Assembly (NCBI RefSeq): GCF_013240295.1
Contig: NZ_JABETK010000002.1
Location: forward strand, 930,001 to 994,000
Source of the DNA: Neoaquamicrobium sediminum
GTDB lineage: Bacteria; Pseudomonadota; Alphaproteobacteria; Rhizobiales; Rhizobiaceae
DNA: 64,000 nucleotides
Direction of reading: 5' to 3'
Part shown: piece by piece, positions 1-64,000 of the stretch
Position numbering within the stretch: position 1 is the first letter of the stretch
Layout: each line of letters starts with the position of its first letter
Notes under the pieces: model-generated
Told to the model about the DNA's origin: nothing
Databases searched by the model: none
Seen by the model: the letters and a program-made list of their open reading frames with translations, nothing else
Translations under genes and position numbers: made by a program

Positions 1-205
1 AGCGATGTTCGCGGGAGGCGTCGCGCAGTCGCGCATGCTCGCCAGCCTCTATGCCGACCTGGCCGACGACACCGGCTGCGGCTTCTTCGATGCCGGTTCC
101 GTCGCCGAGACCACCCCGGTGGACGGTGTGCATCTGGATGCCGCCAACACACGCGCCATCGGCAAGGGCATCGAGCCGATGGTGCGGATGATGCTTGGAA
201 TCTGA
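1..205 (+). CDS. SGNH/GDSL-family hydrolase, C-terminal end only
   Basis: The reading frame is open from the left window edge and stops at 205, so only about 67 C-terminal residues are seen. They contain the block V block of SGNH esterases, DGVHLDAANT, which carries the catalytic Asp and His two residues apart in the order D-x-x-H. The Ser nucleophile block must lie upstream of the window. It ends 15 bases before lpdA, so the two are probably co-transcribed; a GDSL hydrolase before lpdA is a common rhizobial arrangement (family knowledge). Substrate unknown. Confidence 0.75.
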   Translation, partial: AMFAGGVAQSRMLASLYADLADDTGCGFFDAGSVAETTPVDGVHLDAANTRAIGKGIEPMVRMMLGI

Positions 206-220
206 TTGAGGAGAATGCCA

Positions 221-1659
221 GTGGCCCAGAGCTACGACGTCATCATCATCGGGGCCGGCCCCGGCGGTTACATCGCAGCGGTGCGGGCGGCGCAGCTCGG
301 CCTGAAGACGGCGATCGTCGAGCGCGAGCATCTGGCGGGCATCTGCTCCAACTGGGGCTGTATCCCCACAAAGGCGCTGCTGCGTTCGGCGGAGGTCATG
401 CATCTCGCCAGCAACGCGAAGGATTTCGGCCTTTCGGTCGATGGTGTGAAGCCGGACCTCAAGGCAATCGTCGAGCGCTCCGCGGCATTGCCGCCCGCAT
501 GAATGGCGGCGTCGGAATCCTGATGAAGAAAAACAAGGTCGACGTGATCTGGGGCGAAGCGAAGCTGACCAAGCCCAACGAGATCGTCGTTTCCAAGACT
601 AAAAAGAAGCCGATGGAACCGCAGGTGCCTGCGCCGAAGAACACGCTGGGCGAGGGCACCTACACCGCAAAGCACATCATCTTGGCCACCGGCGCACGGC
701 CACGCGCGCTGCCCGGCATCAAACCGGACGGCAAGCTCATCTGGACCTATTTCGAGGCGATGGTTCCGGACAAGATGCCGAAATCGTTGCTGGTGATGGG
801 CTCCGGCGCCATCGGCATCGAGTTTGCATCCTTCTACCGTACGATGGGCGTCGACGTGACTGTCGTCGAACTGATGCCGCAGATCATGCCGGTCGAGGAC
901 GCGGAAATCTCCAAATTCGCGCAGAAGCGGCTGGAGAAACAGGGGATGAAGTTCATCCTGGAAGCCAAGGTCACGAAGGTCGACAAGGGCGGCGACCAGG
1001 TCACCGCGCATGTCGAGAAGAAGGACGGGTCGGTGGAGAAGATCACCGCCGACCGGATGATCTCGGCCGTGGGCGTGCAGTGCAACACCGAAGGCCTCGG
1101 CCTCGAGGAACTGGGTGTGAAGCTGGAGCGGGGCGCGATCGCCATCGACGGTTATTGCCGCACCAGCGTGCCGGGCGTCTATGCGATCGGCGACGTTGCC
1201 GGCCCGCCGATGCTGGCCCACAAGGCCGAGCACGAGGCCGTCATCTGCGTCGAGAAGATCGCAGGCCTTAACGTTCACCCGATGGACAAGTCGTTGGTGC
1301 CGGGCTGCACCTATTGCCATCCGCAGGTGGCGTCGGTTGGCCTGACGGAAGCGAAGGCGAAGGACGCTGGCCACGACGTCCGCGTCGGCCGCTTTCCGTT
1401 CGTCGCAAACGGCAAGGCCGTCGCGCTGGGCGACGATCAGGGGCTCGTCAAGACGGTCTTCGACAAGAAGACCGGCCAGCTTCTCGGCGCGCACATGGTT
1501 GGCGCGGAAGTGACCGAGCTCATCCAGGGCTTCGTCGTCGCGATGAACCTCGAAACGACCGAGGAAGAACTGATGCACACGATCTTCCCGCACCCCACGC
1601 TTTCGGAAACGATGAAGGAAAGCGTGCTCGACGCTTATGGCCGCGCATTGAACATCTAG
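221..1659 (+). CDS. lpdA: Dihydrolipoyl dehydrogenase (E3), frameshifted
   Basis: FAD- and NAD-dependent E3 subunit that reoxidises dihydrolipoamide in the pyruvate and 2-oxoglutarate dehydrogenase complexes. The N-terminal part shows the FAD motif GAGPGGY and the redox-active disulfide [12 protein letters not shown]; the second part has the NAD motif [12 protein letters not shown], the second FAD motif ([10 protein letters not shown]) and the C-terminal dimer domain with the HPTLSE motif that holds the active-site His. GTG at 221 (MAQSYDV) is preferred over TTG 206 or ATG 215 because GAGGAG lies at the right distance. The frame breaks near 479-481: one C added to the CC there restores [13 protein letters not shown] and one protein of about 479 residues, the normal length. 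It is followed by lipA, matching a lipoate theme. Probably a sequencing error, not a pseudogene. Confidence 0.93.
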
Positions 1660-1728
1660 GATGGCCGGGGTGGTTTCATTCCGCCCCGCCAAGGCCTATA
1701 TCAGCCGGACGACAAGGACTTTTCTCGT

Positions 1729-2700
1729 ATGGTCAACGTTCTCGATCTCGTGGAAAAACCGCGCCCGCGCCACCCGGAGAAGGCTCACAGGCCCGATCAG
1801 GAGGTGCTGCGCAAGCCGGAGTGGATTCGCGTCAAGGCGCCTGTCTCGAAGGGCTATCTCGAAACACGCGAAATCGTGAAGTCCAACCGCCTCGTCACCG
1901 TGTGCGAGGAGGCGGGTTGCCCCAACATCGGCGAATGCTGGGACAAGAAGCACGCCACCTTCATGATCATGGGCGAGATCTGCACCCGGGCCTGCGCGTT
2001 CTGCAATGTGGCGACGGGCATCCCGACGCCTCTCGATCTGGAAGAGCCGGCCAATGTCGCAAAGGCCGTGCGCCAGATGGCGCTCTCGCACGTCGTCATC
2101 ACTTCAGTCGACCGCGACGACCTCGCCGACGGCGGCGCGCAGCATTTCGCCGACGTCATTCACGCGATCCGCGATGCGTCACCGGACACGACCATCGAGA
2201 TCCTCACGCCGGATTTCCTGCGCAAGGACGCCTCCGGCGCTCTGGAGACCGTGGTGGCCGCCAAGCCCGACGTATTCAACCACAACCTCGAGACCGTCCC
2301 GTCGAACTATCTGACGGTGCGGCCCGGCGCGCGCTACTTCCACTCGATCCGGCTGCTGCAGCGGGTCAAGGAGCTGGACCCGACGATCTTCACCAAGTCC
2401 GGCATCATGGTCGGGCTGGGCGAGGAGCGAAACGAAGTGCTCCAGCTCATGGACGACCTGCGGATCGCCGATGTCGATTTCATCACGATCGGCCAGTACC
2501 TCGCGCCGTCGCGCAAGCACCATCCGGTGAAGAAGTTCGTGACGCCGGACGAGTTCAAGTCCTACGAGACCGTCGCCTACACAAAGGGCTTCCTGATGGT
2601 CTCGTCGAGCCCGCTGACGCGCTCGTCCCACCATGCCGGCGATGATTTTGCACGGCTCCGCGCCGCCCGCGAAAAGAAGCTGGCTCTGGCCCGGGCGTGA
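1729..2700 (+). CDS. lipA: Lipoyl synthase
   Basis: Radical-SAM enzyme that inserts two sulfur atoms into protein-bound octanoyl groups, using octanoyl domains made by LipB (encoded here at 58420). The auxiliary cluster cysteines C59, C64 and C70 sit in [12 protein letters not shown] and the radical-SAM motif CxxxCxxC is at C85, C89 and C92 (CTRACAFC). Length 323 residues is normal. It starts 69 bases after lpdA, whose product uses lipoylated partners, and its TGA overlaps the GTG of the next gene by four bases (GTGA), so the three genes form a transcription unit. Confidence 0.97.
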
Positions 2701-3253
2701 ATCTCGTCGACTGGCACGACACCCCGCTGAGCGATGCAAAGCGGGTGCTGGTGATCGGCTGTTCGGGCGCTGGCAAGTCGACATTTTCCGCTGCCCTGGC
2801 GCAGGCGCTTGGCCTGCCGCACATACCGATGGACCGGGATTTTTCTGGCTGCCGGCCTGGAAGCTGCGCGACAGGGCCGAGATCAAACGTATGATGGCCG
2901 AGGCTGCGGCGGGCGAACGCTGGATCATGGACGGCAACAGCGCCGGCACACTGGATATAAGGCTGCCTCGCACAGACCTCGTTGTCTGGTTTCGCCTGTC
3001 GCGATGGCTGTGCCTCTCCCGCGTGGTTCGCCGCTGGTGGCGTCATGCCGGCACGGTTCGGCCTGGAATGGCAGCCGGCTGCCCCGAAAAGATCGATCTG
3101 GAGTTCCTGCGCTACATCTGGAATTTCGAGAAAAACGAGACGCCGGAGATCACCGGGCAGATAGAAATGCACCGGCCAGACGTGCCGGTTGTGGTTCTGC
3201 GGCGTCCCGCCGACGCCGATGCCCTGCTTGCCCGGCTGAAAACACCGGTGTAG
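2697..3253 (+). CDS. Small P-loop nucleoside/shikimate-kinase-like protein, frameshifted
   Basis: The first part (from GTG 2697) has a Walker A loop GCSGAGKST after a beta strand VLVIG, followed by IPMDRDF. The frame then breaks in a T run near 2840-2845; one extra T gives DFFWLPAW, matching the aspartate-FW-PGW segment typical of small bacterial AAA-type kinases annotated as adenylate/shikimate-kinase-like or DNA-topology-modulation protein FlaR-like (family knowledge). The continuation has WIMDGN, a substrate-lid-like basic helix and a C-terminal [13 protein letters not shown] strand. Restored length is about 185 residues. It overlaps lipA by four bases. Real substrate is unknown; a metabolic role linked to lipoate is not implied. 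Confidence 0.72.
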
Positions 3254-3262
3254 CCGTTTCTG

Positions 3263-3736
3263 ATGCCTAGCTACGAAACAAAGAGAGTCGTTGCCCATAC
3301 GCCGGAGCAGATGTTCGCGCTGGTAGCCGACGTCGAACGCTATCCCGAGTTCCTGCCGATGTGCGAGGCGCTGAGCGTCCGGTCGCGGCGGGAGCGCGAT
3401 GGGGTGACGTTGCTCGTTGCCGACATGACCGTGGGCTACAAGGCGATCCGCGAGACCTTCACGAGCCAGGTCGTTTTGAAGCCTGCCGAGAACCGCATCG
3501 ACGTCAAATATATCGACGGGCCGTTCAAATACCTCAACAATCGCTGGCTGTTCGAGGAAGCGGCCGGTGGCGGTACAGAGATCGGCTTCTTCATCGACTA
3601 CGAGTTCAAGAGCCGGATACTGGGCGCGCTGATGGGCGCAATGTTCGACCGCGCCTTCCGCATGTTCGCCGAGGCATTCGAGAAGCGCGCAGACGAAGTC
3701 TACGGAACGGATCGCCAAGCCAAAGCTGGAAGCTAG
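3263..3736 (+). CDS. RatA/COQ10-family coenzyme Q-binding START-like protein
   Basis: 157-residue polyketide-cyclase/START-fold protein. It opens with the family signature (VAHTPEQMFALVADVERYPEFLPMC) and carries the conserved strand pattern ending in FIDYEFKSRILGALM and a C-terminal amphipathic helix (FDRAFRMFAEAFEKRADEVYG). Alphaproteobacterial members are related to yeast Coq10, a ubiquinone chaperone, and to E. coli RatA; which role applies cannot be read from sequence. It starts nine bases after the kinase-like gene and runs convergent with cinA, overlapping it by four bases. Confidence 0.9.
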   Translation: MPSYETKRVVAHTPEQMFALVADVERYPEFLPMCEALSVRSRRERDGVTLLVADMTVGYKAIRETFTSQVVLKPAENRIDVKYIDGPFKYLNNRWLFEEAAGGGTEIGFFIDYEFKSRILGALMGAMFDRAFRMFAEAFEKRADEVYGTDRQAKAGS

Positions 3737-4224
3737 TCTTTCGACAGGGCCGCAACTCCAAGTTGCAGCGCCGTGCGCACGGTTTCGTTGCGTATGAAGT
3801 CACGGCCGCGATTGTCGAAGATGCGCTTTTCGGCAAAAGGCTCGCGACCACTGACCGCAACGCCGAACCACACGAGCCCGACCGGCTTCTCCGCGCTGCC
3901 CCCGTCCGGGCCTGCAATACCGGTGACCGAAAGCGCGATGCCCGCGCGGCTGCGGGCAAGCGCGCCCGAAGCCATCTCCAGCGCTGTTTCGCGCGAAACG
4001 GCACCGTGGGCAGCGAGCGTTTCCTCTGCGACGCCGATCATCGCCATCTTGGCTTCGTTGGAATAGGTCACGAACCCGCAATCGACCATCGCGGACGAAC
4101 CCGGAATATCGGTGAGATGCGCGATGATGAGCCCGCCCGTGCAGGATTCTGCCGTCGCGGCAAGAATGCCAGCATCCTTGCAGCTCTCGAGGAAGCGGCG
4201 GGCGAGGGGCGTCAGATCGCTCAT
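3733..4224 (-). CDS. CinA C-terminal-domain protein, nicotinamide-nucleotide amidase-like (PncC)
   Basis: 163-residue protein made only of the CinA C-terminal domain: [21 protein letters not shown] near residues 22-42 with the conserved Ser/Thr-rich catalytic loop, then YSNEAK and the [21 protein letters not shown] block. Such stand-alone proteins deamidate NMN to NaMN in pyridine-nucleotide salvage (established for PncC). The MocF-like N-terminal domain of full CinA is absent, as is normal in alphaproteobacteria. Its ATG overlaps the ispDF stop by four bases, so the two are translationally coupled. Confidence 0.93.
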
Positions 4225-5420
4225 TCCGGCAACCCTCCAGGGTAGATAACCGTGGCCGTGGCGATGGCCGCAATGCCTTCCTCGCGGCCGACAAAGCCCA
4301 GCCTCTCATTCGTCGTTGCCTTGACCGAGACGCGGTCGGCCGAAATGCGCAGCATCGACGAGAGAGCCTCCGTCATAGCCGCGCGATGCGGGCCGATCTT
4401 GGGCGCCTCGGCGATCACGGTTATGTCCGCGTTTGCAATTCGCCCGCCACGCTCGCGCACGATGCGCACGGCCTCTTCCACGAAAATGCGCGAGGCCGCC
4501 CCCTTCCACCGCATGTCGGATGGCGGGAAATGCGTGCCGATGTCACCGGCACCGCAGGTTGCCAGCAGCGCATCGGTCAGCGCGTGCAGGCCGACATCGG
4601 CATCGGAGTGTCCGGAAAGCTTGTGATGGTGGGCGATGTCGACGCCGCACAGCGTGACGTGGTCGCCTTCGCCGAAACAATGCACATCGTAGCCGTTGCC
4701 GGTGCGCACGTCGGGAAAGGCACCCAACGACGAAAGACGTGCATTTGCCATCTCGATATCCCTTGCCCATGTGAGTTTCACATTGTCCGGCGAGCCCTGA
4801 ACGATGCGCACCGGGATGCCGGCCCATTCCGCAATAGCGGAGTCGTCGGTGAAGTCGTCGCGGTCGGCCCCAAAGGCGCTGTCATGAGCCGCAAGGATCG
4901 CCTCGAACGGGAAGCCTTGCGGCGTCTGCGCGGCATGCAGCCCCTCGCGCGGCACGGTCCTGTCGACCAGGCCTTTGGCGCCGGATTGCTTGAGGGTATC
5001 GGAAACGGGCAGGGCTGGCAGGCTGCCTCCGCCATGGTCGAGCCCTACAACCACGCGATCGATCAGGTCAGCATCGACAAAGGGCCGCACTGCATCGTGG
5101 ATCAGGACCGCCGCAGGCTGGCGCTCCTTGAGCGCCAGAAGAGCAAGGCGTGTCGATGCCTGGCGCGTCTTGCCGCCGTGAACGACGATCACGTCCCCGG
5201 CAGCATCGCCCGCGGCTTCGGCAAACAGCGCATCGTCATCGGCATGGATGGCCACCGCGACGGCACCGATGGCGGGATGTGCAAGAAAGGCGTCGAGCGT
5301 GCGGCGGATCACCGGAACGCCGCCGATCCGCCGATATTGCTTGGGACCGTCAGCGGACTGGCCAGCGCGCTCGCCGCGCCCCGCCGCCACGATTACCACA
5401 CCGATCCCGCCTGTTGTCAT
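4221..5420 (-). CDS. ispDF: Bifunctional IspD/IspF enzyme of the MEP isoprenoid pathway
   Basis: 399 residues. The N-terminal IspD half (about 1-230) has the CTP-binding loop [12 protein letters not shown], then [22 protein letters not shown] and AQTPQGF; it makes CDP-methylerythritol. The C-terminal IspF half (from about 240) starts [11 protein letters not shown] with the metal ligands DVHxF and later [19 protein letters not shown]; it makes methylerythritol cyclodiphosphate. The IspD-IspF fusion is typical of alphaproteobacteria although these are non-consecutive steps. Coupled to the cinA gene downstream. A divergent promoter region of 166 bases separates it from dusB. Confidence 0.96.
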
Positions 5421-5525
5421 GATTTGCCCGGGTTTCCATTGAAGTCAGGGCAAGGCTTAGTTACCTGTGCGCGGATTCGCCAGCCAAATTCGCCCGCACG
5501 CGCCATCCCGCACGTTTTCGCAGTT

Positions 5526-5558
5526 GCACAACGCGCCAATTCTGGTTAGGCGTTGTGC
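5526..5558. promoter_or_regulatory. Inverted repeat upstream of dusB-ntrBC
   Basis: Perfect 9-bp arms GCACAACGC (5526-5534) and GCGTTGTGC (5550-5558) with a 15-base loop, 28 bases before the dusB ATG. There is no T tract, so it is not a typical terminator. The arms extend to TGCAC/GTGCA half-sites resembling NtrC half-sites, but these are about 30 bp apart, not the classical 17-bp layout. A related 9-mer GTTGCACAA recurs before ntrY (see 9252-9271). Confidence 0.45.
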
Positions 5559-5586
5559 AGAAAATAGGATTGCTTGGTTTTTGTGC

Positions 5587-6612
5587 ATGAACCCTTCCAC
5601 CAACATCGCGAAGCCCTTTCAAATCGGAGGCCTCACGGTTGGAAACCGCGTTTTCCTTGCGCCGATGTCTGGGATTACCGATGAGCCATTCCGCAAGCGT
5701 GCGACCATGCACGGGGCAGGGCTGGTCGTGTCCGAAATGGTGGCCAGCGGCGAGCTCGCCAAGGGCCGGCGCAACTCCGCGCTACGCATCCGCCGCCCCG
5801 ACGTTCCGATCCATGTCGTGCAGCTCGCGGGCAGAGATGCCGAATGGATGGCCGAGGGGGCACGGATCGCGGCCGGTGAAGGTGCCGACATCATCGACAT
5901 CAATATGGGTTGCCCGGCAAAGAAGGTTACCGGGGGCTATTGCGGCTCGGCGCTGATGCGCGACCCCGACCATGCTTTGTCGCTGATCGAGGCGGTGATC
6001 GGCGCAGTCGAGGTTCCGGTTACGGTCAAGATGCGCCTTGGCTGGGACGAGGATGCAATGAATGCTACCTCCATCGCCCGCCGGGCGGAGGATGCGGGCG
6101 TCGCCATGGTGACCGTTCATGGCCGCACGCGCTGCCAGTTTTACAAGGGCAGGGCCGACTGGCGCGCCATCGCGAGGGTCAAGCAGGCCGTGAGCATACC
6201 AATCGTGGCCAATGGCGACGTGCAGACCCTCGCAGATGCGACGGAGATGCTCGCCCAGTCGGGCGCCGACGCGGTGATGATTGGTCGCGGGCACTATGGC
6301 GCGCCCTGGCTTGCCGGCGCGATCGCAGCCGAGGCGGGTGATGGTGGCGGCGACGGCGTTCCGCATTCATCGAACGAACTTTGCGATTATATTATAAATC
6401 ATTATAAGGACATGCTCACTTTGTACGGAACCGAGTCTGGCCTCCGTCAGGCCCGAAAGCATCTCGGCTGGTATCTCGACCGCCATGCTCCCGCCGTCTC
6501 GGATGAGCTTCGCCGCCTCGTCATGACGTCGACCGAGCCGGCAATGGTGATCGGTGGTCTGCGTCGCGTGTTTTCGGCTGCAGCCGAGGCCGATTTGAGG
6601 AATGCCGCATGA
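5587..6612 (+). CDS. dusB: tRNA-dihydrouridine synthase (NifR3/DusB type)
   Basis: FMN-dependent reductase that makes dihydrouridine in tRNA D-loops. It shows the FMN-barrel start [13 protein letters not shown], the family motif [14 protein letters not shown] with the catalytic Cys, [18 protein letters not shown] and the [17 protein letters not shown] phosphate-binding segment. ATG 5587 gives the standard 341-residue length; the upstream open frame to 5467 lacks family similarity. It is the first gene of the dusB-ntrB-ntrC operon, historically nifR3 in rhizobia, and overlaps ntrB by four bases (ATGA). Confidence 0.95.
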
Positions 6613-7742
6613 CGTCGGGGCTTCCTGCAGGGATCGACCCCGCGGCGATCGTCCTCAACACGATCCGCCATCCCGTCATCATGGTCGCGCCCGACGGACG
6701 CATCCCGTTCGCCAACGCCGACGCCGAGGACTTCTTCCGCTCCAGCGCCGCGATGCTGGCGCGAGACGGGCTCGAGCGTTTCGTCCCGTTTGGCAGTCCG
6801 CTGTTGACGCTGGTTGAGCAGGTGCGCGAGCGGCGTGCACCGTTCAACGAATATCGCGTCGACATTTCCTCGCCGCGGCTAGGCACGGAGCGTATCGTCG
6901 ATCTCTACGTGGCGCCGGTCCCGGAACTGCCCGGCCACGTGGTCGTCATGTTCCAGGAACGGTCGATGGCCGACAAGATCGACCGTCAGATGACTCACCG
7001 GGGCGCGGCGCGGTCCGTCACCGGGCTGGCGGCGATGCTGGCGCACGAGATCAAGAACCCGCTTTCGGGTATCCGGGGTGCAGCCCAGCTCCTGGAAACT
7101 GTTGTCTCGGACGAGGACCGCGCGCTCACCCGCCTCATCACCGACGAGACAGACCGCATCGTCTCGCTCGTCGACCGCATGGAGGTCTTTTCCGACGAGC
7201 GGCCGATAGACCGCTGGCCGGTCAACATTCATGTCGTGCTCGACCACGTGAAGGCGCTGGCGCGGAACGGTTTTGGCAAGCGCGTGCGCATCGTGGAGGA
7301 CTATGATCCTTCGCTGCCGCCCGTCTATGCCAACCGCGACCAGCTCATCCAGGTCTTCATCAACCTGGTAAAGAACGCGGCCGAAGCCATCGGCGGCGAT
7401 CCCGAGGGTGAAATCACGCTGTCTACGGCTTTCCGTCCAGGTATACGACTTTCCGTGCCCGGCACGCAGGATCGCGTCTCGCTCCCGCTGGAATTCTGCG
7501 TTCACGACAACGGGCCGGGCGTACCCGACGACATCCTGCCGATCCTCTTCGATCCGTTCATCACCACCAAGACAAATGGTTCCGGTCTCGGGCTGGCGCT
7601 GGTTGCCAAGATCGTGGGCGAGCATGGCGGGGTGATCGAATGCGACTCGTCCGCGCGCGGCACCACATTCCGCGTCCTCATGCCGGCCTGGAGGGAACCG
7701 CGGGCCATGGACGACACAGCCGAAGAAGGAAGCGCTGCATGA
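6609..7742 (+). CDS. ntrB: Nitrogen regulation sensor kinase NtrB
   Basis: Cytosolic histidine kinase/phosphatase that controls NtrC according to PII state. Domains: PAS (about 15-115, [23 protein letters not shown]), HisKA with the phospho-acceptor His in [12 protein letters not shown], then HATPase with N box [13 protein letters not shown]1 box DNGPGVPDD and G2 box [13 protein letters not shown]. 377 residues. No membrane segment. Start overlaps dusB stop and its end overlaps ntrC start, both as ATGA, indicating translational coupling. Confidence 0.96.
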
Positions 7743-9193
7743 CAACGCGCGGAAACATCCTCGTCGCTGACGACGACGCCGCGATCAGGACCGTTCTGAA
7801 CCAGGCACTCTCGCGTGTGGGCCATGATGTACGCGTGACCTCCAATGCCTCCACGCTCTGGCGCTGGGTCGCAGCGGGCGAGGGCGATCTGGTGATCACC
7901 GATGTGGTGATGCCGGACGAAAATGCCTTCGACATGATCCCGCGCATCAAGAAGGCACGGCCGGACCTTCCCGTCATCGTCATGAGCGCGCAGAACACCT
8001 TCATGACGGCGATCCGCGCTTCCGAAACGGGTGCCTACGAGTACCTGCCGAAGCCATTCGATCTCACCGAGCTTCTGACAATCGTCAATCGCGCGCTGTC
8101 CGAGCCGCGCCGCCACGTGCCCGACATGCGCGGCGACGAGCAACCGGACCCGATGCCGCTCGTCGGTCGCTCGGCGGCGATGCAGGACATCTACCGCATG
8201 CTGGCGCGGATGATGCAAACCGACCTCACGGTCATGATCACCGGCGAGTCCGGAACCGGCAAGGAATTGGTCGCACGAGCGCTGCACGAATATGGCCGCC
8301 GCCGCAGCGGGCCGTTTGTCGCCATCAACATGGCTGCCATCCCGCGCGACCTGATCGAGTCGGAACTTTTCGGCCACGAGAAGGGTGCCTTCACAGGCGC
8401 GCAGAACCGCTCGACCGGCCGCTTCGAGCAGGCCGAGGGCGGCACGCTGTTCCTGGATGAAATCGGCGACATGCCGATGGAGGCACAGACTCGGCTGCTG
8501 CGCGTGCTTCAGCAGGGCGAATACACGACTGTCGGCGGGCGCACGCCGATCCGCACCGATGTCCGCATCGTAGCCGCCACCAACAAGGACCTGCGTACCC
8601 TCATCAATCAGGGCCTCTTCCGCGAGGATTTGTTCTATCGTCTCAACGTGGTGCCGCTGCGCCTGCCGGCACTGCGCGAGCGCGCGGAGGACGTGCCCGA
8701 CCTCGTGCGCCATTTCTTCAAACTCGGCGAGAAGGAAGGGCTGCAGCCCAAGCGCATCTCCACAGCCGGCGTCGAGTTGATGAAGCGTTACCCCTGGCCG
8801 GGCAATGTGCGCGAGCTGGAAAATCTCGTCCGGCGGCTGGCCGCGCTCTATCCGCAGGACGAAATCACCGCCGAGATCATCGAGACCGAGCTGCGCACCG
8901 TTGAAGCCTCGCCTTCGATGCCTGCGGCTGCCATGCTGCCCGACGACATCACGATCGGCCAGGCGGTGGAGCTTCACCTTCAGCGCTATTTTGCCGGTTT
9001 CGGCACTGAGCTTCCGCCTCCCGGTCTCTACCAGCGCGTCCTCGCCGAAGTGGAATATCCGCTGGTGCTCGCGTCGATGACCGCGACACGTGGCAACCAG
9101 ATCAAGGCAGCGGAATTGCTTGGCCTGAACCGCAATACGCTACGCAAGAAAATCCATGAGCTGGGCGTCAACGTCTATCGCGCCTCGAAATAG
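7739..9193 (+). CDS. ntrC: Nitrogen regulation response regulator NtrC, sigma-54 activator
   Basis: 484 residues. Receiver domain with acidic pocket near D11-D12 and phospho-acceptor D55 in [14 protein letters not shown]+ domain with Walker [10 protein letters not shown], the sigma-54-contact loop GAFTGA and Walker [13 protein letters not shown]-terminal Fis-type helix-turn-helix ([22 protein letters not shown]). ATG 7739 was chosen because it overlaps the ntrB stop; the longer open frame from 7640 lies inside ntrB. It activates nitrogen-scavenging promoters under nitrogen limitation. Confidence 0.97.
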
Positions 9194-9251
9194 CCGATTA
9201 CCCTCTTTCCACCTCCCGGACGCGATGTGTTTGTTGCACAATCGCCACAAT

Positions 9252-9271
9252 GCGTTGCATAGATGCAACGC
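9252..9271. promoter_or_regulatory. Perfect palindrome between ntrC and ntrY
   Basis: GCGTTGCATAGATGCAACGC: 9-bp arms around a 2-bp centre, 24 bases before the ntrY ATG. About 20 bases upstream is the 9-mer GTTGCACAA also found before dusB. There is no T tract. It could be an operator for the ntrYX unit; the TTG-N8-CAA arrangement is reminiscent of reported NtrX half-sites, but this is weak inference. Confidence 0.5.
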
Positions 9272-9295
9272 GTGATGGACGGCTAACCAGAGCTG

Positions 9296-11550
9296 ATGGC
9301 GCTACAGACACCCGCAATGACACCACCGGCAATACCGGAAGCCGCCGTCGAAAGCCGGCGCTTGCTGGCTTTGCCGGGAATCGTCGCCATTGTGGGCGCC
9401 CTTGTTTCGGCCGGCCTGTCGTTCACGGTGCTGCTGGGCCTGACACCGATCACACCTGACGAATCGACGCCCGTGTGGCTCTCGGCGATCAACGGCGCCT
9501 TCGTGATTCTCCTTATCGCGCTGATCGCGCGCGAAGGCTACCGTATCGTCATGGCTCGCAGGCGCGGTAAGGCGGCATCACGCCTGCACGTACGTATCGT
9601 CGCAATGTTCTCGCTGGTCGCGGCCATTCCGGCGATCCTCGTCGCGATCGTCGCCTCGGTGACACTCGACATCGGTCTCGACCGCTGGTTCGAGATCCGC
9701 ACGAAGGTCATCATCAGTTCTTCGATGTCGATCGCCGAAGCCTACGTGCTCGAAAACGCCCGCAATCTTCAGGACGCGACGCTTTCGACCGCCTATGTGC
9801 TGGACGCGAGCCGCACGCTCTACGGCCTCGACCGCACCGGGTTCCGTTCGCTGCTGTCGCAGCAGGCGCGAGGGCGGGGCCTTGATCACGCCGCACTCAT
9901 CCGGGCCGACGGCTCGGTCATCATGCAAGCGGAGACGGATGCAGACTTCCAGATGCCCGCGCCGCCGATAGAGACGGTGCGCACGGCCGCTGATGGCCTG
10001 CCCGTGCTGATCGAGCCACGCGTTCGCAACATCATCGGCGCGATCGTGAAACTGCGGGAGATCGATGACGCCTATCTCTATACGATCCGCACGCTCGACG
10101 AGCAGGTTATCCGCGCCCGCCAGATCGTGCGCGCCAACACGGACGAATACCGGCAGCTTGAGAACAACCGGCTGCCGACGCAGCTTGCCTTCGCGCTCGC
10201 CTATCTCGGCCTGACGCTGATCATCGTCCTGTCGGCGATCTGGACCGGCATAGCGGTCGCAGACCGCATCGTGCGACCAATCCGCCAGCTTATTGGCGCG
10301 GCCGACGAGGTTTCGACCGGCAATCTCGATGTCGCGGTACCGGTACGGCGTTCGGACGGCGACGTCGCATCGCTTGCCGAAACCTTCAACGAGATGATCC
10401 GGCAGCTCAAATCGCAGCGCAACGAGCTGCTTTCCGCCAAGGACGTGATCGACGAGCGTCGACGCTTCACCGAGGCGGTGCTGTCGGGCGTTACCGCCGG
10501 CATCATCGGTGTCGGTCAGGATGGCACCATCTCCATGGTCAACCGCTCTGCCGAGGAAATGCTCACCATTCGATCCGGCAACGTGCTCGGCCGCAGCCTC
10601 ACGGAAGTCCTTCCGCATGTCGGCGGCGTTTTCGAGATCGGCCGCACGCTCGGCCGCCCGGTGCATCGCGAGCAGGTGACGTTCTACCGTGGCGGCGCCG
10701 AGCGAACGTTCAACGTGCAGGTCACGACCGAGGAGGGCGGCGTGGAGCGCAGTGCCACCTCCTACGTCGTGACAGTCGACGACATCACCGATCTCGTTTC
10801 CGCGCAGCGCTCATCCGCCTGGGCCGATGTCGCGCGGCGCATCGCCCACGAGATCAAGAACCCGCTGACGCCGATCCAGCTTTCGGCCGAACGCATCCGC
10901 CGACGCTTCGGGAAATCCATCACCGAAGACCGCGAAATCTTCGACCAGTGCACCGAGACGATCATCCGCCAGGTTGGCGACATCGGCCGCATGGTCGACG
11001 AGTTCTCGGCTTTCGCGCGCATGCCGAAGCCGGACATGCAGGTGCTGGACCTGCGCGAGCCGCTGCGCGAGGCATCGTTCCTGGTGGAGGTCAGCCGAAG
11101 CGACATCACCTTCACGCGTGAGTTTGGTAACGAGCCGCTGATGGGAACCTTTGACAGCCGCCTTCTCAGCCAGGCCTTCGGCAACCTCATCAAGAACGCC
11201 GCCGAAGCCATCGAGGCCGTGGAGCGTGAAGGTGGTGAACCGGGTGCGATCCTGATTCGGGCACAGCGGTCCGGCAAGAACATCACCGTGGACGTGGTCG
11301 ACAACGGCAAGGGCTTGCCTCGCGAGAATCGCCAGCGGCTGCTTGAGCCATATATGACCACTCGCGAGAAAGGGACGGGCCTCGGCCTCGCGATCGTCAA
11401 GAAGATCGTGGAAGACCATGGCGGGCGGCTCGAACTGCACGACGCCCCCGAAACCTTCCATGAAGGCCGGGGGCCATGATCCGCGTCGTTCTGCCTGCGG
11501 CAGGGGCGGCGGACGACAATACGAATGAAAAGGTTGAAAATGGCGTCTGA
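9296..11550 (+). CDS. ntrY: Nitrogen/redox sensor kinase NtrY, frameshifted near the end
   Basis: Membrane histidine kinase partner of NtrX. Four membrane segments are visible (about residues 20-50, 60-80, 100-125, and one near 300), then HAMP, a PAS domain, HisKA with His in [21 protein letters not shown], and HATPase boxes NLIKNAAEAI, DNGKGLP and GTGLGLAIVKKI. The frame stops early at 11479 (FHEGRGP). One G added to the GGGGG run at 11469-11473 restores GRGAMIRVVLPAAGAADDN and a stop at 11548-11550, giving about 751 residues and an overlap with the ntrX start, which is the expected rhizobial arrangement. Confidence 0.93.
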
Positions 11551-12901
11551 CATTCTGATCGTTGACGATGAGGAAGACATTCGCGAACTGGTCGCCGGCA
11601 TCCTCGACGACGAGGGCCACGAAACGCGAAAGGCCCACGATGCCGACAGCGCGCTGGCCGCGATCGCCGACCGGGTGCCGCGTCTCGTATTCCTAGACAT
11701 CTGGCTGCAGGGATCGCGCCTGGACGGGCTGGCACTTCTCGACGAGATCAAGAAGCTGCACCCGAACCTGCCGGTCGTGATGATCTCAGGCCACGGAACC
11801 ATCGAGACGGCGGTCTCCGCCATCCGTCGCGGTGCCTACGACTTCATCGAAAAGCCGTTCAAGGCGGATCGGTTGATCCTGATCGCCGAGCGTGCGCTGG
11901 AAACATCCAAGCTTCGCCGGGAACTGTCCGACCTGAAGAAGCGCAGCGGCGAAACCTTCGATCTCATCGGCATGTCGGCAGCCATGAGCCAGCTTCGCCA
12001 GACGATCGAACGCGTGGCGCCCACTAACAGCCGCGTCATGGTGATAGGCCCGTCGGGTTCGGGCAAGGAGCTGGCAGCGCGCGCCATCCATTCCCTCTCC
12101 GCCCGCAAGAGCGGCCCTTTCGTCACCGTGAGCGCCGCCTCGATCACGCCGGAGCGCATGGAGATGGAGCTCTTCGGCACAGAGGCCAATGGCGGCGAGC
12201 GCAAGGTCGGCGCATTGGAAGAGGCACATCGCGGCATCCTCTACATCGACGAGGTCGCCGACATGCCGCGCGAGACGCAGGGCAAGATCCTGCGCGTGCT
12301 GGTCGATCAGCAGTTCGAGCGCGTCGGCGGTTCGAAGCGCGTCAAGGTCGACGTGCGCATCATCTCTTCGACCGCGCAGGACATCGAGGCGATGATCCGG
12401 CAGGGACGGTTCCGCGAGGACCTCTACCACCGGCTTGCGGTGGTGCCGGTTCTCGTGCCGGCTCTCTCCGAGAGGCGCGAGGACATACCCTTCCTGGTCG
12501 ACAGCTTCATGCGCCAGATCGCCAGCCAGGCCGGCATCCGTCCGCGTCGCATCGGCGACGACGCACTCGCCGTGCTTCAGGCGCACAACTGGCCGGGCAA
12601 CGTTCGCCAGCTCAAGAACAACATCGAGCGCCTGATGATCCTGGCGCGCGGCGACGACGTCGACGCGCCGATCACGGCCGACCTGCTGCCGCAGGAGATC
12701 GGCGACGTGATGCCACGCGCACCCAACCAGTCGGACCAGCACATCATGGCGCTGCCGCTGCGCGAGGCCCGCGAACTTTTCGAGAAGGAATATCTGCTGG
12801 CGCAGATCAACCGCTTCGGCGGCAACATCTCGCGCACGGCAGAGTTCATCGGGATGGAGCGCTCAGCGCTGCATCGTAAGCTGAAATCCCTGGGGGTGTA
12901 A
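11540..12901 (+). CDS. ntrX: Response regulator NtrX
   Basis: Receiver domain with phospho-acceptor D53 (LVFLDIWLQGSRLDG), AAA+ domain with Walker A IGPSGSGKE and Walker B ILYIDEVADMP, and a Fis-type helix-turn-helix (RTAEFIGMERSALHRKLKSLGV). The GAFTGA loop of true sigma-54 activators is absent: the region after EMELFG reads TEANGGERKVGALEEAHRG. This is normal for NtrX and argues for sigma-70-type regulation or repression. ATG 11540 (MASDILIVDDEED) is preferred to 11525 because it is the receiver-domain start and overlaps the restored ntrY end. Confidence 0.95.
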   Translation: MASDILIVDDEEDIRELVAGILDDEGHETRKAHDADSALAAIADRVPRLVFLDIWLQGSRLDGLALLDEIKKLHPNLPVVMISGHGTIETAVSAIRRGAYDFIEKPFKADRLILIAERALETSKLRRELSDLKKRSGETFDLIGMSAAMSQLRQTIERVAPTNSRVMVIGPSGSGKELAARAIHSLSARKSGPFVTVSAASITPERMEMELFGTEANGGERKVGALEEAHRGILYIDEVADMPRETQGKILRVLVDQQFERVGGSKRVKVDVRIISSTAQDIEAMIRQGRFREDLYHRLAVVPVLVPALSERREDIPFLVDSFMRQIASQAGIRPRRIGDDALAVLQAHNWPGNVRQLKNNIERLMILARGDDVDAPITADLLPQEIGDVMPRAPNQSDQHIMALPLREARELFEKEYLLAQINRFGGNISRTAEFIGMERSALHRKLKSLGV

Positions 12902-12907
12902 TACGAC

Positions 12908-14284
12908 ATGCGTGTCGTCATTTGTGGAGCGGGGCAGGTCGGTTACGGCATTGCCGAGAAACTGGCCGCCGAGAAGAACGACGTATCGGTTATCGACCTT
13001 TCACCGGAGCTGATCCGAAACGTGCGCGATGCGCTGGACGTGCGCGGCTTCGTGGGTCATGGCGCACATCCGGACGTGCTGGAGGCGGCCGGCGCCAAGG
13101 ACGCCGACATGATCATCGCCGTGACGTTTCATGACGAGGTCAACATGATTGCGTGCCAGGTCGCACACTCGCTGTTCGAGGTGCCGACCAAGATCGCGCG
13201 TATCCGTGCGCAGGCCTATCTCCAGCCGCACGCCATGGGCATGTTCTCACGCGACAACATGCCGATCGACGTCATCATCTCGCCTGAGCTGGAAGTCGGC
13301 GAGATGGTTCTGCGACGCATCGCTTTGCCGGGTGCGGCGGATGCGGTGGGCTTCGCCGACGACCGCATCATCATGGTGGCGCTGGAGTGTCTCGAGGATT
13401 GCCCGGTCGTCGACACGCCGCTCTCGCAGCTCAGCGAGCTGTTTCCGGATCTGCTGGCGACCGTGGTCGGCATTTCGCGCGGCGGGCGTCTGTTCGTCGC
13501 AAGCTCGCAGGACCAGCTAGCTGTCGGCGACATCGCCTATGTCGTTGCCTCGAAGCAGCAGGTCCGCCGAACCATGGGGCTTTTCGGCCACGACGAGGAA
13601 AAGGCCGCCCGGATAGTCATCGCCGGCGCGGGCAACATCGGCCTTCATGTGGCGCGTGCGATCGAAAACGGCGACACGCCTGCCAAGGTGAAGATCATCG
13701 AGGCTGGACGCGAACGTGCCGTCGCGGCCGCCGACAGCCTCCGCCGCACCATCGTGCTGCACGGCAGTGCGCTCGATCAGAAGCTGCTGATGGAAGCCGA
13801 CATCGCGGAAGCGGATCTGCTTGTCGCGCTCACCAATGACGATCAGGTCAACATCCTTTCCGGCGTGATGGCCAAGCGGCTCGGCTGCCGCGCCAACCTG
13901 GTGCTCATCAACAATCCGACCTATCACGACTTCGCCGGCATGCTGGGCGTCGACGCCTACATCAATCCGCGCATGGCGACGATTTCGCGGATCCTGCAGC
14001 AGGTCCGGCGCGGCCGCATCCGGGCCGTGCACAGCGTTCAGCACGGCGCGGCCGAGATCATCGAGGCGGAGGCGCTCGAAACGTCGCCGCTGGTGGGCCG
14101 CCCGCTGCGCGAACTCGACCTACCGGAAGGCATCCGGCTCGGCGCAATCCTGCGGGACAATGCCGTCATCCGGCCGAACGGGTCCCTGCGCATCAAGCCG
14201 AAGGACCGCGTGGTGATCTTCGCCATGGCGTCGGCAGTGCGCCAGGTCGAGCAGATGTTCAGGGTCAGCCTTGAATTCTTCTGA
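12908..14284 (+). CDS. trkA: Trk potassium uptake system NAD-binding protein TrkA
   Basis: 458-residue peripheral gating subunit of Trk K+ channels. Two RCK/KTN halves: first Rossmann motif VVICGAGQVGYGIAEKL at the N-terminus, second IVIAGAGNIGLHVARAI near residue 235, each followed by a TrkA-C domain (second ends PKDRVVIFAMASAVRQVEQMF). It follows ntrX by six bases. Its position after ntrYX is conserved in rhizobia. The TrkH/TrkG membrane partner is not in the window. Confidence 0.95.
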   Translation: MRVVICGAGQVGYGIAEKLAAEKNDVSVIDLSPELIRNVRDALDVRGFVGHGAHPDVLEAAGAKDADMIIAVTFHDEVNMIACQVAHSLFEVPTKIARIRAQAYLQPHAMGMFSRDNMPIDVIISPELEVGEMVLRRIALPGAADAVGFADDRIIMVALECLEDCPVVDTPLSQLSELFPDLLATVVGISRGGRLFVASSQDQLAVGDIAYVVASKQQVRRTMGLFGHDEEKAARIVIAGAGNIGLHVARAIENGDTPAKVKIIEAGRERAVAAADSLRRTIVLHGSALDQKLLMEADIAEADLLVALTNDDQVNILSGVMAKRLGCRANLVLINNPTYHDFAGMLGVDAYINPRMATISRILQQVRRGRIRAVHSVQHGAAEIIEAEALETSPLVGRPLRELDLPEGIRLGAILRDNAVIRPNGSLRIKPKDRVVIFAMASAVRQVEQMFRVSLEFF

Positions 14285-14302
14285 CGAACCTGTTCATTGA
14301 CT

Positions 14303-14320
14303 GGCAGTTTCGAGACTGCC
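14303..14320 (+). terminator. Weak hairpin after trkA
   Basis: Arms GGCAGT (14303-14308) and ACTGCC (14315-14320) with a 6-base loop, 19 bases after the trkA stop. The following bases (GCATCATTTC) are only partly T-rich, so rho-independent termination is doubtful. Confidence 0.25.
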
Positions 14321-14343
14321 GCATCATTTCCTGGAGAGGGTCC

Positions 14344-15208
14344 ATGCCACGCATTGCCTATGTCAACGGGCGCTACACGCCGCACGCCGATGCTTCGGTG
14401 CATGTCGAGGATCGCGGCTACCAGTTTGCCGACGGCGTCTATGAAGTCTGCGAGGTCGCGCGCGGCAACATCATGGACATGACACGGCATCTGGACCGGC
14501 TGGACCGCTCGTTGCGGGAGCTACGCATCGAATGGCCGATCGCGCGGCGCGCGCTCGAATTCGTGATGCGCGAGGTCGTGCGCCGCAATCATGTCGAGAA
14601 TGGTCTGGTCTATCTGCAGGTGACCCGCGCGGGTCGCCCCGCGCGATCACTATTTCCCCGCGGCCGGTACCCAGCCCGCGCTCGTCGTCACCGCAAAGCG
14701 GTCGAGCCCGGCAGTCGCCGCGCGACGGGCGGCCGAAGGCGTCAAGGTCATCACCGTGCCGGAGAACCGGTGGGAGCGCGTCGACATCAAGACCGTCGGC
14801 CTCCTGCCCAATGTGCTCGCACGCCAGAAAGCCCGCGAAGCCGGCGCAGTGGAAGCCTGGTTCATCGACACCGATGGCACAGTCAAGGAAGGCGCTTCCA
14901 CCAATGCGTGGATTGTCACTGCGGACGGCACGCTGGTCACACGCCCGGCCGAATTCGGCATCCTGCGCGGCATCACGCGCGCAACCGTCATGGACGTGGC
15001 AAAGAAGCTCGGCCTGAAGGTCGAGGAGCGAAGCTTCTCGGTTGATGAGGCAAAAGGCGCCAAGGAAGCTTTCATCACTGCGGCCACTACGGTGGTGATG
15101 CCGGTCGTCGATATCGACGGCGCGAGTGTCGCCAACGGGCACCCCGGATCGGTGACGCTTTCTCTGCGCGAAGCCTTTTTTGACATTGCGGAAAAGACCC
15201 CGGCCTGA
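14344..15208 (+). CDS. dat: D-amino-acid aminotransferase (class IV), frameshifted
   Basis: PLP-dependent class-IV aminotransferase, D-alanine transaminase type. N-terminal part: YVNGRYTPHADASVHVEDRGYQFADGVYE, then GLVYLQVTR. The frame breaks near 14630-14635, where GGG probably should be GG: removing one G gives TRAVAPRDHYFPAAG and joins the second part, which has the PLP lysine region VDIKTVGLLPNVLARQKA and the EGASTNAWIV segment. Restored length about 287 residues, standard for the family. Unlike most frameshifts in this window this one needs a base removed. It lies between trkA and hfq as in other rhizobia. Confidence 0.88.
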
Positions 15209-15282
15209 TAACCGCGACGGCGAAAGGGGCCGAATGAATCGTTCGCTCGCCGTTCCGGCGGGCCGACTTTGTTGTTGCGCGC

Positions 15283-15314
15283 TTGACAGGGCGCACCCAA
15301 ATGGGCGCTATTAG
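15283..15314 (+). promoter_or_regulatory. Candidate hfq promoter
   Basis: TTGACA at 15283-15288, followed by GCTATT at 15307-15312 (18-base spacer) or TATTAG at 15309-15314 (20-base spacer), 38-40 bases before the hfq ATG. Rhizobial sigma-70 promoters often have CTTGAC around -35, which is matched. Spacing is imperfect, so support is modest. Confidence 0.4.
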
Positions 15315-15351
15315 TGGCATTCCGTTGGGGGATCGGCGAAAGACAAGAAAA

Positions 15352-15600
15352 ATGGCGGAACGGACCCAAAACTTGCAGGACGTGTTCCTGAATTCAGTTC
15401 GCAAGAGCAAGAATCCACTCACAATCTTCCTTATCAATGGCGTCAAGCTGACAGGCGTCGTGACGTCGTTCGACAATTTCTGCGTCCTCCTGCGACGCGA
15501 TGGCCATTCGCAGCTCGTGTACAAGCACGCAATCTCGACCATCATGCCCAGCCAGCCGGTGCAGATGTTCGACGGCGACGAAAACGGCCGGGAAGCCTGA
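15352..15600 (+). CDS. hfq: RNA chaperone Hfq
   Basis: 82-residue Sm-like hexameric RNA chaperone that pairs small RNAs with mRNAs. Sm1 region [22 protein letters not shown] and Sm2 signature [10 protein letters not shown] are intact, with the N-terminal Q-x-x-F ([12 protein letters not shown]) that forms the proximal RNA site. ATG 15352 follows AAGACAAGAAAA and gives the canonical MAERTQNLQ start. hflX begins at the next base after the stop, the conserved hfq-hflX pair. Confidence 0.97.
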
Positions 15601-16995
15601 TTGACCCAGACCGAACGGGCAGGGGGCTCTCGGCGCCGCTCGACAGGAGTGGCAAAGGACCAGATGCCCCAGGAAAAGACTGCCCGCGCAATCATTATCG
15701 TGCCGGTTTTGACCCGGCTGCCGAAGGCATCGGGAGACGAGGCTGCAAGGGCACGCCCTCGCCAGCCACGGTCCGCACAGGCGCGCCTTGAAGAAGCCAT
15801 AGGTCTTGCCGCGGCGATCGATCTGGACACCGTCCATTCCGAGATCGTCACGGTCAACGATCCACGGCCGGCAACCCTTCTCGGAACCGGCAAGCTGGAT
15901 GAATTCGCCACCATCGTGAAGGACAATGAGGCGGAGCTGGTCTTTGTCGACCACCCGCTGACACCGGTGCAGCAGCGAAACCTCGAAAAGGCGCTGAACG
16001 CAAAGGTGCTGGATCGCACTGGCATCATCCTCGAAATCTTCGGCCGGCGCGCCAGGACACGCGAAGGTGCGCTGCAGGTGGACCTCGCTCACCTCAACTA
16101 CCAGAAGGGCCGTCTGGTCCGAAGCTGGACGCACCTTGAGCGCCAGCGCGGCGGCGCGGGCTTCCTCGGCGGCCCCGGCGAAACCCAGATCGAAGCCGAC
16201 CGTCGCATGCTGCAGGAAAAGATCATGCGGCTGAAGCGCGAGCTGGAGACGGTGCGGCGCACCCGCGACCTGCATCGCTCCAAGCGCCGCAAGGTGCCTT
16301 ATCCGATCGTCGCCATCGTCGGCTACACCAACGCCGGCAAGTCGACGCTGTTCAATCGCATGACCGGGGCAGGGGTACTGGCCGAGGACATGCTGTTTGC
16401 GACGCTCGATCCGACCCTGCGCCGGGTACGGCTGCCGCATGGAACGCTCGTCATCCTGTCGGACACCGTCGGCTTCATCTCCGACCTGCCCACCCATCTC
16501 GTCGCTGCTTTCCGCGCCACGCTGGAGGAGGTGGTGGAGGCGGACCTGATCATCCACCTTCGCGACATCTCGGACCCCGATACGGCCGCACAGGCCGAGG
16601 ACGTCGCCCGCATTCTGGGCGATCTCGGCGTCGACGCGTCCGATGAGCGGCGTGTGCTGGAAGTCTGGAACAAGGTCGATCTTCTGGACGAAACCGACCG
16701 GGAAAGGCTGTTGCAGGCTGATGGCGGAACCACGAAGCCCGTTGCGATCTCCGCGATTTCCGGTGAAGGCGTCGATCGCCTGAGCGCGCTGGTGGAAGAA
16801 CGCATTGCGGGTGCCACGGCCACCGTCCGGGTGAAGCTGACGACCGCGCGCGCCGGCGAGATCGACTGGGTCTACCGCAATGGCGACGTGATCGGGCGCG
16901 AGAACCACGAAGACGGCAGCGTCGATCTCATCGTCAACGCGACCGCTGCCATTCGCAAGGAAATCGAGGAACGCTTCGGACGCGCGGCGGAATAG
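15601..16995 (+). CDS. hflX: Ribosome-associated GTPase HflX
   Basis: 464 residues. N-terminal HflX subdomain (NDPRPATLLGTGKLDEFATIV; GPGETQIEADRR) then a TRAFAC GTPase domain with G1 GYTNAGKST, G3 DTVGFISDLP, G4 NKVD and G5-like AISGEG. It splits stalled or stressed ribosomes (known for E. coli and Staphylococcus). TTG 15601 directly abuts the hfq stop; ATG 15664 (MPQEKTARAIIIVP) is an equally plausible start that trims 21 low-complexity residues. Confidence 0.94.
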   Translation: MTQTERAGGSRRRSTGVAKDQMPQEKTARAIIIVPVLTRLPKASGDEAARARPRQPRSAQARLEEAIGLAAAIDLDTVHSEIVTVNDPRPATLLGTGKLDEFATIVKDNEAELVFVDHPLTPVQQRNLEKALNAKVLDRTGIILEIFGRRARTREGALQVDLAHLNYQKGRLVRSWTHLERQRGGAGFLGGPGETQIEADRRMLQEKIMRLKRELETVRRTRDLHRSKRRKVPYPIVAIVGYTNAGKSTLFNRMTGAGVLAEDMLFATLDPTLRRVRLPHGTLVILSDTVGFISDLPTHLVAAFRATLEEVVEADLIIHLRDISDPDTAAQAEDVARILGDLGVDASDERRVLEVWNKVDLLDETDRERLLQADGGTTKPVAISAISGEGVDRLSALVEERIAGATATVRVKLTTARAGEIDWVYRNGDVIGRENHEDGSVDLIVNATAAIRKEIEERFGRAAE

Positions 16996-17005
16996 CCGGC
17001 TGCGC

Positions 17006-17866
17006 TCAGTTCAGATGCCTCAGCTTCTCCGGATTGCGCACGATGTAGATCGCGGTGACGCGACCATCCTCGATGTCGAGTGTCGTAGTCTGTATCTGTC
17101 CATCCGCCTCCAGTGATATGAAGCCCGGCAACCCGTTGATGAGACCGGCTCGAACAAGCTTGGAGCCGCCGTCCTTGAAGACCGCGACGAGGCTCTCGTG
17201 CACCTTCATGACCGCCTCGAAGCCGATGATAGGCTCCAGCGCGGCCGGCCGCTTGCCGCCACCGTCCGAATGAACACTCACACCGGCGGCCAGCATCGCG
17301 CCGAGCGCCGTCATGTCGCCGCTGCGGGAAGCGGCAAAGAACGCCTCTGCGATCTCCTTGCCCGTCTGCCTGTCGATCTCGAAGCGCGGCCGCGCTTCGC
17401 GCACATGGGCACGCGCTCTGACCGCAAGCTGACGGCAGGCGGCCTCATCCCGCTGTATCGTCTGCGCAACCTCGTCGAAGTCGAGGCCAAAGACGTCGTG
17501 CAACAGGAACGCTGCGCGCTCGAGCGGTGACAGCCGTTCCAGTGCGAGCATAAGAGGCAGCGTGACATCTTCCTGGACGTCTTCCTCCATGACCGGCTCC
17601 GGCAACCATGGCCCGATATAGGTCTCCCGCCTGTGACGCGCCGACTTGAGCTGGTCGAGACAAAGCCTGGTGACAGTGCGCCGCAGAAATGCGCCGGGTT
17701 CCCTGACCGCGCTCCGGTCGGCCGCGTGCCATCGGATGAATGCCTCCTGCACCACATCCTCGGCGTCGGCGACCGAGCCCAGCATGCGGTAGGCAACCCG
17801 CATCAGCATGGCACGCTGCGGGGAGAAACTCCCCGCAGCGTCGTCGCTTGGGCGCGCCTGCGGCAT
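17006..17866 (-). CDS. ECF41-group sigma factor with SnoaL-like C-terminal domain
   Basis: 286 residues: sigma region 2 (RVAYRMLGSVADAEDVVQEAFIRWH), region 4 (LSPLERAAFLLHDVFGLDFDEVAQTI) and a fused SnoaL-like domain. All three ECF41 hallmark motifs are visible: WLPEP (87-91) in the linker, DGGGK (201-205) and NPEKL (278-282, family NPDKL). In ECF41 these fused domains replace an anti-sigma factor (established). Its ATG overlaps the stop of the partner gene by one base (TGATG). The promoter at 18369-18395 fits the group consensus, so autoregulation of the pair is likely. Confidence 0.95.
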   Translation of the reverse strand: MPQARPSDDAAGSFSPQRAMLMRVAYRMLGSVADAEDVVQEAFIRWHAADRSAVREPGAFLRRTVTRLCLDQLKSARHRRETYIGPWLPEPVMEEDVQEDVTLPLMLALERLSPLERAAFLLHDVFGLDFDEVAQTIQRDEAACRQLAVRARAHVREARPRFEIDRQTGKEIAEAFFAASRSGDMTALGAMLAAGVSVHSDGGGKRPAALEPIIGFEAVMKVHESLVAVFKDGGSKLVRAGLINGLPGFISLEADGQIQTTTLDIEDGRVTAIYIVRNPEKLRHLN

Positions 17867-18336
17867 CAGGCGGCAGCCTGTGCGGCGGTCTTGGCCTCGG
17901 CCGGATCGAGCCAGAGGCCGAAGCCGACAGCAAGCCGGTTCCAGCCGTTGATGACGTTGATCATCAGGGTGAGCTTCACCTGCTCCTCCTCGCTGAAATG
18001 GGCCTGAAGCGTCTCGCGTGCGGCATGGTGTTCATGCCCCTCGCAAAGACGGGTCAGTGCGTCCGTCCAGGCCAGAGCGGCGCGCTCGCGGTCGGTGTAG
18101 CACGGTGCCTCACGCCACGCCGACAGCAGATAGATGCGCTGCTCGGTCTCGCCCTTCGCGCGCGCCTCGGCCGTATGCATGTTGAGGCAATTGGCGCAGC
18201 CATTGATCTGCGAGGCGCGGATCTTGACCAGTTCGATGAGGCTCGGCTCCATGCTTGAGGCGACGGCCATCGACGTTCCGGTCCAGGATTTCATCAGCGT
18301 CGGCGCGGCGGCAAAGAGATCGATTTGTGCAGTCAT
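17866..18336 (-). CDS. Carboxymuconolactone decarboxylase/AhpD-family protein
   Basis: 156-residue alkylhydroperoxidase-like protein with the redox motif C47-x2-C50-x3-H54 in GCANCLNMHTAEARAKGE and the REAPCYTDRERAALAWTDALT helix. ATG 18336 was chosen because AGAAGGAAG lies just upstream; the longer frame to 18396 has no such site. Such COE proteins (carboxymuconolactone decarboxylase, oxidoreductase or epimerase) are the usual and often only target of the adjacent ECF41 sigma factor. The physiological substrate is unknown in the family. Confidence 0.93.
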   Translation of the reverse strand: MTAQIDLFAAAPTLMKSWTGTSMAVASSMEPSLIELVKIRASQINGCANCLNMHTAEARAKGETEQRIYLLSAWREAPCYTDRERAALAWTDALTRLCEGHEHHAARETLQAHFSEEEQVKLTLMINVINGWNRLAVGFGLWLDPAEAKTAAQAAA

Positions 18337-18368
18337 GGTTCGCTTCCTTCTGTTGGGTTCGAAACCAT

Positions 18369-18395
18369 GACGAGATCGAAATCGCTGCAGTGACA
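18369..18395 (-). promoter_or_regulatory. ECF41-type promoter
   Basis: Read on the minus strand, TGTCACT (18395-18389), a 16-base spacer, then CGTC (18372-18369), 33 bases before the ATG of the AhpD-like gene. The published ECF41 consensus is TGTCACA-N16-CGTC; only the seventh -35 base differs. This is direct sequence support that the sigma factor drives its own two-gene operon. Confidence 0.85.
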
Positions 18396-18425
18396 TCGCG
18401 ACGAAATTTTCTCGACTTCAGTCGG

Positions 18426-19250
18426 CTATTCTGCTGCCTTGGCCTGCTGCCAGAGCGCTTCCATGTCGTCGAGCGAGGCATCGTCGAGCGTACGACCCTG
18501 CGCCTCAAGCGCCGCTTCGACATAGTGGAAGCGGTTGCGGAATTTGTCGTTGGTGCGCCGCAGCGCGTCTTCGGCGTCGAGTTTCAGATGACGGCCGAAA
18601 TTGACGATCGCGAAGAGCACGTCGCCGAACTCGCCGGCGACTTCGTCTTCCGCGCCCTTTTCCATTGCCTCCCGCAATTCGCCGATCTCCTCCTCGATCT
18701 TGTCGAGGATCGGTTTGGCCTCTTTCCAGTCGAAGCCGACGCGTGCGGCTTTTTCCTGCAGTTTCAAGGCGCGCGTCAGGGCAGGGTGGACCAGCGGTAT
18801 GCCGTCCAGAAAGCCCTTGCCGTGATCTTCCGGGTCGAGCCCACGCGCAAGGCGGGCAGCGCGCTTCTCCGCCTTTTCCTCGGCCTTGATGCGTTCCCAC
18901 ATGCCCTTTGCCATGCCGGCGCCGCGCGCCGCCTCGTCGCCAAAGACATGCGGATGGCGGCGGATCATCTTCTTCGTCACGGCATGAACCACATCGCCGA
19001 AGTCGAAGGCGCCTTCTTCTTCAGCCATGCGAGCATGGTAGACGACCTGCAGCAGCAGATCGCCCAGCTCGTCACGCAGGTCGTCGCGGTCATCACGCTG
19101 GATAGCGTCTGCGACCTCGTAGGCTTCCTCGATCGTATAGGGTGCGATCGACGCGAAATCCTGCTGGACGTCCCACGGACAGCCGGATTCGGGGTCGCGC
19201 AGCGCCGCCATGATCTCGATCAGGCGGGCAATGTCTTTGGAGGGCGTCAT
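18426..19250 (-). CDS. mazG: Nucleoside triphosphate pyrophosphohydrolase MazG
   Basis: 274 residues, two tandem MazG domains. First: CPWDVQQDFASIAPYTIEEAYEVADAI followed by LRDELGDLLLQVVYHARMAEE, giving the ExxE...ExxD magnesium site. Second: EEIGELREAM and EFGDVLFAIVNFGRHLKLDAEDAL. It hydrolyses (d)NTPs to monophosphates, cleaning damaged nucleotides and lowering ppGpp in E. coli. It is upstream of, and in the same direction as, the ECF41 pair but separated by that promoter. Confidence 0.94.
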   Translation of the reverse strand: MTPSKDIARLIEIMAALRDPESGCPWDVQQDFASIAPYTIEEAYEVADAIQRDDRDDLRDELGDLLLQVVYHARMAEEEGAFDFGDVVHAVTKKMIRRHPHVFGDEAARGAGMAKGMWERIKAEEKAEKRAARLARGLDPEDHGKGFLDGIPLVHPALTRALKLQEKAARVGFDWKEAKPILDKIEEEIGELREAMEKGAEDEVAGEFGDVLFAIVNFGRHLKLDAEDALRRTNDKFRNRFHYVEAALEAQGRTLDDASLDDMEALWQQAKAAE

Positions 19251-19364
19251 GGCGTCAGCTCGCGGGGTTGGGGCGTTGCAGCCACCGAGAGGTAGAACGC
19301 CGCAGCGGCCTTGTCCACGACCGACGCGACCAATTCATCGATCAGGCTCCGGCCCTGCATGTTG

Positions 19365-19384
19365 ACATAAAGATGTCTTTATGT
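19365..19384. promoter_or_regulatory. Perfect palindrome upstream of metH, candidate SahR-type operator
   Basis: ACATAAAGATGTCTTTATGT: 9-bp arms around TG, 32 bases before the metH start. A -35-like TTGACA (19362-19367) overlaps the left arm, so a bound protein would block polymerase. In many proteobacteria metH is controlled by SahR, an ArsR-family S-adenosylhomocysteine sensor binding such A/T-rich palindromes; assignment to SahR is inference. No SAM or SAH riboswitch fold was recognised in the 166-base leader. Confidence 0.65.
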
Positions 19385-19416
19385 GACGACAGACTGTGTC
19401 GTCCAAGGAATAAGTA

Positions 19417-23210
<3,794 letters not shown>

Positions 23211-23238
23211 CGTGTTTGGGCGGACCGCGTTGCTGTGC

Positions 23239-23724
23239 TCAGCGCCCGAGCGGATGAGGCATGTAGCCGACGAAACCGGTGATCTTCCACCGGCCACCGA
23301 GCTTTGAGCAGAAATAAAGCGTCTGCCAGTTGAGCCGGTCTTCGGTGCCGTCGGCCTTGCGCACACTGCCGTTGAACTTCTTGTGCAGCACCGCGCGATC
23401 GCCATCGATATCCATGTCGCGCATGTTGGTCACGCGGAAAAGCGCGTCACGCAACGGCTCGGCGAACTCGGTCGCCGCGGTCTCCTTGGCCTGGCGCAGC
23501 CATTCGTCGCGATAGGTCGCGACATCGGGAAACTGCAGCCGCCAGGAATCGGCGTCATTCAGGAAATGCGCATGCATGCCGAAGAAGCGGTCGTCGGCGA
23601 AATCGTCGGCCACCATCGACCAGTCCTGCGCGAGAAAGGCGTCGATGTCGCGATGCACCAGCATCTCCCACAATGCGTGACGGTCGGCATCGCCCTGCGG
23701 GAAGGGGTTCTTGTCGTAGATCAT
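23239..23724 (-). CDS. NTF2/SnoaL-like protein of unknown function
   Basis: 161 residues with an NTF2-like cone-fold pattern: HALWEMLVHRDIDAFLAQDWSMVADDF helix pair, central strands VTNMRDMDIDGDRAVLHKKFNG and a final WKITGFVGYMPHPL strand. Such proteins can be enzymes or ligand-binding scaffolds. It sits at the distal end of the leftward unit after the DSD1-type enzyme (27 bases apart), so it may act on or bind a substrate of that pathway. No specific function can be assigned. Confidence 0.7.
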   Translation of the reverse strand: MIYDKNPFPQGDADRHALWEMLVHRDIDAFLAQDWSMVADDFADDRFFGMHAHFLNDADSWRLQFPDVATYRDEWLRQAKETAATEFAEPLRDALFRVTNMRDMDIDGDRAVLHKKFNGSVRKADGTEDRLNWQTLYFCSKLGGRWKITGFVGYMPHPLGR

Positions 23725-23751
23725 GAGTCGGTCCGTTGGTTGGCGTAAAAA

Positions 23752-24801
23752 TCAGGCGAGCTTGCCGCGTGCCGCGACTGGCACGGTTTCCAGCACGATC
23801 TCGCCGTCGGTAAGGTTGACCACGTCGAAGAGGTTCGAAACGACGCAGACGTGATTGGGGATGATGCGCACCTTCTCGCCGATCTCCGGCTTGATGGCGC
23901 AGGCTGACAAATCGACGATGCCATGCTCCTCATTGAGCGTTGTGATGACGGCGGCGGGATATTCGACGATGTGCCCGTGACCCGGCACAGGAGCCATATC
24001 GGCGGCGAGCGCTTTCGAGCCGGTGTCGAGGACGGCGCGGTTCTGCGTCGGGCGGCTCACCACGGTGGCAAGCACGGTCAGCGCGCAATCCGCAAGCGTG
24101 CCATGGCCGAAAGCGACCTGCATCCGGTCGGAATAGATGTAGGTGCCCGGCCGGTGCTCGGTCGCGCTCTTGACGGTTGCCGCCGCGTAGAAGTCGGGTG
24201 ACCCGCCGTTCGACACCGTGTTCACCGCGATGCCGTTCTTCTCCAGCAGGGTCACCGCATCCTCGAGCCACCGTTCGACGGCTTCCAGCGCGCCGCGCGG
24301 CGGATAGGTCATCAGCCCTTCGAAGCGAAGGCCCGGTGCGGCCTCGATCCGGCGGGCAAGCGCCAGCGCCTCGTCGGCCGACTGGACACCGCACCGCCCG
24401 GCGCCGATGTCGCATTCGATCAGGACGGGCAGGGGGCGTGCGGGGTCGGTAAAGTGGTCCGCGTAGCCCGCGACCGTCACGGCGCTGTCGGCACTGACCG
24501 ACATGTTCACGCGTTGATGCAGGGCCGCCAGCCGCTCAAGCTTCCCTTCACCCAGAATGTTGTAGGGGATGAAGATGTCGGTGATGCCGCCATCGGCCAT
24601 CACCTCGGCTTCGCCCACCTTCTGGCAGGTGATGCCGATGGCACCAAGCTCACATTGCAGCCGGGCGAACGTCGGCAGCTTGTGCGTCTTGATGTGCGGG
24701 CGCAGTTTCAGCCCGTTCGCATCGGCATAGGTCTGCGCGCGCGCGAGATTGGCATCCACCTTCGTCCGGTCGATGACCACGGCGGGCGTTTCGAGGTCCA
24801 T
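23752..24801 (-). CDS. DSD1/D-threonine-aldolase-family PLP enzyme
   Basis: 349 residues. Alanine-racemase-like barrel with the PLP lysine near LKLRPHIKTHKLP, then CDIGAGRCGVQ, VSNGGSPDF and a C-terminal metal-binding pair H-x-C (IIPNHVCVVSN) typical of D-serine dehydratase/D-threonine aldolase proteins. Known members cleave or dehydrate D-beta-hydroxy amino acids (D-threonine, D-serine, 3-hydroxy-D-aspartate). ATG 24801 (MDLETPAVVIDRTKVDANL) is the canonical start; upstream frame is non-homologous. Thirteen bases separate it from the RpiR regulator gene. It points to a D-amino-acid-containing substrate for the cluster. Confidence 0.92.
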   Translation of the reverse strand: MDLETPAVVIDRTKVDANLARAQTYADANGLKLRPHIKTHKLPTFARLQCELGAIGITCQKVGEAEVMADGGITDIFIPYNILGEGKLERLAALHQRVNMSVSADSAVTVAGYADHFTDPARPLPVLIECDIGAGRCGVQSADEALALARRIEAAPGLRFEGLMTYPPRGALEAVERWLEDAVTLLEKNGIAVNTVSNGGSPDFYAAATVKSATEHRPGTYIYSDRMQVAFGHGTLADCALTVLATVVSRPTQNRAVLDTGSKALAADMAPVPGHGHIVEYPAAVITTLNEEHGIVDLSACAIKPEIGEKVRIIPNHVCVVSNLFDVVNLTDGEIVLETVPVAARGKLA

Positions 24802-24814
24802 GATACGCAAAGTG

Positions 24815-25726
24815 TCAGTCTCCGATAGGCAGGTCAGGGTTGCGGATGTTCTGGCTTGCAAGGCTGTGGCGGACGCGCCGCAGCGATTCGAGCACCTTCG
24901 GCCCGATCGTCTGCGCCGTGGCCATGGCCAGTATGTCGACCGCCTCCAGAAGGGCATAACGGGTGGAGGACGGCTTGTAGAGGTTGCCGTCTTCCTTGAA
25001 CGTCAGCGGCAACAGGGCGTCACCTGCCTTGGCGAGCGGCGTGTTGGGAGATGTCACGACGATCGCTTTCGCACCATACTGCCGCGCGATCGTCACCGCA
25101 TCGCGGACCGATGCCGCCTGGCCTGAAACCGAAAAGCCGATGACGACCGCCTTCGGCTCGAGCACGGAAGCGCTCATACGCTGAAGCTGCGGGTCGGTAT
25201 GCGCGGTCACATGGAGGCCGAGGCGGAACAGCCGGTTCTGCAATTCGACGGCCGCGAAGGATGACCCGCCGCCGGTGCCATAGACGAGGATCTGGCTGGC
25301 ACGACAGATTTGCCGCGCCATGCCTTCGATGTCGACATCGGCAAGCCCCATGGACATGAGGTCAAGGGCGGCGTGCGCACCGGACGCCACCTTGGCGATC
25401 ACCTGCGCGGACAGCGGCAGCTCCTCTGCCGGCACGCTCGGCTCGCGCAGATAGGCGCCGCCTATGGCCAGCGCCTGCGCCAGATGAAAACGCATCTCGC
25501 GTGTGCCTGGAAAGCCCAGCCCCCGAGCCAGCCTTGTGATCGTCGGTTCGCTGACGCCCGCCCGTTCCGCAATCTGCGCAATGGGTGCGTGCGCGGCGAA
25601 TTGCGGGTCGGCAAGGATACTCTCCACGAGCCTGATTTCGGCGCCGCGCCCGCGTTCGAGCCGGTCCTGCAAACGGGCGATGATGTCGACCGTGCGTTCG
25701 GGGGCTGCGGGGGCGCGTGTGTCCAT
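24815..25726 (-). CDS. RpiR/MurR-family transcriptional regulator
   Basis: 303 residues: N-terminal RpiR helix-turn-helix (APIAQIAERAGVSEPTITRLARGLGFPGTREMRFHLAQAL) and C-terminal SIS domain (YGTGGGSSFAAVELQNRLFRLG; IGFSVSGQAASVRDAVTIARQYGA), which normally binds a phosphorylated sugar or similar ligand. Its start overlaps the stop of the ABC ATPase by one base. The matching operator candidate is the TGTAA-N5-TTACA element at 27720-27734 between the two divergent arms of the cluster. Confidence 0.93.
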   Translation of the reverse strand: MDTRAPAAPERTVDIIARLQDRLERGRGAEIRLVESILADPQFAAHAPIAQIAERAGVSEPTITRLARGLGFPGTREMRFHLAQALAIGGAYLREPSVPAEELPLSAQVIAKVASGAHAALDLMSMGLADVDIEGMARQICRASQILVYGTGGGSSFAAVELQNRLFRLGLHVTAHTDPQLQRMSASVLEPKAVVIGFSVSGQAASVRDAVTIARQYGAKAIVVTSPNTPLAKAGDALLPLTFKEDGNLYKPSSTRYALLEAVDILAMATAQTIGPKVLESLRRVRHSLASQNIRNPDLPIGD

Positions 25727-26799
25727 CAGTGGAAGTCTCCTCCGAGCCGCTGGCCACGTTGTGTATCGAAGAGATGGACGTGCTCGACGGGCACCGAGAG
25801 CCGAAGCTGCTCACCCGGTTTCGGCAGTTCGCGGTCGCGCAGCACAACCCGCACGTCTTCGCCTGCAATGGTCCCGAACACATGGATTTCCGGCCCTGTC
25901 GGCTCCACGACGCTGACAGACAGGGCCAAAGGCCCCTCAGGGTCACGGCGATAGGCTTCCGGTCGGATGCCAATCGTCACCTGGCGCTCGCCATGGCCAC
26001 CGGCAATCGGCAGCTTGGTGCCATCGCCGAGGGTCGCGACCGGCGAACCGTTTTCCGAAGCGGTGCTGCCCTGCAGGAAACTCATTGCAGGCGAGCCGAT
26101 GAAACCGGCAACGAAGGTGTTCGCGGGGTTGTCGTAGAGCTCCAGCGGCGTGCCGACCTGCTCGATATGGCCACTGTTCATCACAACGATGCGATCGGCC
26201 ATTGTCATGGCTTCGATCTGGTCGTGGGTCACGTAGACGATCGTGGTGCCGAGCTTCTGGTGAAGCGCCTTGATCTCCGTGCGCATCTGGATGCGCAGCT
26301 TGGCGTCGAGATTGGAAAGCGGCTCGTCGAACAGGAACACTTTGGGATCGCGCACGATCGCGCGCCCCATCGCCACGCGTTGCCGCTGGCCGCCGGAGAG
26401 TTGCCCCGGCCGTCGGTCGAGATAGTCGCCGAGATTGAGGATTTCCGCGGCCCTGCGGATACGTGTTTCCGTCTCGGCCTTGGGCTCTCCGCGCACGCGG
26501 GGGCCGAAACTGATGTTCTCGCGCACCGTCATATGCGGAAACAGCGCGTAGGATTGGAATACCATAGACGTGTCGCGCTTCTGCGGCGGGACGTCGTTGG
26601 CCCGAACGCCCCCGATCACCAGATCGCCGCCGGTGATGGGCTCCAGCCCCGCAATCATGCGCAGCAGGGTGGACTTGCCGCAGCCCGACGGCCCCACGAG
26701 CACGACGAATTCGCCATCGTCGATCGACAGCGAAAGCTTTTCGATGACCGACATCGATCCATAGCTCTTGGAAATGTCCGTCAGTTTCAGATCGGCCAT
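25726..26799 (-). CDS. CUT1-type ABC transporter ATP-binding protein (UgpC/MalK-like)
   Basis: 357 residues. Walker A VGPSGCGKSTLLRMIAGL, Q loop FQSYALFPHMTV, signature LSGGQRQRVAMGRA, Walker B VFLFDEPLSNLDAKLR, H loop YVTHD, and a C-terminal TOBE/OB regulatory domain. It should energise the MalF/MalG-like permeases at 29146-30839, although it is encoded on the opposite arm of the divergent cluster. It lies 12 bases downstream of the SDR gene. Confidence 0.94.
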   Translation of the reverse strand: MADLKLTDISKSYGSMSVIEKLSLSIDDGEFVVLVGPSGCGKSTLLRMIAGLEPITGGDLVIGGVRANDVPPQKRDTSMVFQSYALFPHMTVRENISFGPRVRGEPKAETETRIRRAAEILNLGDYLDRRPGQLSGGQRQRVAMGRAIVRDPKVFLFDEPLSNLDAKLRIQMRTEIKALHQKLGTTIVYVTHDQIEAMTMADRIVVMNSGHIEQVGTPLELYDNPANTFVAGFIGSPAMSFLQGSTASENGSPVATLGDGTKLPIAGGHGERQVTIGIRPEAYRRDPEGPLALSVSVVEPTGPEIHVFGTIAGEDVRVVLRDRELPKPGEQLRLSVPVEHVHLFDTQRGQRLGGDFH

Positions 26800-26811
26800 T
26801 GATCGTGCTCC

Positions 26812-27567
26812 TCAGACGGCGATTTGTTCCAGGAAGGGCAGGTTGCCCGCCGATATACCGGCATCGACCGGCAGGACCGTTCCCGTGATGCCGCTCGCCA
26901 GCGACGAGACCAGAAAGGCCGCCGCCCGCGCCACTTCCGCTGGCTCCACCATGCGCCCGAGCGGGTAGAGCTGCTTCACTTTGCCCAGAATGGCCGGATC
27001 GCGCTCGATGCGATGATCCCAGGCCATGGTTCGTACGGAGCCCGGAGCAATAGCGTTCGCGCGGATGCAGTTGCGGCCTTCCTCCGTCGCGATTGCCCGC
27101 ATCCAGGCGAGCAGGCCCGCTTTGGCAGCCGCATAGGCGGGGTTTCCGTAGTGGGAAAGCGCATTAACCGAGGAGATGAAGACGAAGGCTCCGCCGCCAT
27201 TGTTTCGCATCGCGGGCAGGAAAGCCTGGGACAAACGCGCCGCGCTGCGCAGGTTGAGGTTCAGCTCATGCGAAAGCGCATCGGCGCTGACATCGGCAAG
27301 GGTTTCGGCACGTGTCCAGCCGGCATTGGAGATGACGGCGTCGGGGGTACCGCCGGCGCAGATCTCTGCTGCCGCAGCCTCGATCGCCGCATCGTCCATC
27401 AGATCGAAATGACGCGCCTCGGCCACGCCCGGCAGTCCAAGGTCGGCCCCTTCGATGTCGCAGGCGACCACCGCAGCACCAAACCCCGCCAGCACCTCCA
27501 CCATCGCGCTGCCGATGCCCCCGGCAGCGCCTGTAACCACAATTCTGTTCCCTGCAAGATCGATCAT
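26812..27567 (-). CDS. SDR-family NAD(P)-dependent oxidoreductase
   Basis: 251-residue classical short-chain dehydrogenase. TGAAGGIG cofactor loop at about 12-19 followed by CDIEG (Asp favours NAD), catalytic Ser in FISSVNAL, and YxxxK as Y-A-A-A-K in GNPAYAAAKAGLLAW. The C-terminus SLASGITGTVLPVDAGISAG is typical. It is the first gene of the leftward arm behind the divergent promoter, so probably oxidises a hydroxy intermediate of the transported compound. Confidence 0.92.
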   Translation of the reverse strand: MIDLAGNRIVVTGAAGGIGSAMVEVLAGFGAAVVACDIEGADLGLPGVAEARHFDLMDDAAIEAAAAEICAGGTPDAVISNAGWTRAETLADVSADALSHELNLNLRSAARLSQAFLPAMRNNGGGAFVFISSVNALSHYGNPAYAAAKAGLLAWMRAIATEEGRNCIRANAIAPGSVRTMAWDHRIERDPAILGKVKQLYPLGRMVEPAEVARAAAFLVSSLASGITGTVLPVDAGISAGNLPFLEQIAV

Positions 27568-27719
27568 CGCACTCCCATTCGCCCCTGATCGCGGCGCTCA
27601 CCATTCGCTGAGCCCGGTCGCGCCTAACTTGGCCGTTCACGGCCGTTTTCATGAGGTTTGCCGAAAACTCGTAATTTAGCAACACGAATGTGCGAATCTC
27701 CTTGCGTTTTCCAAATTTC

Positions 27720-27734
27720 TGTAAAAAAATTACA
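27720..27734. promoter_or_regulatory. Candidate RpiR-family operator
   Basis: TGTAAAAAAATTACA, a perfect TGTAA-N5-TTACA inverted repeat in the 252-base divergent intergenic region, 86 bases before the solute-binding-protein gene. It closely resembles the established motif of the RpiR-family regulator HexR (TGTAATTAAATTACA). A second partial site, CGTAATTTAGCAAC, starts at 27670. The RpiR gene of this cluster (24815-25726) is the obvious candidate ligand-responsive regulator. Confidence 0.7.
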
Positions 27735-27819
27735 TCAGAGGTTGTCGCTGGCGCCGCGGACGACCGTCGAAAGAGCATGCCGGCGCACAGGAACTCGAGA
27801 GAGGAACAGGGAGATAGCA

Positions 27820-29052
27820 ATGAACAAGACCGCGCTCAGATCCGCAGTCGCGGGCGCAGCACTTCTGGCATTCACCGGATGGGCCGCCGCCGAGACGGTG
27901 CGCGTCACAGTCGCCGAATACAGCTCCAAGACAGGCCCCTATTTCGACGAGGCCGCCAAGGCGTTCGAGGAGGCCAACCCCGGCTCGGACATCCAGGTGG
28001 AGGTCGTGCCTTGGGACGTTCTGCTGCAGAAGCTGACGACCGACATCTCCGGCAACGCCAATGCCGATCTCTCGATCATCGGCACGCGCTGGCTCATCGA
28101 CTTCGTCGACCAGGGCATTGCCGCGCCGCTTGACGAGTACATGACCGACGAATTCAAGGAGCGGTTCTTCCCGGTCTTCCTCGAGCCGTCGGTGATGCAG
28201 GAAAAGACCTACGGCCTGCCGATCGCGGCATCGGCCCGCGCCATGTATTACAACAAGGCGCTGTTCGAGCAGGCGGGCATCACCGAAGTACCGGATACCT
28301 GGGATGAGCTCGCCGAAGCCGCCAAGAAGATCAGCGCGCTGGGCGACGACATCGCCGGCTTCGGTCTGCAGGGCAAGGAGATCGAGACGGACGTCTATTT
28401 CTACTATGCCTTCTGGGCCTATGGCGGCGAACTGGTCGAGGAAGACGGCACGTCCGGCCTCGACACCGATGCCGGCTACAAGGCGGCCGAGATGTACAAA
28501 TCCCTGATCGATGCGGGTTCGACCCAGCCGGGCGTTACTTCGTATAACCGCGAGGACGTCCAGAACCTGTTCAAGCAGGGCAAGGTCGGCATGATGATCA
28601 CCGCGCCGTTCCTGTCCAACCAGATCAAGGAAGAGGCACCTGACCTGCAGTACGGCGTGGCTGCCATTCCGGCCGGTCCGGACGGCGACCGCGGCACCTA
28701 CGGCGTGACCGACTCGATCATCATGTTCGAGAATTCGCAGAACAAGGAAACGGCCTGGAAGTTCCTCGACATGCTGTTCACCACCGAATGGCGCTCGAAG
28801 TTCACCTCGGGCGAGGGCTTCCTGCCGGTCAACCCGGAAGTGGCCGAGCAGCCGGCCTTTGCCGACAATGCGGACCTGAAGGAGTTCACCAACCTCCTGC
28901 CGGATGCGCGTTTCGCGCCGGTCATCGCTGGCTGGGAAGAGATTGCCTCCACCACGTCCGACGCGGTGCAGACCATCTATCTCGGCGACGGCGAGGCGAA
29001 GGCCACGCTCGACGCGGCGGCAGCCGAAATCAACGGTATCCTCGGCAACTGA
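27820..29052 (+). CDS. ABC transporter extracellular solute-binding protein (family 1)
   Basis: 410-residue periplasmic protein with a Sec signal peptide (MNKTALRSAVAGAALLAFTGWAAA, in positive charges then hydrophobic core, cleavage after AAAE region). Mature part has the cluster-1 pattern: YFDEAAKAFEEANPG, DLSIIGTRWLIDFVDQG, AMYYNKALFEQAGI and VGMMITAPFLSNQI. ATG 27820 is preceded by GAGGAACAGGGAG. Family members bind oligosaccharides, glycerol-phosphate or other polar organics; the neighbours here argue for an amino-acid-like or peptide-sugar ligand. First gene of the rightward arm. Confidence 0.93.
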   Translation: MNKTALRSAVAGAALLAFTGWAAAETVRVTVAEYSSKTGPYFDEAAKAFEEANPGSDIQVEVVPWDVLLQKLTTDISGNANADLSIIGTRWLIDFVDQGIAAPLDEYMTDEFKERFFPVFLEPSVMQEKTYGLPIAASARAMYYNKALFEQAGITEVPDTWDELAEAAKKISALGDDIAGFGLQGKEIETDVYFYYAFWAYGGELVEEDGTSGLDTDAGYKAAEMYKSLIDAGSTQPGVTSYNREDVQNLFKQGKVGMMITAPFLSNQIKEEAPDLQYGVAAIPAGPDGDRGTYGVTDSIIMFENSQNKETAWKFLDMLFTTEWRSKFTSGEGFLPVNPEVAEQPAFADNADLKEFTNLLPDARFAPVIAGWEEIASTTSDAVQTIYLGDGEAKATLDAAAAEINGILGN

Positions 29053-29145
29053 TCGCAAACCGACGACATCGGCGGGCGCGGAACTCCGCGCCTGCCAGCC
29101 CGAGCAATCCCGCCGTTTCAGCCGGCAAATCATGACGGGACACCG

Positions 29146-30018
29146 ATGCGCTCGCCCTTGACCAACCCCTACGTGTTGATCCTGCCGGGGTTCCTGCTCG
29201 CCGCGTTCATCATCCTGTGGCCGCTCTTCCAGCTCGGCACGATCTCGGTCAACGACGTCAACCGTTTCGGTCAGCTACGCGGCTTCAACGGCTTCGACAA
29301 CTACATGGCCGTGTTCCGGGACCCGGATTTCCTAGGCGCCCTGTGGCGCACCTTCATCTGGACGGGCGGCATCGTCGTTGGAGCGCTCGTCATTTCCGTG
29401 CCCGTGGCCATGATCCTCAACGAGGATTTCTACGGCCGCTCGCTGGCGCGGGTGATCATCATGCTGCCATGGGCGGTTTCGCTCACGATGACGGCCATCG
29501 TCTGGCGCTGGGCGCTCAACGGCGAAAGCGGCATGCTCAACTCGGGTCTCAGGAACCTGGGCCTCATCGACCAGAACATTCAGTGGCTGGCGCGCGCCTC
29601 GACCGCCTTTCCGGTGCAGATCATGATCGGCATCCTGGTGACGATCCCGTTTACGGTGACGATCTTCCTGGGCGGGCTGTCATCGATCTCCGACGACCTT
29701 TACGAGGCAGCCAAGCTCGAAGGCGCCTCTCGCTGGCAGACCTTCCGCGAGATCACGCTGCCGCTCATGCGCCCGTTCCTGAACATCGCGATCGTGCTCA
29801 ACATGATCAACGTGTTCAATTCCTTTCCGATCATCTGGGCGACGACGCAGGGCGGTCCGGCCAATTCCACCGACATTCTCGTCACCTATCTGTACCAGCT
29901 CGGGTTCAGCCTCGGAAAGCTGGGCGAGGCATCGGCGCTGTCGATCATGATGTTCGGGCTGTTGCTCGCCTTCACCGTCGTCTACGTCTCGCTCGCCATG
30001 CGGAGGGAACGCGCATGA
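29146..30018 (+). CDS. ABC sugar-type permease (MalF/UgpA-like)
   Basis: 290-residue inner-membrane subunit with six predicted membrane segments; the first spans about 8-30 ([21 protein letters not shown]). The EAA loop that contacts the ATPase is [25 protein letters not shown] near residue 185. It ends in an ATGA overlap with the second permease, so the two are translationally coupled. It starts 93 bases after the binding-protein gene. Confidence 0.94.
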
Positions 30019-30839
30019 GTGCGAAGCTCAAGAAGTCGCTGCTTTTCTGGCTCCTGCTCTCGCCGCTGGTGGTGCTGATACTGTTCCCGTTCGCGGTCAT
30101 GTTCATCACCGCGATCAAACCGGCAAACGAGGTGCTGTCGCCCACCTGGTGGCCGCGCGAAGAAGCCTGGAGAAACTTCATCGACATGTGGGCCGCCACC
30201 AATTTCGGCAACGCCCTTTGGAACTCGGTTTACGTGGCGGTGCTTTCCACGGTGCTGGCGCTGCTGGTCTCGATCCCGGCAGCCTACGCCATGAGCCGGT
30301 TCAGGTTCGCAGGGCAGGGTGCGTTCCGACAGTTCCTGCTCGTGTCGCAGATGCTGTCGCCGATCGTGCTCGTCATCGGCCTGTTCCGCCTCGTTGTCTG
30401 GCTGGGACTGCTCGACAACGTCAATTCGATCGTCTTCGTCTATGGCGCCTTCAACGTCGCCTTCACAGTCTGGATGCTGCAAAGCTACTTCTCCACCATC
30501 CCGAAGGATCTGGAGGAGGCGGCCTGGATTGAGGGCGCCAGCCCCGCGCGGGCACTCGCCATGGTCTTCCTGCCGCTGGCACTACCCGCAATGACGGTGA
30601 CGGCGATCTTCTCCTTCATCAATGCCTGGAACGAGTTCGTCATCGCGCTCACCATGCTCAGGCGGCAGGAAAGCTACACGCTGCCGATCCAGATTTTCTC
30701 ATTGGTGGCGGGACGCTACACGGTCGAATGGCATCACGTCATGGCCGCGACCTTCGTCGCTACCATACCCGTCGCCATCGTCTTTGCCTGGTTGCAGCGT
30801 TATCTGGTGCGTGGGCTGGCGATCGGCGCAGTCAAATAG
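30015..30839 (+). CDS. ABC sugar-type permease (MalG/UgpE-like)
   Basis: 274 residues, six membrane segments starting with [25 protein letters not shown] loop: [26 protein letters not shown] near residue 165. It ends with the MalG-like tail [16 protein letters not shown] 30015 is set by overlap with the first permease. Forms the translocation pore with it; energy from the ATPase at 25726-26799. Confidence 0.94.
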
Positions 30840-30869
30840 GCCGGTTCAGGCCGACAAAGGAGCAGATAT

Positions 30870-31235
30870 ATGACCAAGCAGTGCTTCGGCACCTCTCACG
30901 TGCCGCTTTCTCCCGCCGTGCGCGCCGGCGATTTCGTCTTCGTGTCGGGGCAGGTACCGGTCGGGGCGGACGGCATCGTCGTCAAGGGCGGCATCACCGA
31001 GCAGACCGAACAGGTGCTCGCCAATGTGAAGGCTGCGCTGGCGCTCGCCGGCTGCGCGATGGAAGACGTGGTAAAGACGACGGTCTGGATCGAGGACGCG
31101 CGCGATTTCGGCGCCTTCAACGCCGTCTACGCAAAACACTTCCCGAAAGATCCTCCAGCCCGCACCACGGTTGAATCGCGCCTGATGATCGACATCAGGA
31201 TCGAGGTCGAGGCCGTCGCCTACAAGCCGCTCTAA
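30870..31235 (+). CDS. RidA/YjgF-family protein
   Basis: 121-residue member of the RidA superfamily, which hydrolyses reactive enamine/imine intermediates made by PLP enzymes. Conserved segments: LSPAVRAGDFVFVSGQVPVG, ITEQTEQVLANVKAALALAGC, KTTVWIEDARDFGAFNAVYAKHFP and PARTTVESRLMIDIRIEVEAVA, with the substrate Arg in ARTTV. Placed 30 bases after the permease with AAGGAG before its ATG. In this cluster it may quench imines produced by the DSD1-type enzyme (inference). Confidence 0.92.
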   Translation: MTKQCFGTSHVPLSPAVRAGDFVFVSGQVPVGADGIVVKGGITEQTEQVLANVKAALALAGCAMEDVVKTTVWIEDARDFGAFNAVYAKHFPKDPPARTTVESRLMIDIRIEVEAVAYKPL

Positions 31236-31266
31236 GCGCGGCGCCAAACTACCGGAACATCATTGC

Positions 31267-32732
31267 ATGCGTGTCTTCACCGCGTCGCTCGCCACCGAGA
31301 CCAACACCTTTTCGCCGATCCCGACCGACAGGCATGCGTTCGAGATGGCTTTCTATGCCGGGCCCGGCGCGCACCCCGACACACCGACGCTGTGCTCGGC
31401 GCCGATCCCGGTCCTGCGCCGCAGGGCGAGGGAGGAGGGGTTCACCCTGATCGAGGGCACCGCCACCTGGGCGGAACCTGGCGGCTATGTGCGGCTCGAC
31501 GTCTACGAGGCCCTGCGTGACGAAATCCTAGACCAGTTGCGGGCAGCCATGCCTGTCGATTGCGTCGTGCTCGGACTGCACGGCGCCATGGTCGCGCGGG
31601 GACTGGACGATTGCGAGGGCGATCTGCTGGCGCGCGTCCGAGAGATCGTCGGCCCCGACGTCGTGGTGGCGGCCGAGCTCGACCCGCACAGCCACCTGAC
31701 GTCGAAGCGCGTGGCGCGGCCGATATCCTAGCCGCCTTCCTCGAGTTTCCGCATACGGACTTCGTCGAACGCGCCGAGCATGTGGTGGACCTTGCTCTGC
31801 GCGCCACGCGCGGCGAAATCCGGCCCGTCATTTCCACCTTCGACTGCCGGATGATCGACGTGTTCCCGACCAGCCGCGAACCCACGCGCTCCTTCGTCGA
31901 TCGCATGAAGGCGTTACAGGGCAGGGACGGGGTCCTCTCGGTGTCCCTGATCCACGGCTTTATGGCCGCCGATGTGCCGGAACTCGGCACGCGCATGCTG
32001 GTGGTGACCGACAACGCGCCTGAAACCGGCGCAGCGCTTGCCGAAAAACTCGGTCTCGAAGTTCGCGCCATGCGCGGCACGACGATCATGAACAGCCTCA
32101 CGGTCGAACAGACGATCGAGCGCGCCAAACGGGCCGGCGGCAGCGGCAAGCCGCTGGTGATCGCCGACATGTGGGACAATCCCGGCGGCGGCACCGCCGG
32201 CGACAACACGGCGCTGCTGCACGCGCTTGCCGCCAGCGGGATCGACCGCATCGGCGTCGCCACGATCTGGGATCCGCAGGCGGTCGTCTTCGCGCACGGC
32301 GCAGGCGAGGGGACGGTGCTGGAGATGCGCATCGGCGGAAAGGCCAACGCCGCCAGCGGCCAGCCCTTCGACGGCCTGTTCGAAATCCGAAAGCTTGCAC
32401 AGGAAGGATGGCAGACCTTCGGCACCAGCCGGGTGACCCTCGGCCCGGCTGCGCTCGTACGGCTCGCGGGCACCGAGATCGACATCATCCTCAACACCAA
32501 CCGTACGCAGACCTTCGAGCCCGACATCTTCAGCAATCTCGGCGTCAATCCGCTCGAAAAGCAGGTGCTGCTGATAAAATCGACCAACCACTTCCATGCC
32601 GGCTTCGCACCAATAGCGGAAGAAATCGTCCATGCGGCCGTCGAGGGCTGCTATCCGAGCAACCCAAAGACCGCGGGCTACCGGAAACTCTCGCGACCGA
32701 TATGGCCGATCAGCGAGGAGGCGTTCGAATAG
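31267..32732 (+). CDS. M81-family metallopeptidase, MlrC-like, frameshifted
   Basis: The N-terminal half begins MRVFTASLATETNTFSPIPT with the family's E-T-N-TFSP motif and continues to AAELDPHSHLT, which has the D-x-H zinc ligands. The second half begins ADILAAFLEFPHTD and includes the GGGTAGDNTALLHAL segment near the C-terminal domain. One base is missing near 31715-31720 (KRVA-ADIL junction); adding one gives a single protein of about 488 residues. The type member MlrC cleaves the linear tetrapeptide from microcystin; most relatives have unknown substrates and sit with ABC importers. Last gene of the rightward arm. Confidence 0.88.
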
Positions 32733-32867
32733 CGCTGAGAGAGCGGGGCGCTATATCAGCACTTCCTCACGCAGTGCCGCAGCGCGGGCCGATGGTGGAT
32801 GTGGTGATGATGGACGGCTGAGCAGCCTCGGTGTAGTTTTGGGCCGCTTGATGGTGGAGGCAGCAGC

Positions 32868-33260
32868 ATGGACAGATTCAGCGGCGGCTGCCTGTGCGGC
32901 AGCGTCCGACTTGTGGCAACGGGACACCCGTACCGTGTCGGCATCTGCCACTGCCTCGACTGCCGCAAACATCACGGCGCGCTTTTTCACGCATCGGCGA
33001 TCTTTCCCTCAGATGCAGTGATGATCGAAGGCAAAACACGCGACTATGCGGGGCGTCATTTCTGCCCGGAATGCGGTTCGTCGGTTTTCGGGCGTAGCGC
33101 CGACGAGATGGAGGTGAACTTGGGCTCACTCGACGCACCTGACCAGCTGGTCCCGACATACGAGTTGTGGATCGATCGTCGCGAGGCATGGTTGCCGCCG
33201 TTTCCCGTCACCAGACGATACGAACGTGATCGCGACGCTACGGGGCGCCGCGAGGAGTAG
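32868..33260 (+). CDS. GFA-family (glutathione-dependent formaldehyde-activating-like) protein
   Basis: 130-residue zinc-fold protein with the family's cysteines: GGCLCGSVRL (C-x-C), CHCLDCRK (CxCxxC) and CPECGSSVF (CxxC). These bind one or two zinc ions. True Gfa accelerates glutathione-formaldehyde adduct formation in Paracoccus, but most small homologues have unknown function. Preceded by GGAGG before ATG 32868. The 135 bases upstream hold no other gene. Confidence 0.85.
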   Translation: MDRFSGGCLCGSVRLVATGHPYRVGICHCLDCRKHHGALFHASAIFPSDAVMIEGKTRDYAGRHFCPECGSSVFGRSADEMEVNLGSLDAPDQLVPTYELWIDRREAWLPPFPVTRRYERDRDATGRREE

Positions 33261-33326
33261 GTGGCTAGCAGAGAATCAATCAACGCCAGACGGCATCCAT
33301 CCGGCGCCCAAACACCACAAGCAAAA

Positions 33327-33383
33327 GTCGCATAAGATGGATTATGGAACTTACGCCTATACGGCGAACTCATCTAATGCGAC
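33327..33383. repeat. Extragenic imperfect inverted repeat
   Basis: Arms GTCGCATAAGATG (33327-33339) and CATCTAATGCGAC (33371-33383) pair at 12 of 13 positions across a 31-base loop that itself contains GCC-TATA-CGGC. It lies in the 140-base gap between the convergent GFA and MBL-fold genes. It may be a bidirectional transcription end or one copy of a dispersed rhizobial palindromic element; copy number cannot be judged from one window. Confidence 0.5.
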
Positions 33384-33400
33384 CTGAAAGCGTTTTATAA

Positions 33401-34216
33401 TCAGAGGCTTTCAGCCGAAAGCTCGATCACCATGCCATCGTAAGCTGGCTCGACATGGTCAGGCGTTTCGGCACGCACGGCTTCGTAGTCCAGCGGTATG
33501 TGCATATGCGTCAGCACCGCGCGCTGCGGCTGGAGGCGCTCGATCCACTCGAGCGCCTGTACCAGCGACAGATGGCTGGGGTGCGGCCGGTATTGCAGCG
33601 CGTCGACCACCAGCACCTCGAGGCCTTCGAGCTGGGCCGCGGTTTCCGCGGGAAAGTCGCTGACGTCGGAACAATAAGCGAGGCCGCCGATGCGGAATCC
33701 GAGTGACAGGATGTCTCCATGTACCAATGTGAGCGGCAGAAACGTGATCGGGCCGCCGGCGCCGTCGATGGTGAACGGCACGTCGTGTGCGATTACGTGC
33801 GGCGTAACGATCGGCGGATAGGAACTACCGGGCGGCGTCTCGAAGCAATAGCCGAACGCATCGCGCAGCCTTTCGAGCGTTGGCTTGTCTGCGTGGATGT
33901 CGATGCGATGGCGCTGCACCAGGAAATAGCCGCGCAGATCGTCGATGCCGTGGATATGGTCGGCATGCGGGTGCGTATAGACGACAGCGTCGAGATGCGT
34001 CGCACCCATCCAGCATCTGCTCGCGGAAATCCGGCCCGGTGTCGATCGCGACGCGGGTTACTTCACCAGATTCTGAAATGCGCTCGACAAGCGCCGCTGC
34101 ACGCCGTCGGCGGTTTTTGGGATTGAGGGATCGCAATCGCCCCAGTCACCGACGATGCGCGGCGTGCCTGGCGACGAGCCGCATCCGGTGATGACGAGGC
34201 GCAGGCGATCGGCCAT
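33401..34216 (-). CDS. MBL-fold metallo-hydrolase (PhnP-like), two frameshifts
   Basis: Begins MADRLRLVITGCGSSPGTPRIVGDWGDCDPS, the PhnP-type N-terminus. One A is missing in the run complementary to T 34114-34118 (PKNRRRRAAALVE restored). The next part reaches DTGPDFREQMLD. A second break near 34007-34013 (one extra base, or two missing) leads to THLDAVVYTHPHADHIHGIDDLRG with the HxHxDH metal motif, then LAYCSDVSDFP and LTHMHIPLDY. Restored length about 271 residues. It probably hydrolyses a cyclic or phosphodiester substrate; it follows tatD by three bases, a conserved alphaproteobacterial order. Confidence 0.88.
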
Positions 34217-34219
34217 GTC

Positions 34220-34999
34220 TTACGGCCGCGGCGTCTTGGAAAACAGGCGGAAGAAATTGTCCGTGGTGATTTCGGCGATCTCTTCCTCCGCAACCCCGAT
34301 GGCCTTCGCCAGGACCGCTGCGGTCTCTTTGACATAGGCCGGTTCGTTGCGCTTGCCACGAAACGGCTGCGGCGCAAGGTAAGGCGCATCCGTTTCCACC
34401 AGAAGCCTGTCGCGCGGAACGTTTGCCGCGATCTCACGCAATTCTTGTGAACGCTTGAATGTAAGGATACCCGAGAACGATACGTAACCGCCGAGCGCGA
34501 TGCCGGCTTCTGCCAGCCCGCGGCCGGATGAAAAGCAATGGAGAACGAAAGGGAAGGTCCCCTTCCCCATTTCGTCCTCCAGAATCGCCGCGACATCGGC
34601 ATCGGCGTCTCGCGCATGGATCACCAGCGGCAGGCCGGTGATGCGCGCCGCCGCGATATGCGTGCGGAAACCCTTCGCCTGGGCGTCGCGCGGTGCCTTG
34701 TCGTAAAAGTAATCGAGCCCCGCTTCGCCGATGGCGACCACCTTCGGATGCTGCGCCAGCCGCACGAGCTCGTCGGCCGTCACGTCAAGCTCTTCCGCGG
34801 CATTGTGCGGATGCGTGCCGACCGAGCAATAGACTTGCTCGTAGGCCTCGGCGATCGCCAGCACCTGTGGGAACTTCTTCACGCGTGTCGAGATCGTCAC
34901 CATCCGGCCGATGCCGGTTTCCAGCGCGCGCGACACGATCGCGTCGCGCTCTTCGGCGAAATCCGGAAAGTCCAGATGGCAGTGGCTGTCGACAAGCAT
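34220..34999 (-). CDS. tatD: TatD-family metal-dependent hydrolase (3'-5' nuclease)
   Basis: 259-residue TIM-barrel deoxyribonuclease. Metal ligands: VDSHCHLDF (HxH) at the start, GEAGLDYFYD (Glu), VIHARDA (His), VLHCFSSG (His) and ETDAPYLAP (Asp). ATG 34999 (MLVDSHCHLDFPDF) is chosen since the longer start overlaps metG without homology. It lies ten bases downstream of metG in the tmk-holB-metG-tatD series. Confidence 0.94.
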   Translation of the reverse strand: MLVDSHCHLDFPDFAEERDAIVSRALETGIGRMVTISTRVKKFPQVLAIAEAYEQVYCSVGTHPHNAAEELDVTADELVRLAQHPKVVAIGEAGLDYFYDKAPRDAQAKGFRTHIAAARITGLPLVIHARDADADVAAILEDEMGKGTFPFVLHCFSSGRGLAEAGIALGGYVSFSGILTFKRSQELREIAANVPRDRLLVETDAPYLAPQPFRGKRNEPAYVKETAAVLAKAIGVAEEEIAEITTDNFFRLFSKTPRP

Positions 35000-35009
35000 C
35001 GGCGATCGC

Positions 35010-36560
35010 TCAGGCTGCGGTTTCCGGCTCGACATAGCGCGGGAAAACCGGCTGTGGCGCAGGCAATGCGTCGCCCGACGTCAGCGCGAACGCGTCCGCC
35101 AGATGCGCGAAGTCGCGCTGGTCCGCCGGCACGGCAAGCAGGTCCAGCAGCTTGGCTGCCGAACCCGGCACATAGGGCTGGCAGAGGATCGCCACGCGGC
35201 GCGCGGTTTCGGCCGTGGTCCACAGAACAGTTTCCATGCGCGCGGGATCCGTCTTGCGCAGCGCCCAGGGCTCCTGTCCCGCGAAATAGCGGTTGGCCTC
35301 CGCAACGACCGCGAACACCGCCGCCAGTGCCTGGTGGATCGCCTGCACGCCCATCGCCTTGCGTGCTGTTGCAAGCGCATCGTCGGCCATCGCCAGCATC
35401 GCGGTATCGACGTCCTGCAGCGCGCCTTTCTGCGGTACCACGCCGCCGCAGTTCTTGGCGATCATCGACAGCGAGCGCTGCGCCAGATTGCCAAGGTCGT
35501 TGGCAAGATCGGCGTTGGTACGGTTCACGATCGCGTCGTGGCTGTAATTGCCGTCCTGGCCGAACGGCACCTCGCGCAGCAGGAAGTAGCGCACCTGGTC
35601 GAGCCCGTAATGGTCGACGAGCGCAAATGGATCGATCACGTTGCCGACCGACTTGGACATCTTCTCACCGCGGTTGAATACGAAACCGTGGCCGAAGACG
35701 CGCTTCGGAAGCTCGATCCCGGCCGACATCAGGAACGCCGGCCAGTAGATCGTGTGAAAGCGCGTGATGTCCTTGCCGATGACATGAAGGTCGGCCGGCC
35801 AGAAGCGCCAAAGATCAGCGTTTTCATCGGGATAACCGACACCCGTAATGTAGTTTGTAAGCGCGTCGACCCACACGTACATGACGTGTTTCTCGTCGCC
35901 AGGCACCGGAATGCCCCAGTCGAAGGTCGTGCGCGAGATCGACAGGTCCTTCAGGCCCGATTTGACGAAGCTGACGATCTCGTTGCGGCGCTCGACCGGG
36001 CCGATGAAGTCGGGGCGCTCCTCGTAAAGCTTGAGCAGCCGGTCGCCATAAGCCGACAGGCGGAAGAAATAGCTCTCCTCCTCCACCCACTCGACGGGTG
36101 TTCCCTGCGGGCCGTAACGCACGCCGTCGTCTCGCAGCTCGACCTCGTCCTCGTCGTAATAGGCTTCGTCGCGCACCGAATACCAGCCGGCATAGCCGCC
36201 CTTGTAGATGTCGCCGTTATCCGCCATCGCCTTCCAGATCGCCTGGGAGGAGCGGTAATGGCGTTCTTCGGTGGTGCGGATGAAGTCGTCGTTGGATGCG
36301 CCGAGCGCTTCAGCCATGCGCTTGAACTCGGCCGCATTGCGGTCGGCCAGCTCGCGCGTCGACACGCCTTCCTTGCGCGCGGTCTGGTACATCTTGATGC
36401 CGTGCTCGTCGGTTCCCGTCAGGAAGAACACGTCCTTGCCGTCGTGACGCTGGAAACGCGCAAGCGCGTCGGTCGCGATCAGCTCATAGGCATGGCCGAT
36501 ATGCGGTTTGCCGTTCGGATAGGAAATGGCAGTCGTGATGTAATAGGTCTGGCTTGGCAT
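35010..36560 (-). CDS. metG: Methionyl-tRNA synthetase
   Basis: 516-residue class I synthetase. HIGH-like motif is [13 protein letters not shown] is KMSKS in [26 protein letters not shown] and the anticodon-binding helical domain ([12 protein letters not shown]) follow. The four-cysteine zinc knuckle of E. coli MetRS is not visible, as in the shorter alphaproteobacterial/mitochondrial-type subfamily. ATG 36560 ([17 protein letters not shown]) is the family start. No C-terminal dimer domain is attached. Confidence 0.96.
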
Positions 36561-36625
36561 GGGAGGTCCGGCGATCGGTTTCTGGCGGTCAGATAGCGCA
36601 TCGCAAGGGCAATGGCTATCCCGGT

Positions 36626-37680
36626 TCAGGGATTGGCGGCCCGCCACATTCGCTGGAGCAGCCCGCTGACATGCTGCTTCTTGTCGAGATTGTAGGTCTC
36701 GGTCTCTGCAATGGCCTGCTCAGCCTCGCGCCACAGCTCCGCAAGGCCGTCTGCACGGGCGCTGTCGCCGGCCAGCGCCGCGCCCCTGGCCTGTTCTGCG
36801 ATTGCTTCCAGTGCATGCTGGTTGAAGATGGAGAATTGGACGGCTGCATCGCGACCGCTGACCGCCTCGGCCACCCGCCACGCATCGGCAAAGGCGTAGG
36901 GACGCGAGCGCAGCACGCCGGACACCGCATCGGCAATGTCGAGCCCGCCATACTCGGTCAGCAGCAGCGCGTCGCGCACACTCCCCCTGCCCGGGCTGCC
37001 AGCGCCGCACGGCCCGCTTCATCATCCGGCACGGTGGTCTGCGACGCGTCCAGCACCTGCAACAGCGCTGCCGGCTCCAGCGGCTTGAACTTGATCGTCT
37101 GGCAGCGCGAGCGGATCGTTGGAAGCAGGCTACCCAGCGAATGCGCAATCAGGATGAAGAGCGTGCGCGGCGGCGGCTCCTCAAGATTCTTGAGCAAGGC
37201 ATTGGCCGCATTGGTGTTCATGTCATCGGCAGGATCGACGATGGCGATGCGGTACGCGCCGTCATGCGCGGTCATCGACAGGAAGCGGTTGATCTTGCGA
37301 ATCTCGTCGACGGTCACCACGGATTTGAAACCCTTGGTCTTGTCGTTGACGGGCCGCGTCAGGTGCAGCACCGCCGGATGCGACCCTTGCGCGATCTGGC
37401 GGAACAGCGGCGACGATGGGTCACGCTGCGAGAACCGCGGTGGCGCATCGGCGGCTACCGTGTTTGCCAGCAGGTGCTGGGCGAGATGGAACGCAAAGGT
37501 CGCCTTGCCGATACCGGGCGGTCCGGCAAGAAGCAGGGCATGGTGCAGCTTGCCCGCGCGGTAGGCGGAGGCGACCTGCACTATCGCCTCGTCATGGCCG
37601 ACCAGCAGCGGGTTCTCCGCAGGCTCGGCGATGCCGGGAATGGTGTCGAACTGTTCCGGGGCGAGGCGCTCGAAGCTCAT
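36626..37680 (-). CDS. holB: DNA polymerase III delta-prime subunit, frameshifted
   Basis: Clamp-loader ATPase-like subunit. N-terminal part has [20 protein letters not shown] (Walker A-like), [49 protein letters not shown] and TIRSRCQ (the SRC motif). The frame breaks in the C run 36983-36987; one extra base restores [20 protein letters not shown] and the collar domain, giving about 351 residues. An essential gene, so a real null is implausible. Its ATG overlaps the tmk stop by four bases. Confidence 0.92.
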
Positions 37681-38338
37681 GCAGCGCCCTCCTCCGCCAT
37701 CTCGCTACGCAATACGAGGGGGTGAACCGCCTCAGCGATTGCGGCGGCAACATCTTGCGGCGATTGCCCAGCGTCGATCACCACACAGCGCTCGGGCTCG
37801 GCCCTGGCGATGTCCAGGAACGCCTCGCGCCGCCGCCGGTGGACCTCCAGCGTTTCCTTTTCATAGCGGTCCGCGCCATCGCTTCCGCGCCGCACGGCGG
37901 CGCGTTGCAACCCCTCCTCCGCATCGAGGTCGAGAATGATCGTCAAGTCCGGCACCATGCCGTTGATTGCGACCTTCTCCAGAGCTCGCATGAAACCGGC
38001 GTCGAGATTGCCGGTCACCCCTGGTAGACGCGGCTCGAATCCATGAAGCGGTCGCACAGCACTACCGCACCGCGCGCCACCGCCGGGCGTATCGCCTGCT
38101 CGACATGGTCGGAACGCGCCGCTGCAAACAGCAACGCCTCCATGCCTGGGCCGAACGGTTCCGCCGCGCCAGACAAAAGCACGTGGCGTACGGCCTCTGC
38201 ACCAGGCGAGCCACCTGGCTCGCGCGTCACCAGAACCTCCAGACCGGTGCCTCGCAACGCCTGTGCCAGCGTGACGATCTGGGTCGATTTCCCGGCCCCC
38301 TCCCCGCCCTCGAAGGTTATGAAGATACCGCGCGCCAC
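37677..38338 (-). CDS. tmk: Thymidylate kinase, frameshifted
   Basis: Phosphorylates dTMP to dTDP. P-loop [14 protein letters not shown]-type motif [15 protein letters not shown] and [15 protein letters not shown] are in the first part. A stop follows at once because CCCC at 38018-38021 has probably lost one base; adding it gives [14 protein letters not shown] and the lid/C-terminal region [22 protein letters not shown]. Restored length about 220 residues. Essential, so a sequencing error is likely. First gene of the holB-metG-tatD series; dacA lies 114 bases upstream. Confidence 0.93.
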
Positions 38339-38452
38339 GTCCGCCTTTCAGCCGTTGGTCTTGGATCGGCAACACACCGCCGACTCCGCCTTTGCGTCCT
38401 CACATAGGCCACGCACGCGGGAATATCCATTGGCCAGTGCCCGGAACGATAC

Positions 38453-39616
38453 CTAGCGCAGCCAGCCGACCAGCAGCTCTTCGACAGCATCGAGCGCACG
38501 TTGGTGGAGAGCACCGGTCCCCACGCTCTCGGCGGCAAAGAGCGGTGTCTCCTGGCTCATCGTATCGCCGATCCAGACCTTGAGCATGCCGATTTGGGCG
38601 CCCTCTTCCACCGGTGCGACGACCGGCCCCTCATAGACGATCCGCGCGATCAGCCTGTCGCGATTTGTGATCGGCACGAAGATCGAGATGGGCCCGTCTG
38701 CACGCAGCGCCACTCCGCCCTTCTCGCCACCGAAGGTCTTGGCCTCGCCGACCACCTCACCGGCCTCGTAGAGATCGAGTTTTTCGAACGAGCGCATGCC
38801 CCAGTCGAGGATGCGTCGCGATTCCTCCGCGCGCTGGTTGTCGCTCTCCATGCCACTCAGTGCGGCGAAAAGCCGACGCCCGTCGCGACGCACGGAACCG
38901 ACGATCGCATAGCCTGACTCTTCGGTAAAACCCGTTTTAAGACCGTCGGCGCCGATGTTCAGCCCCAGCAATGGATTGCGGTTGCGTTGGAGGATCTTGT
39001 TCCAGGTGAATTCGGTCTGGCTGTAGTAGCGGTAGAATTCGGGATATTCGCGCCAGATGTGCTGGGCCAGCAGAACGAGTTCGCGTGCCGTGACCACCTG
39101 GCCGTCGGCCGGCAAGCCGGTCGAGTTGCGAAACACGGACTTCTCCAGACCGATCTCGCGTGCCCGCTCCGTCATCAACTGGGCGAAATTTTCCTCCGAA
39201 CCCGCCATGCCCTCGGCAATGATGATGCAGCCGTCATTGGCCGATTGCACGATCACGCCCTGGATCAGATCCTCCAGGCGGATAGACGAGCCAAGTTCGG
39301 CAAACATGGTGGACGTTCTGGACGGTGCGCCGCCGGTACGCCAGGCGTTCTCGGACACCAGAAATTCGTCATCGAGCGTCAGCCGACCGAGCTTGATGGC
39401 GTTGAACACCACTTCCATGGTCATGAGTTTGGCAAGGGAAGCGGGCGGGAACAGCGCGTCGGCGTCTTTGGCGTAAAGAACCGTGCCGGTGTCGGCATCG
39501 ATCATGAATGCCTGTTTGGCCCTGGTCTCGAAGAGCTGTGCCTGTGCACCGGCACATGCGGCCAGAAGCAACGAAAGCCCCAGAACATAAACGCGAAAAC
39601 GCGTGAGCCTCACCAT
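38453..39616 (-). CDS. dacA: D-alanyl-D-alanine carboxypeptidase (DacA-type penicillin-binding protein)
   Basis: 387 residues with a cleavable signal peptide (VYVLGLSLLLAACAGAQA). The three serine-peptidase motifs are intact: SxxK at S60-K63 (PPASLAKLMT), SxN in VQSANDG and KTG in DGLKTGFTEESG. The C-terminal domain and terminal helix (ALDAVEELLVGWL) would anchor it at the membrane surface. It trims the terminal D-Ala of peptidoglycan pentapeptides. It follows rlpA in the same direction, both cell-wall functions. Confidence 0.95.
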   Translation of the reverse strand: MVRLTRFRVYVLGLSLLLAACAGAQAQLFETRAKQAFMIDADTGTVLYAKDADALFPPASLAKLMTMEVVFNAIKLGRLTLDDEFLVSENAWRTGGAPSRTSTMFAELGSSIRLEDLIQGVIVQSANDGCIIIAEGMAGSEENFAQLMTERAREIGLEKSVFRNSTGLPADGQVVTARELVLLAQHIWREYPEFYRYYSQTEFTWNKILQRNRNPLLGLNIGADGLKTGFTEESGYAIVGSVRRDGRRLFAALSGMESDNQRAEESRRILDWGMRSFEKLDLYEAGEVVGEAKTFGGEKGGVALRADGPISIFVPITNRDRLIARIVYEGPVVAPVEEGAQIGMLKVWIGDTMSQETPLFAAESVGTGALHQRALDAVEELLVGWLR

Positions 39617-39772
39617 TCAATAACCCCGAACCAGCCCTTGCAGCCCGAAACTAAAGCATGGGCCATTCCATGGGAACCGCTCTGCCAGCGTGAGATGCAG
39701 CCGTGTCGAGCGCCGACGGGCCGGCCACAATGCCGCTCATCATACTCTGCCCTGGAAGATGGCGCCTGCGCC

Positions 39773-41014
39773 CTACTCGCGTACCGTCATCGCGTCGCTG
39801 GCGCCTGCCGCCCATGCAGCCCTGAGCAGGCTGTCGGTTGAAACCCGGCCATCGGAGCGCAGGCTGAGGGCAAACCCGTCGCCGCTCCAGTCGGTTTCGA
39901 TGGTAGCCTTGCCGGCTGCCTCGAGCGCACGCGCCATCGTTTCGGCTTCGGCCTGGCTGGCATACGTGCCGACCGCGACATATTCCGAGGGGGCGGGAGC
40001 CGCCGTATAGCGCTTGTTGAGCGCGGCCAGGAGCGCGGCATTGTCGGGCGCGCTGCCGGCGAAGTCGGCGACCACCTGGGCTGCGCGCTTCACGCGCTCG
40101 TCGGCATAGGCCAGCGCTTCGGTGGGCTGCCCGGTACCGAGACGCCTTGCGAGCCCGACGCCCGGCCGTTCCGGCGCGATAGGACCGAAATCAGGCAAGA
40201 TAGGATCGCCAGGCGCAGCCGCCACGGGCGCCTGGGATGCCTGCTGACCCGGGAATACCGGCGCGGCCGCGGCAGAAACCGTAGGGGTCGGCCCATTCAT
40301 GGCAATCATCACACCGGTGGGCAGGCCATCGGACGGGTCGGGCCCGACACCGCCCGGCTTGTAGGATGCCATCAGGAAAGCGTCATCCTGTCCGTCGAGT
40401 GGCGCGCGCCCGACATATTCGACCTCAACTTTCGCCACGCCCTTCTGCGTGTAGTCGAGCAATTCGGCGGCTCGGCGCGACAGGTCTATGATGCGGCCAT
40501 GCGCGAACGGGCCGCGATCGTTGACGCGAACGATCACCGACGAGCCATTCGCCCTATTGGTAACGCGCGCATAGCTGGGAAGCGGCATCGTCGGATGTGC
40601 CGCTGTCAGGTGCGTCATGTCATAGACTTCGCCATTGGCAGTGAGCCGGCCGTGAAAAGCGTCCCCATACCAGGATGCCATGCCGGAATTGCGGTAGTCC
40701 GGGTCTTCCTTGGGATGATACCACTTGCCCTTGACCTTGTAGGGCTTGCCGACCTGTTCGCGCCCGCCGCCGCGCGGCAGTCCGGAGCGCTTCATCGACA
40801 CTCTGGGGCTGGCCTTCACCCCGTATTCCGATTCAGCGAAATATTCCTTGGTCGAGGTGCGCTTTGCCGACGCCGTCTGCGGCCCGGACGTCGAGCACGC
40901 CGCAAGCATCATGGATGTGACGGTAATCGTGACGAGGCCAACGCCGCGCGCCGTATGCCCTGCGGGCGCAGATGCCTTGCTTGTCAACGTCCCGAACCCC
41001 TCATGCGAAACCAC
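39773..41014 (-). CDS. rlpA: RlpA-family septal ring lytic transglycosylase, lipoprotein
   Basis: 413 residues. N-terminal hydrophobic segment ends in the lipobox MMLAAC, so it should be an outer-membrane lipoprotein. The double-psi beta-barrel domain has GMASWYGDAFHGRLTANGE and VRVNDRGPF with the catalytic Asp. A Pro/Ala-rich linker leads to a C-terminal SPOR domain (YVAVGTYASQAEAETMARALE) that binds denuded septal glycan. GTG 41014 is preferred because GAGGAGG lies six bases upstream. Confidence 0.93.
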   Translation of the reverse strand: MVSHEGFGTLTSKASAPAGHTARGVGLVTITVTSMMLAACSTSGPQTASAKRTSTKEYFAESEYGVKASPRVSMKRSGLPRGGGREQVGKPYKVKGKWYHPKEDPDYRNSGMASWYGDAFHGRLTANGEVYDMTHLTAAHPTMPLPSYARVTNRANGSSVIVRVNDRGPFAHGRIIDLSRRAAELLDYTQKGVAKVEVEYVGRAPLDGQDDAFLMASYKPGGVGPDPSDGLPTGVMIAMNGPTPTVSAAAAPVFPGQQASQAPVAAAPGDPILPDFGPIAPERPGVGLARRLGTGQPTEALAYADERVKRAAQVVADFAGSAPDNAALLAALNKRYTAAPAPSEYVAVGTYASQAEAETMARALEAAGKATIETDWSGDGFALSLRSDGRVSTDSLLRAAWAAGASDAMTVRE

Positions 41015-41221
41015 ACCGCCTCCTCGAAACCCCGCCGGTGCGGTGGTTTACCGGATTACGATGCGTGATGACACCCTCGCGCAAATTGCGCATGCAATGC
41101 TTATTACCATGTTAACCGATTGTGACGGGATACGGGCAAGATTATGGCATTCGCTGATCAAACGACTCCAAACCGCTTGCCGCTTGAATTGGTCGGCCGC
41201 CTGACGCATACACGTCGCACC

Positions 41222-41311
41222 GGAGGGATGGCCGAGCGGTTTAAGGCACCGGTCTTGAAAACCGGCGAGGCAGCGATGTCTCCGTGGGTTCGAATCCCAC
41301 TCCCTCCGCCA
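41222..41311 (+). tRNA. tRNA-Ser (anticodon UGA)
   Basis: 90-nt class II tRNA with encoded CCA. Acceptor arms GGAGGGA (41222) and TCCCTCC (41301-41307), discriminator G, CCA at 41309-41311. Anticodon loop CTTGAAA between CCGGT and ACCGG stems gives TGA; a long variable arm follows, and the T-loop is GGTTCGAATCC. Its 3' end is the integration site of the adjacent element. Confidence 0.98.
41298..41311 (+). repeat. attL core repeat within tRNA-Ser
   Basis: CACTCCCTCCGCCA, the 3' acceptor and CCA end of tRNA-Ser, repeated exactly at 56652-56665. Integration therefore rebuilds a functional tRNA. Confidence 0.9.
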
Positions 41312-41353
41312 GCATACCCTAGTTTCCAAGGGCGAATGGGGCAAAACGCGTCG

Positions 41354-41364
41354 CAACGTACAAA
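41354..41364 (+). repeat. Candidate integrase arm-type site, left
   Basis: CAACGTACAAA, repeated in the same orientation at 56510-56520 just inside the right end. It also lies in the loop between 7-bp arms GCGTCGC (41348-41354) and GCGACGC (41365-41371). In tyrosine-integrase systems, short direct arm sites flank the core; this pairing is suggestive only. Confidence 0.4.
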
Positions 41365-41400
41365 GCGACGCACAACCCTGCAAACCGAAGGAGACTGACA

Positions 41401-41604
41401 ATGACCACAGAAGCAGAGACTCGCCAGCGCTTGGATGCGCTCGCAGAGCAGTTCATCAAAGACGCTAAGGCAATTGATCCGAGCATCGTTGACGCATGGG
41501 GCGGATACGACCTCAGCGAGAGCCCGCATCAGCGCTTGCACCACATCTATCTAGGTCGGGCTGAGACGCCATTCGTGCGGCAGCGGAAAGGCGGTGCAGC
41601 ATGA
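41401..41604 (+). CDS. Hypothetical protein, 67 aa (element)
   Basis: First gene inside the left end, with GAAGGAG before ATG 41401. Predicted mostly helical and acidic at the N-terminus (TEAETRQRLDALAEQFIKDAKAIDPS) with a HQRLHHIYLGR segment. No recognised domain. Its stop overlaps the next start by four bases (ATGA), so it belongs to a translationally coupled set of four small genes. Confidence 0.65.
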   Translation: MTTEAETRQRLDALAEQFIKDAKAIDPSIVDAWGGYDLSESPHQRLHHIYLGRAETPFVRQRKGGAA

Positions 41605-41825
41605 GCGCCCGCACCCCCAATGAGGACGCGTACTTCGATGCGCTCCATCGCAAGACATGTATCCTGGAATCGATGATCGAAGTCATCTTTGATCGGGTCT
41701 CCGACAGAATGGACGACAATCGTGATTTCGTCGTTGATAACTTGCTCGACGCAGCCCGTGAAATCACGCGCGAGCTTCCGCCAATGGTCCTTGAAGACCC
41801 TGAGCAATGGCAGGCGCGGCCATGA
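41601..41825 (+). CDS. Hypothetical protein, 74 aa (element)
   Basis: Short acidic helical protein (YFDALHRKTCILESMIEVIFDRVSD). Overlaps its neighbours by four bases on both sides. No family recognised. Confidence 0.65.
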   Translation: MSARTPNEDAYFDALHRKTCILESMIEVIFDRVSDRMDDNRDFVVDNLLDAAREITRELPPMVLEDPEQWQARP

Positions 41826-42124
41826 ACGTCAGCGAACGCGAGGAAGACGCCCCCATCGGCGTCGAGATGCTGTCAGAGCCCGTCGTGGTGCAAGACACAT
41901 TCGTGACCGGCATGGCCGACGTTGAGACCATCGACGCTGAGGGGACGCTTCGGCTGACGTTCTTCACCAAGCGGCGCTCCTCATACGGTGGCGACGACTT
42001 CACCATCGAGGCTCGACTGGTTGTCTCGTCCACGTTGGCCTTGACGATTGCCAAGACCATTGTGAGGCACTTCGGCTTGAAATGTCTCAACGCGGCATGC
42101 GGTGCGGTACGGAGGCTGAACTAG
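41822..42124 (+). CDS. Hypothetical protein, 100 aa (element)
   Basis: ATG 41822 (MNVSEREEDAPIGVEML) overlaps the preceding stop; the longer start at 41807 is less likely. Contains a beta-rich centre (GTLRLTFFTKRRSSYGG) and IEARLVVSSTLALTIAKTI. Pattern suggests a small beta-sheet protein; no function assigned. Confidence 0.62.
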   Translation: MNVSEREEDAPIGVEMLSEPVVVQDTFVTGMADVETIDAEGTLRLTFFTKRRSSYGGDDFTIEARLVVSSTLALTIAKTIVRHFGLKCLNAACGAVRRLN

Positions 42125-42126
42125 CG

Positions 42127-42321
42127 ATGACAACGCTGATCCTCACCGCCGCTGCATCGTTCGCGTTCGGCCTGCTGCTGGGCGACAGGCGGGCTGTGAA
42201 GCAGTGCAACGACATTCTGGACGCCAACATGCGCGATCTGTTCGCAGCAATCGGAGAGGAACGTAACGCCCTCCCCTCGGATGCTGACACACAGGACGAT
42301 GCTAGGCCGACAGTCCACTAA
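42127..42321 (+). CDS. Small single-pass membrane protein, 64 aa (element)
   Basis: ATG 42127 follows two bases after the previous stop. One N-terminal hydrophobic helix (LILTAAASFAFGLLLG) then a charged helical tail (DRRAVKQCNDILDANMRDLF). Size and topology would fit a holin-like or spanin-like lysis protein or a membrane anchor, but no lysin is adjacent, so the role is open. Confidence 0.55.
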   Translation: MTTLILTAAASFAFGLLLGDRRAVKQCNDILDANMRDLFAAIGEERNALPSDADTQDDARPTVH

Positions 42322-42405
42322 AGGCGCACCGGCTTCGTAGGCCAGCGCCCTGCCGCTCGCGCTTTCCTTCGGGCGCGGGCGGCTCACCAATCACCGGAGG
42401 TTCCC

Positions 42406-42789
42406 ATGCCCGAGAACACGCCACGCAAGCGCATGTCATCGAAGCGCAGGCACCACATCTTTTCGGAACACTGCACCGGCCACAACGTCGCGCCGTGCTG
42501 CATCTGTGATGAGCCGATCCATCGCACCAAGGATCGGTGGATCATCGAGCATGTTCGCCCCCTCGCCCTGCTGGGCAAGGACACCAACACGAACTGCGCC
42601 CCGGCGCATTATCTATGCGGCATCGCTAAAACCGCCACAGAAGCCCGCACAGTGGCGAAAGCCAAAAGGCAGGCTGGGACAGCGGAAATCGGCCAGAGCG
42701 CACCACGGAGCCACCCTGAGTCAAAGCGCGGCTTTTGGAAGCCAAAGGACGCATTCTATGATTGGCAGCTCGGCAGATATGTGCGGTGA
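42406..42789 (+). CDS. HNH-endonuclease-like zinc protein, 127 aa (element)
   Basis: Zinc-binding pair CCICDEPI near residue 31 and, after WIIEHVRPLALLGKDTNTNCAP, HYLCG near residue 68, matching an HNH core in which the His follows the first strand and NCAPAHYLC supplies the later ligands. HNH proteins in phages often act with terminases or as homing nucleases. Basic N-terminus (RKRMSSKRRHH). RBS-like GGAGG precedes ATG 42406. Confidence 0.65.
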   Translation: MPENTPRKRMSSKRRHHIFSEHCTGHNVAPCCICDEPIHRTKDRWIIEHVRPLALLGKDTNTNCAPAHYLCGIAKTATEARTVAKAKRQAGTAEIGQSAPRSHPESKRGFWKPKDAFYDWQLGRYVR

Positions 42790-42834
42790 TATAATCCGCT
42801 CTTCATTTTCACCTTCCAGACCAGCGGCGAAGCC

Positions 42835-43357
42835 ATGAAACGGTACACACTATTTCTCGGCATTGTTCTCGTGTTGGCGAGCACTCAGGTGCGGGCGCAG
42901 TCGTTCGAAGACCATGCTGCGACCCTACAGAGACTGCCAGACATTGAACGGCTGTATGTTCTCAAAAGCGCAGAGAACGCCATCAATGCGAAGTTCAAAT
43001 TGATTTCGAGGACCCGATCAATGCTGAGGACAGCTATCTGTGGGCAAAAAAGTCATAGCTGGGTGCTATGTAATGCTCTGGAGGTTGGCAACAGAGTCGG
43101 GCTCGGCGGCACTTGCCGAATCCTACCGCCACGTCGCAGATGTCTGGTCCATGAATATCAGGGGCGAACTGTCCACAGACGACGCAGCCAAGGAGCATGA
43201 CCAACTCCATCGCGCGAGGCGGGTATTATTCGAGAGCGAACTCGCGAAGGTCAGAAATGCTCCAACTAGGGTGGATTTCGATGTGCTGAATGGCCTGTCT
43301 AGTGAAATCACCAGTGCGATCTACGGCAGCAGTGTCATCCGGGCGAGTAGAGACTAA
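42835..43357 (+). CDS. Secreted protein of unknown function, two frameshifts (element)
   Basis: Starts with a clear signal peptide (LFLGIVLVLASTQVRAQ). Two single-base losses break it: a T after AAATT near 43001 and an A in the run at about 43044-43049. Adding both joins AKFKFDFEDPINAEDSYLWAKKV to CYVMLWRLATESGSAALAESYRHV and the C-terminal helices, giving about 174 residues. The frames change 1 to 3 to 2 exactly as two deletions require. Helical mature domain; no known family. Confidence 0.65.
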
Positions 43358-43554
43358 TTATCGAACGTCGCATGCGCACATCGCGAGATGGCCGCTCTCA
43401 TTATTCAGCGCTATCAGGCCAGAGATTACATGGACCTGATCGACTGGAGCATCCTCGACCGACCAAACGCTGATGTATCATACGATGCTCCATCGGCCTT
43501 GCCGATGAACGGTCGCGGGGTCGACACAATGGCGACATTCCACAAGTTCGGCTC

Positions 43555-43767
43555 TTATGTGGCCCCGGCGGATGAGGTCCGGTTGCCGTTGGGCAGTCTT
43601 GTCTGAATTGAGGGGCCGTGGCTCGCACCCTGTGCCAGCGATGCTTTCGCGCCCATCTCCCACGCCGCCACGACCTCAGCAACGGTGAGGCCGCTTGATT
43701 CTGCGGCCTCCGCGAATGACCGGCCCACGCGTAGCAGGGCGATGGCCGTCTTTTCCTGGGTGGTCAT
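43555..43767 (-). CDS. Small helix-turn-helix-like protein, 70 aa (element)
   Basis: Follows the tailspike gene by three bases. The segment ALLRVGRSFAEAAESSGLTVAEVVAAW looks like a helix-turn-helix. It may be a tail-end regulator or a small structural cofactor of the spike; no family identified. Confidence 0.5.
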   Translation of the reverse strand: MTTQEKTAIALLRVGRSFAEAAESSGLTVAEVVAAWEMGAKASLAQGASHGPSIQTRLPNGNRTSSAGAT

Positions 43768-43770
43768 GAT

Positions 43771-46224
43771 CTAGACCCCTTCCACCTGGGCCGTGGTGGC
43801 ATCGATCATCACGATCAGCTTCATCTCACGCGGACCGATTGTAACATTGGTTGCATTCGGGCAGCGCAACCCGGCACTGTGCGTCAGAGTGATGCTGTCC
43901 GTGGATGAGGCGTTCCGCAGGAAGAAGAACGGGCGGTTTGCCGTGTCAGCGGGAACTCTGAGAACGTTGATCGTCGCTGCCGCGCTAAGTGACATGAGGG
44001 TGTTGGTAACTGTCATGTCGTTCGAGACTACATTTCCAGCAACCCAACCACTTCCGGCGAACATCTCCGCAACGCGAAGGCTGTCGCCCTGGCGTGTGGT
44101 TTCATTGTTCACGTTGTATTTCGACGTGATGTCCGTCAACCCGGTCGTCTCGCGCACCCGGTAGAGCGTATCCGCCGCCGTGATCCGGTTTGGACCAAGA
44201 TGGATTAGCGACGTGTCACTCGTATCAATTGGATCGTAGCGCACGCCAATCGTGGATGCTCCGGTCGGCATGGTGATCAGGTTGTGGTAGACTTGGATGT
44301 CCGAGCACCGCATGTTTGTGGAATGCTCGGTAATCAGAATGCCCGGCGCAGCCGCGATTGCCACGTTCGGGTTTTCATACCTGATGATGTTATCGTGGAT
44401 TTTTGATCGCCGCCCGGACCCGGATGACGAGCCAAGCCGGATGCCGCCATCGCCGCAATCCAGAATCAGATTGTCGTGGATGTTCAGCTTCTCGTTGTAT
44501 TTGAGATAGCCCGAGGAAATGTACATTCCGCTCAGCAAGATGCCGAAATTCGACCCTGTCATCTTGACCGCTCGGTAGGTGTCGAGGTTCGCCAGAGTGC
44601 GCGGAGCCGCCGTCGCCAGCGTCAGGACGTTCCCGGCAACATTTGTGATTTCAGCGAAGAACCAATCTTCATTGGTGCGCTGCGAGAACATCGCAACCCA
44701 ATTACCGATGGCGAACCCCGTCGCGTCAGCCAGTGTAAGCGTCGTAGACCCGCTAACGGCGGTGCCCTTCGTAGAAACCTCGCTATCGATGTGAATGCCA
44801 GAGCCTATGACGGTGTTATCGTGGATATGAAGGTTGCTCGTTCCAAGAGACCCCCACATCCCAGATGAGCCGCAGCACATGACAGTGTTGTCATGGACCG
44901 AGCCTTGCGACGACCCCACCTGTGGCCCGATAGCCCAATTAGCCGCGCTAATCAGCGTGTTCTGATGCGCCGCAGGGACATTCAGCAGGGCAATTCCGGT
45001 TGCAACGGTAGTGCTCGCCACGCTGACGACGCGAATTACGCTATCGACGCCACTCGCACTCACATGGATCGTAGAATTGATGTCCTCGACCGTCCAGCCT
45101 TCAGCCTGATTGGACATCGTCAGGGTGAGCGTCGAGCCGTTCGTGTAAGCCGCACCACTGATGGTCAGGTCGCCTGAAGGCGTCAGGCTGATGCCGCCGA
45201 AGAATATTCCAAGGTTCTGGCTGGCGAAGAAATCATTACCGGCAACGTGAATTCGCTTGTTCTGGCGCGAGATAGAAACGCCATTGTCAGCCGAGAACCG
45301 AACAGTGTTGTTGGTGTATTTGATATTCTCGGCGTATAGGATACCCGCGTCTTTCGTCCGCTCAAAAACATTATCCTGAACGATCAGCGAACCCTTGATG
45401 TTCGATGACCAGAACGGAACGTTCGGGATGTTCCTGAATGTACATTTTTCGATTATGACATCAGCCGGGTCAGCATCGCCGTCGAAACGGATGTTAAACG
45501 CCTGGAGCATGCCATAGCTGGAATAGTCAGAGAGCGACGTATAAGGGAATGTCGCGCGGACAGCTTGGCCGTCAAAGTCGATCCCACTGATCGAGAACCC
45601 GGAAATTCGGGTTCCGGTCGTTGGGTTGCGGCTACACAGAATCGGGACAATGCCTTGGTTGGCCGTCCATCGGGTTCTGGTCCTGTGCTCTCCCGTGATA
45701 ACGATGTTAGCGCCAGCGGGTGGATTAACCGCTGTGGCGAAGTGAAAGGTACCGGCAGGGAAGTGGACGGGACGACCAACGGTCAGTGCTGCCGCAGCAA
45801 CCGACGACACCGACGACACGCCGGTAGGATCAGCTCCAAGCGAAAGCACGTTGATTATTGGGTCGGCAATCTCATACCATGTGCCGTTGCCGTTTTGCCC
45901 CTTGCCGGCATGGGAGGGCTCGGAAAGCACTTTCTTGTAGAGTGCACCGCCGCCATCACCTGCTGCAGCGTAGCCTGCCGTCTGATACCACTCGGGGTCG
46001 GATAGCGGCACATCAGCCTGTACGGCGGCAATGGTGGCTAGGTTTGAAAGGATCGGACGGTTGGTAAGATCGTCGTAATCTCCCGTTGTCGCGACCGTCG
46101 CCAGATCGCCGGGAGCGACAAACGGCCCCTTGTTTTCCATGCCCTTCCCGTCAGAACGCCAGCCGAGAACCTTGTCGGCTTCGTTGCGAGGGAATTGCCA
46201 AGTCAGTCGAGCAGCGTTGCTCAT
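43771..46224 (-). CDS. Phage tailspike/tail-fibre protein with right-handed beta-helix
   Basis: 817 residues. N-terminus has the tail-fibre phrase GDYDDLTNRPILSNLATIAAVQAD and a GDGGGALYK strand, typical of head-binding modules. The centre is a long parallel beta-helix with recurring NTV/HDN-type rungs: IEKCTFRNI, VQDNVFERTKDAGILY, IKYTNNTVRFSADNGVSI, VHDNTVMCCGSSGMW, LHIHDNTVIGSG, LNIHDNLILDCGDGGI. Pectate-lyase-like spikes cleave host surface polysaccharide. The C-terminal region (from about 700) resembles a trimerisation domain. RBS AGAAGGAG precedes ATG. It sits after the internal-virion-like gene. Confidence 0.85.
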   Translation of the reverse strand: MSNAARLTWQFPRNEADKVLGWRSDGKGMENKGPFVAPGDLATVATTGDYDDLTNRPILSNLATIAAVQADVPLSDPEWYQTAGYAAAGDGGGALYKKVLSEPSHAGKGQNGNGTWYEIADPIINVLSLGADPTGVSSVSSVAAAALTVGRPVHFPAGTFHFATAVNPPAGANIVITGEHRTRTRWTANQGIVPILCSRNPTTGTRISGFSISGIDFDGQAVRATFPYTSLSDYSSYGMLQAFNIRFDGDADPADVIIEKCTFRNIPNVPFWSSNIKGSLIVQDNVFERTKDAGILYAENIKYTNNTVRFSADNGVSISRQNKRIHVAGNDFFASQNLGIFFGGISLTPSGDLTISGAAYTNGSTLTLTMSNQAEGWTVEDINSTIHVSASGVDSVIRVVSVASTTVATGIALLNVPAAHQNTLISAANWAIGPQVGSSQGSVHDNTVMCCGSSGMWGSLGTSNLHIHDNTVIGSGIHIDSEVSTKGTAVSGSTTLTLADATGFAIGNWVAMFSQRTNEDWFFAEITNVAGNVLTLATAAPRTLANLDTYRAVKMTGSNFGILLSGMYISSGYLKYNEKLNIHDNLILDCGDGGIRLGSSSGSGRRSKIHDNIIRYENPNVAIAAAPGILITEHSTNMRCSDIQVYHNLITMPTGASTIGVRYDPIDTSDTSLIHLGPNRITAADTLYRVRETTGLTDITSKYNVNNETTRQGDSLRVAEMFAGSGWVAGNVVSNDMTVTNTLMSLSAAATINVLRVPADTANRPFFFLRNASSTDSITLTHSAGLRCPNATNVTIGPREMKLIVMIDATTAQVEGV

Positions 46225-46326
46225 GTAGTAGGCTCCTTCTAAGGGACGGGCGCGTCATCACGACGGGCCAAAGACCTTGCCTAAGGGTCGGTTCGGCTAA
46301 GCGGCAGCGCCGCTATATCTTCGGGA

Positions 46327-49300
46327 TCAGTCGAGACCCTCCTTGAGTTCAGGGACGACCATGCCGTCGATGAACCACCGCCAGTAGGGCAGGCTCGCAT
46401 ATGGCGTCAGACGCCGCGCCGCCGATATGTCACCGGGCGTCAATGCCGGTTTTTCGCCATTGACGGCGCGTCGGGCGTTCTCAAATCCCATGCTCAGGAG
46501 CCCGACCGTATCGCTTGCACCGCCAAACGAGGGGCCAAGGAAGCTGCCCACCGTGGACCGCACCGCGTACCGGCTTGCCGGCTGCCTCTGGTCCGCATCG
46601 GGGAACAGAGCCGCCGCGCCAGTGTAGAGACCGGGCGCGTTCGCCTTCTCCAGCGCGTTGTTGATTTCGAAGGCAACGGAGAAGATGCCGGAGCGATCCA
46701 GGCCCTCGGCAACCCACGTGCCCGGATTGTCAGACACGGGCCGGCCCGATTCCGTCTGCTTTAGCCAGTAGATGAACATGCCGATTGTCGACATGCCCAC
46801 CATGCCGCCGACAAACCGCGCCTTGTCCTCCTGCAAACCACGGATCAAAACCCGCTGGTTCGATGCCAGAGCGAAGGACCGGAATTGCAGGAGGGAGCGC
46901 CCGAGCGGCGTATTAGCCAACAGGGGGACGTCGCCCACGCCCTTTGTGACGATGATGGAATCCACGTCCTTGTTGATGGCCGCGCGATACATACGGCGAA
47001 GCACGGCGGTGCCGGCATCGTCGCCCCATGCCTCACTATTCGCCACCCTTACGCCGTCGAGCGTTTCGCCATGCGTGGCAAACAGCTTGCCGAGCTGCTC
47101 TGCCCTTCCCTCACCTACGCCGAGAAAGCCCATATAAGCCTGCTCTCGCTTGGGCAGGGCATCGAAGCCTTTCGCCGCTGCCGTCTCTGCGTTTTGCAGG
47201 ATGCGGTTTTGCGTCAGCACAGAGGCAATCGTTTTCTGAAAGTCGTTCCAGTGCAGCAGGCCTGTCATCCGAGAGAAGCCCGTCGCAGCGTTATCAAGGA
47301 AACGCTCGAACGGAGAGCGTACCGCGTAAGGGTCCGTCAGCTCCGCCAGCGTGGCGAGGCGGCTTGCCAAGGCGCGTTCCGAAATGGCACCGGCAATCTT
47401 TGCCTCTTTTGCCGAGAGCTTCACCGCATCGAGATTGCGGATCAGGGGGACAATTGCCCCCGACGTGTAATCCTTGAGGCCGTGAACCATGGCAGGTCGC
47501 ACCGCGTCCGTGAGCGATGCGATCACCACACCACCAAGAGCCCGCATATAGTTGAAGGTGTTCGCCGCCCTGCCGACGCGCGCCCACGTCGTATGCTGGA
47601 CTTCCGGCCTGTAATGACCGCGCAGTAGATCCCGCACGCCCTCAATATCGCGAATATCAGCCTTCTCGCGGGCCGTGAGCTTGTCCAGCGCCTTCTGGCG
47701 TTCATTGGCCGGCAGCTTCTCAGCAGCCGCACGCAGCCGCTTGTAATCGTCCTTTATCTCCGCAAATGCTCCCTCCATGTCGGGAGAGCCGAAGCGCTCG
47801 GTAAGTTCAATGTCGCTCGACATCAGCCGCGCATAGCGTCGGCCGACAAACTCAATGTCGCTGTCCAGGAACTTCTCGATCTTGGCGTCAGGAATGTTGA
47901 AGGTGCGTTCCTTCAACGGCCCCCGAGCGCCAATCTTTAGGTCCGTAGGCAATGCCCCGTCGTAGGTGCGGCCCGTCACCTTGTCGTAGATTTCTTCGAC
48001 CAGCTCATTCAGGTAATCCTCGCGGTCGGCATCGTTCAGGAAGTCACCGAACCCGCGCCGTTCCGTCTCCTGCAACGAAGCATTCAGCCGTGCGATCCGT
48101 TCGCGGTCCAGATCATCAAGGACACGGTTCACACGCGCCGCCATGTCCTTCATTGCCTCGGAGGTCGCAAAGCGCGGCTGCTGGAAATCGACACCGGCAC
48201 GCGACATGGCATCAAGCATGCGCTCGAAATCCGCCGCCGAGCGGGCAGCATCGACATCACCCACGCGAACCTGAAATTCGCCCCGAATGTCGGCATCGAG
48301 CGCATCGAGGAAATCGCGGATTGATGGGCGCTCCGACACCGTGTCACGCGCACCCGCTCGCACCGTGCCAGCGTCGTTCAAGAAACCTTCTTCCCAAGCT
48401 CGCAGCACAATGTCATCGAGACCGAGCCCGCCCTTCGGGTTCAGCTTTGCCTTGCGCGATTTGCGCAGCAGGCCGGGAACCTTGCGCAGCTCAGGCAGAA
48501 CGGCAGCCAGTTCGCCATTCGGGTCATAGATGCCATCACGCTGCTTGCGCAGCCATTCCGAAAGCCGTTCGGGCTGTTGTGGACGCTCGCCGGCATTGAA
48601 ACGACGGATGAACTGGACGATTTCCGCCTCTGGCAGATCGTCAGCGTCAATCTCGCCCGCCTCGACACGCTGCCGCATATCCTCCTGACGGCGCAGGATG
48701 CCCAGCTCCGTTTCGTTCTTTTCCCGCTGGAGCGTCAACACACGACGATCAACGCGACCACGAGAGCGGGCGATTTCCTCATCAAGCGCACCGGAGAGCC
48801 AGTCACGCACGATTTGCTTGAACTCGCCTTCATGCGCCTCAATGAGCGGGCGATTATAGACGCGGCTGAAATACGATTCCGCAGTGCCAACCTGCACGTC
48901 CTCGGACAGCAACCCAGCCGAGACCGCGCGATCCTTCAACGGTTCGATGACATGCTTGCGCCAGGCTGCGGCTGCCTTCTCGACACCGGGAAGATTGCTC
49001 TTGTCACCACGGCGCATTGCCATGCCGACAGCTTCCCGAAACTCGCGCTCAGTCAGCTTTAGCCCTGCCTTGCGCGCTTCGCTGTATGCCTTGCGCTGGA
49101 CTTCAAGCGCCTGGACAACCGCGCCACGTGCGTATTCGTGCATGGCAGTCTCAGCCGCCATGTCGCCCGCCCCGCGCAGGTTCTTCTTGAGATAGACCGG
49201 CGTGTCCATCATCTGGGAGGCAATCGAGCGAACCGCCTTTGACGGGCTGGTCATGGTCCTTAGCTGCGGGTTCAACTGCGCCGTGGCGTTCGCCACTTTC

Positions 49301-50097
49301 GAAGCCGCACCGCCCGCGATCGACAGATCATCAAGCGTGGTTGTGGGAGCCGCAGCAGCACCCGCGCTTTGGGCTCGCGCCTCGTCGGCAATGTCGGTCA
49401 ACTCCTTGTGCAGCACATCGGTTGCCGCGTCGAACTCCGGCGCCCGCGCTTCATCGAGAAGCTTCCCGGCCTTGCTCCAGGCCACATGGTTGAACGCCTT
49501 CGCAACGCCCATGCCTAGCACCCCGCCAAGAATGGCAGAGCCGCCAATGTTGAGCGCGCTTTCCTGAACCGTTCGCGTCTCCTGCGTGGTCTGTAGGCCC
49601 AGCTCTTGAATAGCCGTGGCCCCAGCAGCAGCCGTGCCGACAGAGAGCGCCGAGCGGCCAAGGGCATATCCGCCCCGCCCTGCCCTGACCAATGCGCCGC
49701 CAGGAAGCAGGATCGTAGGATCAATGAGGCTAGCGCCAATCGAGGTGCCAATACCGACCCACCCACCAGCGGCGAGCGTGTGACGGTCCTTTTCCTCCAT
49801 GTCGATGCCGGCTTTTACCGCCTGCGCCGCTTCCGGGTTGAATACTTCTTCGAAGCGGTCGGCGTGTTGCTCGTAGCCTTCGATATCCGAGTACACATCA
49901 TACTCATCATCCACTCGAAAGAAGTCATCAACCTGCCGACGCGGGGATGCCATGAACGAGCCGATTAGGTTCTCTTGCCGCCAGGCAGCCCCGGCAATCT
50001 CCGAGAAAGACGACGGCTCAGGCTGGCGCAGATGATCCAGAAGGCCGCGACGGTCCTCCTTTGCCATATCGAGAGGCTTTGAATAATCGAAGGGCAT
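46327..50097 (-). CDS. Very large phage internal-virion/ejection-like protein, 1256 aa
   Basis: Long alpha-helical protein with a glycine/alanine-rich hydrophobic stretch near residues 108-210 (GGWVGIGTSIGASLIDP; GGSAILGGVLGMGVAKAF) suited to membrane insertion, a charged coiled centre (DEEIARSRGRVDRRVLTLQREKNETELGILRRQEDM), and a C-terminal part containing LLQFRSFALASNQRVLIRGL and IGMFIYWLKQ. Architecture resembles podovirus internal core proteins that enter the host with DNA. No lysozyme or polymerase motif was recognised. It is the largest gene of the element and overlaps its upstream neighbour by one base. Function is inference from shape and context. Confidence 0.6.
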   Translation of the reverse strand: MPFDYSKPLDMAKEDRRGLLDHLRQPEPSSFSEIAGAAWRQENLIGSFMASPRRQVDDFFRVDDEYDVYSDIEGYEQHADRFEEVFNPEAAQAVKAGIDMEEKDRHTLAAGGWVGIGTSIGASLIDPTILLPGGALVRAGRGGYALGRSALSVGTAAAGATAIQELGLQTTQETRTVQESALNIGGSAILGGVLGMGVAKAFNHVAWSKAGKLLDEARAPEFDAATDVLHKELTDIADEARAQSAGAAAAPTTTLDDLSIAGGAASKVANATAQLNPQLRTMTSPSKAVRSIASQMMDTPVYLKKNLRGAGDMAAETAMHEYARGAVVQALEVQRKAYSEARKAGLKLTEREFREAVGMAMRRGDKSNLPGVEKAAAAWRKHVIEPLKDRAVSAGLLSEDVQVGTAESYFSRVYNRPLIEAHEGEFKQIVRDWLSGALDEEIARSRGRVDRRVLTLQREKNETELGILRRQEDMRQRVEAGEIDADDLPEAEIVQFIRRFNAGERPQQPERLSEWLRKQRDGIYDPNGELAAVLPELRKVPGLLRKSRKAKLNPKGGLGLDDIVLRAWEEGFLNDAGTVRAGARDTVSERPSIRDFLDALDADIRGEFQVRVGDVDAARSAADFERMLDAMSRAGVDFQQPRFATSEAMKDMAARVNRVLDDLDRERIARLNASLQETERRGFGDFLNDADREDYLNELVEEIYDKVTGRTYDGALPTDLKIGARGPLKERTFNIPDAKIEKFLDSDIEFVGRRYARLMSSDIELTERFGSPDMEGAFAEIKDDYKRLRAAAEKLPANERQKALDKLTAREKADIRDIEGVRDLLRGHYRPEVQHTTWARVGRAANTFNYMRALGGVVIASLTDAVRPAMVHGLKDYTSGAIVPLIRNLDAVKLSAKEAKIAGAISERALASRLATLAELTDPYAVRSPFERFLDNAATGFSRMTGLLHWNDFQKTIASVLTQNRILQNAETAAAKGFDALPKREQAYMGFLGVGEGRAEQLGKLFATHGETLDGVRVANSEAWGDDAGTAVLRRMYRAAINKDVDSIIVTKGVGDVPLLANTPLGRSLLQFRSFALASNQRVLIRGLQEDKARFVGGMVGMSTIGMFIYWLKQTESGRPVSDNPGTWVAEGLDRSGIFSVAFEINNALEKANAPGLYTGAAALFPDADQRQPASRYAVRSTVGSFLGPSFGGASDTVGLLSMGFENARRAVNGEKPALTPGDISAARRLTPYASLPYWRWFIDGMVVPELKEGLD

Positions 50098-50333
50098 CAG
50101 AGGCGCGCCTCATCGCTATCGAACACGATGAACGTTCCGTGCCCCCGCGTTGCTGCCATGTGCTGCATCTTCTCAGCCATGCAAACGCAGTGAGCCAGTG
50201 CGCACGGGATGATGCCACCGCTGCCAAAGACGCCGGTTTGCCTGTTCTCGCAGACTTTCAGCTTGAACATGTCGCCGGCCATCGCGACGGCCTCGACCCG
50301 ATCCAGACGCTTGTGAAAGGCTTGCGCGCTCAT
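50097..50333 (-). CDS. Small phage protein, 78 aa, paralogue of the 60-aa protein (element)
   Basis: ATG 50333 overlaps the 57-aa gene's stop by four bases; a longer start at 50375 is rejected on that ground. N-terminal coiled segment FHKRLDRVEA, cysteine-containing middle (CALAHCVCMAEK), and C-terminal HMAATRGHGTFIVFDSDE, which matches HVAATRGRGQFIVLPGD of the 60-aa neighbour. See the finding on tandem paralogues. Confidence 0.6.
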   Translation of the reverse strand: MSAQAFHKRLDRVEAVAMAGDMFKLKVCENRQTGVFGSGGIIPCALAHCVCMAEKMQHMAATRGHGTFIVFDSDEARL

Positions 50334-50503
50334 GACGTCCATTCCTCTACGAACTTGATCGTGACGACATGGCACATGATGCCATCCGGGCCGGGGCGCA
50401 GGATGCCGGTGTTCTTGTCCACGATAGCGCGAATCCTGCGCTTCGCCCCCTCACGGGCAGCCTCAAGCTTCGCAAGCCTGCGCTCCAGTGACTTCGCGGT
50501 CAT
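50330..50503 (-). CDS. Small phage protein, 57 aa (element)
   Basis: Encodes MTAKSLERRLAKLEAAREGA followed by a basic stretch, KNTGILRPGPDGIMC and a terminal HVVTIKFVEEW strand. Its ATG overlaps the upstream stop (TGATG) and its stop overlaps the downstream start, so it fills the otherwise empty gap exactly. The N-terminal RLxKLE coil resembles both neighbours. Confidence 0.6.
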   Translation of the reverse strand: MTAKSLERRLAKLEAAREGAKRRIRAIVDKNTGILRPGPDGIMCHVVTIKFVEEWTS

Positions 50504-50685
50504 CAGATGTTCCTCGACCAGTCGCCGGGAAGGACGATGAACTGCCCACGCCCGCGCGTTGCCGCAACATGCCCCTGACGAAGCAGCTCGATTTCCTCGG
50601 CGCTCTTGCCGGTATCGATGACAATCTGCCTCGTCACCGTCGAACCGGCTTCCAGCTTTTCCAGGCGCTTGGAATATTTGGACAT
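50503..50685 (-). CDS. Small phage protein, 60 aa (element)
   Basis: MSKYSKRLEKLEAGSTVTRQ coil, then IVIDTGKSAEEIELLRQGHVAATRGRGQFIVLPGDW. Start overlaps the preceding 206-aa gene by one base. The C-terminal HVAATRGRGQFIVLP block is shared with the 78-aa protein. No known family. Confidence 0.6.
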   Translation of the reverse strand: MSKYSKRLEKLEAGSTVTRQIVIDTGKSAEEIELLRQGHVAATRGRGQFIVLPGDWSRNI

Positions 50686-51305
50686 CAGGCTGCCCTCCGC
50701 TTCGGTTCCTTGCCGGTGAAGAAGGCCGAGACAGCGGGCGTCATCTGTGCGAAGGTCTTCATGTGACCGGTGCTGTTGGAAGTCGCCTCAGGCTTGAGAA
50801 CCCGGTACAGCCAGGAGCGCATCTTCGGTGAACCGTGGTTGCGCAGATTGCACACCCATTGCGCATACAGACCCGGAGCGTTCTTTGCCACGCTGGCAAT
50901 ATTGCTGTTCAGGTTCAGCTCGCGATATCGCTCCACAAGGTCGCTGCCCTGGCCTTCGAAGCGGGTGAACGCATCGACCAGCCGGGCCGTGAGTTCATCG
51001 ATTTCGCCAGCGACATTGACCCACTCGGCGTGATCCTTCTGGAAATCCGAGTGAAGCTGTCGAAGCCGGTCCTGTGCTTCTCTCTCTGCCCGGTCCTGTG
51101 CAGCTCGTGCGGCCCGCATCTCAGCCGCCTCGATAGCCTTTAGGGCCATCTGCGCGTCTTCGGCTGCCGCTTCGGCCTTGGTGACCTTCTTGCGCAGAGC
51201 ATCACTTGCCGAGCCACTAGCCAGCGCTTCGCCAAACTCTGCCCTTGCAGCCTCAAGGGCCGTCTCTGCCGCCTCTACTGCGGCCTGTGCTTCCTGAATG
51301 TTCAT
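50685..51305 (-). CDS. Coiled-coil protein, 206 aa (element)
   Basis: The first 110 residues are Ala/Glu/Lys-rich heptad-like helix (QAAVEAAETALEAARAEFGEA; AEMRAARAAQDRAEREAQDRL), the rest a mixed domain with LYAQWVCNLRNHGSPKMRSWLYRVL. The basic C-terminus ends GKEPKRRAA. Position between small proteins and a scaffold-like protein suggests a structural or assembly role in particles; unproven. Confidence 0.65.
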   Translation of the reverse strand: MNIQEAQAAVEAAETALEAARAEFGEALASGSASDALRKKVTKAEAAAEDAQMALKAIEAAEMRAARAAQDRAEREAQDRLRQLHSDFQKDHAEWVNVAGEIDELTARLVDAFTRFEGQGSDLVERYRELNLNSNIASVAKNAPGLYAQWVCNLRNHGSPKMRSWLYRVLKPEATSNSTGHMKTFAQMTPAVSAFFTGKEPKRRAA

Positions 51306-52033
51306 TCCGATGTCCTCTTGAAATAGCCTTTCCTTTCGGCTGTTGAGATGAGCGTGCCGACGACCTGCCAGTGATTGATGAGACCCGTCGTTTCGAGAAA
51401 TTCGATTGCGCCGCTTTCCTCAGCAACTTGCAACGCGGCGGCGGCTGCCCTGCCCGCATCATCGCCGTACTGCTTGCGAAGGCCGGTCGCCGTGGACTGC
51501 TGGATACGTGTGATCTCGTCGGCACTCCACGAGAACGATTGCCCGTAGATCGACGCCAGCGCCTCACCTTCGACCCTCGACAGGCCAGCGTCGTGCATCC
51601 AGGTGCGGGCCTGCTGTTCAAGTTCCGGGTTCTGTTCGAGCTCAACACCGAGGGGTGCCTGAACCGTGCCCTTGAAGTGTGTGAAATCGAAGTCATCCGG
51701 CGAGGAAGCCGGGGCCATGTCGTCGGCTGGCTGGTTTCCGCCCACCAGATCGTCCCGCTCGTGAAGCTTGGTCAGCTCCGCCACGCGCACCGCATGATCC
51801 GGGTGCGTCTTGTCGTTCAGCACAGCATCATGCTTGCGGCGGTATTCCGCAGCCGTACCGTCAGGCGCGGCAATCTCTGCCGGCGAGGCAAAGCGCTTGT
51901 CGTAGAGCGATGACAGCTCAGCGAGACGCTGGCCATGCAACGGATGAACCGCGCTTTCCAACGCCTCGCTGTTAGCCGCCCGAAAATCTGCAATCGTGGC
52001 GTCTGTTACGGGTGTATCAATGTTGTCCGTCAT
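51302..52033 (-). CDS. Acidic scaffold-like phage protein, 243 aa (element)
   Basis: Acidic N-terminal half (TDNIDTPVTDATIADFRAANSEA), linker MAPASSPDDFDFTHFKG, then a helical C-terminal domain (ARTWMHDAGLSRVEGEALASIYGQSFSW; TTGLINHWQVVGTLISTAERKGYF). Size, charge and the helical tail are reminiscent of podovirus scaffolding/assembly proteins, but no capsid gene is nearby, so the resemblance may be superficial. Overlaps both neighbours by four bases. Confidence 0.6.
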   Translation of the reverse strand: MTDNIDTPVTDATIADFRAANSEALESAVHPLHGQRLAELSSLYDKRFASPAEIAAPDGTAAEYRRKHDAVLNDKTHPDHAVRVAELTKLHERDDLVGGNQPADDMAPASSPDDFDFTHFKGTVQAPLGVELEQNPELEQQARTWMHDAGLSRVEGEALASIYGQSFSWSADEITRIQQSTATGLRKQYGDDAGRAAAAALQVAEESGAIEFLETTGLINHWQVVGTLISTAERKGYFKRTSE

Positions 52034-52440
52034 GGCGCATCCCGATAGGTTTCGTAGGTGAGCGAAGGAACATGACGGAGGGCAACGAGAGCCGCGTCCA
52101 TGTTCGCGATGAAAGCGCCGAGGGCTGCAATCGCAGCATCACCCGCGCCCGCGTTGTCGAGATCATGCTTGGCCGTCTGGCCTACGGAAAAGAGGTTCTC
52201 CCGCAGCGAGATTGCCGTCGCGCGTGCCTTGCCGATTTGGTCGCTCAGGACGCCATGCTGCGAAGCTGTTCCCGTCAGGCCGTGGACAACGACCCTCATT
52301 CGGTCCTTGGCATCGCGGATCGCATCATCCGTGGTTCGTCCCCAGCCGTGTTTCTTGCACAGCGACAGGTGTTCGGCAGACTGATCGAGGCCCCGAGATT
52401 TGTTGACGACGATTTGGCCCGCGTCGGTTTGCAGTGTCAT
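52030..52440 (-). CDS. Hypothetical protein, 136 aa (element)
   Basis: Helical protein with KHGWGRTTDDAIRDAKDRMRVVVHGL and a small hydrophobic C-terminal region (DAAIAALGAFIANMDAALVAL). ATGA overlaps at both ends. No recognised domain. Confidence 0.62.
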   Translation of the reverse strand: MTLQTDAGQIVVNKSRGLDQSAEHLSLCKKHGWGRTTDDAIRDAKDRMRVVVHGLTGTASQHGVLSDQIGKARATAISLRENLFSVGQTAKHDLDNAGAGDAAIAALGAFIANMDAALVALRHVPSLTYETYRDAP

Positions 52441-52652
52441 CGCGCTGCCCTCGCTTCCAGATCAGCCAGACGGCGTTCAACATCGGAATCCATGTGACCG
52501 AGACGAATGGCGGTCAGCACATCGACAAGGCGCTTGCCTTCCATCGTGTCCAGTTCGCCCCGACGCATCTCGCGGTAGACGCGCTTCATCTCATCGATGA
52601 CGCCGCCGACATCGTGCATTTTTCCAATTCTGATTTTGGCTTTGTCGCTCAA
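52437..52652 (-). CDS. Hypothetical protein, 71 aa (element)
   Basis: TTG start at 52652 (an internal ATG gives 60 residues from MHDVGGVIDEMKR). Helical, with DEMKRVYREMRRGELDTMEGKRLVDVL and an acidic-basic C-terminal helix VERRLADLEARAAR. Such YREMRRGELDxxxGxRL phrases are widespread in phage small packaging- or regulation-associated proteins of proteobacteria (loose resemblance). Function unknown. Confidence 0.6.
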   Translation of the reverse strand: MSDKAKIRIGKMHDVGGVIDEMKRVYREMRRGELDTMEGKRLVDVLTAIRLGHMDSDVERRLADLEARAAR

Positions 52653-52656
52653 CTGC

Positions 52657-52917
52657 TTAGGCCCTCAATTCCATGTATGGAGCATTGGCTTGGCACATGA
52701 TCGCAGCGCGCGCCTGGGAGGCGTCCAGATCTATGCAAGCCGCGTCGAAATCGTTCAGGTTCTCAGCCATGGCAAGACGGGTGCGCTCGTCTCGAACCTT
52801 GCCGAGAGCATCGAGCATTTCCGTAACGTCGCTGCCGGTTTCCAGATAAGCCTCAATATCGAGGCGCAGGAACTCCGCGATTTGTGACAGGCGATCTAGG
52901 TTGGTTTGATAGCTCAT
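52657..52917 (-). CDS. Hypothetical protein, 86 aa (element)
   Basis: ATG 52917 (MSYQTNLDRLSQIAEFLRLD) is preferred over TTG 53049, which would add 44 residues without an RBS. Helical, ends CQANAPYMELRA. A 124-base gap upstream, with an inverted repeat, may hold the promoter for this and the genes to its left. Confidence 0.55.
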   Translation of the reverse strand: MSYQTNLDRLSQIAEFLRLDIEAYLETGSDVTEMLDALGKVRDERTRLAMAENLNDFDAACIDLDASQARAAIMCQANAPYMELRA

Positions 52918-52941
52918 GCTGCGTCCGAAAGGCTTCCCGTT

Positions 52942-52966
52942 ATCTGTTCGCTCTAAAGATACAGAT
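52942..52966. promoter_or_regulatory. Inverted repeat in the only sizeable gap of the minus-strand block
   Basis: Arms ATCTGT (52942-52947) and ACAGAT (52961-52966) separated by 13 bases containing, on the minus strand, TATCTT. It lies 25 bases before the 86-aa gene, in the 124-base gap that separates the replication/regulation genes from the putative structural genes. Plausible operator-promoter; low certainty. Confidence 0.3.
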
Positions 52967-53041
52967 TCATGCTCTGTTCCGCTATGAATGGAGGCTAAAA
53001 CGCCCTCGAAAGCGGCGATTTCCCGGTGTTTTTCGGGGCCG

Positions 53042-53365
53042 CTAGGCAACCCCCTCCACAGACCTCCACAATACTTCGAGCCGGTGCAGGTAAGGTGCTA
53101 CGCAAGCGCTGGTCCTATCGCCGTCGCGGAATGCTTCAAGCGCTAGACCGTCGCGAGCCGCCACCATCCGCGCCGCAGGGACGGAGATGAACCACTGCGG
53201 CGCGCTCCAGCTATTCAGCCGCCGCAAGTGGCCAATGCGGTGCGACACACACCATCGTCGTAGGGTCTCGACCGACACGCAGAGAGATGCGGCAACCTCG
53301 GAAAGCGGCATAAGGTCTGTGACCACAAGCGGTATCGGTTGAGGCGGAGGCAGGTGCTTAGGCAT
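53042..53365 (-). CDS. MerR/excisionase-type helix-turn-helix protein, 107 aa (element)
   Basis: ATG 53365 overlaps the preceding gene by eight bases. LMPLSEVAASLCVSVETLRRWCVSHRIGHLRRLNSW is a winged-helix DNA-binding signature of the MerR/excisionase type. The remaining residues (PAARMVAARDGLALEAF) are short helices. It may act with the adjacent replication initiator or on att sites. Confidence 0.68.
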   Translation of the reverse strand: MPKHLPPPQPIPLVVTDLMPLSEVAASLCVSVETLRRWCVSHRIGHLRRLNSWSAPQWFISVPAARMVAARDGLALEAFRDGDRTSACVAPYLHRLEVLWRSVEGVA

Positions 53366-54038
53366 TGCCGGCCCTCCGCATTTGTTCCGCATCCGAAACG
53401 GTAGCAACATCGCTCACCCCGGAGGCGATGGCGTAAGCGTTGACCACGCGCGTAGACGCTAACCTTGAAACGTTCCCCTCAAAGCCGCCGTTAGTATCGT
53501 TAGTGTCCACTGTAGTATTAGTCGGTCTGTCGTAGACCGGTTTAAAGCGGTCTATTGTGGACCGGATTTGGCGGTCTATTGTGGACCGGTTTGCGCCCGT
53601 CTTTTTACGTTCTTTCCCCTCGACAAGATGCTCAGGAACCGGTCTGCGGTAGACCGCTTTCCGGCTTGCTTCCAAGATCTCGTAAGCCCAGAACAGCTTG
53701 AGCTTATAGGCCCGCCCGCGCCCCTTTCGCTTGACCGAGATTGCATCCATCGTCATCTCCGACAGCTCGGAAATCTTGACGATCTCGATTGCTCCGGTCC
53801 CTTTCAGCGACCTCAACCCCGCCCGCACATGCCCGGTGTTCGACATGCCCGTTAGACTGGCTAGCGTGTCTTGCGTAGGCCACGCGAGGCACGTCGCGGC
53901 ATCGGCCAGTTGCATAAGGGCGATGGCCACCCGCAAATCACGCGGGCGGCTCTGGTGCCTAGGATTGAGGGAGACAGCCGTCAGCCAGTCATATTTGGAC
54001 AGGTCCGCCAGCGTCTTTTCCCATGGCAGGTTACCCAT
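53358..54038 (-). CDS. Winged-helix replication-initiator-like protein with internal iterons, 226 aa
   Basis: ATG 54038 overlaps the HNH gene by eight bases. N-terminal about 110 residues form a winged helix: DLRVAIALMQLADAATCLAWP, TQDTLASLTGMSNTGHVRAGLRSLKGTGAIEI, a basic beta-hairpin and YKLKLFWAYEI. The central linker (VYRRPVPEH... RSTIDRQIRSTIDRFKPVYDRPT) is encoded by four palindromic 18-bp repeats (53523-53657). A domain order of DNA-binding N-terminus, repeat-bearing linker and variable C-terminus is that of lambda O and some plasmid initiators. Replication function is inferred. Confidence 0.65.
   Translation of the reverse strand: MGNLPWEKTLADLSKYDWLTAVSLNPRHQSRPRDLRVAIALMQLADAATCLAWPTQDTLASLTGMSNTGHVRAGLRSLKGTGAIEIVKISELSEMTMDAISVKRKGRGRAYKLKLFWAYEILEASRKAVYRRPVPEHLVEGKERKKTGANRSTIDRQIRSTIDRFKPVYDRPTNTTVDTNDTNGGFEGNVSRLASTRVVNAYAIASGVSDVATVSDAEQMRRAGNA
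53523..53657. repeat. Four 18-bp palindromic iterons inside the initiator-like gene
   Basis: Copies at 53523-53540 (CGGTCTGTCGTAGACCGG), 53548-53565 and 53572-53589 (both CGGTCTATTGTGGACCGG) and 53640-53657 (CGGTCTGCGGTAGACCGC). The first three are spaced 25 and 24 bp apart start to start; the fourth is 68 bp further. Each has inverted arms CGGTC/GACCG, so each could bind a dimer. A candidate origin embedded in its initiator gene. Confidence 0.75.
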
Positions 54039-54374
54039 TGGCACCCGCCTTTCGCAGCCGCGCATGTTCCGCGCGATGGCAGGATCGGCACAGATGCTTG
54101 CCCGTCAGGGGCTCGTGGTAGCGGTCGGGGTAGTGGTGGAACTCGGTCTGTGGATCGCCACATGCCTCGCAGGGTTTGCGTTCAACAAGACCACGACGCA
54201 GAGCAGATTCGAACGCCCGATGAGCCCACCGAGCCAGCGGATTGCGCTTACCCCAGTCTTGTCGTTCGACCTTCTGTCCGCTAATGTCGGTGCTGGAATT
54301 GCGGGCCGCATTTCCATACTCCTGAGAGCCCGTCGCGCCAACGGCGGGCTTCTCTTTTCGGGAACCGCTCGCAT
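54031..54374 (-). CDS. HNH-type zinc nuclease-like protein (element), probable frameshift at the start
   Basis: The clear part reads DWGKRNPLARWAHRAFESAL, CEACGDPQTEFHHYPDRYH, LTGKHLCRSCHRAEHAR: CxxC, HH and CxxCH, an HNH/zinc-ribbon core. No good start exists in this frame; ATG 54374 overlaps the AlpA stop (TAATG) in the neighbouring frame and one missing G near 54364-54367 would join them as MRAGSRKEKPAVGATG, about 114 residues. GTG 54423 in frame is the alternative. Phage HNH proteins may be homing or packaging nucleases. Confidence 0.6.
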
Positions 54375-54592
54375 TAGCGCCTCCCGTCCTGAGCGCCAGC
54401 GGGGCGATTGTCGCGCATCTCACGCCGGCTTTGAATCCAGGCGTCGATGTCAGACGATAGCCACCCGACCGCGCGCCCACCAATGGGTACAGGCTTAGGG
54501 AAGTCACCCAACTTCATGAAATGATAGAGCGTGCTGCGAGGAAGGCCTGTTGCGCTCTCGACTGCCTCACGGCGAAGAATTGTCTCGGTCAT
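54374..54592 (-). CDS. AlpA-family transcriptional regulator/excisionase, 72 aa
   Basis: Typical AlpA helix-turn-helix: LRREAVESATGLPRSTLYHFMKLGDFPKPVPIGGRAVGWLSSDIDAWI. In P4-like and other integrative elements AlpA proteins control integrase expression and excision. It lies downstream of the integrase and a 195-aa gene and upstream of the replication genes. An inverted repeat at 54661-54687 precedes it and could be its operator. Confidence 0.85.
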   Translation of the reverse strand: MTETILRREAVESATGLPRSTLYHFMKLGDFPKPVPIGGRAVGWLSSDIDAWIQSRREMRDNRPAGAQDGRR

Positions 54593-54660
54593 CTGCGTTC
54601 CTTTCGTTGGCGTCCAGCGGGAAGCGCTTGGACAATGAAAGGACGATGCCGCTCGATGCG

Positions 54661-54687
54661 GTTACATAGAACGGGTCCCTATGTAAC
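54661..54687. promoter_or_regulatory. Long inverted repeat upstream of the AlpA gene
   Basis: Perfect 9-bp arms GTTACATAG (54661-54669) and CTATGTAAC (54679-54687) separated by nine bases, immediately after the stop of the 195-aa gene and 69 bases before the AlpA start. No T tract, so an operator is more likely than a terminator. Confidence 0.5.
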
Positions 54688-55274
54688 TATTTGCGGGCCT
54701 GATAGTGCAAGGTGATTGCCTCGTCGAGGAGCCTGGAAGCCGCTTCTTCGCGGCTCATCCCCACACGGACGAGCCTATCGATATCCGCAGCCCATCCAGC
54801 AACCGCGCGGTCGAAGGCCGGCAACAGTCTCCTACTTCGACGCTGCTTCCTCCACCCTTCGAGGCTGGCACCGGGTCGGCTCGTGGCATGTGTGTTATTC
54901 CGTGGCAGAGGGCATCCCGCCGCTGTAAGCCGGCGTTCAGCTTCAATGAATGCAGCTTTCTTGTCAGGCATGTAGTCAACAAACACAGACGCAGCAGCCC
55001 AGAGTGGCAGATGTTGAATCGGCTGTCTTGGGGCGCTCTTAACGCGCTTAGCTTTAAGGTTGGCCGCAGGACGCCCCTCATTTAGATTGGCAAAATCCCC
55101 CAGCATGTCAGCAAGCATCCGAGTAACTGCGGGTGGAGCATTCAGCGTCCGGGCAAACTCGTTTAAACCCACCGCAACTTGGGCATATGCGATTAACGGG
55201 TTGCCATGCTCATAGCATTCGGCTGCCGCGTCGAGGGCGGTAGCCAGGCTCGTCATGCAGTCATGGTTCGGCAT
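54687..55274 (-). CDS. Hypothetical protein, 195 aa (element)
   Basis: ATG 55274 (MPNHDCMTSLATALDAAAECYEHGN) overlaps the restored integrase stop by one base (TGATG). Helical throughout, with a basic centre (NLKAKRVKSAPRQP) and RSRRLLPAFDRAVAGWAADIDRLVRVGMSREEAASRLLDEAI. No family recognised. Coupling to the integrase suggests a role in integration control. Confidence 0.65.
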   Translation of the reverse strand: MPNHDCMTSLATALDAAAECYEHGNPLIAYAQVAVGLNEFARTLNAPPAVTRMLADMLGDFANLNEGRPAANLKAKRVKSAPRQPIQHLPLWAAASVFVDYMPDKKAAFIEAERRLTAAGCPLPRNNTHATSRPGASLEGWRKQRRSRRLLPAFDRAVAGWAADIDRLVRVGMSREEAASRLLDEAITLHYQARK

Positions 55275-56499
55275 CAGACAACACCTCGTATCGGCACAAC
55301 GTCTCCGCGCGGTGTAGACGCGCAATAATCGGCCCAATCGGCCATGAGCCGCCGCCGCTTTTCCAGCATGTCCCCCGGAGATAAGCAGCAACGGTCTGGT
55401 CGCTCACCACGTGCGCCAACGCCATTTCAAGCAACTCGTGCGGATACGCCGTAGTCTCAGCGGCCCAATCGCGGAATGTGGATCGGAACCCGTGCACAGT
55501 GAGGTCTTCGCGCTTCATCCGGCGCAGCGTCATCAGCAGCGCCATATTCGAAAGCCCCGACCTTTCCTTGCTGCCGATGAAAACAAAGTCGGAACCCTTT
55601 TCGACGGGCAGCGCATCGAGCAACGACACCGCAGCAGGAGCCAGCGGAACCCTGTGTTCGCGCCGCGCCTTCATTCGTTCGCCAGGAATGGTCCACATGG
55701 CGTTGTCGCGGTCTATTTCTTTCCACCGCGCGCCGATAATTTCCCCGGTTCGACCGGCTGTCAGAATGGCAAACTCCAGCGCCCGCGCTGCCACTCCGTC
55801 CACGGCTCTCAGCTTAATCATGAACTCGGGAAGCTCTGGGTATGCCAGAGCAGCGTGATGCTTCACCTGCTGAACCTTGGAGCGAGCGGGCAAGAGTTTG
55901 TCGAGATGACCGCGCCAGCGCGCCGGATTGTCGCCGAGGCGATAGCCGCGCGCCGTCGCCCAATCGAGAACACTTTCAATGCGTCCCCTTACCCGTGATG
56001 CCGTTTCCGGTTTCTCGGTCCAGATCGGTTCAAGCACCCGCAGCACCGCGCCGACGTCCACGCTCGACACCAACCAGTCGCCAAACACAGGATAGGCGTA
56101 GGTCTCTAGCGTGGCCTTCCACTGCGCAGCGTGTTTGAGATTCTTCCAGCCGGCCCTGTGAGCGGCAATGTAGAGGTTCGAGGCCTCTTTGAAGGTGAGC
56201 GCCTTTGCCTGTTGAAGCTGAGTTTGCCGGCGCTGTTCGTTGCGGACTTCGATAGGATCGCGACCGACAAGCAGGTGCGACTGACACTCTTGCGCCTGTT
56301 CGCGGGCTTGCTTGAGTGACAGCACGGCAACCGGGCCTAGCCCCATCTTGCGAGAGCGGCCATTCTGCATGAAGCGGAAGATCCAGCTTTTCGTGCCGGA
56401 AGGCGAAACCTGCAAGTAGAGCCCGAGGCCATCGGCATAGAGCCCCGGCTTCGATATCGCGTCGATGCCCCTGGCTGTCAGCTTGTTTATCGCCCGCAT
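55274..56499 (-). CDS. Tyrosine integrase (P4/DUF4102 type), frameshifted after the active site
   Basis: Arm-binding domain (KLTARGIDAISKPGLYADGLGLYLQV; FRFMQNGRSRKMGLGPVAVLSL), core-binding domain and catalytic domain with Arg in ILTAGRTGEIIGARW, HGFR in LTVHGFRSTFRDWA, His in MALAHVVSD and nucleophile Tyr in VAAYLRG. Downstream of the Tyr the C run at 55372-55376 has lost one base; restoring it gives RGDMLEKRRRLMADWADYC and ends at 55274 (about 408 residues) instead of 55261. Located next to attR and facing inward, as usual for tRNA-targeting elements. Confidence 0.93.
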
Positions 56500-56509
56500 T
56501 CCATCGCCT

Positions 56510-56520
56510 CAACGTACAAA
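56510..56520 (+). repeat. Candidate integrase arm-type site, right
   Basis: CAACGTACAAA, identical to 41354-41364, just upstream of the integrase start and 132 bases inside the right core repeat. Confidence 0.4.
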
Positions 56521-56651
56521 TTGACGGACAACCAAAACATAGAACACACGGGAATCCGTTAGACCAATATGGACGAATACCCCTTGCGTTTCAAGGAAAA
56601 TGGCTTAAGCTGTAGACAGCCTTGGAACGCTGTGGATTAGGCGGAAGCAGA

Positions 56652-56665
56652 CACTCCCTCCGCCA
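56652..56665 (+). repeat. attR core repeat
   Basis: CACTCCCTCCGCCA, identical to the tRNA-Ser 3' end at 41298-41311. The bases before it (GGCGGAAGCAGA) do not continue the tRNA, showing this is the displaced copy of the target end. Confidence 0.9.
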
Positions 56666-56887
56666 ACAGCCATTACTGCCATTTCACCATCCAAGGTGTC
56701 GCCGATCGCCGCGCTCGACGGTGCTTGTGCGTCGCCATGATCCACGGGAAAGCGGGACCACGTGATTTGCGACCAGGTGGCTTGCCAAAGGAGCTAACCG
56801 CCGCGTGAGACAACGCTCTCATTACCATATCGTCGTAAATACATGATACAGCAGCCAAATCTGTTGGTTTGCTCATGGGGGCGCGTG

Positions 56888-57859
56888 ATGAAATTTGGTC
56901 TTTCTCTGGTTCTTATCCTGGCTGCGACACCTTCCATTGCAGAACCGGCGGCCGGAGTTGCCTATCTTCACGACACCTCGGTGGAAGAGCGCCCGCTCTC
57001 CATGTCGATCTGGTACCCATCCGACGAAAAAGCGGCCGCGACCATTGGCGGGAATCCCGTTTTCGAAGGGGTTTCGGCCACGCGTGATGCCCAGTTTTCG
57101 AAAGGCGCGCTGCCTCTGGTGGTGGTTTCACACGGAGGATTGCGATCCGCCACCGACTCCGGTGCCTGGCTCAGTTCTTCAATAGCGCAGGCGGGGTATG
57201 TTGTGGTCGAACTCAACGGCCCGCGTCCGGACGATGCGGCCATCGCGTTGAACGAAATATGGCAAAGACCGCAGGACATACACCGCGCCATTGATTTGCT
57301 GCAGGCCGACGCCACATGGGGCCCACGCATTGACGAAAGCAAAGTTTCCGTCGTGGGCTTTGCACTTGGCGCTACCGCTGCCCTCTCCGTTGCCGGAGCG
57401 AAAATGGATGTCGACGAATATATGCGCTCTTGCGCTACTGGCAGCGAATCTGAGGGGCCGGATTGTGGGTGGTATGCTGCACAGGGTGCAACCCTGTCGG
57501 AAACTAGTCAGGAAGGTCTGGCAGGGTTGGCACGAGATCCCCGCGTTACCTCGGTGATCGCCATAAACCCGGAATATCCGGCCGTATTGGGCAGTATTGC
57601 TGAGGACGTTGTCGCGCTGCGGATTTATCTCGGAACGCCCGAAGCGGCAGCCGGCGGCGACCAAGCCGATCGATCCGTCGTCATACCGGACGCGTTTATT
57701 TTTGATGCTTTCGCCGTCTGCACACCCGCCGGGCCGGATATTCTGGCCGCAGAGGATGGAGATTCATCCATCTGCGGCATTTCTGCCGAAACACGGGAGT
57801 CCATCCATTTGGAGGCCGCACAGGCGGTCATATCCTTCCTGAGGGACCACAGCGAATAG
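56888..57859 (+). CDS. Secreted alpha/beta-hydrolase-like protein lacking the nucleophile Ser
   Basis: 323 residues from ATG 56888, with a signal peptide (GLSLVLILAATPSIAEP). Resembles PAF-acetylhydrolase/dienelactone-hydrolase-type lipoyl esterase-like proteins: PLSMSIWYPSDE, LPLVVVSHGG (oxyanion region) and DESKVSVVGFALGATAALSVAG. The nucleophile elbow GxSxG is GFALG here, with Ala159 (GCA) at the Ser position. C-terminal RESIHLEAAQAVISFL may hold the catalytic His. Either catalytically dead or using another residue. First host gene after the integrated element. Confidence 0.75.
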   Translation: MKFGLSLVLILAATPSIAEPAAGVAYLHDTSVEERPLSMSIWYPSDEKAAATIGGNPVFEGVSATRDAQFSKGALPLVVVSHGGLRSATDSGAWLSSSIAQAGYVVVELNGPRPDDAAIALNEIWQRPQDIHRAIDLLQADATWGPRIDESKVSVVGFALGATAALSVAGAKMDVDEYMRSCATGSESEGPDCGWYAAQGATLSETSQEGLAGLARDPRVTSVIAINPEYPAVLGSIAEDVVALRIYLGTPEAAAGGDQADRSVVIPDAFIFDAFAVCTPAGPDILAAEDGDSSICGISAETRESIHLEAAQAVISFLRDHSE

Positions 57860-58160
57860 GCGGAGGCTGACGCCGCTGAAACGGGCAGAAGTGTGCTTGC
57901 CTGCGGCACTCTGCCCCCATGGGTTCGACAGCACCCTGTCGTGCGATCGACCATCGCTGAATTCAGCTACGGACCTAGTTTGCCCACGCAAATCGGTGAG
58001 ATGCCGCCGTGCGGAGATAGCCGAATCCAACGGATTGCCGCTGATCCCCGGAGGGCGTCAGGAAAGCTTTACAAACGGTGATTTCGACTGATCAATTATA
58101 TTCCGATGTGCCGGCCGACATCCGTCAAGCCTGCCGAGAATTCGGCCTCTCTAAGGAGAG
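57860..58160. other. Intergenic region without a supported gene
   Basis: About 300 bases between the hydrolase gene and tRNA-Leu. Short frames here show no RBS or family features. Just beside the tRNA 3' end (58147-58160) is CTCTC-TAAG-GAGAG, a small hairpin that could help end tRNA-Leu transcription on the minus strand, but it lacks a T tract. Confidence 0.4.
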
Positions 58161-58245
58161 TGGTGCGGTCGAGAAGACTCGAACTTCCACGGGTTGCCCC
58201 ACAGCGACCTCAACGCTGCGCGTCTACCAATTCCGCCACGACCGC
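58161..58245 (-). tRNA. tRNA-Leu (anticodon GAG)
   Basis: 85-nt class II tRNA with encoded CCA. On the minus strand, acceptor GCGGTCG pairs with CGACCGC, discriminator A; anticodon stem CAGCG/CGCTG encloses loop TTGAGGT, giving GAG; T-arm contains GTTCGAGTC. Divergent from lipB. Confidence 0.97.
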
Positions 58246-58419
58246 ACGTCACGAAAGGGCCGGTCGGAACCGGCTCGGCGCATGTAGCAAATCGGTATGC
58301 GGGGCACAAGTGTGTCGACACCGATTTGCGTACAATTACGAAAGCCGGACAATGTTCTACGAAACTGGACCTTTTTCCGGCAATCCCCCATATCAAAGGG
58401 AGCCTCAGGACAGCCAGCC

Positions 58420-59157
58420 ATGATCGAACGAAACCGGATGCAAGCCTTGTTCCTGCCCACCCTCGACGGCCCGCCCGTCGAGTGGCGAATCGAGCCGGGC
58501 CTGACGGACGACGAGACGGCCCTTGCGGTGATGGACGAGCGCGCCGCAGCTATCCGGGAGGCTGGCGCACCGGAGCTCGTCTGGCTGGTCGAGCATCCCC
58601 CGCTTTACACCGGCGGCACCAGTGCCGATCCGAAGGATCTGCTCGACAAGAACCGCTTCCCCGTCTTTGCGACCGGCCGTGGTGGTGAATACACCTATCA
58701 CGGCCCAGGCCAACGGGTCGCCTATCTCATGCTCGACCTGAAACGCAGACGCGAGGACGTTCGCGCTTTTGTCGCGGCACTCGAAAGCTGGATCATCGGC
58801 TCCCTCGCACGCTTCAACGTGAAGGGAGAGCGGCGCGAAGATCGCGTCGGCGTGTGGGTCACGCGACCCGACCGCCCGCCCCTGCCCGACGGAAGCCCTG
58901 CCGAGGACAAGATCGCCGCCATTGGCATTCGCCTGCGCCGATGGGTCAGCCTGCACGGCATCGCCGTCAACGTCGAACCCGATCTGACGCATTTCGGCGG
59001 CATCGTCCCGTGCGGGATCGCGGGCTATGGTGTGACCAGCCTGGTCGACCTCGGCCTGCCGGTCACCATGGATGATTACGACGTTGCGCTGAAATCAGCC
59101 TTCGAAGAGGTTTTTGGCGCAACGGAAAATTCCCCGAGCCTCACATCGAGCCAATGA
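58420..59157 (+). CDS. lipB: Lipoyl(octanoyl) transferase
   Basis: Transfers octanoyl from ACP to lipoyl domains; LipA then adds sulfur. 245 residues. Substrate loop [40 protein letters not shown] with the conserved GGxxTYHGPGQ, catalytic Lys in [20 protein letters not shown], and the catalytic Cys in [18 protein letters not shown] 58420 ([13 protein letters not shown]) fits family length; the longer frame from 58297 runs from the tRNA flank. Its 3' end overlaps the minus-strand 28-aa ORF. Confidence 0.96.
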
Positions 59158-59227
59158 GCAGCGCCATGGCGGTGACGAAGGCGCTCATCGTGACGAGCGA
59201 AAGGACATCCTGAACGAACTCGGCCAT
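59141..59227 (-). CDS. 28-residue single-pass membrane protein
   Basis: ATG 59227 is preceded by AGGAGAG at ideal distance. The product ([20 protein letters not shown]...) is a short N-terminal amphipathic part plus one membrane helix ending LLIGSM. A sigma-70 promoter with a 17-base spacer lies upstream (59256-59284), overlapped by a near-match to the alphaproteobacterial LexA box. Size and topology recall Caulobacter SidA, a 29-residue SOS-induced division inhibitor; there is no sequence proof. It ends inside the 3' end of convergent lipB. Confidence 0.6.
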
Positions 59228-59255
59228 TTCTCTCTCCTGTATTCGTTGTGTATCC

Positions 59256-59284
59256 CTTATGTTTCCATTTTGTTCTCATGTCAA
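59256..59284 (-). promoter_or_regulatory. Sigma-70 promoter with LexA-like box before the 28-aa ORF
   Basis: On the minus strand, TTGACA (59284-59279), 17 bases, CATAAG (59261-59256). Between them is GAAC-N7-AAAC (plus strand GTTT-N7-GTTC, 59261-59275), one base from the alphaproteobacterial SOS box GAAC-N7-GAAC. Position between -35 and -10 would allow LexA repression. Confidence 0.5.
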
Positions 59285-59432
59285 GCGCAGACGTGACGAT
59301 GCGTCAGCGCATCGCGACGCGTCCCCGGATAGACGCGCGACCGGCTTTTGCTCTCAATGTAGATGTAGACTGTAGGCGTTTCGAACCCGCGCGCCGGTCA
59401 CTGTCGCCACGAGGCTGAAGGCGGCGCCCTTC

Positions 59433-59960
59433 TCAGACCTCGTTCAGTCCATTTCTGAAACGGCGCGCGTTGGCGACATAACTTTCCGCGGAAAGGCGCA
59501 GGCGCGCTGCCGCCTCGCCATCCAGCTCGCGCACGACCTTGGCAGGCGACCCGACGATCAGCGAATTGTCGGGAAAAACTTTGCCTTCGGTGATCAGCGC
59601 GCCGGCGCCGACCAGGCAGTTGCGCCCGATGCGCGCGCCGTTGAGTACGATCGCGCCCATGCCGACGAGGCTGTTGTCGCCGATCGTGCAGCCATGAAGG
59701 ATCGCCCGGTGACCGATCGTGCAGCCCTGCCCCACCGTAAGCGGAAAGCCCATATCGGTGTGCAGGACGCAATGTTCCTGAACGTTGGATCCGTCGCCGA
59801 TCTCGATCAGTTCGTTGTCGCCGCGCAGCACCGCGCCGAACCATATGCCCACGGCCCTGCCGAGCTTGACCTTGCCGATCAGCTTCGCATCCGGCGCGAT
59901 CCAGATTGTCGGTTCGTCATCGATCTGTGGTGCGTGGCCATCAAGCGCGTATACGGGCAT
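59433..59960 (-). CDS. Gamma-carbonic-anhydrase-like hexapeptide-repeat protein
   Basis: 175-residue left-handed beta-helix protein. Hexapeptide rungs run from [14 protein letters not shown] to [23 protein letters not shown]. Metal-binding histidines in QEHCVLHTD and [10 protein letters not shown] match the gamma class (three His shared between subunits). Relatives (YrdA, PaaY) include active and inactive members, so carbonic anhydrase activity is not certain. Confidence 0.92.
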
Positions 59961-59984
59961 GTCTTTCCTCCGAACGGGTGGTGG

Positions 59985-60311
59985 TCACCCTAGGAGCCTC
60001 GACACGAGAAGCGCAAGCTCAACCGCAAGCACACCGAGAGCCATCGCCCAGATTCCAGCGCCGACCGCGCATAATGCCGCCGCGGTCCAGTCGATGGCGC
60101 CTGCCCGTCGTGCAGCAATCACCTCGTTGGTGAGCATGAACGGGCCTGCGGCCACCATCAGCGCCAGTGAGAACCCGAATCGTTCACGCCTGACGAAGGG
60201 CGGGTGAAACCCGAGCCGTCGCCCGGCCACGAGCTCGAAAATCGCCCCGGCAAGGCCGCACAACGTCAAACCGACGGCGAAAGCATAAGCCATGAGAGCA
60301 AGCGAGTGCAT
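59985..60311 (-). CDS. Small multi-pass membrane protein of unknown function, 108 aa
   Basis: Three to four membrane segments: ALMAYAFAVGLTLCGLAGAIF, SLALMVAAGPFMLTNEVI, ALCAVGAGIWAMALGVLAVELALLVS. The form resembles a conserved rhizobial family of about 100 residues. It follows the same direction as the gamma-CA gene, 24 bases upstream. No function known. Confidence 0.78.
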   Translation of the reverse strand: MHSLALMAYAFAVGLTLCGLAGAIFELVAGRRLGFHPPFVRRERFGFSLALMVAAGPFMLTNEVIAARRAGAIDWTAAALCAVGAGIWAMALGVLAVELALLVSRLLG

Positions 60312-60434
60312 TGTTTACGCTCCGTTTACCATGCGGAGGCGATCTTCCCGACATGGCAATCGGCATCGCAGCAAGAAGCATGCCGGACATCCTGTCCCGG
60401 AAGGGGACGAGCATAATAGGAACAGGCGACGAAC

Positions 60435-61172
60435 GTGCGCGCAGACATGCTGCAGGAATCGCAAGGCGCCGACGCCAGCCCCCTCCGCTCCCGCTTCATG
60501 GCACGCGTATTTGTGGCCTTTCTGGTTCTTGCCGCGCTTTCGGCCATCATCAGCGTGGCTGGCAAATGGTGGGGTCGGTCGATCGCCTTGGCCGGCCACA
60601 GCGACGACACCACCATTCGTGAGGTTGTGATCGGCAACAATGTCCTGGCCGTGCCAGCCAACATGATCCGTTTCGAGACGGCTCGCCGCAGCGGCGTCAC
60701 CGCGCGCCTCAACCTGTACGCGCGCTGGCCGCAGATGGATGGCTACAGCAATGATGCGCGAGACGATTTCAACCACGCAGGCAACACGCGCAATATTCTG
60801 TTCCTGTCCTTCGACGAGCCCATCATGTCGCGCGACATGAGCGGCCGGTTCGAGCCGATCTATCGTGCCCTGATCGAAGGAGAAGGGCGCGCCGGACCGG
60901 GCGGCCTCACCGTCTATCGGTTTAGCGAGAAATCAGGTTATGTCGATGAAGTGCTCGTCGTCGGCGACGAGGACGGCTCTGCCCCCTTCGTCGCACGCTG
61001 CCTTTCGGGCCCGGCTGCGCGAGAGTCGCTCGCGCCTTGCGAGCGTGACATCCACATCGCCGACGGCCTGAACCTCACATACCGCATGCCGGCGGAATTG
61101 GCCGGATCATGGCGCGAGGTGGACGCTGCGGTGAAGAAGATGGCGGCCGGCCTGCTGCAGACCGGCCAATAG
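60435..61172 (+). CDS. Conserved rhizobial single-pass membrane protein, 245 aa
   Basis: Short cytoplasmic N-terminus, one membrane segment (FVAFLVLAALSAIISVAG) and a periplasmic domain of about 200 residues with FDEPIMSRDMSGRFEPIYRALIEG and APFVARCLSGPAARESLAPCERDIHIADGLNLTYRMP, where two cysteines could form a disulfide. Start GTG 60435 or ATG 60447. No known family function. Divergent from the 108-aa gene; ends four bases from DUF3126, convergent. Confidence 0.78.
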   Translation: MRADMLQESQGADASPLRSRFMARVFVAFLVLAALSAIISVAGKWWGRSIALAGHSDDTTIREVVIGNNVLAVPANMIRFETARRSGVTARLNLYARWPQMDGYSNDARDDFNHAGNTRNILFLSFDEPIMSRDMSGRFEPIYRALIEGEGRAGPGGLTVYRFSEKSGYVDEVLVVGDEDGSAPFVARCLSGPAARESLAPCERDIHIADGLNLTYRMPAELAGSWREVDAAVKKMAAGLLQTGQ

Positions 61173-61176
61173 TGGC

Positions 61177-61386
61177 TCAGGCCAGATCGACGTCGAGAAT
61201 CGCCATCGAGAAATTGTAGGAAAGATCGCCGTCGTCATCGTCCCGGAAGATGATGCCGAGAAACTCGTCGTCGAGGTACAGCTCGCAAGAATCGTCCTTG
61301 CGCGGACGCGCCTTCACCTGAAGCTGCGGGTTCTGGAACGTGCGCTTGAAATAGGCGTCGAGTTTCCTGATTTCTTCGGGTTTCAA
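61177..61386 (-). CDS. DUF3126-family protein, 69 aa
   Basis: KPEEIRKLDAYFKRTFQNPQLQV, RKDDSCELYLDDEFLGIIFRDDDDGDLSYNF and terminal MAILDVDL are the family pattern, known only from alphaproteobacteria and without function. TTG 61386 is chosen because GGAGAGCAGG precedes it and the length matches the family; the longer frame to 61449 adds non-homologous residues. Confidence 0.88.
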   Translation of the reverse strand: MKPEEIRKLDAYFKRTFQNPQLQVKARPRKDDSCELYLDDEFLGIIFRDDDDGDLSYNFSMAILDVDLA

Positions 61387-61498
61387 ACCTGCTCTCCAGT
61401 GGGCTCTCTGCTTGCGTTGCAGCGCTTCTGACACGCCGAACACGACCATGTAAAGCCCGCGCCGGAGCTTTCAAGATGCCTGAAGGGAAACGTTCCCG

Positions 61499-62320
61499 TC
61501 AGCTTTCGGCGGCCAGCAGCTGGTCCATCGCTCGCGAAGGCTCGTCGCAGCCGGCTTCCCCGACAATGCGTGCCGGCACGCCGGCCACGGTCTTGTTGTT
61601 GGGGATAGATGTCAGCAGCACAGAGCCCGCCGCCACCTTGGAACAATGGCCCACCTCGATATTGCCGAGAATCTTGGCCCCTGCGCCGATCAGCACGCCG
61701 TGGCGAATCTTCGGATGGCGGTCGCCGCCAGCCTTGCCGGTACCGCCAAGCGTTACGCCATGCAGCATGGAGACGTTGTCCTCCACAAGCGCCGTCTCTC
61801 CCACGACAAGGCCGGTGGCGTGGTCGATGAAGATGCCCTTGCCAAGCCGCGAAGCCGGATGAATATCGGTCTGGAAAATCGCCGATGACCGGCTCTGTAG
61901 ATAGAGCGCGAAGTCCTTGCGGCCATTGTGCCAAAGCCAGTGCGCCAAACGGTGCGTCTGGATCGCATGGAAACCCTTGAAGTAGAGCACCGGCATCAGG
62001 AACCTGTCGCAGGCCGGGTCGCGGTCGTAATAGGCCTGGATGTCGACGCGAACCGTCGTGCTCCATTCCGGCGTCTCGCGCACCATCATCGCATAGGTCT
62101 GGCGGATCAGGTCGGCCCCGACATCGGGATGATCGAGCCGTTCCGACAGGCGATGGATGACGGCGCCCTCGAGGCTGTCGTGGTTGAGAATGGTCGAATA
62201 GAGAAACGCCGCCAAGAGCGGGTCGCGTTCAACCGCTTCCGTGGCCTCGCGCCGGACCGCCGACCAGATCGGATCGACAGGCTGGATCGCCTCGGATCGC
62301 GCCACGCTGCTGCTGCTCAT
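61499..62320 (-). CDS. cysE: Serine O-acetyltransferase
   Basis: Makes O-acetylserine for cysteine synthesis. 273 residues from ATG 62320 (GGGAGG upstream). Helical N-terminal domain (DPLLAAFLYSTILNHDSLEGAV; DPACDRFLMPVLYFKGFHAIQTHRLAHWLW), then the left-handed beta-helix with DIHPASRLGKGIFIDHATG (catalytic Asp/His), HGVTLGGTGKAGGDRHP and IPNNKTVAGVPARIVG. The C-terminal tail that binds OASS is short. Divergent from the enoyl-CoA hydratase gene. Confidence 0.95.
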   Translation of the reverse strand: MSSSSVARSEAIQPVDPIWSAVRREATEAVERDPLLAAFLYSTILNHDSLEGAVIHRLSERLDHPDVGADLIRQTYAMMVRETPEWSTTVRVDIQAYYDRDPACDRFLMPVLYFKGFHAIQTHRLAHWLWHNGRKDFALYLQSRSSAIFQTDIHPASRLGKGIFIDHATGLVVGETALVEDNVSMLHGVTLGGTGKAGGDRHPKIRHGVLIGAGAKILGNIEVGHCSKVAAGSVLLTSIPNNKTVAGVPARIVGEAGCDEPSRAMDQLLAAES

Positions 62321-62430
62321 CGGGACCTCCCGTGTCAAACGCCTTGCTTTGGGCCGGTGCGAACCATAATCCCTTTGCAGTGTCAAATGAACCGCATTTT
62401 CCTGAACGCGCGTTCAATGGGATTGGTCGC

Positions 62431-63234
62431 ATGCCGGATCACGTAATCGCGCAAACCGAGTTTCTCAACGTGGCACGCGCCGAAAACGGCGTCGTGACCG
62501 TCACGATCGAGAGATCCGCCCGCAAGAACGCCATGTCGCAGGCGATGTGGCGGGCCATGACATCCCTGTTTGAGGGGCTGGCTGGCGATTCCACGATACG
62601 TGCCGTCATTCTCACCGGCGCCGGGAGCGACTTCTGTGCCGGGGCGGACATTACCGAGTTCGATACCGTTCGCGGCAGTGCGGAAAAGGCGCGCCAATAC
62701 GAGGCCGAAAATTCCGCCACCTTCGCCGCCATCCGGCACTGTCCTGTTCCCACAATCGCGGCGATCAGGGGCATCTGCTTCGGTGGCGGGTTCGGCATGG
62801 CGGCTGCGTGCGACCTGCGGATCGCGTCCACCACCGCGCTGTTCAGCGTTCCGGCCGCACGGCTTGGCCTCGCTTATCCCGTCGACGCCATGGCCGACAT
62901 CGTTCAAGCGCTCGGGCCGCAACTGGCCAAATATCTGACTTTCTCGGCTGCACGCCTCGACGCGCAAGCCGCACTGGACGCAGGGTTCCTGCTGGAGATC
63001 GTGGAACCTGGCGGCCTAGACCTGCGCGCGACCGAACTCGCGGCAACGATAGCGGCCAACGCACCGCTGTCCGTGAAGGCATCCAAGGCCTCGATCCGAG
63101 CAACGCTGACAGGCAGCGCAGCGGATGCGGCCGTTGCGAGTAAGCTTGGCGACGAGACATTTGAAAGCGCCGACTATGCCGAGGGCCGACTGGCCTTCCG
63201 TGAAAAGCGAAGAGCGCTTTTCCAGGGCCGTTGA
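62431..63234 (+). CDS. Enoyl-CoA hydratase/isomerase-family protein
   Basis: 267-residue crotonase-fold protein. Oxyanion-hole segments: VILTGAGSDFCAGADITEFD and AIRGICFGGGFGMAAACDLRIAS. At the second catalytic position the region reads ARLGLAYPVDAMADIVQALG; the Glu of classical hydratases is not obvious, so dehydratase, isomerase or hydrolase activity is possible. ATG 62431 is the family start. Confidence 0.88.
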   Translation: MPDHVIAQTEFLNVARAENGVVTVTIERSARKNAMSQAMWRAMTSLFEGLAGDSTIRAVILTGAGSDFCAGADITEFDTVRGSAEKARQYEAENSATFAAIRHCPVPTIAAIRGICFGGGFGMAAACDLRIASTTALFSVPAARLGLAYPVDAMADIVQALGPQLAKYLTFSAARLDAQAALDAGFLLEIVEPGGLDLRATELAATIAANAPLSVKASKASIRATLTGSAADAAVASKLGDETFESADYAEGRLAFREKRRALFQGR

Positions 63235-63334
63235 ACTCGGCGGGTGGTTCCTGCCAGCATGTTGTCAGCATCCCGACTTGCCCGAATGGCGGTTTTCGGG
63301 TGGATGAAGCGATGACCGCTCGTAAGCTCCAGCC

Positions 63335-64000
63335 ATGACGATTCTCGTTTCCAACCGCCAGGCTCGCCGCCATCTTCTTGCCCTTTGCGGCCTCGATGGC
63401 AGCCGGACCGGCCCGATGCGCAAGGATGAACTGGCCGCGACCATCGCCGATCTGGGATTCGTACAGGTCGACAGCGTCAACGTGCTCGAGCGTGCGCATC
63501 ACCACATCCTCTTCTCGCGCAGCCAGACCTACCGCCGCCGCGATCTGCAGACGCTGGTGGAAAAGGACGGCGCGCTGTTCGAGAACTGGACCCACGACGC
63601 GTCGATCATCCCCAGCGCCTTCTTCCCCTACTGGCGGCACCGCTTCGAGCGGGAGAAGCAGCGGCTGCGCACACGCTGGAAGGGCCATTTCGGTACTGAA
63701 GGCTTCGACGACGACCTCACACGCGTGCTTGCTCACATTGCCGACAACGGCCCGGCCATGGCGCGCGACTTCGAGGGCGACAAGCCTTCCTCCGGCTGGT
63801 GGGACTGGCATCCCTCCAAGGCCGCGCTCGAGTTCCTGTGGCGCACAGGCGACCTGGCTATCGCCCGCCGTGAGGGCTTCCAGAAGGTCTATGACCTGAC
63901 GGAGCGGGTGATCCCCGACGATCACCGGCGCGACGAAGTCGAGCACGATGCCTTCGTCGACTGGGCATGCAGGCAGGCGCTCATGCGCCTCGGCTTTGCC
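63335..64000 (+). CDS. YcaQ/AlkX-like winged-helix DNA glycosylase family protein, 3' truncated by window
   Basis: Open from ATG 63335 to the window end (222 residues so far). Begins ILVSNRQARRHLLALCGLDG, then IADLGFVQVDSVNVLERAHHHILFSR with the QVD sequence near the QxQ/QxD catalytic site reported for interstrand-crosslink glycosylases, and DGALFENWTHDASIIP. This matches the winged-helix DNA-binding-domain family (COG3214), whose YcaQ members unhook DNA crosslinks. C-terminus not in the window. Confidence 0.85.
   Translation, partial: MTILVSNRQARRHLLALCGLDGSRTGPMRKDELAATIADLGFVQVDSVNVLERAHHHILFSRSQTYRRRDLQTLVEKDGALFENWTHDASIIPSAFFPYWRHRFEREKQRLRTRWKGHFGTEGFDDDLTRVLAHIADNGPAMARDFEGDKPSSGWWDWHPSKAALEFLWRTGDLAIARREGFQKVYDLTERVIPDDHRRDEVEHDAFVDWACRQALMRLGFA

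What the first reader, a model, noticed from the sequence alone, without database searches (positions are those of the whole stretch)
59141..59284. Possible SOS-controlled 28-residue membrane micropeptide
A strong RBS, a promoter with 17-bp spacing and a GAAC-N7-AAAC element between -35 and -10 precede a 28-aa single-helix ORF. Caulobacter SidA (29 aa, LexA-controlled, inner membrane) halts division on DNA damage. A functional analogue here would extend that system to rhizobia. The ORF is too short for normal gene callers.
Basis: partly seen in the sequence, partly recalled or inferred. Interest (0 to 1): 0.6.

Follow-up and report, generated by a model that had tools for sequence, protein, structure and literature searches.

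The report
SidA-like SOS peptide gene in rhizobia
A tiny gene for a 28-residue membrane peptide looks like the rhizobial relative of Caulobacter SidA, the peptide that stops cell division when DNA is damaged, which suggests that this checkpoint is old and widespread in the alphaproteobacteria.

Summary
The 28-aa ORF (59141-59227, minus strand) is a conserved gene under purifying selection: present in 7 of 7 other genus genomes searched, matched in 178 of 199 family genomes at E<=1 and 103 at E<=1e-3, own genome included, pN/pS 0.165. Of 100 members picked by protein alone, 83 have an exact GAAC-N7-GAAC LexA repeat upstream and 93 have it within one mismatch. The window's copy has one degenerate base but is the only strong site in 64 kb. 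The family reaches Caulobacter SidA by profile (0 of 300 shuffles reach the score), and both share a lolD/dnaE neighbourhood, also in Sinorhizobium meliloti; the C. vibrioides member matches NCBI's SidA model. In the window the peptide lies beside convergent lipB, far from dnaE, which argues against a dnaE-leader role there. The curated SidA model does not recognise the rhizobial branch. Damage induction and division inhibition through FtsW are inferred, not shown.

The parts
59141..59227 (-). 28-aa micropeptide ORF (SidA-family homologue), ATG start, TGA stop
59234..59238 (-). AGGAG ribosome-binding site
   Evidence: similar in homologues
59256..59261 (-). -10-like hexamer CATAAG
59261..59275 (-). 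LexA-type direct repeat GAAC-N7-AAAC (one mismatch to GAAC-N7-GAAC), between -35 and -10
59279..59284 (-). -35 hexamer TTGACA
58420..59157 (+). lipB (lipoyl(octanoyl) transferase), convergent neighbour, 3' ends overlap by 17 bp
   Evidence: neighbour, not part of the system
59433..59960 (-). gamma-carbonic-anhydrase-like protein (below the model's cut-off), upstream neighbour on the same strand
   Evidence: neighbour, not part of the system

Best explanation
The ORF is a rhizobial member of a wider SidA family: a LexA-repressed gene for a single-helix inner-membrane micropeptide. Shown by comparison: conserved coding, a LexA-type operator inside the promoter, homology and (in relatives) positional correspondence to Caulobacter sidA. 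Inferred: on DNA damage RecA triggers LexA cleavage, the operator between -35 and -10 is freed, the peptide is made from a short leader with a strong RBS, inserts in the inner membrane and blocks septation at the late divisome (FtsW/FtsI/FtsN), as SidA does, until repair restores LexA.
For: Conservation: 7 of 7 other genus members searched; 178 of 199 family genomes at E<=1 and 103 at E<=1e-3, own included; pN/pS 0.165, bootstrap 0.117-0.217, 32 independent pairs; nearest sister 8 synonymous and 0 nonsynonymous changes. Promoter: exact N7 repeat 83/100, other spacings at most 5/100; the genome's own lexA promoter has GAACACAACTGGAAC. SidA link: the C. vibrioides DSM 9893 29-aa ORF in L322 matches NCBIfam SidA at 2e-20; rhizobial profile A2 against Caulobacteraceae profile A5: hhalign probability 94, score 28.8; in the script's own run 26.3, and 0 of 300 column shuffles reach that, maximum 17.2. 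Neighbourhood: lolD and/or dnaE beside the peptide in all 19 order-level loci kept, and lolD, dnaE, lipB or the carbonic anhydrase in 92 of 106 family loci; dnaE starts 35 nt after sidA in C. vibrioides, dnaE = CC1926 (PMC1839093), sidA = CCNA_02004 (PMC11034885). Test starting from dnaE: 20 of 130 upstream regions have the exact box, 18 of the 20 followed by a short hydrophobic ORF, against 6.7% at matched control positions. SidA binds FtsW and blocks division (PMC4211646, passages).
Against: The curated SidA model NF033228 gives no match over cut-off in 40 genomes (own and relatives), none of 64 family members matches it, and its sub-threshold hits look like noise: of the 8 fetched, 3 gave no start codon in my script and the other 5 had no box and no dnaE beside them. 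The peptide is short and hydrophobic, so sequence similarity alone is weak: C. vibrioides SidA itself scores only E 0.049 with profile A4, and 24 of 4000 block shuffles reach its score with the family HMM; for one class-level member (L210) 375 of 4000 do. The window's operator has one mismatched base. No expression, damage-induction or division phenotype was available here for any rhizobial member.
Confidence: 0.72

Rival explanations
1. It is a SOS-induced membrane-depolarising peptide of the TisB/DinQ sort, slowing growth by dissipating the proton motive force rather than by acting on the divisome. (Odds of the rivals are not exclusive of each other.)
For: TisB (recalled) and DinQ (start of abstract in search listings) are SOS-regulated single-helix membrane peptides of similar size; hydropathy fits.
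Against: Homology and shared neighbourhood with SidA. An acidic residue at position 7 is kept: D in 16 of 16 of A1, at least 90% of A2, D or E in the 12 Caulobacteraceae rows. I made no search for an antisense RNA beyond the Rfam scan of the window, so that feature is open.
Confidence: 0.15
2. It is a leader peptide or upstream ORF that regulates dnaE, as raised for S. meliloti sORF25 in the 5'-UTR of dnaE1.
For: In many genomes dnaE follows directly; PMC10117765 (section 24) notes sORF25 in the 5'-UTR of dnaE1 and suggests that 5'-UTR sORFs may be uORFs.
Against: In the window genome dnaE lies about 67 kb away, with no lolD match and no exact box in the roughly 3 kb upstream of it, and the genome's only profile match at E<=0.05 is the window's ORF. 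The peptide beside lipB keeps its sequence and operator with only convergent lipB downstream, and selection on the peptide is seen in a set spanning both neighbourhoods.
Confidence: 0.08
3. A LexA-controlled membrane peptide that descends from the same gene as SidA but now acts on another envelope target.
For: Only the N-terminal part aligns with SidA (20 columns); the C-terminal ends differ.
Against: Conservation of the shared core and the same control make a shared role the simpler guess; I found nothing that points to another target.
Confidence: 0.12
4. Chance ORF with a chance box.
For: Any 28-aa ORF taken alone is weak evidence.
Confidence: 0.01

Closest known systems
SidA of Caulobacter crescentus (CCNA_02004; NCBIfam NF033228 div_inhib_SidA)
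   Same: Length (29 against 28 aa), one hydrophobic helix, LexA-type GAAC-N7-GAAC upstream, aligned N-terminal core, lolD/dnaE neighbourhood in the rhizobial relatives.
   Different: The window member is not recognised by NF033228, ends differently, sits beside lipB instead of dnaE, and has no tested function. In C. vibrioides a divergent ORF lies between lolD and sidA.
Sinorhizobium meliloti sORF25 (5'-UTR of dnaE1, PMC10117765)
   Same: Probably the S. meliloti orthologue: a 28-aa member lies between the lolD-type ATPase gene and dnaE in strain Ak57. If so, its translation has been reported (the paper counts sORF1-55 as Ribo-seq detected).
   Different: Identity not verified: the paper's tables could not be opened here. 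The authors mention it among possible uORFs; the main text has no hit for LexA, SOS or DNA damage.
DidA, YneA, SosA, SulA (DNA-damage division inhibitors)
   Same: Same proposed role: delay division after damage. DidA and SidA are small transmembrane proteins acting on FtsW/I/N (PMC4211646 passages); YneA targets FtsW (PMC13396833, title and abstract start); SosA (PMC6851548, abstract start).
   Different: No sequence relation was tested or is claimed; sizes and targets differ.
TisB and DinQ of E. coli
   Same: SOS-regulated single-helix membrane peptides of similar size (DinQ: abstract start; TisB: recalled).
   Different: Not linked here by sequence or neighbourhood; controlled by antisense RNAs (DinQ: abstract start; TisB: recalled).

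Membership tests
SidA family | Match to curated model NF033228 (cut-off 35 bits) | tested here: not met
   Window peptide: 0 families at E<=1; 0 of 64 family members at E<=0.01; 0 of 40 genomes over cut-off. Of the 12 Caulobacteraceae members 11 match at E<=0.01.
SidA family | Profile similarity to Caulobacteraceae SidA beyond composition | tested here: met
   hhalign probability 94.2, score 28.8; script run 26.3, 0 of 300 block-column shuffles reach it.
SidA family | LexA operator in the promoter | tested here: met
   By sequence only: window site with one mismatch (25.2 bits); family 83/100 exact, 93/100 within 1 mismatch.
SidA family | Single hydrophobic helix, about 29 aa | tested here: met
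   28 aa, hydropathy 2.15; SidA 2.08. Hydropathy only, no membrane assay.
SidA family | Neighbourhood lolD ... sidA-dnaE | tested here: inconclusive
   Met in relatives (25 family and 12 order loci with both flanks; S. meliloti). Not met in the window itself; an intermediate arrangement lolD-peptide-lipB exists in 14 family loci.
SidA family | Induced by DNA damage through LexA/RecA | not testable with these tools
   Needs RNA data from damaged cells.
SidA family | Binds FtsW and blocks division | not testable with these tools
   Known for Caulobacter SidA (PMC4211646 passages); inferred here.
dnaE leader/uORF | Lies in the dnaE 5' region | tested here: not met
   Window genome: peptide at C2:989144-989227, dnaE match at C2:1056296-1056649; no lolD match or exact box in about 3 kb upstream of dnaE. 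Met in other genomes.
TisB/DinQ-type peptide | Membrane depolarisation, antisense-RNA control | not tested
   Rfam gave only two tRNAs in the window, which does not exclude an unknown antisense RNA.

The most novel reading that the evidence does not exclude
A SidA-type SOS division checkpoint is ancestral to much of the Alphaproteobacteria, originally placed between lolD and the replicative polymerase gene dnaE, so that the clade has its own broad counterpart of SulA. Rhizobia have it, and in the window's lineage it moved away from dnaE while keeping its operator, showing that the peptide works on its own.
Probability: 0.55. Interest if true: 0.8.

Novelty: new member of a known kind. Interest (0 to 1): 0.68.

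Why it matters
My searches listed no SOS division inhibitor for rhizobia. This points to a specific small gene in a model organism (S. meliloti, between the lolD-type gene and dnaE) with a predicted LexA operator and a predicted target, so the question becomes directly testable. It also turns SidA, whose curated model here reached only Caulobacteraceae members, into one branch of a much wider family, and it shows how easily a conserved SOS gene of under 30 codons is overlooked.

Tried and rejected
Pfam and NCBIfam on the first eight peptides gave no family over cut-off (weak hits only to YmiC, SpoIIIAC, ComGE). Solved-structure search and structure prediction were not used: the 28-aa window protein is under the 30-aa floor for a single protein, and loci from whole-genome searches are not on the list of permitted inputs. 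Profile A2 across the class gave mostly junk (11 of 385 at E<=0.05); A3 gave 38 of 385 at E<=0.1, many of them spurious.

Rows dropped or not examined. One search uses 100 of 102 fetched family loci, chosen by me from the listed matches (in one search down to E 0.008; weaker matches were not fetched); L022 and L038 were dropped because they are clipped at contig ends and my script misplaced them; L018, L019 (E 0.28 and 0.40) and duplicates L028, L029, L033 were left out. In some searches, L109, L111-L113, L115-L117, L131 and L134 were dropped as spurious, and L110, L130 had no start codon in my script; 24 order-level places were listed without loci and not examined. Box-less homologues L068, L077, L080, L081, L085 count as misses but are left out of the weight matrix. 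The dnaE survey used 130 of the 179 genomes with a dnaE match; the rest were not fetched.

Other dead ends: sub-threshold NF033228 hits in relatives; a plasmid search with a consensus-like member found nothing; a phage search gave one match at E 2, chance. The founding SidA paper is not held. Literature searches for a rhizobial SidA or LexA-controlled micropeptide; none of the listed titles and abstract starts reports one, in a library without most subscription journals. That sidA is also CC1927 is recalled.

Full report
What is there. On the minus strand the window holds, in order, TTGACA (59284-59279), GAACAAAATGGAAAC (59275-59261), CATAAG (59261-59256), AGGAG (59238-59234) and a 28-codon ORF, ATG at 59227 and TGA at 59143-59141. 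The product is [28 protein letters not shown], with a hydrophobic stretch (Kyte-Doolittle 2.15 over 19 residues). Downstream is convergent lipB, 3' ends overlapping by 17 bp; upstream on the same strand is a gamma-carbonic-anhydrase-like gene. The coordinates and elements of the finding are right.

It is a real gene. A search with the 28 residues alone found matches in 17 of 60 genomes at E<=1, own included, among them 7 of 7 other genomes of the genus, E<=6.6e-6. A 16-sequence profile found matches in 178 of 199 genomes of the family at E<=1, own included, 103 of them at E<=1e-3; the weaker ones need the promoter evidence below. Over 32 independent close pairs pN/pS is 0.165 (bootstrap 0.117-0.217); the genus pooled gives 0.23; the nearest sister differs by 8 synonymous and 0 nonsynonymous changes.

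It is LexA-controlled by the sequence tests that I ran. I took 100 members chosen by protein alone and counted GAAC repeats at each spacing in the 80 bp upstream: spacing 7 was exact in 83 and within one mismatch in 93; no other spacing from 2 to 14 exceeded 5 exact. Of 88 loci with the box, 57 have TTGAC just upstream, 43 of these at the same distance (9 nt). The window's second half-site is AAAC. A weight matrix built without the window's genus still gives it 25.2 bits (source-site median 31.3); the next best site in 64 kb scores 8.06, and none of 60 simulated windows reached it. The genome's own lexA promoter carries an exact GAAC-N7-GAAC.

It is related to SidA. A 64-sequence family profile found matches in 54 of 249 genomes of the order at E<=0.05, family members included, and most of those whose loci I read lie behind the same box (16 exact and 3 within one mismatch of 19 order-level loci kept). 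A hit in the class led to another alphaproteobacterial family with the peptide in 37 of 40 genomes at E<=1. In 12 Caulobacteraceae genomes a broader profile found a 29-aa ORF in C. vibrioides DSM 9893 (E 0.049) with like ORFs in 10 others (best E 2.4e-7); Asticcacaulis gave nothing credible. The C. vibrioides ORF matches NCBI's SidA model at 2e-20 over all 29 residues. Profile-profile comparison of 64 family members with 12 Caulobacteraceae members gives probability 94 and score 28.8. In the script's own run the score is 26.3; with columns shuffled within the N-terminal and helix blocks the mean is 8.3 and the maximum 17.2, and 0 of 300 reach 26.3. Single-sequence tests with a family-only HMM are weaker: C. 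vibrioides SidA scores 7.7 bits and 24 of 4000 block shuffles reach that; three other Caulobacter sequences exceed all 4000; one class-level member (L210) is reached by 375 of 4000. In a phylum-wide search 54 of 398 genomes matched at E<=0.05; 6 of these lie outside the class, all with E>=0.028.

Gene neighbourhood gives independent support (lolD is my label for the ABC ATPase gene; in S. meliloti it follows a lipoprotein-releasing permease gene). In C. vibrioides sidA ends 35 nt before dnaE, with lolD beyond a divergent ORF. dnaE is CC1926 in PMC1839093 (table passage) and sidA is CCNA_02004 in PMC11034885 (passage). Of 19 order-level loci kept all have lolD and/or dnaE at the peptide, 12 both; of 106 family loci 25 have both, 24 lolD only, 12 dnaE only, 14 lolD with convergent lipB, 11 lipB only, 5 lipB with the carbonic anhydrase, 1 carbonic anhydrase only, 14 none (some loci are too short to reach the flanks). 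In S. meliloti Ak57 the order is proline-tRNA ligase, lipoprotein-releasing permease, ABC ATPase, a gap, then dnaE; the gap holds MADFVRDLAAFASMSLFIVSISVIALGL behind two overlapping exact boxes. No gene is listed there, but that gene table (PLSDB's) is incomplete. So the window's lipB setting can be read as a rearranged descendant: lolD-peptide-dnaE, then lolD-peptide-lipB, then peptide-lipB. The direction of that series is inferred.

A test that started from dnaE. From the DnaE N-terminus I took the upstream regions of 130 alphaproteobacterial genomes, of 179 with a match among 190 searched. An exact GAAC-N7-GAAC lies within 450 nt in 20; in 18 of these a 22-60-codon hydrophobic ORF follows, against 146 of 2182 (6.7%) at matched positions in regions without the box. 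In the last 400 nt spacing 7 occurs in 18 of 130, other spacings from 3 to 12 in 0-3. So a SOS-boxed membrane peptide before dnaE recurs in several families, while 110 of the 130 regions lack an exact box there.

What it probably does. SidA is a 29-residue inner-membrane protein that blocks division through FtsW, and ftsW/ftsI mutations suppress it (PMC4211646, passages read). By homology and the same predicted control I infer that the window peptide is a SOS-induced division inhibitor of this lineage. The rival view, that the ORF is a dnaE leader (raised for S. meliloti 5'-UTR sORFs including sORF25, PMC10117765 section 24), does not fit the window: dnaE is about 67 kb away and its own upstream region has no lolD match or exact box. 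A TisB/DinQ-like depolarising peptide remains possible.

Membership. By the curated SidA model the rhizobial branch is outside: 0 of 64 members, 0 of 40 genomes over cut-off, and the sub-threshold hits looked like noise. I therefore call it a SidA-family homologue on profile, promoter and neighbourhood evidence, not a verified SidA. Function is untested.

Novelty. The kind (SOS-induced single-helix division inhibitor) is known. The rhizobial branch, its breadth and its relocation were not reported in the titles and abstract starts that my searches listed, nor in the passages and one section that I read, in a library that lacks most subscription journals. S. meliloti sORF25 is probably the same gene seen as a translated sORF, but I could not open its table.

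Noticed in passing
L068, L077, L080, L081, L085 (peptide at position 1001 once turned to its strand): Five family-like peptides (e.g. MRDLLQDIASLISAATFVFIFSLCIGALS) have no LexA box; neighbours of four of them (L068, L077, L080, L081) match PHROGs families, in L080 (and weakly L068) phage-type repressors (L085 neighbours not scanned). Prophages may carry their own SidA-like peptide.
   Followed up: partly
59261-59275: The second LexA half-site is degenerate (AAAC) in the window genome, L001 and L005, the first in L003, while L004, L006, L007 and L008 have both intact: possibly weaker repression or earlier induction in part of the genus.
   Followed up: partly
L493 (CP090106.1:1483270-1490353): The S. 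meliloti Ak57 record is titled pSymB but is 3.72 Mb and holds dnaE and a proline-tRNA ligase gene, so it looks like the chromosome under a wrong label.
   Followed up: no
L322:1612-2712: In C. vibrioides a divergent ORF resembling a nucleoside hydrolase (my reading of its sequence, not searched) lies between lolD and sidA.
   Followed up: no
58161-58245: A tRNA-Leu (anticodon GAG) on the minus strand lies upstream of lipB.
   Followed up: no
L400, L416, L460, L470, L492, L367, L425 (dnaE upstream regions): More divergent box-preceded hydrophobic ORFs before dnaE; they may be further branches of the family.
   Followed up: partly
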